Assembly (NCBI GenBank): GCA_003133685.1
Contig: PKYQ01000015.1
Span: forward strand, 91,619 to 132,433
Length of the DNA stretch: 40,815 bases
DNA from: Acidimicrobiaceae bacterium
Lineage (GTDB): Bacteria > Actinomycetota > Acidimicrobiia > Acidimicrobiales > RAAP-2
Direction: 5' to 3'
Position 1 is the stretch's first letter. The number at the start of each line of letters is the position of its first letter. Positions 1 to 40,815 of the stretch are shown here, one piece after another. The notes under the pieces were generated by a model. The model was given only the letters and a program-made list of their open reading frames with translations. It was not told the origin of the DNA and searched no databases. Made by a program: the position numbers and the translations under genes.

Positions 1-722
1 GTCGGGTGGAACTGGATGCACTCCATGTCGATCAACTTCGCGCCCGCCCATAGCGCCATGGCGTGGCCGTCGCCGGTGCTCTCCCACGAGTTGGAGGTGA
101 ACTTCCAGGACCGGCCGACGCCGCCGGTCGCGATGATGACCGTCTTGGCTTCGAAGGTGACGAACTCACCCGTCGCTCGCCAGTAGGCGACACACCCGGC
201 GATTCGACCACCGTCGTCGTGGACCAGTTTCAATACCTTGCACTCCATGAAGACGTCGGTGTCCATCGAGACGACTTTCTGTTGGAGCGTGCGGATCAGT
301 TCCAGGCCGGTGCGGTCGCCCACGTGGGCGAGACGGGCGTAGCGGTGACCACCGAAGTCGCGCTGGAGGATCTTGCCATCCTTGGTGCGGTCGAACAGCG
401 CGCCCCACTGCTCGAGTTCCCAGACGCGGTCCGGCGACTCCTTGGCGTGCAGTTCGGCCATGCGGTTGTTATTGAGGTACTTGCCGCCGCGCATGGTGTC
501 ACGAAAGTGCACCATCCAGTTGTCCTCTTCGGAGACGTTGCCCATCGCGGCGGCGATGCCGCCCTCGGCCATGACGGTGTGGGCTTTGCCGAGCAAGGAC
601 TTGGTGATGATGCCGACCGTGAGACCGCGCTGCTTCGCTTCGATCGCGGCGCGCAGTCCGGCGCCGCCGGCGCCGATTATCAGTACGTCATAGACGTGGT
701 GTTCGTAGGGGGAGTCGGTCAC
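1..722 (-). CDS. sdhA: Succinate dehydrogenase flavoprotein subunit, N-terminal part (runs off left edge)
   Basis: Oxidises succinate to fumarate on covalently bound FAD and passes electrons to the iron-sulfur and membrane subunits of complex II. The reverse strand reads from a GTG at 722 into an N-terminal dinucleotide-binding motif (DVLIIGAGGAGLRAAIEA). Next come the flavoprotein signature HTVMAEGGIAAAMGN, where the histidine is the usual FAD attachment site, and a substrate-domain segment (WGALFDRTKDGKILQRDFGG). About 240 codons are visible; the C-terminal half lies outside the window. It starts 11 bases after the membrane anchor gene on the same strand, so the two form an operon, and sdhB is expected just beyond the left edge. 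The gene order matches the mycobacterial Sdh1 operon (Rv0249c-Rv0247c). Fumarate reductase is the only real alternative; the anchor type favours Sdh1. Confidence 0.93.
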   Translation of the reverse strand, partial: MTDSPYEHHVYDVLIIGAGGAGLRAAIEAKQRGLTVGIITKSLLGKAHTVMAEGGIAAAMGNVSEEDNWMVHFRDTMRGGKYLNNNRMAELHAKESPDRVWELEQWGALFDRTKDGKILQRDFGGHRYARLAHVGDRTGLELIRTLQQKVVSMDTDVFMECKVLKLVHDDGGRIAGCVAYWRATGEFVTFEAKTVIIATGGVGRSWKFTSNSWESTGDGHAMALWAGAKLIDMECIQFHP

Positions 723-733
723 TTGTTGTCCTT

Positions 734-1549
734 CTAGAAGAGCCTGTAGTCGGTGAGCGCGCCCGAAGCCACCAGGCGCACGTAGACGTCAGCGAAGCCG
801 ACGAAGAGCAGTGAGGCCCACGCGAGGTTCATGTGCTTCGCGTTGAGTGGCGTCACTATCTTCCAGAATCGGTACCGGATGGGATGCGCCTTGAAGCTCT
901 TCACGTGACCGCCGACGAGGTGGCGACAGGCGTGGCAACTGATTGAGTACATCCAGAGCAAGACGGCGTTCACGCACAGCACGATCGTGCCGACGCTGAC
1001 GCCCCAACCGATACCCGGCTCGCGAAAGGCCTCGACGGCGTCGATGGTCAAGAGCACGTTGAAGACGAGACCGGCGTAGAAGAAGTAGCGGTGGAGGTTC
1101 TGCATGACCAGGGGAAACCGGGTCTCACCGCTGTACGTGCCGTGGGCGTCGGCGACCGCACAGGCCGGGGGCGACCACCAGAACGCGCGGTAGTAACTGC
1201 GTCGGTAGTAGTAGCACGTGAAGCGAAAGCCCAGCGGGAAGATCAGGATCAGCAACGCTGGCGAGAGTCTGAACCAGTTGAGTGCGAATCCGGCCTTCGC
1301 TCCGGGCACGCAGACGCCGCCGATACACGGCGAATAGAACGGACTGATGAGGTCGCGACCCATGCTGGCGCCGACGAAGTAATACCGGTTCTGGAAGGCG
1401 GCCCACGTCGAATAGACGATGAACACAGTGAGAATGAATGCGATGATCATCGGCTGGAGCCGCCAGCGGTCCTGTCGGAGAGTCGGTTCGTCCGGTCCTC
1501 CGCGGGTGCCACCCAGCACAACCTTTGTCGAACTCTCCACAGCAGCCAC
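734..1549 (-). CDS. Succinate dehydrogenase membrane anchor, Sdh1/Rv0249c type
   Basis: Membrane subunit that would carry electrons from the SdhAB catalytic dimer to quinone. The protein is 271 aa, almost the same length as mycobacterial Rv0249c (273 aa), with about five hydrophobic segments (near residues 33-52, 92-108, 145-165, 180-200 and 240-260). Histidines suited to heme or quinone binding occur in QNLHRYFFYAGL, SISCHACRHLVGGH and NAKHMNLAW. Start chosen at GTG 1549 because AAGGAG lies five bases upstream. It is the first gene of the operon and is followed after 11 bases by sdhA. The family assignment comes from length, layout and recalled similarity; I cannot verify heme ligands. Confidence 0.82.
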   Translation of the reverse strand: MAAVESSTKVVLGGTRGGPDEPTLRQDRWRLQPMIIAFILTVFIVYSTWAAFQNRYYFVGASMGRDLISPFYSPCIGGVCVPGAKAGFALNWFRLSPALLILIFPLGFRFTCYYYRRSYYRAFWWSPPACAVADAHGTYSGETRFPLVMQNLHRYFFYAGLVFNVLLTIDAVEAFREPGIGWGVSVGTIVLCVNAVLLWMYSISCHACRHLVGGHVKSFKAHPIRYRFWKIVTPLNAKHMNLAWASLLFVGFADVYVRLVASGALTDYRLF

Positions 1550-1776
1550 GCACTCTCCTTGTTACCGGCCCACTTTCGAGTGCCTCGCCAATCTTAGGCA
1601 CCACTGCGACTGCCTCCTAGTAAGGGAACTCCGATTGCCTGGCCCCGGGCACGTGCAGAGTCAGCACATCTCGCCAATCGATACTGAGGATTCCTCTGGC
1701 GCATGGGCCGGTGGTCGCTCGGTCGCTTCTGAGCACGGTATTCCGGTGTCGGCGTGTGGTCTGGTAGCACGTAAGG

Positions 1777-2364
1777 GTGATGTCACTACGCCGAGTTGGT
1801 CCGTCGCGGCGGGACGCGCTGCTGGCCCAGGCCCGCCTGGCGTCGCCCACGTACGCACCAATAGGCGCCTCTCGCGACGAAAATCTTCCGCGCGGCTTTC
1901 ACCACGTGCGCGTGGAGGAGCGAATCGGCGACGCGGCCGCGTTCGACCGGGCAATCGCCGCTCTTCGTACCTGGGCGGCCCACGAGGGCGCCGGGCTGCG
2001 TATCTATCCGCACGAACCGGTGGCGCCCGGCGCCACGGTGATCGCGGTGACGTCCGTCGGATTGATGCACATTGCGGCGCCCTGTCGAATCGTCGCCGTC
2101 TTCAAAGAACCGGATTCCTTCGGATTCGCCTACGGCACTTTGCCGGGTCACCCCGAAAGTGGCGAGGAGAGCTTCATCGTCGAACGAAGGGACGACGCGA
2201 CATATTTCTGCGTCAGCGCGTTCTCCCGACCCGTCGACCCGTGGGCCCGTTTGGCGGGTCCCGTTGGTCGGGCCGTGCAGCGTTCAGTCACGCGTCACTA
2301 CGTCAGCGCACTGCGACGATTCGTCGAAGCCGGATCGTCGGTGAACGAGACTCCCGTCAACTAG
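1777..2364 (+). CDS. DUF1990 family protein
   Basis: Soluble protein of 195 aa with no signal peptide or membrane segment. The most conserved stretch of the DUF1990 family is visible near the C-terminal third (FGFAYGTLPGHPESGEESF), followed by a region where these proteins often read FSRP, seen here as SAFSRPVDPWARL. The N-terminus carries an arginine-rich leader and the family-like HHVRVEERIGD. No enzymatic role is established for DUF1990; some plant and actinobacterial members are only loosely linked to lipid or stress functions, so I assign none. The start could be GTG 1777 or the adjacent ATG 1780. It stands alone, about 230 bases from the divergent sdh operon and 200 bases before the ABC genes. 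Confidence 0.8.
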   Translation: MMSLRRVGPSRRDALLAQARLASPTYAPIGASRDENLPRGFHHVRVEERIGDAAAFDRAIAALRTWAAHEGAGLRIYPHEPVAPGATVIAVTSVGLMHIAAPCRIVAVFKEPDSFGFAYGTLPGHPESGEESFIVERRDDATYFCVSAFSRPVDPWARLAGPVGRAVQRSVTRHYVSALRRFVEAGSSVNETPVN

Positions 2365-2499
2365 TCGTTGCAATGTCAGCGTCGACGGTCGTTCATATTT
2401 CGTCTCAGAGAAGCTCTGTACGAATGAGGCAACCTGGGGGAAAACCCTGAGTCGCGGGGCCACTGCGCACGAATACTGAGGGTTCCAACTTATTGGCCT

Positions 2500-2518
2500 C
2501 TTACGTGATTGTCGTAAG
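2500..2518. promoter_or_regulatory. Inverted repeat upstream of ABC transporter operon
   Basis: CTTACG and CGTAAG form a 6-bp dyad separated by 7 bases, flanked by further partial complementarity (CCTCTTA on the left, TTAAGAGG on the right). It sits about 45 bases before the ATP-binding protein start, where a repressor operator would be expected. No regulator gene is adjacent, so the binding protein is unknown. Confidence 0.4.
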
Positions 2519-2563
2519 TTAAGAGGGGGTCGCACCGGACGTGGCCACGACGGGAGTCCACCG

Positions 2564-3505
2564 ATGATCGAAGCCAAGGGTCTGTCGAAGCACTACGGTG
2601 CCAAACGCGCCGTCGAGCAGTTGAGCTTCACGGTTCGCCCCGGTGTCGTCACGGGCTTTCTCGGACCGAACGGTTCGGGGAAATCGACGACGATGCGAAT
2701 GATCATGGGTCTGGACACGCCGAGCGCTGGCGACGTCACGGTGAAGGGCAAGCACTTCAAGAATCTTCAGTGGCCCCTTCGCGAAGTCGGCGCGCTGCTC
2801 GAAGCCAAGGCCATCCATCCCGGGCGAAGTGCCCGAGCCCACCTGATGATGCTCGCGCAGACCAATCATCTATCGAATGCCCGCGTCGATGAGTTGCTCG
2901 AACTCGTTGGTCTTAGCGCCGTTGCGAACAAGCGAGCCGGTAAGTTTTCGCTGGGAATGGGTCAGCGCCTTGGTATCGCGGCCGCGCTGCTCGGTGATCC
3001 CGAGATTCTGCTGTTCGACGAGCCGGTGAACGGCCTCGACCCCGATGGAATTCGGTGGGTCCGTAACCTGCTGAAGGGTTTGGCCCGCGAAGGTCGCACG
3101 GTGTTCGTCTCAAGTCACCTCATGAGCGAGATGGCCCTCACCGCCGATGAAGTCGTGATCATCGGACGAGGGAAACTGATCTCTCAGACCTCGATCGAAG
3201 ATCTACTCTCACAGAGTACCGAGAACTTCGTACGCGTTCGCTCGCCCGAGGCCGCGAAGTTGAAGGCCGCCCTCGAACTACAAGGTGCGGTCGTTGCGGT
3301 CGAAGACGACGGCTCTCTCTCAGTGCGCGGAGCCAATGAAGTTGCCATCGGAGAGTTGGCCGCGAAGCTACCGGTCGTTTTACACGAACTCGCGCCCCAA
3401 TCGGCCTCCCTCGAAGAGGCCTTCATGGAACTCACTGAAGACAGCATCGAATACCACGGGACGACAACTGGCGGTCCGATCAACTCGACGGGAGCGAAGT
3501 CGTGA
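2564..3505 (+). CDS. ABC transporter ATP-binding protein (exporter type)
   Basis: ATPase subunit of a two-gene ABC exporter; hydrolyses ATP in the cytoplasm to drive the membrane subunit encoded next. Of 313 aa, the first ~220 form the nucleotide-binding domain: Walker A GPNGSGKST at residues 34-42, signature FSLGMGQRLGIA, Walker B ILLFDEPVNGLD and the switch histidine in VSSHLMSEM. The C-terminal ~90 residues are the extension usual in the CcmA/DrrA-like and lantibiotic-immunity-like subfamily. Its stop overlaps the start of the permease gene (GTGA), so the two are translationally coupled. The substrate cannot be read from the sequence; related systems export antibiotics, lipids or peptides. 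An inverted repeat sits in the upstream region. Confidence 0.93.
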   Translation: MIEAKGLSKHYGAKRAVEQLSFTVRPGVVTGFLGPNGSGKSTTMRMIMGLDTPSAGDVTVKGKHFKNLQWPLREVGALLEAKAIHPGRSARAHLMMLAQTNHLSNARVDELLELVGLSAVANKRAGKFSLGMGQRLGIAAALLGDPEILLFDEPVNGLDPDGIRWVRNLLKGLAREGRTVFVSSHLMSEMALTADEVVIIGRGKLISQTSIEDLLSQSTENFVRVRSPEAAKLKAALELQGAVVAVEDDGSLSVRGANEVAIGELAAKLPVVLHELAPQSASLEEAFMELTEDSIEYHGTTTGGPINSTGAKS

Positions 3506-4335
3506 GCACGCAGACCACCCCACCCCCCGCCATGCAGAAGGCGTTACCGCCGGGCCGCTACGGCTTCTTCGATCTCGTCCGGTCCGAGTGGACGAAGATT
3601 CGAACCGTTCGCTCCACTATGTGGACGATCGGGGTAACAATCGTTCTGGGCATCGGTATTGGCGCACTCGTGTGCGCGTTGACGCGCTCGCACTGGTCCA
3701 GCCAGAATATCGGACAGCGCGTGAGCTTCGATGCGCCCGCCACCAGCCTCATCGGCCTCTTGTTCGCCCAGTTCGCGATTGGCATACTCGGCGTGCTCGT
3801 GATCAGCGCCGAATACAGCACCGGGACGATCCGCGCGACGTTCTCCGCCGCCCCTAATCGGTCGCGAGTCTTTGCCGCCAAGATCGTCGTCTTTGGCGTG
3901 CTGTCATTCATCGTGGCCGAATTGACGTCGTTCGTGGCCTTCTTTCTCGGACAGTTCCTCCTTTCGTCGCCCGCCACGCACGCGACGCTCTCGAGCCCCG
4001 GGGCCTTTCGCGCGGTCTTCGGAGGCGGCCTCTTCGTCTGCATACTGGGACTCATTGGCATGGGGCTGGGGACGATCATCCGTCACACGGCCGGTGCGAT
4101 CAGTGCCTTCGTGGGAATACTCTTGGTCCTGCCGATCATCACCGCGGCGCTGCCGAATCAGTTATCTCAGGACGTTCGCAAGTTCATGCCGGATCGAATT
4201 GGGGTCGACGTGCTGACCACGAACGGCCAACATGTTGGAGCGTTCTCACCGTGGGTCGGCCTGTTGATTCTCTGCGTTTACGCCGTGGTATTGCTGGTCA
4301 TCGGCGCATCGATGTTGGAAAAACGCGACGCGTGA
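3502..4335 (+). CDS. ABC transporter permease, ABC-2 type
   Basis: Membrane partner of the preceding ATPase. The 277-aa protein starts with a short cytoplasmic leader including LVRSEWTKIRTVRSTMW, the typical opening of actinobacterial ABC-2 permeases, then has about six hydrophobic helices (near residues 40-60, 85-105, 130-155, 170-195, 200-220 and 250-270). The segment ISAEYSTGTIRATF between helices two and three is a strong ABC-2 family mark. GTG start at 3502 overlaps the upstream stop. Substrate unknown. No terminator is obvious in the 158 bases before the signal peptidase gene. Confidence 0.9.
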   Translation: MSTQTTPPPAMQKALPPGRYGFFDLVRSEWTKIRTVRSTMWTIGVTIVLGIGIGALVCALTRSHWSSQNIGQRVSFDAPATSLIGLLFAQFAIGILGVLVISAEYSTGTIRATFSAAPNRSRVFAAKIVVFGVLSFIVAELTSFVAFFLGQFLLSSPATHATLSSPGAFRAVFGGGLFVCILGLIGMGLGTIIRHTAGAISAFVGILLVLPIITAALPNQLSQDVRKFMPDRIGVDVLTTNGQHVGAFSPWVGLLILCVYAVVLLVIGASMLEKRDA

Positions 4336-4493
4336 TCATCCGGCCGAGTGGGAATCTCCCTTCTGGCGAAATGCGACATCGAGCGAGCGCTACTTTTCGG
4401 AATTCTTGTCATCGCTAGCCTTCAATGATGTCCCCTCCGCAACGCACGCCCTCTCACGTCGTCCAGTCGCGTCAATCCCGGGGACGCTGAGCG

Positions 4494-5030
4494 GTGAATA
4501 GACGACAACGCCGGGTGGCCATTGAGTGGGGAGTGGTTCTCCTCATTGCCGTTCTCGCGTCGTTCCTGGTTCGTATGTACGCGGTGCAAACGTTCTTCAT
4601 CCCTTCTAAATCCATGAATCCAACGCTTCGCGTCGGCGATCGAATACTCGTCAACAAACTGAGCGTTCGATTCGGGACGATCAACCCCGGCGACATCATC
4701 GTGTTCAAGGCCCCACCGGCCGAGCACTGCGACGACGGGAATATCACCGATTTGGTGAAACGAGTGATCGGAACTCCGGGTCAAACGCTCACCTCAAAAG
4801 GCAACACGGTCTACGTGAATGGCCAACCCCTGAAGGAGCCGTGGACGTACTTTCCGACCCTCGGTCCGCCGATCAAGAAGATAACCCTCAAAGCGAATCA
4901 GTACTTCGTGATGGGTGACAATCGTGCCAATTCGTGTGACAGCAGGTTCTGGGGCACCGTCCCGCGCTCGGACATCATCGGCAAGGCGTTCTTTCGCATC
5001 TGGCCGCTGTCGCGAATCGGATTTCTTTAA
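4494..5030 (+). CDS. lepB: Signal peptidase I
   Basis: Membrane serine protease that removes signal peptides from Sec- and Tat-exported proteins; the window encodes several probable clients. The 178-aa protein has one N-terminal transmembrane helix (about residues 12-27), then the catalytic serine region FIPSKSMNPTL with Ser40 as nucleophile, and the lysine general base in LVKRVIGTPGQ (Lys89). Box D/E sequences occur as YFVMGDNRANSCDSRFWG. It is compact, closer to the Bacillus SipS layout than to the longer E. coli LepB. GTG start at 4494. The gene is followed by a convergent hairpin separating it from the cytochrome oxidase operon. Confidence 0.93.
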   Translation: MNRRQRRVAIEWGVVLLIAVLASFLVRMYAVQTFFIPSKSMNPTLRVGDRILVNKLSVRFGTINPGDIIVFKAPPAEHCDDGNITDLVKRVIGTPGQTLTSKGNTVYVNGQPLKEPWTYFPTLGPPIKKITLKANQYFVMGDNRANSCDSRFWGTVPRSDIIGKAFFRIWPLSRIGFL

Positions 5031-5117
5031 GAGTCCGGCGTCCGCGGTTCGTCGCCATCTCCGCTCTCCGCTCTCCGGCGTCAGGCACAGTTGGACGCCC
5101 AATGCGGTGTCGGCGAC

Positions 5118-5139
5118 AATCGCTCTCTTCAGAGCGATT
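5118..5139. terminator. Convergent hairpin between lepB and ctaF
   Basis: A perfect 9-bp stem (AATCGCTCT / AGAGCGATT) with a CTTC loop lies in the 116-base gap between two convergent genes. It lacks a long T run, but its position suits a bidirectional terminator or transcript-end stabiliser. Confidence 0.6.
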
Positions 5140-5146
5140 CGGGGTC

Positions 5147-5539
5147 TTAGACGTGGCCCCCGCGACGACCTTCGGCGGTAGCGCCGAGGAGCGCCCACGC
5201 CGCGAGACCGAGACCGGGAACGAGGAACCAGATTCCGAATACCAGTGCGAGGACGACGAAGAAAGCTCCCATTCCGAGCGTGAAAGGAAAAATGGAAGAA
5301 CCAGGGAAAGCACCGACGACACCGGCGCCTTCACGCTGCGTGGAGTCGGGATCGTCCTCGGGACGGGCCTTCATCCGGCGGCTCCACCAGTAGTAGTAGC
5401 TGCCGGGCAAGAAGCAGAGCAACATTGCGGCGAACATCATCACGCCGCCCGCGTTCTCCAGACTCCAGTTCCAGTAGACGGCGCACATCACGCCGAAGAA
5501 TGCGCCGAGGCTCAAGAGGATCTTGGCTTCGACTCTCAT
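5147..5539 (-). CDS. ctaF: Cytochrome c oxidase subunit IV, actinobacterial type
   Basis: Small accessory membrane subunit of the actinobacterial aa3 oxidase. The protein is 130 aa and starts at ATG 5539, whose ATGA overlaps the ctaD stop. It has four hydrophobic stretches in two pairs (about residues 7-22, 30-50, 83-100 and 103-125), with the family-like SYYYWWSRRMKARPEDD between the pairs. The C-terminus is short and polar. As the last gene of the tatA-ctaC-ctaD-ctaF run it ends just before the hairpin at 5118-5139. The role follows from family and context; it carries no cofactor ligands. Confidence 0.85.
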   Translation of the reverse strand: MRVEAKILLSLGAFFGVMCAVYWNWSLENAGGVMMFAAMLLCFLPGSYYYWWSRRMKARPEDDPDSTQREGAGVVGAFPGSSIFPFTLGMGAFFVVLALVFGIWFLVPGLGLAAWALLGATAEGRRGGHV

Positions 5540-7293
5540 GCGTCGTGATCCTGTTCGTGTTCGAGAGCGCCAACCACGGCGTTCGCCAACGGGGGTTCGT
5601 GATGCGTGCCGGTGCCTCCGGTTCCGTGCGCCAATGTGCGGTGTTCGGGGTGGTTGTAGTCCCACGTGGGACGTTCGGAACGGATCTGGGGCAGTCGGTA
5701 GAAGTTGTGGTGCGGCGGGGGAGACGTGGTGAACCACTCGAGGGTCTGGGCGTCCCACGGGTTGTCGCCGGCCGGGTACCTCTTCCAGCTGAAACCGACG
5801 TTGACGACGAACACGATCATCGAGATACCGACGAGAATTGCGCCGAACGTGCTCCAGTCATTGAGCGTCTGCCACTGCGGACTGTGCGGATAGATCGGGA
5901 TGCGTCGCGGCATGCCGTCGAGTCCGAGGATGTACTGGGGGAACGTGAAGACCTGGGTGCCGATGAAGAGGAACCAGAACTGGATCCGGCCGAACTTTTC
6001 GTTGAGGAGATACCCGCTGAGTTTCGGACCCCAGTAATACAGTCCACCCATACCGGCCAGGACCAGCGCCATGACGATCGAGTGGAAGTGCGCGACGACG
6101 AAGTACGTGTCGTGGGTGAAGAAGTCCAACGGGGGACTGGCCAGGTAGACGCCCGTCAGGCCGCCGATGAGGAACGTAAACAGGAAGCCGAGGGCCATCA
6201 ACATGGCGGTCGAGAACCAGATCTCCCCTCGCCACATCGTTCCAATCCAGTTGAAGATCTTTATGCCCGTCGGCACCGCGATCAAGAGACTCATGATCGA
6301 GAAGAAGGGGAGTAGCACGACGCCGGTCGTGAACATGTGGTGCGCCCACACGCCGAGGGACAGCGCACCAATCGAAAGCGTGGCGAAGACCATGCTCTTG
6401 TAACCAAAGACGGGCTTCTTGGAGAAGACCGCGATGATCTCGGTCGCCATGCCGAAGAACGGCAGGGCGAGAATATAGACCTCCGGATGGCCCCAGAACC
6501 AGAAGATGTGTTGCCACAGCACCGGAACACCTCCCCCGGCAACGGAGAAGATATGCGTCCCGAAGTGTCGGTCGCAGTAGAGCATGATGAGCCCGGCGGT
6601 CAACACCGGGAAGGCCAGCAGAATCAGTATCGCGGTCACCAACATGTTCCAGGTGAAGATCGGCATGCGGAACATCGTCATGCCGGGCGCGCGTAAGTAG
6701 AAGATCGTCGCGGTGAGATTGACGCCGGTGAAGATCGCCGAGAAACCCGTGAGTAACAGTCCACCGATCCAGAGGTCGGCGCCGGCGCCGGGAGTATTGA
6801 TCGAGTTCGAGAGCGGCGCGTAGGCGACCCAGCCGAAGTTGGCGGCGCCTCCGGCGGTGAAGAATCCCATCAACATGGTGATCGATCCCATGAGGTAGAG
6901 CCAGTAGGAGAGCGCGTTCAGTCTCGGAAAGGCCATGTCCGGCGCGCCGATCTGGATCGGCACGATGATGTTGGCGAGTCCACCGAAGGCGAAGGGACCG
7001 GCGAAGAGGTAGATCATCACCGAGCCGTGCATGGTGAACAGTTCGTTGTACTGAGCGAGCGAGACCAGCGTTCCGTTGGGTGAGGCCAGTTGCGCGCGAA
7101 TGATCTCCGCGAACAGTCCACCAATGATGAGCATGACGACCGAGGTAACGGTGTAGGAGAGCCCGATGACCTTGTGGTCGGTTGACGTCATCCACTTCAG
7201 AATTCCGGTCGCGCCGTGGTGCTCGTCGTGACCTTGCGCTGCGTGGTCGTCGTCGTCGAGGAATGCCGGTGGTGGCGTGATGAGATCGACCAT
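5536..7293 (-). CDS. ctaD: Cytochrome c oxidase subunit I (aa3 type)
   Basis: Catalytic subunit of the terminal oxidase; reduces O2 to water and pumps protons. The protein is 585 aa with about twelve transmembrane helices. Cofactor motifs are in place: TMHGSVMIYLF (a heme a ligand), WFWGHPEVYILALP (CuB histidine, cross-linked tyrosine and the D-channel glutamate of A1-type oxidases), WAHHMF (CuB histidines), and HFHSIVM (heme a3 and heme a ligands). Its ATG overlaps the ctaC stop by one base and its stop overlaps ctaF, so the three genes are translationally coupled. Subunit III (ctaE) is not in the window, as is usual for actinobacteria, where it lies with the bc1 genes. Confidence 0.97.
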   Translation of the reverse strand: MVDLITPPPAFLDDDDHAAQGHDEHHGATGILKWMTSTDHKVIGLSYTVTSVVMLIIGGLFAEIIRAQLASPNGTLVSLAQYNELFTMHGSVMIYLFAGPFAFGGLANIIVPIQIGAPDMAFPRLNALSYWLYLMGSITMLMGFFTAGGAANFGWVAYAPLSNSINTPGAGADLWIGGLLLTGFSAIFTGVNLTATIFYLRAPGMTMFRMPIFTWNMLVTAILILLAFPVLTAGLIMLYCDRHFGTHIFSVAGGGVPVLWQHIFWFWGHPEVYILALPFFGMATEIIAVFSKKPVFGYKSMVFATLSIGALSLGVWAHHMFTTGVVLLPFFSIMSLLIAVPTGIKIFNWIGTMWRGEIWFSTAMLMALGFLFTFLIGGLTGVYLASPPLDFFTHDTYFVVAHFHSIVMALVLAGMGGLYYWGPKLSGYLLNEKFGRIQFWFLFIGTQVFTFPQYILGLDGMPRRIPIYPHSPQWQTLNDWSTFGAILVGISMIVFVVNVGFSWKRYPAGDNPWDAQTLEWFTTSPPPHHNFYRLPQIRSERPTWDYNHPEHRTLAHGTGGTGTHHEPPLANAVVGALEHEQDHDA

Positions 7294-8144
7294 CAGTTAT
7301 CCCCGTGGCTCGAGGCCGGCTTCGTCGGTACCTGCGTGGCCGTCTGTTGACCGGTCGTCTTTTGGGCGAGCGCGAACGCCGCGGGGTTCGCCGTGCTGGC
7401 CAACCACGCGGTGTACTGCGATTTCGAGACGACCTTCACGTTGAAGAACATAAGTGAATGGTAGAGACCGCAGAGCTGCGTGCACTGACCGTGGAAGTTG
7501 CCGGTCTTGACCGCCTCGAGCGTGAACTGGTTGAGCACGCCCGGCAAGGCGTAGCGCGAGAAGTTGAAGGCATTGACGTAGAAGCCGTGGATGACGTCAG
7601 TCGACGTCAGGTTGATGTGAATGTTGGTGTTCACCGGAATCACCATCGTCGGGTCCTGGGTCGTCTGACCGATCACGACGGTCTCGGTGCCGGGGTAGGT
7701 GAACTTCCAGCCCCACTGGAACGCGTTCACGTCGACGGTGACGTTGGTCTTGGGATTGGCCACTTCCTTGTTCTCGACGACCAACGTGGCCGCGAAGAGA
7801 CCGAAGACGACCAGGATCGGTACGACGGTGTAGAGAACTTCGGCCGGGAGGTGATACTGCGCCTGTCGCGGGATGTTGTCGCCCTTGCGCCGAAAACGGA
7901 TGATCGCGTAGACGAAGAGCACTGTCACGAACCCGCCGATGATGACCGCGCCGATCGAGAAGCCCTGCCAGAGGTGATAGACGGAACTGGACTCGGTCGT
8001 TGCACCCTGATGGCCGCCAAAGGAGGGCACGGTGCAACCGGACAGGGCCAGTGCCGCGAGCGGGAGTGCAACGAAGCGCCGCACGCGACGCCATCGACGA
8101 GTGCGAACTGTTACACCCTGGGGGGGCAGGGTAGGTGATTCCAC
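7293..8144 (-). CDS. ctaC: Cytochrome c oxidase subunit II, lipoprotein form
   Basis: Accepts electrons from cytochrome c (or the cytochrome cc domain of a bcc complex) at the CuA centre and passes them to subunit I. The protein is 283 aa. An N-terminal lipobox (LAALALSGC) suggests lipid attachment, followed by two transmembrane helices (about residues 62-82 and 105-125) and a periplasmic cupredoxin domain. CuA ligands are seen in DVIHGFYV and in CTQLCGLYHSLM. The residue between the two cysteines that is usually glutamate is glutamine here; ba3-type oxidases also have glutamine. GTG start at 8144. An inverted repeat lies directly upstream and tatA precedes on the same strand. Confidence 0.94.
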   Translation of the reverse strand: MESPTLPPQGVTVRTRRWRRVRRFVALPLAALALSGCTVPSFGGHQGATTESSSVYHLWQGFSIGAVIIGGFVTVLFVYAIIRFRRKGDNIPRQAQYHLPAEVLYTVVPILVVFGLFAATLVVENKEVANPKTNVTVDVNAFQWGWKFTYPGTETVVIGQTTQDPTMVIPVNTNIHINLTSTDVIHGFYVNAFNFSRYALPGVLNQFTLEAVKTGNFHGQCTQLCGLYHSLMFFNVKVVSKSQYTAWLASTANPAAFALAQKTTGQQTATQVPTKPASSHGDN

Positions 8145-8176
8145 GTCACGACACTACTCAAAAAAATCGTCGTGAC
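8145..8176. promoter_or_regulatory. Inverted repeat abutting the ctaC start
   Basis: GTCACGAC and GTCGTGAC form a perfect 8-bp dyad around a 16-base spacer containing an A7 run (T7 on the coding strand). It ends one base before the ctaC start codon, so it is either an operator or an RNA hairpin that could occlude the ribosome site. No classic Shine-Dalgarno is seen here. Confidence 0.45.
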
Positions 8177-8286
8177 CCGTCGTCAACCGGGCCGAAGTCC
8201 GTTCGCAGAAAGGACTCACCGGACGCCAAAGGGCTATCGCGGATACACGTGTCGCGGACTCCACAGAGTTCAGTGACGACGAAGAA

Positions 8287-8505
8287 CTACTTGTCGGTGT
8301 CGGGGGCCCTGGTCTCGGCCAGCGTCTCCGGCGTGTCGGCCGATGTGTCGGGGCGCTTGGACTCTCTCAGCCCCTTCTCAAATTCGGACTTGGCCGAACC
8401 GAGATTCTTCGCCAACTTGGGAATGGCGGCGCCCCCAAAAAGGAGGACCCCGACCACGACGACAACAATCACGCCATCCATACCAAAAATCTCGCCTAAG
8501 AACAC
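8287..8505 (-). CDS. tatA: Sec-independent protein translocase subunit TatA
   Basis: Forms the pore-like part of the Tat system that exports folded, often cofactor-bearing proteins. The product is 72 aa: one hydrophobic helix (VIVVVVVGVLLFGG), the FG hinge, an amphipathic helix (IPKLAKNLGSAKSEFEKGL) and a polar acidic tail. GTG start at 8505 chosen because AAGGAG lies six bases before it; longer readings have no such support. It precedes the cox genes on the same strand, 142 bases ahead of ctaC, and is divergent from azlC. TatB is unlikely given the short tail. The Rieske domain encoded at 15090-16313 is a plausible client in this window. Confidence 0.88.
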   Translation of the reverse strand: MFLGEIFGMDGVIVVVVVGVLLFGGAAIPKLAKNLGSAKSEFEKGLRESKRPDTSADTPETLAETRAPDTDK

Positions 8506-8601
8506 TGTCTTCTCCTTTGACGTGCTTAGTTCCAGAGTAGTGCGCCCCGCGTCGCTTCGCGATGGCGCCCATGACAGTTCGTTCTTCGATTCGACAAGAC
8601 T

Positions 8602-9273
8602 GTGCGGATGTCGAACCTGACCAGGGGTACAGCCCGCGACTCGCTCAGCGTGGCGATCACGGTCGGCGCCTACGGCGTGGCTTTTGGGGCGGCCAGCGTC
8701 GCCGCGGGCTTCTCCGTGGTGCAAAGTTGTCTCTTTTCGCTCCTCACCTTCACCGGCGCGAGTCAATTCGCCGCGATAGGTGTCGTCGCCTCCGGCGGTG
8801 CGGTCGCCAGCGCAATAGCGGCCGCGACGATGCTCGGCACTCGAAACGCCCTCTACGGCATCCAGATGGCGCCGTTACTCCAGGTGAAGGGTGTTCGCCG
8901 GGTGCTCGCGGCGCACGTCACGATCGACGAGTCGACCGGTGTCGCGCTCTCCCAAGCCCCCCGTGGCGTCGCGGCGATGCGCGAGGGCTTCTGGATCACC
9001 GGGACCGGCGTCTTCCTCTTTTGGAACATCTTCACGTTGCTCGGCGCGCTCGGCGCCAAAGCGCTCGGCAATCCCGCGTCGTGGGGTCTCGACGCGGCGG
9101 TGCCCGCGGCGTTCCTCGGACTGTTGTGGCCCCGTTTGGAAACGAACTTCCTACGCGGTGTCGCGGTCACCTCCATGGTCTTCGCGATGCTCGTCACGCC
9201 GTGGCTACCGGCGGGCTTGCCGATCATCGCGACGACGGCCGTCGCGATGATGCTCGGTTGGAGGGCGCGGTGA
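8602..9273 (+). CDS. azlC: AzlC family branched-chain amino acid exporter, large subunit
   Basis: Large membrane subunit of the two-part AzlCD (YgaZH-like) exporter, associated with efflux of valine, leucine or analogues. The protein is 223 aa, mostly hydrophobic, with the AzlC hallmark SLLTFTGASQFAAIG near residues 50-65 and TMLGTRNALYGIQMAP near residues 75-90. Translation may begin at GTG 8602 or ATG 8608; neither has a convincing Shine-Dalgarno. The stop overlaps the azlD start (GTGA), giving a coupled pair. Substrate preference cannot be told from the sequence. Confidence 0.9.
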   Translation: MRMSNLTRGTARDSLSVAITVGAYGVAFGAASVAAGFSVVQSCLFSLLTFTGASQFAAIGVVASGGAVASAIAAATMLGTRNALYGIQMAPLLQVKGVRRVLAAHVTIDESTGVALSQAPRGVAAMREGFWITGTGVFLFWNIFTLLGALGAKALGNPASWGLDAAVPAAFLGLLWPRLETNFLRGVAVTSMVFAMLVTPWLPAGLPIIATTAVAMMLGWRAR

Positions 9274-9584
9274 GTCCGACGGCGATGTGGATAGTGCTGG
9301 GCGCGACGAGCGTGCTGTGTTTCTCCATCAAGTTGCTCGGTCACCTCGTCCCCGAACCGTGGTTGGCGAACGCTCGACTGCAACGCATCAACGCGCTGAT
9401 TCCAATTTCGTTGCTCAGCGCACTGGTCATCGCCCAAGGTGTCGTGGTGAAGACCCACGTGGTCATCGATCACCGACTCGCCGGTCTTGGCGTCGCCCTC
9501 GCCGCGCTCTTCGCGAAGGCCCCGTTCCCGGTGGTTGTCGTGGCGGCGGCGGCTACTTCCGCGCTCGTCTATCACTTGCATTAG
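9270..9584 (+). CDS. azlD: AzlD family branched-chain amino acid exporter, small subunit
   Basis: Small membrane partner of AzlC. The 104-aa product has three to four hydrophobic helices and the family-like segments LGHLVPEPWL and INALIPISLLSAL. GTG start at 9270 overlaps the azlC stop, which fixes the start. Both genes are needed for export in characterised systems. It is followed by about 180 bases in which I see no gene. Confidence 0.87.
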   Translation: MSPTAMWIVLGATSVLCFSIKLLGHLVPEPWLANARLQRINALIPISLLSALVIAQGVVVKTHVVIDHRLAGLGVALAALFAKAPFPVVVVAAAATSALVYHLH

Positions 9585-9762
9585 GCGACGAATCGCAGGC
9601 TTAACTACTTATGGGCCGTCCATCTGACTGCCACTCGGCCTTGATCGAAGAGGTTATTAGGGCCTCGGTCGAATAATCGTGAACATCATCGAAGAGACTC
9701 CTGCTACCAGCACCGCGAAGACGCCGCCGGTAAGCACCGCCGTCGAGGACCCAGCAGCAGGC

Positions 9763-11025
9763 CTATGGGGCCAGAGAGCCTATGGACACGATCGCGACTC
9801 CGTCCTTGCGCCGGTAGCTGTAGCCGGACATACAGATCACGGCGAGAACTGACGGAGCTCCGCTCTTCTTTGTGTCGACAACATCGGCGAGGCGAAGCAG
9901 TGCGGTCGCGCCTTCATCAATCAGTTTCTCGCCACCAAGCTTTACTTCAAACGCCCCCCATCGCCCATCGGAAAGTTGGATGATGGCGTCAACCTCGAGG
10001 CCGGACTTGTCTCTGTAGTGAGACACCAAGCCGTCGAGAGGCTGTGACAGGACACGGAGGTCACGAATGACAAGCGACTCGAACATAAGCCCGAGAAATT
10101 CCAGATCCTTACTAAGTCTGGCCGGACCAGCACCCAGCGCGGCGGCCGCAAGTGATGGATCGACGAATTGCCGTTTCATAGCTTGTCGAAGTGGTGTCTT
10201 CGAGCGAAGATGCGGTGACCAGGCTGGCAGGTCTTCAATTACCATCACCCGAGACAGGGCTTCGAGGTAACCGTTGACGGTGTTCGGTGACATAATCTCA
10301 CCAGGCCCGCTCGAGTCCGTGGCGAGCGTTTTCAGAGTCACTTCCGTGGAGACGTTGCGGGCCAGCGAAGAGAGAAGTAGCGCAACCTTCGCGGGGTCTC
10401 GCCTGGGCCCGGAAACCCGATTCACGTCGACCTGTCGGATCTGCGTCAGGTAGTCCTTCGCGGCCTGTGCGGCGCTGGCTACGGACCCGATTTGCTGTGC
10501 GGGCCAGCCTCCACGCACGAGGAGATCGGCGAGCTCGGGAACCGAGAGCTTCATATCACCGGCGCGAAGAGTCTCGCCATTCATAAGCGCGGCCAGTGAG
10601 ATGGTTCCCGCCCCACCGGTGCTTTCGAAGAGGCACATCGGACGCATGCGGATGAAGGAAAACCGGCCTGCTCCAGAATGGCGATTGGGGTCGTCATCGG
10701 GCACCGCCGATCCGGTAAGTATGAACTGCCCGGGCCGCTTTCGGTCGTCGGAGAGTTGCCGGGCGTGGTTCCAGACCGCCGGTTCTGTTTGCCATTCATC
10801 GATTAGTCGAGGGGTCTCCCCTTCCAGGACAAGTGCTGGGTCGGTCGCCGCGGCGAGTCGGGCTGCACCATCGACATCGAGTCGGACGACGCTGCGGGCT
10901 GCTTGAAGTGCGGTCTCGGTCTTACCGCAGGCCTTCGCGCCCTCGATCACAACGATTCGTGCGGATTCCAGCCTCCGGGTTAGTTCATCATCGACAATAC
11001 GTGGGATATAGGTCATGTCACTCAC
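9763..11025 (-). CDS. ATP-binding protein with C-terminal DUF4143 domain
   Basis: Stand-alone AAA-like ATPase of about 420 aa. The N-terminal ATPase domain has Walker A GAKACGKTETAL and a Walker B-like segment PRLIDEWQ, with FILTGSA further on as in this family. The DUF4143 region follows, with the PD-(D/E)xK-like strand pattern SGLEVDAIIQL ... GAFEVKLGG near the C-terminus. Such proteins are common, patchily distributed and of unknown function. Start placed at GTG 11025: a TAATAT -10-like hexamer lies at 11032-11037, which would make a leaderless message; ATG 11016 is the alternative. The upstream region carries four tandem 23-bp repeats. The gene lies alone between azlCD and a crotonase gene. 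Confidence 0.85.
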   Translation of the reverse strand: MSDMTYIPRIVDDELTRRLESARIVVIEGAKACGKTETALQAARSVVRLDVDGAARLAAATDPALVLEGETPRLIDEWQTEPAVWNHARQLSDDRKRPGQFILTGSAVPDDDPNRHSGAGRFSFIRMRPMCLFESTGGAGTISLAALMNGETLRAGDMKLSVPELADLLVRGGWPAQQIGSVASAAQAAKDYLTQIRQVDVNRVSGPRRDPAKVALLLSSLARNVSTEVTLKTLATDSSGPGEIMSPNTVNGYLEALSRVMVIEDLPAWSPHLRSKTPLRQAMKRQFVDPSLAAAALGAGPARLSKDLEFLGLMFESLVIRDLRVLSQPLDGLVSHYRDKSGLEVDAIIQLSDGRWGAFEVKLGGEKLIDEGATALLRLADVVDTKKSGAPSVLAVICMSGYSYRRKDGVAIVSIGSLAP

Positions 11026-11031
11026 GGTTCT

Positions 11032-11037
11032 TATATT
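11032..11037 (-). promoter_or_regulatory. -10-like box for the DUF4143 ATPase gene
   Basis: TAATAT on the minus strand lies 6 bases before GTG 11025, the spacing expected of a leaderless actinobacterial transcript. The -35 region falls at the edge of the tandem repeats, so these could control it. Confidence 0.4.
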
Positions 11038-11057
11038 ACCTGATGAATCCATAGACT

Positions 11058-11149
11058 GACGATTTTGGCGCGATTCCGCTGCCGATTTTGGCACTAATCC
11101 ATTGACGATTTTGGCACTATTCCACTAGCGAGTTTGGTCAACTCGACGC
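11058..11149. repeat. Four tandem 23-bp repeats upstream of the DUF4143 ATPase
   Basis: Three units at 11058-11080, 11081-11103 and 11104-11126 share the core CGATTTTGGC followed by (A/G)(C)(T/G)-ATTCC-like ends; a fourth, weaker unit is at 11127-11149 (GCGAGTTTGGTCAA). Strict 23-base periodicity places the units on roughly similar DNA faces. They could be an operator array, iterons, or the subterminal repeats left by a transposon end (IS21-family ends carry such repeats). Confidence 0.75.
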
Positions 11150-11308
11150 TCCAAGTTTCTTCAGAGGTACGCCGTGGAGTAGTTACCAGGGACTGCCGCC
11201 CTATGTCTGTGCTTCGCAGAATCTGTGTACGAACACCGAGTTCGGCTGGGGCATTTTCAGTATTCCTTGTAATAACTGACAAGTGGCGGTGAGATTGACA
11301 CCCCATAA

Positions 11309-12073
11309 CTACTTACCCTGCCAGTTGGGTTCGCGTTTCTCGGCGAAGGCCACCGCGCCCTCCATCGCGTCCGAGCTGCGACCGATTATTCCGAACGCTT
11401 CGGTGTTGAGCAGCCAGCACTCCTCTTCGGAGAGCTCACGCGACTTCTTCATGACGTACTTTGACGTGCGCACGGCGAGAGGAGCGTTCTTCGCGATGCG
11501 CTCGGCGAGTGCCACGGCTTCGTCCAGGACTTTCTCGCCCGGCACGACGCGGTTCACGAGACCGAGTTCGTAGGCGCGGTGGGCGTCGATGGGTTCGGCG
11601 GTGAGCGCCATCTCGTAGGCGACGGCGAGTGGGATGAGCTTGGGCAGGCGAATCAGGCCGCCGCCGCCGGCGATCAGACCGCGGGCCGCTTCGGGAATGC
11701 CGAACTTGGCGTGCTCGGCCGCGACGACCATGTCGCAACTGATCAGGATCTCGAATCCTCCCGCGAGCGCGGCGCCGTTGGCGGCGGCGATGAGTGGTTT
11801 CGGGAAGTCGCGCTGGGTGATGCCGCCGAATCCTTTGTCGGTGATTGGGAACTCACCGGCGGCGAAGGCCTTGAGGTCCATACCTGCGGAGAAGGCCTTG
11901 TCGCCCGCACCGGTCAAGACGACGACCCAGACGTCGTCGTCGCTCTCGCACGCGTCGAGTGCGTCGCCGAGGGCGATGGCGGTCGCGCGGTTGATGGCGT
12001 TGCGCGCTTCGGGACGATTGATGGTGAGAATCTCGACGTGTCCTCGTCGTTCGCGTAGTACTTCGTCAGCCAT
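11309..12073 (-). CDS. Crotonase / enoyl-CoA hydratase family protein
   Basis: Probable enoyl-CoA hydratase (adds water across 2-enoyl-CoA in fatty-acid or amino-acid beta-oxidation). The product is 254 aa, usual for the family. The CoA-binding and oxyanion-hole segments are present (GDKAFSAGMDLKAF and AANGAALAGGFE). Both glutamates that act in classic hydratases are conserved in GGFEILISCD and FGIPEAARGL. Start at ATG 12073 with AAGGAG four bases upstream; a longer reading overlaps the divergent gene and has no support. Isomerase or dehalogenase activity within the superfamily cannot be excluded. It is divergent from the glycosidase-like gene at 12157. Confidence 0.9.
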   Translation of the reverse strand: MADEVLRERRGHVEILTINRPEARNAINRATAIALGDALDACESDDDVWVVVLTGAGDKAFSAGMDLKAFAAGEFPITDKGFGGITQRDFPKPLIAAANGAALAGGFEILISCDMVVAAEHAKFGIPEAARGLIAGGGGLIRLPKLIPLAVAYEMALTAEPIDAHRAYELGLVNRVVPGEKVLDEAVALAERIAKNAPLAVRTSKYVMKKSRELSEEECWLLNTEAFGIIGRSSDAMEGAVAFAEKREPNWQGK

Positions 12074-12156
12074 GGTGCTCCTTCGATCGGCCCCCGAGGG
12101 GCAACGAATCGAACGATACCGGAGTTCGATTCGACCTCGCGTGCGAAACTGATCCG

Positions 12157-12957
12157 GTGGAGAGACGACCGCGGCGCTACGTGACCCTCGAGGGTTACGC
12201 CGTCGAGGGAGGTCTCGACGGACCGTATCAACCATCGACGTGCTTTCGCCCCACGATCGCGCTCGGGCGACACGTCGGACCCGGTGAGGCCGACGACCTG
12301 TGGCACGACTACGAGCGGGTGCTCGACCTGGTCCCGGCGATGGGTTTTAACGGCGTGCGTCTCAGCGTCGAGTGGGCCCGGGTCGAACCGCACCGCGGCC
12401 GGGTCGACGAGACGGCGCTCGAGCGCTACGCCGAGGTTGCGCGCCACGCGCACTCCCTGGGACTCGGCGTGAGCGTCGTGATCGTCGACGCGGCCTGGCC
12501 CGCGTGGCTCGGTCTCGAGGCGTGGCTCTTGCCGTGGGTCGTGCCCTGCGTGCTCGAACAGGCGCGGCGCGTGGAGCGTGGCGTACCGGCTGATGGCGTG
12601 GTGGTATTCGCCGACGCCGAGGCCCTGGTGAATGGCTTTCTGGATTCCAGCGCGCCCCCGTGGCGACGCGGCGCCCGCGTAGACGCCGAGATGGCGCACG
12701 ATCAGATCGACTCGATTTTGGCGACTCTAGGGAACGATCCTTTGGTCGGTCCAAAGATCGTGGCGACCAGCGCCAGTGTTCGCGTCGAGCAACCAATGGC
12801 CGATATAAGGGCCGCGCTCGAGACCGAATGCGACGAATTGTACGTCCGGTCCCTGGTGGGCGGTCACGGGCCGAGCGCGAGCGCGGGACTATTAGTCAAG
12901 CGCTCCGACGCCTGGCGTGTCGAGGCGAGCGAGGAACTACTCGACGTTCTGCGCTGA
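12157..12957 (+). CDS. Glycoside hydrolase family 1-like protein, probably inactive
   Basis: The 266-aa product resembles the first half of a family 1 (beta/alpha)8-barrel. An opening like that of beta-glucosidases (GEADDLWHDYERVLDLV) is followed by GFNGVRLSVEWARVEP, matching the GH1 pattern of a barrel strand ending in SxxWxRxxP. Where GH1 enzymes carry the acid/base NEP motif, this protein reads VVFADAEALVNGF, and no second catalytic ENG motif is seen. At about 60% of normal GH1 length it is probably a pseudoenzyme or a reduced family. GTG start at 12157. Its last 21 bases overlap the convergent dedA-like gene. Function unknown. Confidence 0.65.
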   Translation: MERRPRRYVTLEGYAVEGGLDGPYQPSTCFRPTIALGRHVGPGEADDLWHDYERVLDLVPAMGFNGVRLSVEWARVEPHRGRVDETALERYAEVARHAHSLGLGVSVVIVDAAWPAWLGLEAWLLPWVVPCVLEQARRVERGVPADGVVVFADAEALVNGFLDSSAPPWRRGARVDAEMAHDQIDSILATLGNDPLVGPKIVATSASVRVEQPMADIRAALETECDELYVRSLVGGHGPSASAGLLVKRSDAWRVEASEELLDVLR

Positions 12958-13608
12958 GTCGTCGCCCTCGTGGTACGTGCGGTTCTCGTTGGTCTCGCGA
13001 CGCTTCTTCACGAAGTGGAAGATGACGAAGAACAGGATCATCGCAATCAACACGCTCAGTCCCATCCAGCTGGCGTACTTCTCGATTCGCGTGAGGGCCG
13101 TGCCCGCGAAGTACCCGAGCAGCGTGAAGCCGGTGCCCCAGATGATCCCGCCGAGGGCGTTCGCGACGAGGAAACGCCGGTAGTTCATTTGACTCATGCC
13201 CGCGAGTCCCGGCATCACCGCGCGCAAGAACGCCGTGAATCGTCCGATGAAGACGTAGATCGGGCCTCGTCGTCGAAGGCCTTCGAGGGCGCGCTCCAAC
13301 GCGCCGCGCCGGTGTTTCAGTATCGGCAACGTCATCAATGACTCGCCGTAGCGGCGTCCGATCACGTAGCCCACGGAGTCACCGGTGATCGCGGCCACGA
13401 CGACCAAGGCGGCGACGAGCACGACGTTGACGTGCCCTTGGGAGGCGACGACGCCGGCCACGAGGACCGCGGTCTCGCCGGGCAGGATGAATCCGATGAA
13501 GAGGGCCGCCTCGCCGAAGACGAGCAGCGTGACGAGTCCGTAGACGAGTCCTGACGGGAGCCGGTGTATCTCGCTCAGCAGATACGAGACAATGGAGGCG
13601 GCGAGCAC
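12937..13608 (-). CDS. DedA family membrane protein (VTT domain)
   Basis: Integral membrane protein of 223 aa from the DedA/VTT superfamily, whose members act as lipid carriers or scramblases and support envelope homeostasis. Visible marks are FGEAALFIGFILPGETAVL near the N-terminus, GDSVGYVIGRRYGES and the conserved FIGRFTAFLRAVMPGLAGMSQM, followed by GGIIWGTGFTLLGYFAG. About five hydrophobic segments; the C-terminus is a charged tail (KKRRETNENR). It is convergent with the GH1-like gene and overlaps it by 21 bases. The specific lipid is unknown. Confidence 0.92.
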   Translation of the reverse strand: MLAASIVSYLLSEIHRLPSGLVYGLVTLLVFGEAALFIGFILPGETAVLVAGVVASQGHVNVVLVAALVVVAAITGDSVGYVIGRRYGESLMTLPILKHRRGALERALEGLRRRGPIYVFIGRFTAFLRAVMPGLAGMSQMNYRRFLVANALGGIIWGTGFTLLGYFAGTALTRIEKYASWMGLSVLIAMILFFVIFHFVKKRRETNENRTYHEGDDSAQNVE

Positions 13609-13735
13609 TCGACCATTCTCCTAGATAACGATTACCTCAAAGGGGTACCCGTCTGAAATCAGTAGATGAGCGGCATTAAGCCGAGACGTGGACGCCTCCG
13701 AGGTGCGGGGCGCTCGCGGCTTTTCTGAGCGAGTA

Positions 13736-14818
13736 TTAGATGGGGAAACGTTGCCTTAGCCAATCGGCGAAGAGTGGGTCGACAACTCTCAGTTCTCCGC
13801 CCTTGTCGAAGAGATCTCCACTGTCGAGAAGTGTTTGGCGGGCGTGGGTTGCTGTGCCCTTTGCCAGTTCGAGAAGATCCGCTTCGGCCCCGTAGATGCT
13901 GCCCGAGCGGGCAATGGAGCGCAGGACGTCACGTTCGCCGCGTTCGAAGTGAGAGTAGATGCGTTCCATGCCTTCACCGGTCCCATGTCGGACGTCGTCC
14001 AGCCCTGCTGCCCACCAGTCTTCTGCAGTCGTCGCTGCGTCCCAATTCCGCCAAGCAGCATCGGCGAGTTGCATACTTCGTTGAGGGTGCCCACCACTGA
14101 ATAGGTGGATAAGTGCCGCTAGCCCGCCCGAATCCCGTTCAGATTGTGCGAAACCGGTGCGGACTGTCTCCTCGAGGGCTGCGGCGGAGATCGAGCCGAT
14201 CTCGATGAGATCTGCCTGACCGTAGAACGGTTCGGCCCGATCGGTGAACAAAGCGCGCATCATCGAAGGGTGGGAACCGGCAAACACGAGTCCGAGATCG
14301 CCGTAGTGGTGTTGAATCGCCGTACGAAGCAATCCGGCCGCCCCGGGGACCCGGGCGATTGAAGAGAACTCGTCGATTACGAGCAGAGTCGGTTCACGCT
14401 GCGCGGTCCGAACGAGCACATCGAGCGTTGAGGCAAAGGTAATCGCCGGGTCAGGGCGGAGTCGGGCCGGTCCGGCCAACTCGACTTTGACCATCCCCAG
14501 GTTAAGTGACATCGATAAGGCGAGGTTGCGAGCGGCCGTTTGCCATCGCCCTGTCGGGCCAGCGAGAGCATCGTCGAATCGCACAGCCACATCAGCGGAC
14601 GACGCCACCTCATAGAGGTCGACCCAGACGGTGGTGACCTCGCTCAGTTCAGAAGCCACCCGGCGCAGAACGCTCGTCTTGCCATACCGGCGCGGGCCAA
14701 GGAGGACGGTCACCCTCCGTTCAGTGACTCGCTCCACAAGGTCGGCCACCAACTCACGGCGCTCGACCACTTGGAATGGCTCAAGCGGTCCTTGGTACGG
14801 AAACGGGGAAGCTCTCAC
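13736..14818 (-). CDS. Stand-alone AAA/STAND-like ATPase
   Basis: P-loop ATPase of 360 aa resembling the ATPase_2 (archaeal ATPase, PF01637-like) group. The N-terminus reads FQVVERRELVADLVERV, as in proteins that open with a 'FVGR-E-L' motif. Walker A is GPRRYGKTSVLRR (about residues 41-53), Walker B LLVIDEFSSIAR, and a sensor-like strand LVFAGSHPSMM. The C-terminal ~90 residues look like a winged-helix module (RDVLRSIARSGSIYGAEADLLELAKG). GTG start at 14818. The promoter region contains an inverted repeat and a direct repeat. Function unknown; such ATPases occur as solitary, mobile-looking genes. Confidence 0.8.
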   Translation of the reverse strand: MRASPFPYQGPLEPFQVVERRELVADLVERVTERRVTVLLGPRRYGKTSVLRRVASELSEVTTVWVDLYEVASSADVAVRFDDALAGPTGRWQTAARNLALSMSLNLGMVKVELAGPARLRPDPAITFASTLDVLVRTAQREPTLLVIDEFSSIARVPGAAGLLRTAIQHHYGDLGLVFAGSHPSMMRALFTDRAEPFYGQADLIEIGSISAAALEETVRTGFAQSERDSGGLAALIHLFSGGHPQRSMQLADAAWRNWDAATTAEDWWAAGLDDVRHGTGEGMERIYSHFERGERDVLRSIARSGSIYGAEADLLELAKGTATHARQTLLDSGDLFDKGGELRVVDPLFADWLRQRFPI

Positions 14819-14829
14819 AACGTCATGGT

Positions 14830-14874
14830 ATCATAATCCAGAACCTTTTAGGTTCTGTTTTATAGAATCATAAT
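14830..14874. promoter_or_regulatory. Putative operator/promoter of the ATPase gene at 13736-14818
   Basis: A perfect 7-bp inverted repeat CAGAACC-N5-GGTTCTG lies at 14839-14857. A -10-like TATGAT (minus strand, 14830-14835) follows it, so the dyad would sit within the promoter spacer. The octamer ATCATAAT occurs twice, at 14830-14837 and 14867-14874, flanking the dyad. The layout suggests a regulated, perhaps autoregulated, promoter in an AT-rich island. Confidence 0.5.
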
Positions 14875-15089
14875 GACTCGTCCTTGCCCATTGACCCACT
14901 GTTTGGTCCGATCGGGCGCGGTGGCCCAATGACAATCTCGCGGCGACAGGGTTCTTCAAATGACGAGCGGTGACACCAGGGATATGTCTGGGCTGGGCGG
15001 ACTGCGGGATTTTCAACTGCACCCCTCTACACCTAAGGACTTCAGTTCGCGAAGTCAATCCCAAATTCGCCCTGTGCCACGATGGCAGC

Positions 15090-16313
15090 ATGCCAATAAC
15101 GCCCGTCCCGCCCGTTGGTCGCGCCCGTGGGGCCGAACGTCGTCTCCCGCTCGGTGCCCCGGTTCGAGCCTGGTCCATGGCCGAATGGGCGTTGTTACCG
15201 CTTCGACTCTTCCTCGGCGCGACGTTCCTCTACGCCGGACTGCAAAAGCTGGCCAACCCGAACTTCTTTCGTGCGCCGAGTCCGATATCGATCCAGGCCC
15301 AGCTCATCGCCGCCTCGCACACGAGTCCCCTCCATGCCCTGCTCCTCCACTTGATCCGCGTCGCTGCGCCGATCGGCATTGTCATTTCATTCTCCGAGGT
15401 CGCGATCGGCATCGGCGTGTTGCTCGGACTCTGGACTCGAATTGCCGCGATCGGCGGCGCGATCCTGTCCTTCAGCCTGTTCTTGACGATTAGCTTTCAC
15501 GCCGCGCCGTACTTCACCGGCGCCGACATCGTCTTCTTCTTCGCCTGGCTGCCCTTCATCATCACGGGCGGTGGTACGAAACTTTCGGCCGACGCGTGGA
15601 TCGCCAATCGAGTCGCGCAGCGAGAAGGTGTCCCCTCGCCCGAGTTGGTGGCGATACCGTTCGCGACCGTGCAACAGATCTGTGGTCATTTCCACCAGGG
15701 CGCGTGCGCGGCACGCGAAGGACTGGCCTGTGACAAAGCGGTCTGTCCCGTCCTGCTCGGGAATCGGGCGCCGTTGGTGACGCGCGTGTCGATCGACTCG
15801 GTTGATCGACGGGCGCTCGTCATGGGTGGCGCGGTCGCGGCCGGGGTGGGTGCGGCGGCGTTGATCCTCGGCGGTGTCGTCGCCGAGACCGGCAAGTTGA
15901 TCGGGGGAGCGAAGCCCGCCCGGAGCGCCACGACGCAGTTCGCGTTGCCGACGGGTGGTTCGACGACGACCACTGCACCCACCACGGGTCCGACCAACTC
16001 GACGACGAAGGGCACGCTGCTCGGGAGTGCGAAGGACGTGCCGAAGGGACACGCCGCCGCGTTCACCATTCCTTCATCGGGCGATCCGGGCATCGTGATT
16101 CACGCCGACGGCGCCTACTTCGCTTACGACGCGGTCTGTCCGCACGCCGGTTGCACCGTTGGTTACTACGCGGCGAACGACGTCATCGTCTGTCCGTGTC
16201 ACGGTTCGGAGTTCGCGGTGACGACCGGCGACGTCATGAACGGGCCGGCGCCGCACGGACTCGCCAAGCTCAAGATTGTCGAAGGGTCGAACGGTAACCT
16301 CTACTTGCAATGA
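15090..16313 (+). CDS. DoxX-like membrane domain fused to a Rieske [2Fe-2S] domain
   Basis: Predicted membrane-bound redox protein of 407 aa. Residues ~30-170 form a four-helix DoxX/DoxD-like domain (LFLGATFLYAGLQKLANP is the family opening), known from thiosulfate:quinone oxidoreductase subunits and other membrane redox partners. A linker with four cysteines follows (CGHFHQGACAAREGLAC then DKAVC). A twin-arginine segment, VDRRALVMGGAVAAG with Arg240-Arg241, precedes a hydrophobic helix. After a Ser/Thr/Pro-rich spacer the Rieske domain ends the protein, with CPHAGC (350-355) and CPCHGSEF (368-375); cluster ligands would be Cys350, His352, Cys368 and His371. Start at ATG 15090. The stop overlaps the response regulator start (ATGA), so the three genes are one operon. 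Substrate unknown. Confidence 0.82.
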   Translation: MPITPVPPVGRARGAERRLPLGAPVRAWSMAEWALLPLRLFLGATFLYAGLQKLANPNFFRAPSPISIQAQLIAASHTSPLHALLLHLIRVAAPIGIVISFSEVAIGIGVLLGLWTRIAAIGGAILSFSLFLTISFHAAPYFTGADIVFFFAWLPFIITGGGTKLSADAWIANRVAQREGVPSPELVAIPFATVQQICGHFHQGACAAREGLACDKAVCPVLLGNRAPLVTRVSIDSVDRRALVMGGAVAAGVGAAALILGGVVAETGKLIGGAKPARSATTQFALPTGGSTTTTAPTTGPTNSTTKGTLLGSAKDVPKGHAAAFTIPSSGDPGIVIHADGAYFAYDAVCPHAGCTVGYYAANDVIVCPCHGSEFAVTTGDVMNGPAPHGLAKLKIVEGSNGNLYLQ

Positions 16314-16996
16314 GTGGGGACCGCCGACGGGTGTTGGTAATCGAGGATGATCACGCCCTCGCCAAGGCCGTGGCGAACCTCCTCGAAGACGCCGGATTTG
16401 ACGTAGAACAACGTCACGACGGCGAATCGGGACTGGCCGAAGGACGAGTCGGCGAGTACGACGCCATCGTGCTGGACCTCATGTTGCCGAAGCGCAACGG
16501 CTTCAGCGTCGCGCAGGATCTGCGCGCGGCCGGCGTCCACACCCCGTTGTTGATGCTGACCGCCAAAGACGGCGAGTGGGACGAGGTCGAGGGGCTCGAG
16601 GTCGGCGCCGACGACTTCATGCACAAGCCGTTCGAGAACTCCATCTTGATCGCGCACCTCCACGCGTTGCTGCGTCGACACGACCGTGGTCGACCCCAGC
16701 GCCTGGTGGTCGGTCCGATCTCGCTCGATCCGCTACGCCGAGCGGTCGTCGCCTACGGCCGTGATATCGCGTTGACCCCTCGGGAGTTCGCCCTGCTGGA
16801 ATTTCTGATGGAGAGGGCGAACGAACCACTGGCCAAGACAGAGATCCTCGCCGCGGTGTGGGGTAGCGGCTTCGACGGCGACCCCAACATCGTCGAGGTC
16901 TACATCGGTTACCTTCGCCGGAAGATCGACGCCGCACCGTTCGAGTCGGTGATCCGCACCGTGCGCGGCATTGGCTACAGCATCCGCGCGGACTGA
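16310..16996 (+). CDS. Two-component response regulator, OmpR family
   Basis: DNA-binding regulator of 228 aa paired with the next gene. The receiver domain has the acidic pair in VIEDDHALA, phosphoacceptor Asp56 in IVLDLMLPKRNG, and the conserved threonine and lysine in LMLTAKD and FMHKPF. The C-terminal winged helix contains LTPREFALLEFLM and VEVYIGYLRRKID ... IRTVRGIGYSIRAD, typical of OmpR/PhoB members. The start overlaps the DoxX-Rieske stop by four bases and the stop codon shares a base with the kinase start, so all three genes are translationally coupled and the signal may concern the redox state read or set by that protein. Confidence 0.94.
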   Translation: MSGDRRRVLVIEDDHALAKAVANLLEDAGFDVEQRHDGESGLAEGRVGEYDAIVLDLMLPKRNGFSVAQDLRAAGVHTPLLMLTAKDGEWDEVEGLEVGADDFMHKPFENSILIAHLHALLRRHDRGRPQRLVVGPISLDPLRRAVVAYGRDIALTPREFALLEFLMERANEPLAKTEILAAVWGSGFDGDPNIVEVYIGYLRRKIDAAPFESVIRTVRGIGYSIRAD

Positions 16997-18408
16997 TGCC
17001 GAAGCGTCACAAGTTCTCGATTCGAGCCCGTCTGACCTTCATCTTCGTCCTGGCCGTCGCGGCGATCCTCAGTGTGACCGGCGTCTCACTCGTGCACCTC
17101 GTGCACCATTCCCTGGTGAGCGACGCCGATAACGAAATTCAAAGTCAGATGATCCGCACCCAGGAGATCTTCGCGAACGCGAAGTCCGTCCACAACTATC
17201 GCGTCATTCTCGCCGTGCACGGTGACGTCGTGATCCAGGTCACGAATCTCGCCGGGACCAAGGTGTGGGCGGCCAGTTCGGCAATCTCCAAGGCGCCCGT
17301 CCTCGCGCGCACCGGTGACACTCCCGGGGGCGCCCGACTGGCGCTGAAAATGGTGGGAACGTCGCGTGACAAAGACACCCTGTCCCTGATCAGTTCGGGT
17401 CAGATCGGGACGATCGCCACCCGCCGCGGACCCGGACTGATCTTCGGCTTCCTCTACGGCGAAGGCATCGATCACAACGTGGACGTCTTGATGGCCAGCC
17501 TGGTGGTCTCGTTCCCGTTGCTGCTTCTGATAACCGGTGGTCTCATTTGGATCGGCATGGGCCTCGCGCTCGCGCCGGTCGAGTCGATTCGACGCCGCGT
17601 CGACACCATCGCGGCCACGGACCTCTCACAACGCGTGCCCCCGACCGGAGGAAAGGACGAAATCGCCCGCATGGCCCGAACGGTCAACGCCATGTTGGAT
17701 CGACTCGAGGCCTCGTCGCAGTTCGAGCAGGAGTTCGTCTCCAACGCGAGTCACGAGCTGAGAAGTCCGCTCACCACGCTGCTCGCGACCACCGAACGAG
17801 CCGCGAAGGACCCCGATCGCGCGGACTGGAATGAAGTGGGCGAGGTCGTCATGCGCGAGGGCCGTCGTCTCGAGACGTTGATCGACGATCTCGCGTGGCT
17901 CGCGCGACACGACGAGCACCGAGCCGAAATCCAAAGTGTCGACGTCGACCTCGACGATTTGCTCCTCGAAGAGGGACATCGAGTGCGCCTACTGAGTGAA
18001 TTGTGCGTGGACACGACGATGGTGCGTCCGACGCGCGTCACGGGTGACCCGGCGATGCTGAAACGAATGATCCGCAACGTCGTCGACAACGCCGCGCGCT
18101 ACGCCACCGAAGAGTTGCGATTCGATTCGCACTACGAAGGGGCCGAGGCCGTGGTCACGGTGGCCGATGACGGTGAGGGCATCGATGTCGGTCAGAGCGA
18201 CCGATTCTTCGAGCGCTTCGTTCGTGCGGACCCGGCGCGTGCTCGCCACTCCGGCGGCACCGGATTGGGGCTGGCGATCGTCGCCGAGATAGTCGAACGC
18301 CACGGCGGCTCGTCATGTTTCGTCGCGACCGACGTGGGAACGAAGATCGAACTGCGCGTTGTGCGAGACCGGCGCGCGTCCTCGGGGAGTACGCGGCGCT
18401 CGACCTAA
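16996..18408 (+). CDS. Sensor histidine kinase
   Basis: Membrane kinase of 470 aa for the preceding response regulator. Two transmembrane helices (about residues 12-33 and 163-190) bracket an extracytoplasmic sensor region of ~130 residues without recognisable fold. A HAMP domain follows (PVESIRRRVDTIAATDLSQRV), then the H-box SNASHELRSPLTTLL with His253, the N-box MIRNVVDNAARYA, and G-boxes VADDGEGID and GGTGLGLAIVAEI. ATG start at 16996 overlaps the regulator's stop codon by one base. The ligand cannot be deduced. Its 3' end is overlapped on the other strand by an alkyltransferase-like remnant. Confidence 0.94.
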   Translation: MPKRHKFSIRARLTFIFVLAVAAILSVTGVSLVHLVHHSLVSDADNEIQSQMIRTQEIFANAKSVHNYRVILAVHGDVVIQVTNLAGTKVWAASSAISKAPVLARTGDTPGGARLALKMVGTSRDKDTLSLISSGQIGTIATRRGPGLIFGFLYGEGIDHNVDVLMASLVVSFPLLLLITGGLIWIGMGLALAPVESIRRRVDTIAATDLSQRVPPTGGKDEIARMARTVNAMLDRLEASSQFEQEFVSNASHELRSPLTTLLATTERAAKDPDRADWNEVGEVVMREGRRLETLIDDLAWLARHDEHRAEIQSVDVDLDDLLLEEGHRVRLLSELCVDTTMVRPTRVTGDPAMLKRMIRNVVDNAARYATEELRFDSHYEGAEAVVTVADDGEGIDVGQSDRFFERFVRADPARARHSGGTGLGLAIVAEIVERHGGSSCFVATDVGTKIELRVVRDRRASSGSTRRST

Positions 18409-18543
18409 AGCGCGCGATGAACTCTTTCGCCCTTCGAGGGAGGCAGTTCGTCTTGGGGTAGATGAATATGGCTGACGCCCTCGTCGGTGCCGACGACGCT
18501 CCACGCCGACGGGGGACTTCACGTTCGCGATGAAAGATTTCAT
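18405..18543 (-). pseudogene. Frameshifted N-terminal fragment of an Ogt/MGMT-like alkyltransferase
   Basis: From ATG 18543, preceded by AGGAG, the minus strand reads MKSFIANVKSPVG and then loses sense. Two bases missing at about 18502 (GTGTGG expected, GTGG seen) restore a reading WSVVGTDEGVSHIHLPQDEL that ends at a TAG at 18405-18407. The joined reading resembles the N-terminal strands of methylated-DNA-protein cysteine methyltransferases (SPIG...GTDEGL pattern). The catalytic PCHR half is absent, so this is a relic. Similarity is judged from memory over about 40 residues. Confidence 0.4.
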
Positions 18544-18694
18544 TGTCCTCTCCTAGTCCAGTGATGTCATAACGACTCATAGTTTTCACTTTTGTCACCA
18601 TTAGTCGCTCAACACGGTCGCCGGATTCGAAGAAAGAGTCGAAGGGCCCGGTTATTCATCCGGAGGGTTTTTCTCGGGCTGCTAGAAACGAAGT

Positions 18695-19843
18695 ATGAAA
18701 ATTGCACTTTTCAAGGAGTCGCGTGCGGGCGAAACGCGGGTCGCCCTCACGCCCGACGCCGTGAAATCGCTCGTCGCCGAGGGCTGGGAAGTCCTGGTGC
18801 AGCGCGGTGCCGGAGAACTCTCGCACTTCAATGACGCGTCCTACGAAGCGGTCGGCGCGACGATTGCCGACGCCCCGACCGGTGAGCTCAACCTGCGCGT
18901 CAATCCTCCAACACTTCCCGAAGTCGCCTTACTTCCCGAAGGATCGACGCATCTCTCGTTCCTCTCGCCGCTCCTCGCCCAAGACGCCGTGAAGGCACTC
19001 AACGATCGCCGCGTGACGATCTTGTCTTTCGACCTCCTGCCGCGAATCTCGCGCGCCCAGTACATGGACGCGCTCTCGTCACAGGCCACGGTCTCGGGAT
19101 ACCGCGCCGCCTTGAAGGGCGCGACATCCTTCGACCGCTTTTTCCCTCTCCTCACGACCGCCGCGGGCACGATTCGACCGGCCAAGGTCTTGGTGATGGG
19201 CGTGGGCGTCGCGGGTCTTCAAGCGATCTCGACGGCGAAGCGACTCGGCGCCAAGGTGCGTGCCTACGACGTGCGCTCCGCCGCCAAGGAGGAGGCCGAA
19301 TCGGCCGGCGCGGTCTTCGTGAAACTCGCCGTAACGGCCGACGCCGCCGGGGGGTACGCCCGCGAGTTGACCGATGACGAGCGACTGGCCCAACAGGCCG
19401 CGTTGTTGAGCGAGGTCGCCAACTCCGACGTCGTGATCACCACGGCCGCGGTGCCCGGACGAAAATCACCGATCCTCGTGACGACGGCGATGGTCGAGGC
19501 GATGGGCGAGGGTTCCCTGGTGATCGACATGGCCGCCGACGGCGGTGGCAACTGCGAGTTGACCAAGGTCGGCGAGGTCGTGGAACACCACGGCGTGCGC
19601 GTCGTGGGAATGTCGAATCCGCCGGCCGAGATGGGGGCGAGCGCGAGCTTCATGTACGCGAACAACGTGTTGAAGTTGCTCGCGCTCTTTGGTTCGAAGG
19701 GACAACTCGCGCCCGACTGGAACGACGAAGTCGTCATCGGCGTCACCGTCGCTCGTGACGGCGCGATCAACCACGCGCCGACGGCCGAGGCGTTGGGCCT
19801 CACGCACGTCGCGATCGTCCCCGAAGCGAAAGAGAGCGCCTGA
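18695..19843 (+). CDS. pntAA: NAD(P) transhydrogenase subunit alpha part 1
   Basis: NAD(H)-binding peripheral subunit (domain I) of the proton-translocating transhydrogenase, which uses the proton gradient to reduce NADP+ with NADH. The product is 382 aa, the normal size of the split form. The N-terminal half matches alanine dehydrogenase/PNT family (KESRAGETRVALTPDAVKSL), and the nucleotide-binding fold shows VLVMGVGVAGLQAISTAKRLGA and the mobile-loop region. Start ATG 18695; a TAGAAA hexamer seven bases upstream hints at a leaderless message. The stop overlaps the next start (TGATG), making a three-gene operon with pntAB and pntB. Confidence 0.95.
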   Translation: MKIALFKESRAGETRVALTPDAVKSLVAEGWEVLVQRGAGELSHFNDASYEAVGATIADAPTGELNLRVNPPTLPEVALLPEGSTHLSFLSPLLAQDAVKALNDRRVTILSFDLLPRISRAQYMDALSSQATVSGYRAALKGATSFDRFFPLLTTAAGTIRPAKVLVMGVGVAGLQAISTAKRLGAKVRAYDVRSAAKEEAESAGAVFVKLAVTADAAGGYARELTDDERLAQQAALLSEVANSDVVITTAAVPGRKSPILVTTAMVEAMGEGSLVIDMAADGGGNCELTKVGEVVEHHGVRVVGMSNPPAEMGASASFMYANNVLKLLALFGSKGQLAPDWNDEVVIGVTVARDGAINHAPTAEALGLTHVAIVPEAKESA

Positions 19844-20166
19844 TGCACAATGTCTTGTTGCAGTACGCGACGGTCCTGATTCTCACCGCGTTCGTCGGAA
19901 CCGAGATCATCGCCAAGGTGCCGAGCATCCTGCACACCCCGTTGATGAGCGGATCGAACGCGATCCACGGCGTCATCCTGGTGGGCTCGATGCTCATCCT
20001 CGGGGGAGCGACCACGAACCTCCAAGAGATCCTCGGTTTCCTCGCGGTGATTCTCGCGACGCTCAACGTCGTGGGCGGATTCGTCGTCACCGACCGCATG
20101 CTCGAGATGTTCAAGCCTCGGGCTCCCAGAGTCAAAGAGACGCCCCGTGACGAGGTGGCTCCGTGA
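19843..20166 (+). CDS. pntAB: NAD(P) transhydrogenase subunit alpha part 2
   Basis: Short membrane subunit (107 aa) of the split transhydrogenase, contributing three to four helices of the proton channel. Family marks are FVGTEIIAKVPSILHTPLMS and GSNAIHGVILVGS, then LGFLAVILATLNVVGGFVVTDRML. The ATG shares its A with the stop of pntAA and the stop overlaps the GTG of pntB, so stoichiometric coupled translation is likely. The three-polypeptide organisation is that of Rhodospirillum rubrum and actinobacterial enzymes, unlike two-gene E. coli PntAB. Confidence 0.95.
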   Translation: MHNVLLQYATVLILTAFVGTEIIAKVPSILHTPLMSGSNAIHGVILVGSMLILGGATTNLQEILGFLAVILATLNVVGGFVVTDRMLEMFKPRAPRVKETPRDEVAP

Positions 20167-21560
20167 GTCGTGGGACGCTGATTGACCTGCTGTACCTGTT
20201 CTCGGCGACGACGTTCATCATCGCGCTCAAGGGACTCGGAAGCCCCAAGCACGCGCGACGCGGCAACATGGTCGCCGCCTTCGGCATGCTGGTCGCGATC
20301 GTGGCGACCTTCTTCAACCACGTGGGGGGACACTCGCTTCGTCACGTGTGGCTGATCCTGCTCGCCATGGCCATTGGCGTCATCGTCGCGGTGCCCACGG
20401 CGCGCTTCGTGAAGATGACGGCGATGCCCCAGCTGGTGGCGATCTTCAACGGCGTCGGTGGTGGCGCCGCGGCGCTCGTATCGATCACCGAGTTCATCCA
20501 TATCAAATCGAGTCACCCGGCGACCTACGTCATCCTCGAGGTTCTGCTCGGCGTCCTCATCGGCACCGTCTCCTTCGCCGGTTCGGCGGTCGCCTTCGCC
20601 AAACTCCAGGAACTCATGACCGGGCGACCAGTGACCTACCCGGGCCAGCAACTGATCAACGGCGTCGTCGGCGTGGCGGCCCTGGCCCTGATCGTGACGA
20701 TCCTCGTCACCGCGTCGACGAGTCTGCTCTGGGTCCTCTTTGCGCTGGCGTTCGTTCTCGGCGTGATCTTCGTCCTGCCGATTGGCGGCGCGGACGTGCC
20801 GGTGTTGATCTCACTGCTCAACGCCTTCACCGGTCTGGCGGTCGCCGCGTCGGGCTTCACGCTCGGCTCGAACCTGTTGATCGTCGCGGGCACGCTGGTG
20901 GGCGCCTCGGGCATCTTGCTGACGCGCCTCATGAGTAAAGCGATGGGCCGCAGCCTCTCCAACGTGCTCTTCTCGGCCTTCGGTTCGGTCATTACGGCGA
21001 GCGGCGCGACGACCCGTGACGACGGACGAAGCGTGCGATCGGGCACGCCCGAGGACATCGCCATCCTGCTCGGATTCTCCTCACGCGTCGTGATCATCCC
21101 CGGCTACGGTCTGGCCGTCGCCCAGGGTCAGCACGTGCTGCGCGAACTCGCCGAACTGTTGGAGGCCAAGGGGATCGAAGTCTTCTACGCCATTCACCCG
21201 GTGGCCGGTCGCATGCCCGGTCACATGAACGTCCTGCTCGCCGAGGCGAACGTCCCGTACGAACAGCTCATCGAATTGGACGAAGCGAACTCCGAACTCG
21301 CGACGGCCGACGTCGCGCTGGTCGTGGGCGCGAATGACACCGTGAACCCGGCCGCGGTCGACGACCCGAGCTCGCCGATCTACGGCATGCCGATCATCCA
21401 CGCCGACCTGGCCGAAAACGTGGTCTTCTTGAAGCGCTCGATGCGACCGGGTTTCGCCGGTATCGAGAACGACCTTCTCTACAATCCCAAGACGACGCTC
21501 GTCTTCGGTGACGCCAAGGACACGCTCACCAAGATGGTGGCGGCCGTCAAGGCCAACTAA
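20163..21560 (+). CDS. pntB: NAD(P) transhydrogenase subunit beta
   Basis: NADP(H)-binding and membrane subunit, 465 aa. The N-terminal ~270 residues form about eight to nine helices of the proton-conducting domain II. The C-terminal ~180 residues are domain III, with the diagnostic VVIIPGYGLAVAQGQHVLRE, HPVAGRMPGHMNVLLAEANV and VGANDTVNPAA, ending in GFAGIENDLLYNP and DAKDTLTKMV. GTG start at 20163 overlaps the pntAB stop. The 3' end overlaps the convergent aldo/keto reductase gene by four bases, leaving no room for a separate terminator. Confidence 0.96.
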   Translation: MSRGTLIDLLYLFSATTFIIALKGLGSPKHARRGNMVAAFGMLVAIVATFFNHVGGHSLRHVWLILLAMAIGVIVAVPTARFVKMTAMPQLVAIFNGVGGGAAALVSITEFIHIKSSHPATYVILEVLLGVLIGTVSFAGSAVAFAKLQELMTGRPVTYPGQQLINGVVGVAALALIVTILVTASTSLLWVLFALAFVLGVIFVLPIGGADVPVLISLLNAFTGLAVAASGFTLGSNLLIVAGTLVGASGILLTRLMSKAMGRSLSNVLFSAFGSVITASGATTRDDGRSVRSGTPEDIAILLGFSSRVVIIPGYGLAVAQGQHVLRELAELLEAKGIEVFYAIHPVAGRMPGHMNVLLAEANVPYEQLIELDEANSELATADVALVVGANDTVNPAAVDDPSSPIYGMPIIHADLAENVVFLKRSMRPGFAGIENDLLYNPKTTLVFGDAKDTLTKMVAAVKAN

Positions 21561-22477
21561 CTCGTCAGTTCGTTCAGCCGCGCAATCACGTCCGGGTTGA
21601 GTGTTCGCACCGCGTTCGCGTTGGCGCGCACCTGATCGGCGTTGGACGCGCCCGCGATGACACTCGAGACGGCGCCGTGGCTGAGCAGCCACGAAAAGGC
21701 GAGCGAGAGAATCGGTACGTCGATCGATGCGGCGTAGTCGAGGAGCGCCGCGACCGTGGCCCGTAGTTCGTCGCCCAACCAGTGCACGCTGCGTTCGGGC
21801 GTCATCGTGGCCAGTCGCGACTCCTGGGGGATCGGCTGACCGGGGCGCACTTTGCCGGTGAGGAGTCCGTTCGCCAACGGATAGAACGGCAAGAAGCCGA
21901 TGCCGAGCGCCGCGCACGCCTCGAGCACGCCGTCGCGTTCGGGCTCTCGTTCGAGCAAGGAGTACTGGTTCTGGACCGAGACGAACGCCGGACCGTCACC
22001 GGCCGCGCTCTTCGCCTCGTGCAGTTGCGCGACGCTCAAATTCGAGCAGCCGATCTCGCGGACCTTGCCCGCGTCGACGAGTTCGCGAAGGGCACCGAGC
22101 GTGTCGGCGATCGGCACGGTGTCGTCGGGGTAGTGCAGTTGGTAGAGGTCGAGGTGATCGGTGCCGAGACGCCGCAGCGAGTCCTCGCACGCGCTCTTCA
22201 CGTACGTCGGGTTCGCCCCGAAGTGGGTGTCGTCGATCGGCATGCCGAACTTGCTCGCGACGATCGCCTCATCGCGTCGAGCGCCGAGTGCGACGCCGAG
22301 CATCTCTTCGGACTTGGTGGCGCCGTAGATGTCGGCGGTGTCGAAGAAGGTGACGCCGGCGTCCAGTGCGGCGAGCACGACGTTGGTCGTGCCGGCCTGG
22401 TCGAGGCGCGAACCGAAGTTGTTGCACCCCACGCCGACGACCGACACCGCCAGTGATCCCAGCGCGCGCGTTTCCAT
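21557..22477 (-). CDS. Aldo/keto reductase
   Basis: NADPH-dependent oxidoreductase of 306 aa with the (beta/alpha)8 aldo/keto reductase fold. Tetrad residues are visible: Asp and Tyr in FFDTADIYG, Lys in ASKFGMP and His in YQLHYPD. The cofactor-binding C-terminal part reads VSSVIAGASNADQVRANANAV. Start at ATG 22477 with GAGGAG upstream. It is closest to the general actinobacterial L-glyceraldehyde-3-phosphate reductase/YajO-like branch, but the substrate cannot be assigned. Convergent with pntB, divergent from the ferredoxin gene. Confidence 0.92.
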   Translation of the reverse strand: METRALGSLAVSVVGVGCNNFGSRLDQAGTTNVVLAALDAGVTFFDTADIYGATKSEEMLGVALGARRDEAIVASKFGMPIDDTHFGANPTYVKSACEDSLRRLGTDHLDLYQLHYPDDTVPIADTLGALRELVDAGKVREIGCSNLSVAQLHEAKSAAGDGPAFVSVQNQYSLLEREPERDGVLEACAALGIGFLPFYPLANGLLTGKVRPGQPIPQESRLATMTPERSVHWLGDELRATVAALLDYAASIDVPILSLAFSWLLSHGAVSSVIAGASNADQVRANANAVRTLNPDVIARLNELTS

Positions 22478-22575
22478 ATGTTCTCCTCTGCGATTCGATT
22501 CGTAGTGTACGCATTCGCTTTCGCGTTCAACCGCTGACAACTACGATGGAGTGCAGTCCGCCACAAGGAGTCCCC

Positions 22576-22767
22576 ATGAAGGTCGTTGTTGATTACGATG
22601 CCTGCTCCAGCAACGCCGTGTGCATGGGTATCGCGCCGGAAATATTCGAGGTCCGCGACGACGGCTTCATGTACGTGCTCAACGAGAATCCCGGAGCGGA
22701 GTTCGACGAACGACTTCGCGAAGCCGTGGCGAGCTGTCCCAACGGCGCCCTCTCCCTTGAGGAGTAA
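22576..22767 (+). CDS. [3Fe-4S]-type ferredoxin
   Basis: Small soluble electron carrier of 63 aa. Cluster cysteines occur as CSSNAVC (Cys10 and Cys16) and SCPNGAL near the C-terminus. The place of a fourth ligand is filled by another residue, the usual arrangement of actinobacterial [3Fe-4S] ferredoxins that serve cytochromes P450. Start at ATG 22576 with AAGGAG six bases ahead. No P450 gene is nearby, so the partner is unknown. gltX begins within about 20 bases and may share its transcript. Confidence 0.9.
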   Translation: MKVVVDYDACSSNAVCMGIAPEIFEVRDDGFMYVLNENPGAEFDERLREAVASCPNGALSLEE

Positions 22768-22783
22768 CTCGAGCGCTCCACGC

Positions 22784-24220
22784 GTGCGCATCGCCCCGTC
22801 GCCGACCGGATTTATGCACGTGGGCACCGCGCGTACGGCGCTCTTCAATTGGCTCTTCGCGCACCAGCGTGGTGGCGTGTTCATCTTGCGCATCGAGGAC
22901 ACCGACGCGGAACGCAACCGCGACGAATGGCGCGAGGGCATTATCACGGGCCTGCACTGGCTCGGACTGGATTTTGATGAAGGTCCGTTCTTGCAGAGTG
23001 AGTTACTGCCCGAGCACGTCGCGGCCGCCGAGGCGCTCTTCGCGAACGGGTATCTCTACGCGTGTGACTGCACGCGCGAACAGGTTGATGAGCGCACCAT
23101 GGGCAACGACAAGCCGGGCTACGACGGCTTCTGCCGCGATCGAAACCTCGTGCGAACGGAACTGACGGCCCTTCGCTTCCGGGTGCCCGACGAGGGCGTC
23201 ACGATCGTGCACGACATCATCCGAGGTGACATCACCTTCGCGCACGACAGCTACGAAGACTTCATCGTCGTCCGCTCCAACGGCGTCGTGCTCTATCCGC
23301 TCGCGAACGCCGTCGACGACCGCAGCATGACGATCACGCACATCATCCGTGGCGAGGATTTGTTGCCGACGACGCCGAAACAGGTGATGATGTGGGAGGC
23401 GCTCAATCACTGCGAGGAAGTGGAGAGCGTCCCGCACCCGCACTACGCGCACCTGCCGATGCTCGTCAACGAACAGCGCAAGAAGCTCTCCAAGCGCAAG
23501 GACCCCGTCGCCGTCGAGTCCTACCGCGACCAGGGTTACCTGCCCGAAGCGTTCGTCAACTACCTCGCGCTCCTCGGCTGGAGTCCGCGCGGTGAAGAAG
23601 AGATTGTCCCGCGCGCGACACTGATCGAGCAGTTCCGTTTGGAAGACGTCTCGCACTCGCCAGCGTTCTTCGACGTCAAGAAATTGACGCACATGAACGG
23701 GGAGTACATCCGAGCGCTGTCGCTCGAGGAATTCATCGAGGCGGCGACGCCGTGGGTGGCGCCGTGGTCGAGCGAATGGAAACCCAGTGACCGCGAGGTG
23801 CCGTGGACGCAAGAGCAATTTGACCCGGAGCTCTTCAATCGAGTCGCCCACCTCGTGCAAGAGCGCGTCACCACGTTGGGTGAGATTGCGGCGATGGTGA
23901 GTTTCTTCTTCCTCGACCACGTCCCGTTCGACGACGCGGCCTTCGACAAGACCGTCGCGAACGACGACGCCGGAACGACGCTGCTCAAGTTGGCACTCGA
24001 CGCCTACGCGAGCGTCGAGTGGAACGCCAACGCGTTGCACGAGTCGACGTTGCAGCTGGGAGAGTCGATTGGATTGGCTCTTCGCAAGAGTCAGGCGCCG
24101 ATTCGCTGCGCGATCACCGGAACGACGGTCGGGCCACCACTTTTCGAGTCGATGGAGCTGTTAGGGCGTGAGGCGGTGTTGGAGCGTCTGCGAGGCGCGT
24201 TGGTTCGTGCCGGCGTGTGA
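22784..24220 (+). CDS. gltX: Glutamyl-tRNA synthetase
   Basis: Class I aminoacyl-tRNA synthetase that charges tRNA-Glu. In bacteria lacking GlnRS it is often non-discriminating and also loads Glu on tRNA-Gln for later amidation. The product is 478 aa. The HIGH-type motif is PSPTGFMHVGTA at the N-terminus and the KMSKS-type motif is KKLSKRKD; other marks are FILRIEDTDAERN and ITHIIRGEDLLPTTPKQ. GTG 22784 gives a normal N-terminus (VRIAPSPTG); TTG 22757, overlapping the ferredoxin end, is an in-frame alternative. The tRNA-Gln and tRNA-Glu genes lie about 0.7 kb downstream. Confidence 0.95.
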   Translation: MRIAPSPTGFMHVGTARTALFNWLFAHQRGGVFILRIEDTDAERNRDEWREGIITGLHWLGLDFDEGPFLQSELLPEHVAAAEALFANGYLYACDCTREQVDERTMGNDKPGYDGFCRDRNLVRTELTALRFRVPDEGVTIVHDIIRGDITFAHDSYEDFIVVRSNGVVLYPLANAVDDRSMTITHIIRGEDLLPTTPKQVMMWEALNHCEEVESVPHPHYAHLPMLVNEQRKKLSKRKDPVAVESYRDQGYLPEAFVNYLALLGWSPRGEEEIVPRATLIEQFRLEDVSHSPAFFDVKKLTHMNGEYIRALSLEEFIEAATPWVAPWSSEWKPSDREVPWTQEQFDPELFNRVAHLVQERVTTLGEIAAMVSFFFLDHVPFDDAAFDKTVANDDAGTTLLKLALDAYASVEWNANALHESTLQLGESIGLALRKSQAPIRCAITGTTVGPPLFESMELLGREAVLERLRGALVRAGV

Positions 24221-24834
24221 TCTTCGGTCCCATCAAGCTGATCATTCGCGTCATCCTGACGGTGATCAGTGTCGTGATCCTCTATTTCGCCATCACCTTC
24301 GTCCAGATCTGGATGACCGGTCACGAACACTCGACGAAGCACGCGCAGGCGATCCTGGTCTTTGGCACGACCGAAGACAACGGGACGCCGTCACCGGAGC
24401 TTCAGGCGCGTCTCGATCAAGCCCTGGTGTTGTGGCACAAGGACCGCGCACCATGGATCGCCGTCACCGGTGGCAAGCGGCCGGGCGATGCGTTCACCGA
24501 AGCGGGAGTGTCGGCAACGTATCTCGAATCCCACGGCGTACCGGCGTCAAAGATCCTGAAAGGGTCGGGGACCGACACGTGGGAGAACGTCGCGTCGGTA
24601 CTTCCGAAGTTGAAGACGCATGACATCAAGACCGTCCTCACGGTGACCGATCCCTTTCACGAGGACCGTGCAATGGCGATCTCGTCGTCGCGGGGACTCA
24701 CGCCATCTCCGTCGCCGGTGCGCAATTCCCCGACGGTCAAGCACTCGCTGTGGAAGTACTACTTGAAGGAGACCTTCGAAGTGGGCATCGGTCGCATTAT
24801 TGGCTTTCAACGTTTCCACTCGTGGTTCAACTGA
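24217..24834 (+). CDS. YdcF/SanA-like DUF218 protein
   Basis: Membrane-anchored protein of 205 aa. One N-terminal helix (about residues 8-30) is followed by a DUF218 domain: AILVFGTTEDNGTPSPELQARLDQA, IAVTGGKRPGDAFTEA, KGSGTDTWENV and VTDPFHEDRAM. DUF218 proteins are linked to envelope biogenesis and vancomycin tolerance (SanA) without a defined reaction. GTG start at 24217 overlaps the gltX stop by four bases, so the two are coupled. It is the last gene before the tRNA pair. Confidence 0.85.
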   Translation: MIFGPIKLIIRVILTVISVVILYFAITFVQIWMTGHEHSTKHAQAILVFGTTEDNGTPSPELQARLDQALVLWHKDRAPWIAVTGGKRPGDAFTEAGVSATYLESHGVPASKILKGSGTDTWENVASVLPKLKTHDIKTVLTVTDPFHEDRAMAISSSRGLTPSPSPVRNSPTVKHSLWKYYLKETFEVGIGRIIGFQRFHSWFN

Positions 24835-24895
24835 TCGCAGTTGACATCCGTCGCTGGCGTATTCTTGAGCATCTCGGGTAGGCTTTCCAAGCCCT

Positions 24896-24967
24896 TCGGG
24901 GGTGGTGTAATTGGCAACACAACTGGTTCTGGTCCAGTTATTCAGGGTTCGAGTCCTTGCCCCCGAG
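24896..24967 (+). tRNA. tRNA-Gln (CTG anticodon)
   Basis: A complete cloverleaf of 72 nt: acceptor TCGGGGG / CCCCCGA, D-arm in GTGTAATTGGCAAC, anticodon arm ACTGG-TTCTGGT-CCAGT with CTG at the anticodon, and T-arm CAGGG-TTCGAGT-CCTTG. No CCA is encoded. It lies 61 bases after the DUF218 gene and 36 bases before tRNA-Glu. Confidence 0.95.
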
Positions 24968-25003
24968 CGAATGAGATGGAGTTCCTCGCTCCATTTTGCT
25001 CAT

Positions 25004-25076
25004 GGTCCCATCGTCTAGTGGCCTAGGACATCACCCTCTCAAGGTGGAGACACGGGTTCGAATCCCGTTGGGACTG
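25004..25076 (+). tRNA. tRNA-Glu (CTC anticodon)
   Basis: A complete 73-nt cloverleaf: acceptor GGTCCCA / TGGGACT with a G-T first pair, anticodon loop CTCTCAA closed by CACC/GGTG, and T-arm ACGGG-TTCGAAT-CCCGT. No CCA is encoded. A decayed integrase follows about 30 bases downstream, so its 3' end may have been a phage or island attachment site. Confidence 0.95.
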
Positions 25077-25108
25077 CACAGGCTTTTCGTCGCAACCTTA
25101 ATGATTGC

Positions 25109-25375
25109 ATGGTTTGGGATAGAGCGCGCATCACCGTTGGACGCCCAGACCTTCACGTGCATGACCTAGGTCATACCGGCTTGACTCTGGCGGCTGCCAC
25201 AGGCGCAACGACTGCTGAACTCATGCACCGTGCGGGGCACTCTTCAGCCAGTGCAGCACTTCGCTGCCAGCACGCCACGAAAGACCGAGACCGAGTACTT
25301 GCGGATGCTCTTGCGGCACTTGTCAAGCCAGCGACCGTAATTCCGATTAATCGAGAATTAAGAGCTGAGGATTAG
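25109..25375 (+). pseudogene. Decayed tyrosine integrase, C-terminal fragment
   Basis: Only the last ~88 codons of a phage-type tyrosine recombinase remain. The catalytic-domain pattern is recognisable in LHVHDLGHTGLTLAAATGA and LMHRAGHSSASAALRCQHAT. Normal integrases read HDLRHT with a catalytic arginine and ALRYQHAT with a conserved tyrosine in this stretch; here the arginine is glycine and that tyrosine is cysteine. The N-terminal ~300 residues are missing. Its place right behind tRNA-Glu is typical of an integrated element. It is almost certainly inactive. Confidence 0.75.
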
Positions 25376-25779
25376 CCGACGTACCCGCTTTCTACCGAGG
25401 ACGCGGTAACTCGCTAGATTTTCGGTCTCTTCAGAAAAGGTGCTGCAGTCGCCAAGTACGAATGGTCAACTGTTGCGTCTCAACAAGTCGCCGTTGGCAG
25501 GGCGCGCAGACTTCAAAGCGTCAAGTGAGGTCCGCTTCATAGGTGTTTGACTACCTGAAGGCTGAGGGTTAAAGGTTTCCCATTGCTAAACCTGAATCCA
25601 CCGCGGCGGTGATGCGAGGCGTCGAATTGGCCAAGATTCCGTGACGGGAACATCTTCGGTGGCACGCTCGTCGATCATCTGAGTGATGGACGCGTCGAGT
25701 CCATCTCTTGGTGAAGTGTGTAACTTGTTCGCGTTGGAAGTTGCCGGGCGTGCCGCGGGCGACCTCGAAGCCGAAACGG
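25376..25779. other. Intergenic stretch between integrase relic and transposase
   Basis: No gene can be supported in these 404 bases. The right part (from about 25572) probably belongs to the insertion element, since AAAGGTTTCCC at 25573-25583 resembles the far end of the element. The left part holds no recognisable structure. Confidence 0.5.
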
Positions 25780-27057
25780 TTAGGTCTGTAGTTTGACGAG
25801 CCGGGCGAAGCACTCGCTCCCCAGCGTGGCCCAGGGCCAGTGTGTTGGCAAGTGAAGGTGGCGTCGTCGCCCAGAGTCGGTGAGTCGACCCGGCAGCGCG
25901 ATGAACTTGCGACGGGTGGTCTTGGCGACGAGCGGTCCCTTGAGCTCGAGTCCGAGCGATTCGACCCAGCGCACCAGGTTGTGAGCGATTGAAGCGAGCA
26001 CGGCCCAAGCAGCGTTCGCGTTGAAGTCGCCCGAGGGACAGTGTTCGAGTCCCGATCCTTCTTTGAGGTCACGAATAGCCAACACCACGACGGCGTGACG
26101 TCGGTGGTCGGCGTCGGGTGTCACTGCGTCACCTTTGCGGTCGGTGACGAAGGCGTGGTAGCGGTAGGTGGGGAACAAGGTGGGCCGGGGGTCGTGCAAC
26201 TTGGTTCGTCGAACTACGAGACGGTGTCCGTCGCCATAGGCGGACTCGCCAACCCAGGCCTCGCCGTTCAGCGTGTAGTCAATGGGTGTCCAGGCGTCCT
26301 CGGTGATCTGCTCGATGGCCCTTGTGATCGCTGGTGTTTGACGTGCGGTGATCGAGTAGCGCACGTCGTGGTCACGACAGGCCTGAACGACGTATTTGGA
26401 GAAGAAGCCCGAGTCACAGCGCAGCGTCAACGCTCCCGTTGCGCCGGCGCGGCGAACCCGTCCGACCACCTCGCGCACGAAGCGCTGGGCGCCGCGCTGG
26501 GTGTTGGCCGAACCTTTTCGAAAGCGCACGTGCAGGGTCTCGCCGGTGTCGGCGCGCGTGGCGAGCAGCGGGTGGTAGCCGAGGACGTGGGTGTAGCCGT
26601 AGGAGGCGCCCTGTTTCTGGTCGCCGTGGACCTCACAGATTGTCGAGTCGACGTCGATGGTCATGGGCTCGTCACCGGGACCGGCCCCGAGGGACCAGGC
26701 GCGCGCCATGAGTATCTCGGAGACCCGGTCCAGTTGACGGACGTGACCGAACGTGAACCGTCGCAGGAAAGTGCCGAGCGTCGAGGGCGCCATCACCCGA
26801 TGTGAGAGGACCGACGAGGTGGCACCCGAGCGCAGGACGTCGGCGTCGTCGACGCAGGTGGCCCCCGCGACCAATGCGTGCACCAGGGTCGCCACGCGCC
26901 TGCCGGGGAACGGGGCGATGTCGATCGTCTCCTCGGCCAGTTGTTGAAGGCCGAGCTTTTCGCTGAGCAGACCCACCAACGCGAGCCCCGCGTTCGCGAC
27001 GGAATGGTCGTCGTCGAATGCCACCGACAGGCGAGAAGGGTTGTGAAGAGTTGTCAT
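25780..27057 (-). CDS. IS1380-family transposase
   Basis: DDE transposase of about 425 aa, full length for practical purposes. Recognised by PSRLSVAFDDDHSVANAGL at the N-terminus, the first catalytic aspartate region MTIDVDSTICEVHGDQKQG, the second in LTLRCDSGFFSK, and the C-terminal FNANAAWAVLASIAHNLVRW followed by RRKFIALPGRLT. No frameshift or stop interrupts it, so it may be active. ATG 27057 has AAGGA upstream; ATG 27075 is possible. The leader region folds into a long imperfect hairpin with the element's end. Confidence 0.9.
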   Translation of the reverse strand: MTTLHNPSRLSVAFDDDHSVANAGLALVGLLSEKLGLQQLAEETIDIAPFPGRRVATLVHALVAGATCVDDADVLRSGATSSVLSHRVMAPSTLGTFLRRFTFGHVRQLDRVSEILMARAWSLGAGPGDEPMTIDVDSTICEVHGDQKQGASYGYTHVLGYHPLLATRADTGETLHVRFRKGSANTQRGAQRFVREVVGRVRRAGATGALTLRCDSGFFSKYVVQACRDHDVRYSITARQTPAITRAIEQITEDAWTPIDYTLNGEAWVGESAYGDGHRLVVRRTKLHDPRPTLFPTYRYHAFVTDRKGDAVTPDADHRRHAVVVLAIRDLKEGSGLEHCPSGDFNANAAWAVLASIAHNLVRWVESLGLELKGPLVAKTTRRKFIALPGRLTDSGRRRHLHLPTHWPWATLGSECFARLVKLQT

Positions 27058-27130
27058 CGAAAAGGTGTCCTTCATTTCAGGTGGAATTGCGGTCTAAGCA
27101 ACTCCAATTCTACCTGATGGGGACACCTTT
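27058..27130. repeat. Imperfect inverted repeat at the transposase leader
   Basis: AAAAGGTGTCC at 27060-27070 pairs with GGACACCTTTT at 27121-27131. Inside it, CAGGTGGAATTG faces CAACTCCAATTCTACCTG. The outer arm overlaps the likely insertion-sequence end, so the transposase start region could fold into a hairpin when read through from outside. Confidence 0.55.
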
Positions 27131-27255
27131 TTTGCGTATTCCCAGACCCTTAGTTCGCTACCCCGACGGTGGATGCAGGTTAAAAGATGCTATCTGTGTT
27201 AGGCCAGACCAAGATGATTGGTGTCGGATTCCCGTGCTGGTCTAGGAGGCTCAAA

Positions 27256-29547
27256 GTGAACAACGCCATGAGAGGTAGCAAGGGGAACCGCCGGATGGTT
27301 CGCTCAACATCAGTTGTGATGTCAACGGCGAACACGACTGAGTCGAGAATGAATCATCCGATGAAGAGGTTCCAGATTTCTCAAATGACCGGTACGGTGA
27401 AGACCTGGCTCTTCCGATCGCGTCGTCTGGGCGCAGTAGCGGCCTCGTTCTTCCTTATCGTGGCCGGTTCGGCACTCGTCATTGCCCAGCCGGCAAGCGC
27501 GAGCACACCACCCTCATGGTCGACGCCAACGCAAATCGATGGCGGCCGGATATTTTACGGCATGTCGTGTACGAGCACCACCTTCTGCATGGCCGTGGAC
27601 GGCAACGGCTACGCGCTGAGCTACAACGGGTCAACGTGGTCGACGCCAACGCAAATTGACTCTGCCGGCGGACCACTGGCCGCCGTGTCGTGTACGAGCT
27701 CGACTTTCTGCATGGCGGTGAGCTACGACGGCAATGCGTTTGCGTATAACGGAACTGATTGGACAACACTGACAGCAACGTGGAGCAACCCCATCGATGG
27801 CGCCAACTACGGACAACTCGACGGCGTGTCGTGTACGAGCCCCACCTTCTGTATGGCGGTGGACGACTCCGGCTACGCGTTGGCGTATAACGGAACTAAT
27901 TGGACAACGCTGACAGCAACGTGGAACAACCCCATCGATACCGGTGGGCTCACCGGCGTGTCGTGTACGAGCACCACCTTCTGCATGGCAGTGGGCGGCC
28001 TTTCGAGCGGCTCTGGCAGCGCGGCGAGCTACATCGATGGCACATGGTCGACAAACTTGACGGCCGTCAACACGGGCCTCTACGACGTGTCGTGTACGAG
28101 CCCCAGTTTCTGCATGGCCGTGGCTGTCAGTGACGACGCGGCGAGCTACATCGATGGCACATGGTCGACAACTACGTCCATCGATCCCGTCTCCTTCAAC
28201 TACAACGCCGTGTCGTGTACGAGCACCACCTTCTGCATGGCCGCGGACAGCGCTGGCAACGCGGAGTCCTATGACGGGTCAGGGTGGACGTCGCCAACGC
28301 ACGCCGATGCCGTCAGTGCCCCGGCGCTCACTTGGGTGTCGTGTACGAGCCCCAGCTTCTGCATGGCCGTGGACGGCAGCGGCAACGCCCTGCTCTATTC
28401 AAATCAGACGATCACCGTGGCCGCCAACGGCTCGCCGACCTTCGACCAGTCCGGTACGTACAACGTCACCGCCTCGAGCAACGACACCGACTCGTACACC
28501 TTGGCTTACACGGTGGACGGCACAGCGCTCAACACGGCCGGCTGTTCGGTTAGTCCCTCGGGCGTGGTTAGCTTTACGAGCCGGGGCACGTGCACCATTG
28601 ACGTCAACTCTGGCGGCACCGAGAACTTCGGCGCGGCCACACAGGCCCAGCAGGTCCTGACGGTCGGGGCCGGCGTCCAGACGATCACCGTGGCCGCGAC
28701 CAACTCGACGCTCCTCGACCAGTCCGGCATCTACGCCCCGGTCGCTTCGAGCAACGACACTGACCCCGGCGTGCTCGTCTACACCGTGGACGGCTCGGGC
28801 AACACCGCCGGTTGCACGATCGCCGATTCTTCGACCGGCGTCGTGAGCTTCACCGACTCGGGCACCTGCACAATCGACGTCAACTCCGGGTCCACCGCGA
28901 ACTTCGCCGCCGCCGCGCAGGCCCAGCAGGTTCTCACGGTCTTCACTGGCAGTCCGCCGCCCTCGTCCGCCCAGGCCGCCCTCACCCTCACCTCCACGAG
29001 CGGCACCTACGGCACCGCGCTCACGCTCACCTCGAGCGGCGGATCGGGCACGGGCGCGGTGAGCTACACCGTCGCCAACGGAACGGCGACGGGCTGTGCG
29101 ATCTCGGGTAGTTCACTAAGTGCGACGGCGGCGGGCACGTGTATCGTCACGGCCACCAAGGCCGCCGACACGACCTACGGGTCCGTCTCGTCCACCGCCA
29201 CCACCGTCACCTTCGCAGCATCGACGACCACGACGACCACGACACCGCCGCCACCGACGACCACGACGACCACGACACCGCCGCCAGTTAGGCCCCATGC
29301 CGCTTGGGTCCACGGAACGCCTCTTGCTGGTAGGACCGTCACGGTGACGATCGGCGGCTCAGGCTTCTACGCTGCGCCGACGATCAGGAGCAGCGTCGCT
29401 GGCACGAGTGCCCGAGTTACGCACGACACTGGCAGGTTGCTCACGGTCCGTGTAACGGTCAGGGCTGGAACAGCTCATGGTGAGCGCACGTTTACTATCA
29501 CGGACGCCAACGGCCACGCGTGCAGGGTGAACTACCGCCAGAATTAG
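27256..29547 (+). CDS. Large secreted repeat protein 1 (seven-repeat domain, Ig-like domains, shared C-terminal domain)
   Basis: Predicted surface protein of 763 aa. GTG 27256 is chosen because AGGAGG lies six bases upstream. A hydrophobic segment ending in AQPASAS (about residues 55-80) is a signal peptide behind a long charged leader. Seven repeats of 41-47 residues follow, each with VSCTSxxFCMAV; seven such units suit a beta-propeller with one disulfide per blade. Next come two Ig-like repeats (ITVAA...DVNSGG), a third beta domain (LTLTSTSGTYGTALTLTS) and a Thr/Pro linker. The last ~83 residues are a domain (VTVTIGGSGFYAAPTI) also found in the proteins at 35003 and 38264. No LPXTG or C-terminal helix. 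Function unknown; adhesion or wall display is inference. Confidence 0.75.
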   Translation: MNNAMRGSKGNRRMVRSTSVVMSTANTTESRMNHPMKRFQISQMTGTVKTWLFRSRRLGAVAASFFLIVAGSALVIAQPASASTPPSWSTPTQIDGGRIFYGMSCTSTTFCMAVDGNGYALSYNGSTWSTPTQIDSAGGPLAAVSCTSSTFCMAVSYDGNAFAYNGTDWTTLTATWSNPIDGANYGQLDGVSCTSPTFCMAVDDSGYALAYNGTNWTTLTATWNNPIDTGGLTGVSCTSTTFCMAVGGLSSGSGSAASYIDGTWSTNLTAVNTGLYDVSCTSPSFCMAVAVSDDAASYIDGTWSTTTSIDPVSFNYNAVSCTSTTFCMAADSAGNAESYDGSGWTSPTHADAVSAPALTWVSCTSPSFCMAVDGSGNALLYSNQTITVAANGSPTFDQSGTYNVTASSNDTDSYTLAYTVDGTALNTAGCSVSPSGVVSFTSRGTCTIDVNSGGTENFGAATQAQQVLTVGAGVQTITVAATNSTLLDQSGIYAPVASSNDTDPGVLVYTVDGSGNTAGCTIADSSTGVVSFTDSGTCTIDVNSGSTANFAAAAQAQQVLTVFTGSPPPSSAQAALTLTSTSGTYGTALTLTSSGGSGTGAVSYTVANGTATGCAISGSSLSATAAGTCIVTATKAADTTYGSVSSTATTVTFAASTTTTTTTPPPPTTTTTTTPPPVRPHAAWVHGTPLAGRTVTVTIGGSGFYAAPTIRSSVAGTSARVTHDTGRLLTVRVTVRAGTAHGERTFTITDANGHACRVNYRQN
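27562..28380 (+). repeat. Seven coding repeats in secreted protein 1
   Basis: A near-identical block, GTGTCGTGTACGAGC plus an ACCTTCTGCATGGC-like end, recurs at about 27562, 27685, 27826, 27958, 28087, 28210 and 28336. Spacing varies from 123 to 141 bases, always a multiple of three. Confidence 0.85.
29222..29287 (+). repeat. Two tandem 33-bp repeats encoding the Thr/Pro linker
   Basis: Units at 29222-29254 and 29255-29287 differ only at the last base and encode runs of threonine closed by prolines. The repeat could expand or contract by slippage without breaking the frame (33 = 11 codons). Confidence 0.85.
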
Positions 29548-29570
29548 TTAAGTTCCTCTTTGAGGATCTG

Positions 29571-29604
29571 CACAAAGCCCCCTCCTTCGGGAGGGGGCTT
29601 TGTG
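29571..29604 (+). terminator. Rho-independent terminator of secreted protein 1
   Basis: A perfect 15-bp stem (CACAAAGCCCCCTCC with its complement) closed by a TTCG tetraloop, 24 bases after the stop codon. A convergent pseudogene ends 115 bases beyond. Confidence 0.9.
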
Positions 29605-29718
29605 ATTGGTGCGGTCGGTTGTCGACGTCTTAGCCCCCGCACGGCGGAAGATGGTCATGAGGTCGGCCCCTACCTAGGACGCACTGGACCCTCGAGACTT
29701 GAAGGTGGGCACGGAGTT

Positions 29719-30254
29719 CTAGTCAGTTGCCCTAAGTGACCAACTGGTGCTGTCGGGTCCGTCGTGGACGTCAAAGCGGGACTTTAGTAAGACGTCGCGT
29801 AGTTGGTCGGCTAGTTCGTACTGACCGCTGATCCGAGCACTCAACCGGGCCGCGAGGATGCCCTCTACGAGTGGTGCGGGGTCAATGGAGCCTTCGCCGC
29901 CGGTGGAGGCGAGTTGTACGAGTTGGGCCAGGGCCTCGAGGCCGGTCTCACACCGTTCGAGGCGATGTTACCCAACTCCACCGGTCTGCTGGTGGCCGGC
30001 GTTTGTTCGCTGGTCAATTGGCGCGGTGGTGAGGGGTTGAGGGTGCGTGGGTCCTCAAGGCTCGTCGTGGCGTTGCCGAGGACGTTGGTCTCGCCGTTAC
30101 GGCGCCAGTACCCGTTCGCGCGCCCCCGGGCCGTGATCGTGTCGCTGGCCCGATCAATGATTAGCGCAGTGTGTTCGTCGACGCCGAGAGTCGCGACACC
30201 TTCGGGCAGTTGGCTTTCGAGTTGGACCAGTCGCTTCTGCACACCACATTTCAC
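29719..30254 (-). pseudogene. Frameshifted, truncated copy of the S51-like/CysRS-tail gene
   Basis: The minus strand encodes QLPEGVATLGVDEHTALIID and then NGYWRRNGE, nearly the same as the intact copy at the right edge. A one-base loss near 29950-29965 breaks the frame after RPVELGNIASNG. The remainder continues in another frame as GLEALAQLVQLASTGGEG and YELADQLRDVLL to a TAG at 29719-29721. The 5' part is cut at about 30250, where homology stops. It lies convergent to secreted protein 1, just as the intact copy lies convergent to secreted protein 3. Confidence 0.8.
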
Positions 30255-30438
30255 TCGTTCGTTCGCTGTGATCTATCCAGGTGAGTCCGTTCGCTCATAA
30301 GTCGCGCCGTACGTGCGATTTCGTGAATAAGCGAGTTCGCTCGAAAGTGGACCGCATGTGTCACGACATAGCGGACAGTTGAACCTGAGCAGGTTATCGC
30401 CGGAAAATGTCACCACTGGTGTTGAAACGATACGTCCC

Positions 30439-31371
30439 TTAACTGGAAGTGGACCCCGAAGAAGCCAGGTACGGCACGACGTTCTTCGCCCAGGTGAAGT
30501 ACATCGGCGGCGGTGAACCGGCCGGCAGTTCGATCAACGTCGTGAATGATCCGACGCCGTTCACGATCGCAAAACCGGTACCCATCTCGCACGTCGTGCA
30601 GTGCAGTCCTACGCCGAAGTTGTAGGTGCCGTCGGATCCGAGCAACTCGTCGCGGTGGCCCCAGCAACCAAGGGCACCGGCGAACGTGCAGTCGAGATTG
30701 GGTGTCAATGAGGAGCGGCCACCCCAGCCGTCTTGATACATCCAGACGTAGTCGGCTTCGAGCGTGGTGTAGCCCATCGCTAACGTGGCGCCCATACCGG
30801 CCACACCTTGAGGATCGAGCCCCGCGCGAAATCCCTGGGCGTAGCCGGGGTCGACTTCGCGCGCGGCGGCGGACTGGGCCGAGGCATGCAGTTGTCGATT
30901 GAGTCCTAGGTACGGGGGCAGTCCGCGCGCCGTTCGTTCGAGGTCCACGATGACGAAGATCTGTTCCTGGGGCTTCAAATTGAACCAGTTCGTCGGGAGG
31001 ACGATCGAGGGGAGGTTCTCTTCAGCGCGCGCAACGTTCAGTGCGCGCAGTACGAACTGCGTGCACGACGACGTGCCGCTGAACGACGGAAAGACTGGTC
31101 GTCGATCCAAATGCGATCCCACGAGGCGTACGCACGGATTGGTGCACGGAGCGGCGACCGAGGTTTCATGGCAAATTCCGCTCGCAAGGAAGTTCGGGGA
31201 AGGCGCCAGATTCGTCGCGGGGTTATCCGGAGGCAGCGTCCCGGTCGCCCCGACAGGCGTTGCGACGGCACCGACCATGAAGAGGCCGGTGAGCAGTATT
31301 CCTGTTGCTCGTAGGACATTGATGCGTCGTCGCAAATCTCTCTCCAGTTTTGGTGAGTCGTGATGGCGCAT
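30439..31371 (-). CDS. Secreted CAP-domain protein
   Basis: Exported protein of about 310 aa. The N-terminus has arginines followed by a hydrophobic stretch ending in VGAVATPVGATG, a signal peptide. The mature part contains a CAP/SCP-like region: VLRALNVARAEENLPSIVLP, VDLERTARGLPPYLGL and the late CWGHRDELLG with histidine and glutamate as in CAP active-site clefts. About nine cysteines lie in the mature protein (CHETSVAAPCTNPC, CTTCEMG), suggesting disulfides. CAP proteins are secreted, with roles ranging from sterol binding to proteolysis, so none is assigned. The start is uncertain: ATG 31371 lacks a Shine-Dalgarno, while TTG 31335 has GGAGAG upstream. It ends about 180 bases from the pseudogene. 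Confidence 0.72.
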   Translation of the reverse strand: MRHHDSPKLERDLRRRINVLRATGILLTGLFMVGAVATPVGATGTLPPDNPATNLAPSPNFLASGICHETSVAAPCTNPCVRLVGSHLDRRPVFPSFSGTSSCTQFVLRALNVARAEENLPSIVLPTNWFNLKPQEQIFVIVDLERTARGLPPYLGLNRQLHASAQSAAAREVDPGYAQGFRAGLDPQGVAGMGATLAMGYTTLEADYVWMYQDGWGGRSSLTPNLDCTFAGALGCWGHRDELLGSDGTYNFGVGLHCTTCEMGTGFAIVNGVGSFTTLIELPAGSPPPMYFTWAKNVVPYLASSGSTSS

Positions 31372-31502
31372 CCGGTGCGAAGACGCGAACGTGCTTTGGA
31401 GAGTTTTGCACGAATCCTCGGCACGGGTTTTGCCCTTGCTTTACGGGCCCAATTCTGCGCCATTTAGGTCAAAAACCAGCCAAATCACACTCAATTCACC
31501 CA

Positions 31503-32933
31503 CTAATGCGGGTAGGGAATCTCCGCGAGCGATTCATAGCCCGTCGCGTTGTTTGCCCACGGATGGGCCGCTTGCATGATGTCGGCGATATCCAAGAGTC
31601 GATAGTCGTCATAGTGCGCCGCCGTCACCTGAAGTCCGAAGGGAAGTCCCTTGGCGGTCACACTGAAAGGGAGGGTGAGGGCCGGGTGACCGGTGACGTT
31701 CTGCATGGCCGTCGAATAGACCTCGGGAGGCAGGCCGTGGACTTGACTGTCCGCGCTCAATCGTCCGTCAGCCAACCAGCCATCGCTCGCGACCGTCGGC
31801 GTGAGGAGCACTCCATCGTCGCCGAGGAGTTCATCCATTGTTCGCACGTAATGGAAACGACGGCGACGAGCCGAAAGATAGTCGTCGGTCGTGACGGTGA
31901 GTCCCGTCGACAGAAACTCCTGAGTCGAGACGTGGAACTCCTCCATGTGCTCTTCGACCCAACGACGTCCGAGAGCCGAGACGTGTTCCGCCGTCGTGAC
32001 GGTGAACCAGTCAAGGTCGGGATCACCGTCGACGAAGAAGTCGTCCGGTTCGCGCCACGAAATCGGGGCCTTGAACACATCGGCGAAGGCTCGGGCGGCT
32101 TCGTGGAACGCGATCTCCACGCCGCGAGGCAACGGACCGAGTGCTGAAGTGCGATCGGCGGCAACGATTCGTAGGGGACGCTCGTCGAGTCGAGTCATGT
32201 TGGCGAGAAACCGGCGCGTCGGCGCCGTCGGGTCACCCGCGACCGGGCCGGCCATGACGTTCAACAGAAGGCGTAAGTCGTCGCTCGACGTCGCGAAGGG
32301 ACCGTCGGTCGAGTAGTCGATCCAGTCATGCGTCGGCCAGCGTCCGATGAGCCCGTTGGTCGGTTTGATTCCGACCAGGCCACACAGTGAGGCCGGTATT
32401 CGAATCGATCCGCCACCATCGGTCGCCGTGGCGACGCCCACGAGACCCGCGACCACGGCCGCGGCCGAACCCCCACTTGAACCGCCCGGCGAATACTCGA
32501 CGTTCCACGGGTTACGAGTCACACCGGTGAGAAGATTCGCCGTGTAGCCCTCAATCGCGAATTCGGGCAGCGTCGACTTGCCAACGACGACTGCCCCGGC
32601 GTCGAGGAGACGCTGGGGGACCACGCCGTTGGCGAATGCGGGTGCCACGGCGCGCAGGGCGAGCGAGCCTTTCCGCGTTGGATGGCCGCGCCAGTCTTCA
32701 AGGTCCTTGATCAAAGTTGGGATTCCGGCGAGTCGGCCGGTTGGGAGGTCGCCTCGGTCGATTGCGAAAGCTGCTTCGAGCGCGTCGTCGAAGGCTTCTT
32801 CAGCCAAAACGTTCAAGTCGGAATTAGCCGATTCGATTCGTTCAATCGATGCCGTCACGAGCGTCGTGGCGCTGAGTCGTCTTTCGCGAACGGCCGCTGA
32901 CAGAGTGAGGAGTGGTCCGGGCGGCCGAGGCAC
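31503..32933 (-). CDS. Amidase (amidase signature family)
   Basis: Hydrolyses a carboxamide to acid and ammonia using a Ser-cisSer-Lys triad. The product is 476 aa. The lysine is in [12 protein letters not shown], the cis-serine and linker in [16 protein letters not shown], and the nucleophile serine in [23 protein letters not shown] 32933 was chosen because it starts 10 bases after the upstream rhodanese stop; longer readings run inside that gene. The C-terminal half includes [12 protein letters not shown] and [12 protein letters not shown], as in aryl-acylamidases and glutamyl-tRNA amidotransferase A homologues. GatA itself is unlikely without gatC or gatB beside it. Substrate unknown. Confidence 0.9.
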
Positions 32934-32943
32934 GGCAATCGGC

Positions 32944-33279
32944 CTAGATGATCGTTGGTTCGTCGATGTCACCGACGATGGGCGCACCCTCGGCGCTCCA
33001 GGCGAGCATGCCGCCTTCGAGATTGACCGCGTCGCGCCCCTGTTCGATGAGGAATTTTGCAGCTCGACCCGACCTCGCACCGGATCGACAGACGCAAACA
33101 ATCAACGAATCGCTCGAGAGTTCATCAACGTGATCAGGTACTTCATTGAGCGCGATGTGTGTCGCGTTCGGTGCCCGACCCGATTCCCATTCATTGATCT
33201 CGCGAACGTCCAAGAAAAGGGCGCCGCCTTCGAATAGATCGAGCGCTTCGGCGATGTTGACAGTGCGTGCTTCGACCAT
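32944..33279 (-). CDS. Single-domain rhodanese-like sulfurtransferase
   Basis: Small cytoplasmic sulfur carrier, 111 aa. One rhodanese domain with LFLDVREINEWESG and the active-site loop CRSGARSG, Cys64 being the persulfide-forming residue, followed by LEGGMLAWSAEGAPI. Start ATG 33279 with AAGGAA upstream. The amidase gene starts 10 bases after its stop, so they are probably cotranscribed. The divergent neighbour encodes a rhodanese-persulfide dioxygenase; the 61-base gap between them may hold a shared control region. Confidence 0.92.
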   Translation of the reverse strand: MVEARTVNIAEALDLFEGGALFLDVREINEWESGRAPNATHIALNEVPDHVDELSSDSLIVCVCRSGARSGRAAKFLIEQGRDAVNLEGGMLAWSAEGAPIVGDIDEPTII

Positions 33280-33328
33280 GACCGTTCCTTTGCCTTCGGC
33301 TCAACGCCAGTGCCCAGGAATCTACTCC

Positions 33329-33334
33329 TAGACT
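33329..33334 (+). promoter_or_regulatory. -10-like box of the persulfide dioxygenase gene
   Basis: TAGACT ends six bases before GTG 33341, the spacing expected of a leaderless transcript. No Shine-Dalgarno precedes the start. Confidence 0.4.
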
Positions 33335-33340
33335 TTTCGT

Positions 33341-34441
33341 GTGGCTCGCGAAGAATTGATTTCCAGTATCTCCACGTACGAGCTGCTCCCACTACTGGAC
33401 ACCGACGACTGTCCCTACATGCTGGACGTTCGCGAGATCGATGAAGTTGCGGACTGGCAGATCCCTGGCGTGCACAACATCCCGCTGGATACGCTCGAAA
33501 AGAGAATCGACGAAGTTCCGCGCGATCAACACCTGGTCGTGATTTGTGCGATGGGCGCACGGGCTCGACAAGGCGCCGAGATACTGGCGCGCCACGACAT
33601 CGCGAGTGAGGTGCTCGACGGCGGAATGGGGGCGTGGACCTCGACGTACGATGCGGTCGAGGGCGAGTTCGGTGGCGCCACGGTCGTGCAACTACGTCGA
33701 AGGGGTAAAGGATGTCTCTCCTACGTCGTGGGCAGTGCCGCCAATGCCGTCGTCATCGATCCTTCGCGCGAGATCGCCCAGTACCTGGACGTGGCCGCGC
33801 GTCACGGCTGGACGATCAGCCACGTGCTTGACACGCACCTGCACGCCGATCACTTAAGTGGCGCGCGCGAACTGGCGGCCGAAAGTGGCGCCGTGTTATG
33901 GCTCAATCCAGCCGATCCCTTTCGCTTCGAATTTGAGCCGCTCGTCGACGGCAAGTCCATTGAACTGAAGCCCGGTGTTGATTTACGTGTCTCGTCGGTC
34001 AGCGTGCCCGGGCACACTGAGGGTTCGACGATGTACCAACTTGGCGAGCACGCGATCTTTACCGGAGACACGCTTTTCCTCGAGAGCGTCGGCCGCCCGG
34101 ATCTGGCGGATGAGGCGGAAGCCTTTGCCCATCATCTCTATGAGAGTTTGCACCAGCGAGTCCTGCCCTTGCGCGATGAAATCACGGTGTTTCCAGCGCA
34201 CTTTGGCCCTTCAGTGGAGGTGCACGCGCACGAGTTCGTAGCGCGAGCGCTGGGATCTCTTCGTTACGAGCTTGCGGCCCTCGCCCTCGACGAGGATGAC
34301 TTTGTCGCCTGGGCGCTCGCCAATGTCAAGGATCGACCCGGAAACTACAAGGAGATTGTCCGCATTAACGCGGGTCAAGTCGATCTCGACGCTGGAGGCG
34401 TGGACTTAGAGATCGGACCCAACCGCTGCGCCATTGCGTAA
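33341..34441 (+). CDS. Rhodanese-persulfide dioxygenase fusion (ETHE1-like)
   Basis: Predicted to oxidise glutathione or low-molecular-weight thiol persulfide to sulfite with O2 and to exchange sulfane sulfur. The product is 366 aa. The N-terminal ~105 residues are a rhodanese domain with LDVREIDEVADWQIPGVHNI and active-site Cys69 in VVICAMGARA. The rest is a metallo-beta-lactamase-fold domain of the persulfide dioxygenase type: CLSYVVGS, THLHADHLSG (His166, His168, Asp170, His171), VPGHTEGSTMY, FTGDTLFLESVGRPDL and PAHFGPS. The domain order is rhodanese first, the reverse of most described fusions. GTG start at 33341. The C-terminal tail ends NRCAIA. It is divergent from the single rhodanese gene. 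Confidence 0.9.
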   Translation: MAREELISSISTYELLPLLDTDDCPYMLDVREIDEVADWQIPGVHNIPLDTLEKRIDEVPRDQHLVVICAMGARARQGAEILARHDIASEVLDGGMGAWTSTYDAVEGEFGGATVVQLRRRGKGCLSYVVGSAANAVVIDPSREIAQYLDVAARHGWTISHVLDTHLHADHLSGARELAAESGAVLWLNPADPFRFEFEPLVDGKSIELKPGVDLRVSSVSVPGHTEGSTMYQLGEHAIFTGDTLFLESVGRPDLADEAEAFAHHLYESLHQRVLPLRDEITVFPAHFGPSVEVHAHEFVARALGSLRYELAALALDEDDFVAWALANVKDRPGNYKEIVRINAGQVDLDAGGVDLEIGPNRCAIA

Positions 34442-35002
34442 GTAAGGTCCGCGACGTTGGCGCTGGTCGCTTCCCTCGACGTTTTGATGACTTCATTCAG
34501 TTGATCAGGAACGATGACAAATACTCCCAACCGACGCACTTTCCTCGGCGAAGCAACGTGAAAGTGAGAGCGTTTGTCTCGAAGGATGCCCGATTAGGTG
34601 CACATAGATATTGTGGCTTCGCAATTCGAGTGCGATCATTCGGCAAAAAGTGTGACCAAGCGGCGTCCAAAAGTCGTGCAAAATCGCCAAAACACTGGCT
34701 TACAATATGGTTACGATTATTTGCGTTCCCACTAAGCTCGTTATTGTTCCTCGCAGGGATTGGAATTTCACCCCTTTTATCAGGTATTTTGCAAAACCAA
34801 TTGAACAAGGGCTTTTCCAGTGAATTGCCGTAAGAAATCGTTTGCTTGTCTGCCTCGAGTGTGCGCTTTACCTATACTTGGTTCTAAGGAAACGACCGTG
34901 TTATGTCACGAGGCGCTACCTTGTGAGTGTTAACGCTGTGCCGCATGATCTAAAAATTAAAGGCTGGCGAAGTCCCGCCCTTATGAATGGAGTGAATTGA
35001 CC
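34442..35002. other. AT-richer intergenic stretch without a supported gene
   Basis: These ~560 bases are visibly less GC-rich than their surroundings between about 34500 and 34980. Open frames on both strands look random (arginine/serine-rich, no family resemblance). The right end holds the ribosome site GGAG at 34989-34992 for the next gene and presumably its promoter. Confidence 0.5.
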
Positions 35003-37924
35003 ATGAATAATCCACGACGGATACAACGCAGTTTGGTAAAGGTCCTCGCGACCGGCGCCTTGCTGGTGGCTGCGGCGCTGCCTATGGCTCTCGCTACGGC
35101 TGCGGGCGCTGCTACAGCTCCAACCATCGCGTTCACGACGACCGTCCCGGCCGGGCCCGGGCAAACTAATCAGCCTGGCCTCGTTGACTACGGTGCTACC
35201 GTCACCACGTCCGGCACGTTCACGATCACGGCGGCTTCGACCTTCGCGGGTGCGACTACTCCTGCTACTACTCCCACGTTTACGACCACGGACCCCCAGT
35301 TGACGTTTACGGGAACGGCCGAATCGAGCACTGGCTCGATCGGTGGAACGTTCCATGGCCCGACCGGGACCGGTTTGACTCCGGGCAGCTACACCATCAC
35401 CGCAACTGACACCACGGACACGGCTGGCACGACGATTACATTCGCCGTGACCGGTTTGCAGACCATCGTGTTCGACACGACGGCATGCGGCGGTAGCGGC
35501 GCGGCACAAGCATTTGGTGCGTACTTCGGTACGGGTTCGTGTGGAGGCTTCACATTGACCGACACGGCCAACGCCCCATTTAAGGGTGACGGTGGTAACG
35601 CGGCAGTGACAACGAGCGCTGCGGGCGTGACGTTCACGGTTGTGACGAACTCCAACCACACCACCATCGCCGGTACCTTCGCCTCGACGGCAGCCACTGT
35701 TCCGGGCACCTACAGCGTGACCGTGAAGGACAACGCGGGAACCGAGACGTACAACAATGCCTTCACCGTTTACTCCGACCCGTCGGTGACGTCCGTGACG
35801 AACGGGGCCACCCACAACAACACCGCGCCGGACCTCGTTGGCGGGGCCGCGATTGTACTCACGTTGGCGGGCGCGGGCTTTGTCAACCCGACAGCGGCGG
35901 TCTTCACCAGCACCGTTGACGGAACGACGCTTACGGCCACTGCGGTCGGTACCGGTGATCCCGGCCTTCCCAACACGGAAACGACACCTATTACGTCGAT
36001 CACGGCGGACCTGTCGTTGCTCAACGCCGACGGCGCTCAGGCAACGCCGGGCACCTACACGGTGACCGTCACCAACCAAGACGGCGGCAGCTTCACTTCG
36101 GGCCCGCTGTTCACGGTGATCGGTAACCAGATCACGGCGATCAGCCCCTCGGCCATCGTGCCTTCCACAACTGTCGCGACGACCACGACCCTCACCATTT
36201 CGGGTAACGGCTTCGAGTCAGGTGCTGCGGTCGACTTTGGGACCTGCGCTGGCTTGACGCCAGTCGCCAACTCGACGTCGGTCACGGGTGCCGGAACCAT
36301 CACGACTCAGGTCACTGTTGCGGCCAACACTCTTGCGAATCCCGTAGGCCCCGAGCAGTGCTCAGTCACCGTCACGAACAGCGGCACCGGCGGCAACGGC
36401 GCCTCGTTCGTCGCGACGAACGGTCTGGGTATCGGAGAGACTTCCGCCTTGGCTCCGGTGATCACGGCTTCGAGTCTGTCGACTGCGACAGCCCTCGTGG
36501 CCGGTGCGCCGGCGACGACGGTCACCTTCACGGGACTGGGCTTCAGCCCGTTCACCACCGCCGGTCCGACCCTCGAGGGTTCGAACAGCGCGATTGACGG
36601 CGACGCGGTAATCAACCCGGCTGCCGGTGCGTGCATCGCCACTTCGGGCACTTCGTTGACCTGCCCCATTGTGATCAACAGTGGCGCGACTGCGGGTGCG
36701 CACACTGCGAGTCTGCTTAACGGCACGCATGCGGGCTATTTGCCGGCTGCGTTCATCGTTGATGGTCCCTCCGTCACGTCGTCGGCACCTGCGTCGCTGG
36801 CCGTTCATACCCCGATTGGCACTGTGATTGCGCTGACCGGTACGGGATTTAACAACACCTCTGGGTTCGCGGGTTCCGGTATCACCGGTTCGACTGGTCT
36901 CGCTGGCGTGCTTCAGTACGCGAGTGCGACATTGGAGAACATCGTGGTGACGACTTCCCCGACCTCGGTGGGAGTTGCCACCTTCAGCCTCCAGACCACG
37001 GACGCCTATGGCGCGTCTGAGGTTTCGGCTCCGTTCCACTTGTTAGTTGGCCCCGCTCCTACAGAGAGCGCCGTCACCTACGCAACCGGCACGTCCGGAG
37101 TTGGTGTAGGCGCCACGGCGCAGACGGTCACCATTAATGGCTCAAACTTCCTGACTGGTGCGACCGTTACGGCGTTCGTTAACGCCAGCGGCGTGGCTGA
37201 CACGGCGGTCACGGCCAAGGTGGTATCGGTCAATAGCCTGGGTACGCAGATCACCGCGACCATCGCGATCACGTCGCCGGACGTCAACACGGTTGATGGC
37301 TTCACCGTCACCAATCCCGACGGTGGCGTCGTTAAGGCACTTGCGGTTGCCCCTGGTGGTTTGGTCATCGACCCAGCTCCCACGGTCAGTGCAGTGTCGC
37401 CGGCGACAGGTTTGGCGAGCACCACGAACGCCTTCACGATCACCGGTACGGGCTTTCTGACGGGTGCGGTTGTGACCGCGACGTCCGACGGCACGTGTGC
37501 CGCGGCGACCGTCGTGAGTGCGACGTCGATCACGGTGTCGTGCACCTTGGGTGCGGCTTCGGCCACTGCGGTGAGCTTGGTCGTTACCAACCTCGACGGT
37601 GGCTCGGCGACTTCAGCGGTTGTTCTTCCGGCTGCTACGGCGGTTAAGAAGCCTGCTCCGAAGCCGTTCCACGCGAGCAGTGTGTCCGGTAAGGCCGTTG
37701 TTGGCGAGACGGTCAATCTGGTCATCGTCGGTACAGGCTTCCACGGCCAGCCAAAGATCACCAGCAACGCACCCGGCACGAAGGCTGTAGTGAGCAGGGA
37801 CACGGGCACAAGGCTCGTCGTTCGAGTGACCACTAGCGCCGCGGCCCATCCCGGCGAGCACACCTTCACGCTCACGCAAAGTGGCAAGAGCGTCAAGGTG
37901 AATTACGCACTCATCAAGAAGTAA
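35003..37924 (+). CDS. Large secreted repeat protein 2 (IPT/TIG-like repeats, shared C-terminal domain)
   Basis: Predicted surface protein of 973 aa. Start ATG 35003 with GGAG ten bases upstream. Signal peptide of ~38 residues: RSLVKVLATGALLVAAALP followed by LATAAGAATA. The body is a string of beta-sandwich repeats rich in Thr, Val, Gly and Ala, several with the IPT/TIG-like pattern of a 'P-T-V-S-x-V-S-P' or 'GxGFxxGAxV' strand, for example LTISGNGFESGAAVDFG, VTINGSNFLTGATVTAF and FTITGTGFLTGAVVTA. The last ~83 residues (VNLVIVGTGFHGQPKI ... GEHTFTLTQSG) match the ends of the proteins at 27256 and 38264. No transmembrane anchor or LPXTG. Role unknown; an adhesin or S-layer-like component is inference. 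Confidence 0.75.
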   Translation: MNNPRRIQRSLVKVLATGALLVAAALPMALATAAGAATAPTIAFTTTVPAGPGQTNQPGLVDYGATVTTSGTFTITAASTFAGATTPATTPTFTTTDPQLTFTGTAESSTGSIGGTFHGPTGTGLTPGSYTITATDTTDTAGTTITFAVTGLQTIVFDTTACGGSGAAQAFGAYFGTGSCGGFTLTDTANAPFKGDGGNAAVTTSAAGVTFTVVTNSNHTTIAGTFASTAATVPGTYSVTVKDNAGTETYNNAFTVYSDPSVTSVTNGATHNNTAPDLVGGAAIVLTLAGAGFVNPTAAVFTSTVDGTTLTATAVGTGDPGLPNTETTPITSITADLSLLNADGAQATPGTYTVTVTNQDGGSFTSGPLFTVIGNQITAISPSAIVPSTTVATTTTLTISGNGFESGAAVDFGTCAGLTPVANSTSVTGAGTITTQVTVAANTLANPVGPEQCSVTVTNSGTGGNGASFVATNGLGIGETSALAPVITASSLSTATALVAGAPATTVTFTGLGFSPFTTAGPTLEGSNSAIDGDAVINPAAGACIATSGTSLTCPIVINSGATAGAHTASLLNGTHAGYLPAAFIVDGPSVTSSAPASLAVHTPIGTVIALTGTGFNNTSGFAGSGITGSTGLAGVLQYASATLENIVVTTSPTSVGVATFSLQTTDAYGASEVSAPFHLLVGPAPTESAVTYATGTSGVGVGATAQTVTINGSNFLTGATVTAFVNASGVADTAVTAKVVSVNSLGTQITATIAITSPDVNTVDGFTVTNPDGGVVKALAVAPGGLVIDPAPTVSAVSPATGLASTTNAFTITGTGFLTGAVVTATSDGTCAAATVVSATSITVSCTLGAASATAVSLVVTNLDGGSATSAVVLPAATAVKKPAPKPFHASSVSGKAVVGETVNLVIVGTGFHGQPKITSNAPGTKAVVSRDTGTRLVVRVTTSAAAHPGEHTFTLTQSGKSVKVNYALIKK

Positions 37925-37944
37925 CTTCACTCCAAGCAGTACCT

Positions 37945-37978
37945 AAGGATGGCCCCCTCGAAAGAGGGGGCCATCCTT
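37945..37978 (+). terminator. Rho-independent terminator of secreted protein 2
   Basis: A perfect 15-bp stem (AAGGATGGCCCCCTC with its complement) closed by a GAAA tetraloop, 20 bases after the stop codon and followed by a short T-rich stretch. It separates this gene from the next one on the same strand. Confidence 0.9.
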
Positions 37979-38263
37979 TATGTTTGATGAGATTCAAAGC
38001 GCGGAGCAAGCATTCGCGTCGCGCTACTCCAACATTTCAAGAGTTGTTCAAGAAATGATTATTCATCGACTACTGGCGGTTGAATCGTTCGCGTAATGAA
38101 CATAGCTGCCATCGGCCCAGACATTCACAGAGAAATGACGGGCAAATGTAACACAACAGCAAGGTGAATCTCTCGACCTCTGCCTATGCTTGAAGTAGTA
38201 CCCGATAAGCACGTGTTTTGGGCATTCAAGCCTGACGGGAAGTGCAAAGGTGGAAATCCGATT

Positions 38264-40108
38264 ATGAATTCAGCAAACCCCAAAGTGGGCCATCGCTCCT
38301 TTAGAACTCTGATGAAGTCATTCGTAGCCATCGGAGCGACGTCAGCCCTCATGTTGGCCGGTCTGGCATTCGTCGCTGAGTCGCCAGCTTCTGCGGCTGC
38401 GCCGTTAATATTTGGCGGCGCGACTACGGCGCAAGCGGACGCACCTTTTAGCTTCACAGTCACAGCTGCAGCGTCCGGCGATAACATCAACGTCGCTTCG
38501 ACGTGTCCGTTCAAGGCTGGCAGCGTTACGAGCCAGTCCACAAACGGGTCGGACGTCGCAACTTTTCCCGGTATGTCAATTGACGTCGGATCCTCGTGCA
38601 CGTTGACGGCATCGGACACCACTGGCATCGATAGTGGCGCGCAAGGCACCGTAGTATTCACGGTGACGCCGGCCGCCGCCTCCAAGATCGCCTACACCAC
38701 CGGGCCGCCCACGGCCGGCACACTTGGTGTGCCGTTGACGACTTTTAAAGTGTCCGTGGAGGACACCTACGGCAACGTCATCACGATAGGAACGGGCGCC
38801 AGTGACACTGTCACCCTTACGAGTGGATGCACCCTTGCGGGCACCGACACGGCCACGGCCGGCGCCGGCGTGGCTACTTTTAGCTACGTCTATTTCACCG
38901 CCGGTACGAGTTGCACACTCATCGCGACGGACGGCGGCTTCACAGTAACGAGTCCCTCGATCACTGTGGTATCGAACACACCGACGGAGCTTGGCTTCAC
39001 GATTGAACCCCCAGCCACCGCAGCAGCGGGGACAGTGCTGCCGAGCTTCGTCGTATCGGTCGAGGCCAGTAACGGCGTCGCTCTCCAGGGAGGCGTTGGT
39101 GCCACGGACGTCATCGTCCTGACGTCGGCGTGCGTGCTGACGGGAACCACGTCCGTGACGGCCGTAAACGACGCCGCGACGTTTGCTGCGGTCGCGATCA
39201 AGACCGGCAGTAACTGCCAGTTGGTAGCAACGGACACGTCGAGGACGCTCGCCACCGCGACGAGTACCGTCGTAGCCTTGACCGCGGGTGCCGCGACACA
39301 GGTTGCCTTCACGACCGCTCCACCAGCCGCCGTCACCACCGCTGGTACCGTGCTGACGACCTTTAGGGTCTCGGTCGAAGACGTCAACGGCAACGTCGTG
39401 ACTTTGGGCACCGGCGCTGGTGACTCTATTGCGATCACCTCGCCGTGCACTCTTGGAGGCACAACGACAGCCGTCGCCTTTGCGGGCGTCGCAACCTTCA
39501 GCGCACTCACCATCGGTGTGACGGGCGCGTGCGTGCTCACGGCCACTGACACCACCAGAACGCTCGCCGCGGCGACCGCCACTTCAACGGTTGGCACACC
39601 CCAGCCGGCACTGGTGCTCAGCACCGTCAAAGGTACCGTCGGCACGGCACTGAATCTCGCGACCACCGGAGGAACCGGGACCGGTGCGTTGAGCTACACC
39701 GTTGGGGCAGGTTCGTCGGCCGGTTGCACCGAGTCAGGAACTTCACTGAGCGCCACGAGAGCTGGAACGTGCCTCGTGACCGCGACGAAAGCCGGGTCTA
39801 CTACGTACATCGCTGTGTCCTCGGCCGCAACGACGGTGACGTTCGTACTGCCCTTAAAGGCCATCCGCGTAGCGGGCACCGTGACGGTCGGTAAGACGTC
39901 CACAGTCACCATCGTCGGTTCTGGCTTTAGCGGTCAACCCCGGATCATCTGCAACGTGGCGGGCGTCACGGCGAGGGTGGCTGGAGACTCGGGCAGGACG
40001 CTCAGGGTCATTGTCAAGGTGAGGGCCGGCGTCAAGACAGGCGTGCACACGTTCACTGTGATTTTGGCGAACGGCAAGCGTACTTCGGTGAAGTTCAGCC
40101 TGAGGTAA
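38264..40108 (+). CDS. Large secreted repeat protein 3 (three Ig-like repeats, shared C-terminal domains)
   Basis: Predicted surface protein of 614 aa. ATG 38264 is preferred, with AAGGTGG upstream; an in-frame start at 38186 is possible. Signal peptide runs from SFVAIGATSALMLAGL to SPASAAA. Three ~100-residue repeats follow (from about 38680, 38982 and 39293), each with a TxPP...G opening, VSVED/EASN strand and two cysteines (SGCTLAGTD and TSCTLIATD type). Then come a domain shared with secreted protein 1 (LSYTVGAGSSAGCTESGTSL) and the ~83-residue C-terminal domain (TVTIVGSGFSGQPRI ... GVHTFTVILANGK) shared with both other proteins. No LPXTG or C-terminal helix. Function unknown. Confidence 0.75.
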   Translation: MNSANPKVGHRSFRTLMKSFVAIGATSALMLAGLAFVAESPASAAAPLIFGGATTAQADAPFSFTVTAAASGDNINVASTCPFKAGSVTSQSTNGSDVATFPGMSIDVGSSCTLTASDTTGIDSGAQGTVVFTVTPAAASKIAYTTGPPTAGTLGVPLTTFKVSVEDTYGNVITIGTGASDTVTLTSGCTLAGTDTATAGAGVATFSYVYFTAGTSCTLIATDGGFTVTSPSITVVSNTPTELGFTIEPPATAAAGTVLPSFVVSVEASNGVALQGGVGATDVIVLTSACVLTGTTSVTAVNDAATFAAVAIKTGSNCQLVATDTSRTLATATSTVVALTAGAATQVAFTTAPPAAVTTAGTVLTTFRVSVEDVNGNVVTLGTGAGDSIAITSPCTLGGTTTAVAFAGVATFSALTIGVTGACVLTATDTTRTLAAATATSTVGTPQPALVLSTVKGTVGTALNLATTGGTGTGALSYTVGAGSSAGCTESGTSLSATRAGTCLVTATKAGSTTYIAVSSAATTVTFVLPLKAIRVAGTVTVGKTSTVTIVGSGFSGQPRIICNVAGVTARVAGDSGRTLRVIVKVRAGVKTGVHTFTVILANGKRTSVKFSLR

Positions 40109-40123
40109 CAGCTCCCAAGAGTT

Positions 40124-40159
40124 TGTCGAAGCCCTCTTCTTCGGAAGGGGGCTTCGACA
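40124..40159 (+). terminator. Rho-independent terminator of secreted protein 3
   Basis: A 16-bp stem with one G-T pair (TGTCGAAGCCCTCTTC against GAAGGGGGCTTCGACA) closed by a TTCG tetraloop, 15 bases after the stop codon and followed by TTTCT. The next gene is convergent. Confidence 0.9.
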
Positions 40160-40203
40160 TTTCTGGGCAGCCTACGACATCACCAATCGACGGCACAGAA
40201 ATG

Positions 40204-40815
40204 TCAGGAGGTGCTCTTCAGTGTCCAGGTGGTGCCATCGGGACTGTCCTGGACGTCGATGCCCGCCTTGAGGAGCGTGTCGCGAAGCTCGTCGGCGAGC
40301 TCGTACTGGGCACTCGCGCGCGCGCTGAGCCTCGCGCTCAAGATCCCTTCGACGAGTGCGGTGGGGTCGATGAAACCCTCGCCGCCGGTGGTGGCGAGTT
40401 GGACGAGTTGCGCGAGCGCCTCGAGGCCGCTTTCGCCTCCCTTGGCGGCGACTTCTCCCAACTCGACGGGTCCATTCAGTGATGGCGTTGGTGTGGCGAC
40501 CGGTGCTCGAGTGGGTGAGGGAGTGAGCGCGCGAAGTTCATCGAGGCCCGTCGTGGTGGCGTTGGCGAGCACGCGAACCTCGCCATTGAGACGCCAGTAT
40601 CCGTGTGAGCGGCCCTTAACCGAAACGGTGTCCTTCGAGAGATCGAAGATGAGCGCCGTGTGTTCGTCGACCCCCAAGGTGGCGACGCCCTCGGGTAGTT
40701 GGGCTTCGAGTTCGAGAAGACGTGCTTCCCCGAGGTAGCAGAACCTCGTGTCGTAGTTGCCCCCCTCGTTGTTGTCGAAGTGCGGGATGATCACGCAGTT
40801 AAGCCCGAGCGACGC
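40204..40815 (-). CDS. Peptidase S51-like domain fused to a CysRS C-terminal-type tail (5' end beyond right edge)
   Basis: The frame is open to the window edge, so the start lies outside. The visible ~203 residues begin in a region resembling type 1 glutamine amidotransferase-like/peptidase S51 proteins: VIIPHFDNNEGGNYDTRF and GVDEHTALIFDL, then SHGYWRLNGEVRVL. After a Ser/Thr/Pro linker the C-terminus reads SARASAQYELADELRDTLL and GIDVQDSPDGTTWTL, the pattern that ends cysteinyl-tRNA synthetases. Catalytic residues are not in view. It is convergent with secreted protein 3 and has a broken copy at 29719-30254. Activity unknown. Confidence 0.75.
   Translation of the reverse strand, partial: ASLGLNCVIIPHFDNNEGGNYDTRFCYLGEARLLELEAQLPEGVATLGVDEHTALIFDLSKDTVSVKGRSHGYWRLNGEVRVLANATTTGLDELRALTPSPTRAPVATPTPSLNGPVELGEVAAKGGESGLEALAQLVQLATTGGEGFIDPTALVEGILSARLSARASAQYELADELRDTLLKAGIDVQDSPDGTTWTLKSTS

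Follow-up and report, generated by a model that had tools for sequence, protein, structure and literature searches.

What might be the role of a protein in which a DoxX/DoxD-like membrane domain is joined to a Rieske iron-sulfur domain by a linker containing four cysteines and by a further hydrophobic helix carrying two arginines? This question is raised by the window, a 40,815-nucleotide stretch of an Acidimicrobiaceae genome that begins at C1:91619, in which an earlier note, made from the sequence alone, had described such a fusion. DoxX proteins are common and poorly understood, and the attachment of a Rieske domain that would reside on the outer face of the membrane points to a concrete redox partner and provides a hypothesis amenable to testing, namely that of a quinone.

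The gene is part of an open frame ranging from a GTG at position 14970 to 16313 of the + strand, with its 407-residue product starting at the ATG at 15090 (Table 1). All described parts, the DoxX/DoxD-like domain, the linker, the helix with the arginine pair and the Rieske domain, were recovered in the open frame, in Pfam searches and in a structural model. The Pfam scores amount to 34.4 bits for DoxD (cut-off 22.7), 34.4 bits for DoxX (cut-off 23.6) and 50.2 bits for Rieske (cut-off 20.3). The AlphaFold2 model, which was obtained with 67 aligned sequences and shows a mean pLDDT of 81.0 and a pTM of 0.70, places the helices of the membrane domain at residues 25-55, 82-112, 116-135 and 145-159, followed by a linker of little structure. 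Behind it come a long fifth helix (232-271), which has the arginine pair 240-241 close to its start, and a well-predicted Rieske domain.

Table 1. Features of the fusion gene and its surroundings, with positions counted from the first nucleotide of the window.
Feature	Position	Strand	Basis
DoxX-(four-Cys module)-TM5-Rieske fusion, 407 aa	15090..16313	+	open frame, Pfam, homologues
DoxX/DoxD-type domain, residues 34-177	15189..15620	+	Pfam, AlphaFold2
Four-cysteine module, residues 184-222, Cys 198/206/214/219, predicted cytoplasmic	15639..15755	+	fusion alignment
Helix 5, residues 232-271, with Arg240-Arg241 at 15807-15812	15783..15902	+	AlphaFold2, alignment
Rieske [2Fe-2S] domain, residues 312-393, bc-type	16023..16268	+	Pfam, alignment
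OmpR-family response regulator, ATGA overlap (16310-16313) with fusion gene	16310..16996	+	open frame, Pfam, relatives
Sensor histidine kinase, HAMP-HisKA-HATPase	16996..18408	+	open frame, profile matches
TatA/B/E-family match, outside operon (C1:99971-100102, 6.6 kb from 15090)	8353..8484	-	profile match

A search for the same fusion and its neighbours, as proposed in the earlier note, provided 77 further different fusions from peptide-pattern and whole-protein searches, which were aligned with the window protein to a total of 78 rows. Left out of this alignment were two loci representing the window again (L003, L071), fragments or broken frames (L070, L044, L099) and rows identical across the last 330 residues; profile alignments used subsets of 50 (A1), 67 (A2) and 53 (A3) rows. 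Since one of the six patterns used in the peptide search (ACDKAVCP) is located in the cysteine-containing linker, the collected loci lean towards proteins carrying it.

In the window protein the Rieske motif CPHAGC...CPCH is complete, and the ligands C350, H352, C368 and H371 as well as the extra cysteines C355 and C370, which correspond to the disulfide pair of bc-type Rieske proteins, are conserved in 78/78 rows. The Ser/Tyr hydrogen-bond pair, which is typical rather than defining for high-potential Rieske clusters, is not found as such: Ser373 is present in 74/78 rows and position 375 is Phe in 74 and Tyr in four, a replacement of the usual Tyr that would presumably make the cluster potential somewhat lower. 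The home genome encodes a separate QcrA-like protein (L004) with the motifs CTHLGC, CPCHQS and QRRKLL, and two other Rieske-domain proteins.

For the DoxX part, the best structural match of the model is NACHO/TMEM35A (127 aligned residues, rmsd 3.5), whose Z-score of 11.5 is below the value of 13 regarded by the tool as safe for helical bundles; the next row has a Z of 6.6. Weak matches, found among unrelated ones, include GGCX (Z of 6.1, 106 aligned residues, rmsd 3.2), an enzyme that handles vitamin K hydroquinone, and the sigma-2 receptor (Z of 5.9), and the absence of any chain named DoxX from the lists of matches carries no meaning. Among 67 rows, the invariant polar residues of this domain comprise K53, R117 and D146, which the model places at the ends of helices, and E103, which it places within helix 2; together they could line a quinone pocket.

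The most distinctive element of the protein is its linker. In the window protein, the whole stretch reads CGHFHQGACAAREGLACDKAVC with a C-x7-C-x7-C-x4-C spacing, the segment ICGHFHQGACAAREGLACDKAVC corresponding to C198-x7-C206-x7-C214-x4-C219. The length of the region between the DoxX domain and the arginine pair shows a bimodal distribution in the 78 fusions, with 50-59 residues in 61 rows, 5-15 in 17 and none between. When the rows are grouped by length, without use of the cysteines, at least four cysteines are found in 61/61 long linkers (three rows contain five) and zero in 17/17 short ones. The module is therefore present or absent as a whole, and judged from its sequences the four-cysteine pattern is more than chance. 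The exact x7-x7-x4 spacing occurs in 53/61 module rows, an x7-x6-x4 spacing in one clade of five and a shorter variant in three rows from MAGs titled Frankiaceae or Frankiales, with locus L107 showing x8-x6-x4. The consensus of 50 rows, PxLVxIPFAxVQxxCGxFxxGxCxARxGxxCxxxxCPVLL, contains the four invariant cysteines and no other invariant residue of ligand type, and no cysteine column outside of the module and the Rieske site exceeds 7/61 rows. Poor conservation of the linker cysteines, which would have counted against their proposed role as ligands of a second cofactor, was sought in the homologues and is absent wherever the long linker is present. A structure prediction of the linker, which had equally been suggested, displays short strands and helices at moderate confidence (block means 64-73) that are much alike in two models. 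A profile search of the PDB with the module provided no convincing solved structure (one chance match, E of 6.7), and no fold match was obtained for the module itself in the structure-match lists, which hardly test it. A Pfam search of 50 module members detected Cys_rich_VLP in five (best E of 3.2e-4), and five families were each matched by a single member. The DoxX-Rieske protein with its module is real and conserved, and belongs to a known, little-characterised class from which it is set apart by a small, apparently undescribed module. It is quite probable that the module binds a metal, and in that case an Fe-S cluster appears slightly favoured over zinc.

Module-bearing rows originate mostly from Acidimicrobiaceae-like MAGs, the relatives of the window, and among the best 30 loci of the whole-protein search, including the window, four cysteines are found in 29, the remaining locus (L099) being cut by a contig end. 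In loci L082, L088 and L107/L111, where wrong domain borders had caused the automatic flag to miss the module, the cysteines are present in the sequences. In this group the module is frequent rather than universal: 13 of the 17 module-less rows belong to MAGs titled Acidimicrobiales or Acidimicrobiaceae, and a genome of the window's own genus (G269) contains a fusion without module (L113), which indicates that the module is dispensable. In four further genomes of this genus (G012, G018, G030, G034), short matches to the Rieske or the DoxX part were detected in separate places and no fusion. A quick, unrooted tree calculated without the linker, from which L046 was left out, requires four changes of module state, three of them forced by well-supported branches, compared to a mean of 15.8 after shuffling. 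One locus (L037) shows the home gene order without module and has no regulator gene within 1.3 kb downstream.

Beyond this group, a complete fusion was found in 10/13 genomes of the order around the Frankiaceae-titled MAG, some of them already counted in the 78-row alignment, with the module present in five and absent in five. Among the 47 genomes of the class to which a Ktedonobacterales MAG belongs, 20/20 fusions examined lack the module, although their linkers are not short. The module profile matched at least four of 296 genomes of the phylum in a scan of up to 25 candidates per genome, which is thus not exhaustive: the window's genome, two of its family where the match lies inside fusions (L106, L107) and a doubtful fourth with a weak score (E of 3.4e-4) and a stop inside. 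Fusions without module were encountered in other actinobacterial families (L122, L123, L125, L126, L127, L133). The full-length profile matched 210/296 genomes, among the matches listed mostly through the Rieske part only. The fusion is widespread, and its module is seen in two actinobacterial groups. Two observations concern unfused or possibly differently fused relatives. In one actinobacterial family (L130, L131, L134, L137, L138), a DoxX gene and a Rieske gene are direct neighbours on opposite strands and form an unfused counterpart, and in genomes of group f52/g65 (e.g. G220:C3:312482-312919) frames of about 550-680 residues match the DoxX part with no Rieske match listed for that location, where DoxX is possibly fused to something else.

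On which side of the membrane would the two potential metal sites be located? The earlier note had interpreted the helix with the arginine pair as a Tat signal-anchor that exports the Rieske domain, and the homologues support this: Arg-Arg is kept in 76/78 aligned fusions, and RRxF is found in 20/20 of the examined Ktedonobacteria fusions, in 13 of them as [ST]RRxF[LIVF]xG, which is close to the Tat consensus. The mean number of Lys and Arg residues, counted for loops whose borders were set by hand from the model, amounts to 6.2 for the first 30 residues, to 1.4 and 0.1 for the two outer loops and to 1.1 and 7.2 for the two inner ones, in agreement with the positive-inside rule, and Lys or Arg is present within residues 262-285 at the C-terminal end of helix 5 in 77/78 rows. 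Together with the invariant extra cysteine pair of the Rieske site, which suits a domain on the outside, the arginine pair, the charge distribution and the basic residues following helix 5 argue for a cytoplasmic module and an external Rieske domain. A cytoplasmic placement of the latter was sought and not found in the sequence features that report on topology, and we regard the outward orientation and Tat export as very likely, with the location of the module in the cytoplasm being well supported by the same features. The predicted helices and the arginine pair fit the plan of polytopic metalloproteins using both Sec and Tat (PMC5449189), with an even number of helices, an arginine pair, a single helix and a C-terminal cofactor domain, and the basic residues behind helix 5 agree with the positive charge at the end of their Tat helix. 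The fit to the rule for the hand-over appears imperfect, since low hydrophobicity is a reported property of the helices concerned (PMC5449189) and the Kyte-Doolittle value of helix 5 in the query (2.18) is no lower than those of helices 1-4 (1.46-2.14). Simple summation of Hessa-scale values puts helix 5 above zero in 72/77 rows, as it does the medians of all other helices. The tatA gene to which the earlier note had drawn attention is real, and its proximity says little because it lies outside the operon, and the only TatC match above cut-off, together with another TatA match, is found on contig C19.

The gene overlaps with a two-component system, and in 70 rows with at least 700 nt of downstream sequence a regulator is located next door in 42/55 module-bearing cases, 38 of them with an ATGA, GTGA or TTGA overlap, and in 1/15 module-less cases, with the kinase usually following the regulator in relatives. 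A strict pairing of the module with the two-component system was considered and rejected, given the 13/55 module rows without a regulator and the single module-less row with one. The N-terminal sensor region of the kinase is partly conserved and contains no conserved cysteine in 27 rows, and neither the regulator nor the kinase reaches the cut-offs of the heavy-metal models. In part of the relatives, a direct repeat TAA-N8-TAAG (e.g. GCTAAGACCTCGCTAAGAGTG) is found about 45-83 nt before the aligned start, with an 11-bp period as in OmpR-type operators. This repeat occurs in 14/45 regulator-linked rows (shuffle mean 0.2), five of which belong to one close clade, and in 3/26 rows without regulator (shuffle mean 0.11), and other spacings from 4 to 13 are found in zero or one row. 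Of 42 matches detected in 750,676 bases of locus sequence, 19 share the strand of the fusion and precede it by at most 150 nt, and an exact copy is absent from the window. Autoregulation by the coupled regulator, as the position of these repeats may suggest, has in our estimate about the same chance of being right as of being wrong. The proposed link between redox input and transcription draws on the coupled operon and on the upstream repeats in part of the relatives, and it is weakened by the kinase, which has an N-terminal sensor region of its own with no conserved cysteine, and by the module rows without regulator.

A second recurring TAA-N8-TAAG site of the approximate sequence TTAAAAAnTGACTAAGGTTT is found on the opposite strand, at a distance of about 3-6 kb upstream from the fusion (L013, L018, L019, L021, L022, L024, L025, L031, L039, L041, L047) and may be a promoter element or the site of another regulator. 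Most of 12 rows compared also contain a stretch resembling CTGTGGCA just before the start codon (at about 15070-15090 in the window). In the window, an AAA-ATPase gene (13736-14818, - strand) is located between a VTT-domain gene and the fusion. It has no match in any locus except the window's own copies, and most relatives with that flank have the VTT gene immediately upstream of the fusion; the AAA-ATPase gene looks like a recent insertion, which may also have disturbed the upstream repeat. Away from the home arrangement, no common partner gene was detected among 135 clustered neighbour frames from 27 of 32 loci; these frames stem from greedy, partly spurious gene calls that gave none in the remaining five. 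Pfam searches of 10 neighbour proteins identified MFS twice, a weak TetR-like match, aldo/keto reductase, HTH_67, abhydrolase and PEPCK, with three having no family.

How could these parts work together? We propose a bundle of four DoxX-type helices that would presumably be inserted by Sec and would most likely bind a (mena)quinone. From there, the chain would cross the cytoplasm, where the optional four-cysteine module would bind its metal centre, before the signal-anchor helix with its arginine pair is handed to Tat, by which the folded Rieske domain with its loaded cluster would be exported to the outer face. There, the cluster would exchange electrons between the quinone site and a partner, and the coupled two-component system would probably control its own operon in response to the redox or metal state of the envelope. 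We consider the chances of this overall model of a membrane-anchored redox protein, consisting of a DoxX bundle, a cytoplasmic metal module and a Tat-exported Rieske domain, as evenly balanced, and those of a quinone as partner as marginally lower. If the module contained an Fe-S cluster, the protein would have one cluster at either face of the membrane, separated by a quinone-type DoxX bundle, and could act as a single-protein transmembrane redox relay read by the kinase of its operon, an arrangement that we deem unlikely.

The interpretation of the module that most seriously competes is that of a purely structural zinc knuckle, which would dock a cytoplasmic partner or stiffen the loop and leave the Rieske cluster as the only redox-active centre. 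The presence of four cysteines and no further invariant ligands, the short strands and helices predicted much alike in two models and the loss of the module from proteins that retain their DoxX and Rieske parts would all be in line with such a role; but the last cysteine is directly followed by proline in 59/61 rows, a weak likeness to the Cys-Pro of ferredoxins, and zinc-finger families were matched by single members of the 50 at most, so that we view this possibility as real and somewhat improbable. Alternatively, the cysteines might operate as a metal-free thiol/disulfide switch in the cytoplasm that signals to the kinase or the regulator of the coupled system. The conserved gene overlap would suit this purpose, but the near-uniform spacing exceeds the needs of a switch and a neighbouring regulator is lacking in nearly a quarter of the module rows (13/55), leaving it an improbable explanation.

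The two other explanations concern the protein as a whole. A DoxD score above cut-off and a bc-type Rieske site could be taken to place it in known enzyme complexes, in the former case as an enzyme resembling thiosulfate:quinone oxidoreductase (TQO) whose DoxA has been replaced by the Rieske domain. This we judge very unlikely, as the home genome (G000, 95.26% complete) has no match to DoxA (PF07680) and the NCBIfam model for the DoxD of TQO reaches 23.6 of 300. The Rieske site, along with the internal arginine pair that is also found in actinobacterial QcrA (PMC5449189), could instead point to an alternative Rieske subunit of a cytochrome bc1 complex. The score of 49.4 of 275 bits with the NCBIfam model for actinobacterial QcrA and the lack of any cytochrome among the neighbour proteins scanned argue against it, as does the QcrA-like protein encoded elsewhere in the genome, and we would be most surprised if it proved correct. 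Since the genome contains this separate protein and no match to DoxA, the fusion most likely is neither a bc1 subunit nor a TQO, and its sequence instead suggests a quinone-linked redox protein of the envelope.

Mycobacterial DoxX forms a DoxX-SseA-SodA complex, and like this protein and the DoxDA of TQO the window protein contains a DoxX domain by Pfam, but it differs from both by its fusion to a Rieske domain. The resemblance to NACHO/TMEM35A (PDB 9h9e) concerns the predicted fold of the membrane domain, whereas that protein is a eukaryotic receptor-assembly factor with 16% identity over the aligned part of a matched chain of 133 residues. Among the open-licence papers listed, no publication on a DoxX-Rieske fusion or the four-cysteine module was found, and searches combining DoxX with NACHO, TMEM35 or MauE returned no DoxX paper by title among the matches listed. 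The QcrA of actinobacteria (S. coelicolor Sco2149) shares the Rieske domain behind an internal signal-anchor with two arginines and Sec-inserted helices, but contains three helices and is a bc1 subunit, and in the QcrA-like protein encoded by the home genome the arginine pair is not preceded by a cysteine module. Internal Tat signal-anchors behind helices inserted by Sec are described as a feature of actinobacteria (PMC5449189), whose Rieske proteins have three and occasionally five helices, the last being inserted by Tat (PMC5449189, PMC7317946). KSE_30950 of Kitasatospora setae is listed among the five-helix proteins assembled by Sec and Tat (PMC5449189, PMC7317946), which by their description are alike in the even number of helices, the arginine pair, the single helix and the external Rieske domain in actinobacteria. 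The main text of PMC5449189 does not contain the stem 'Dox', and the passages on these proteins mention no four-cysteine module. The five-helix Rieske plan completed by Tat is already known, and the all-or-none module would add to it an apparently undescribed small putative metal site, in the loop at which Sec would hand the chain over to Tat; for the cooperation of the two pathways the fusions in Ktedonobacteria and several actinobacterial families would offer many natural test cases.
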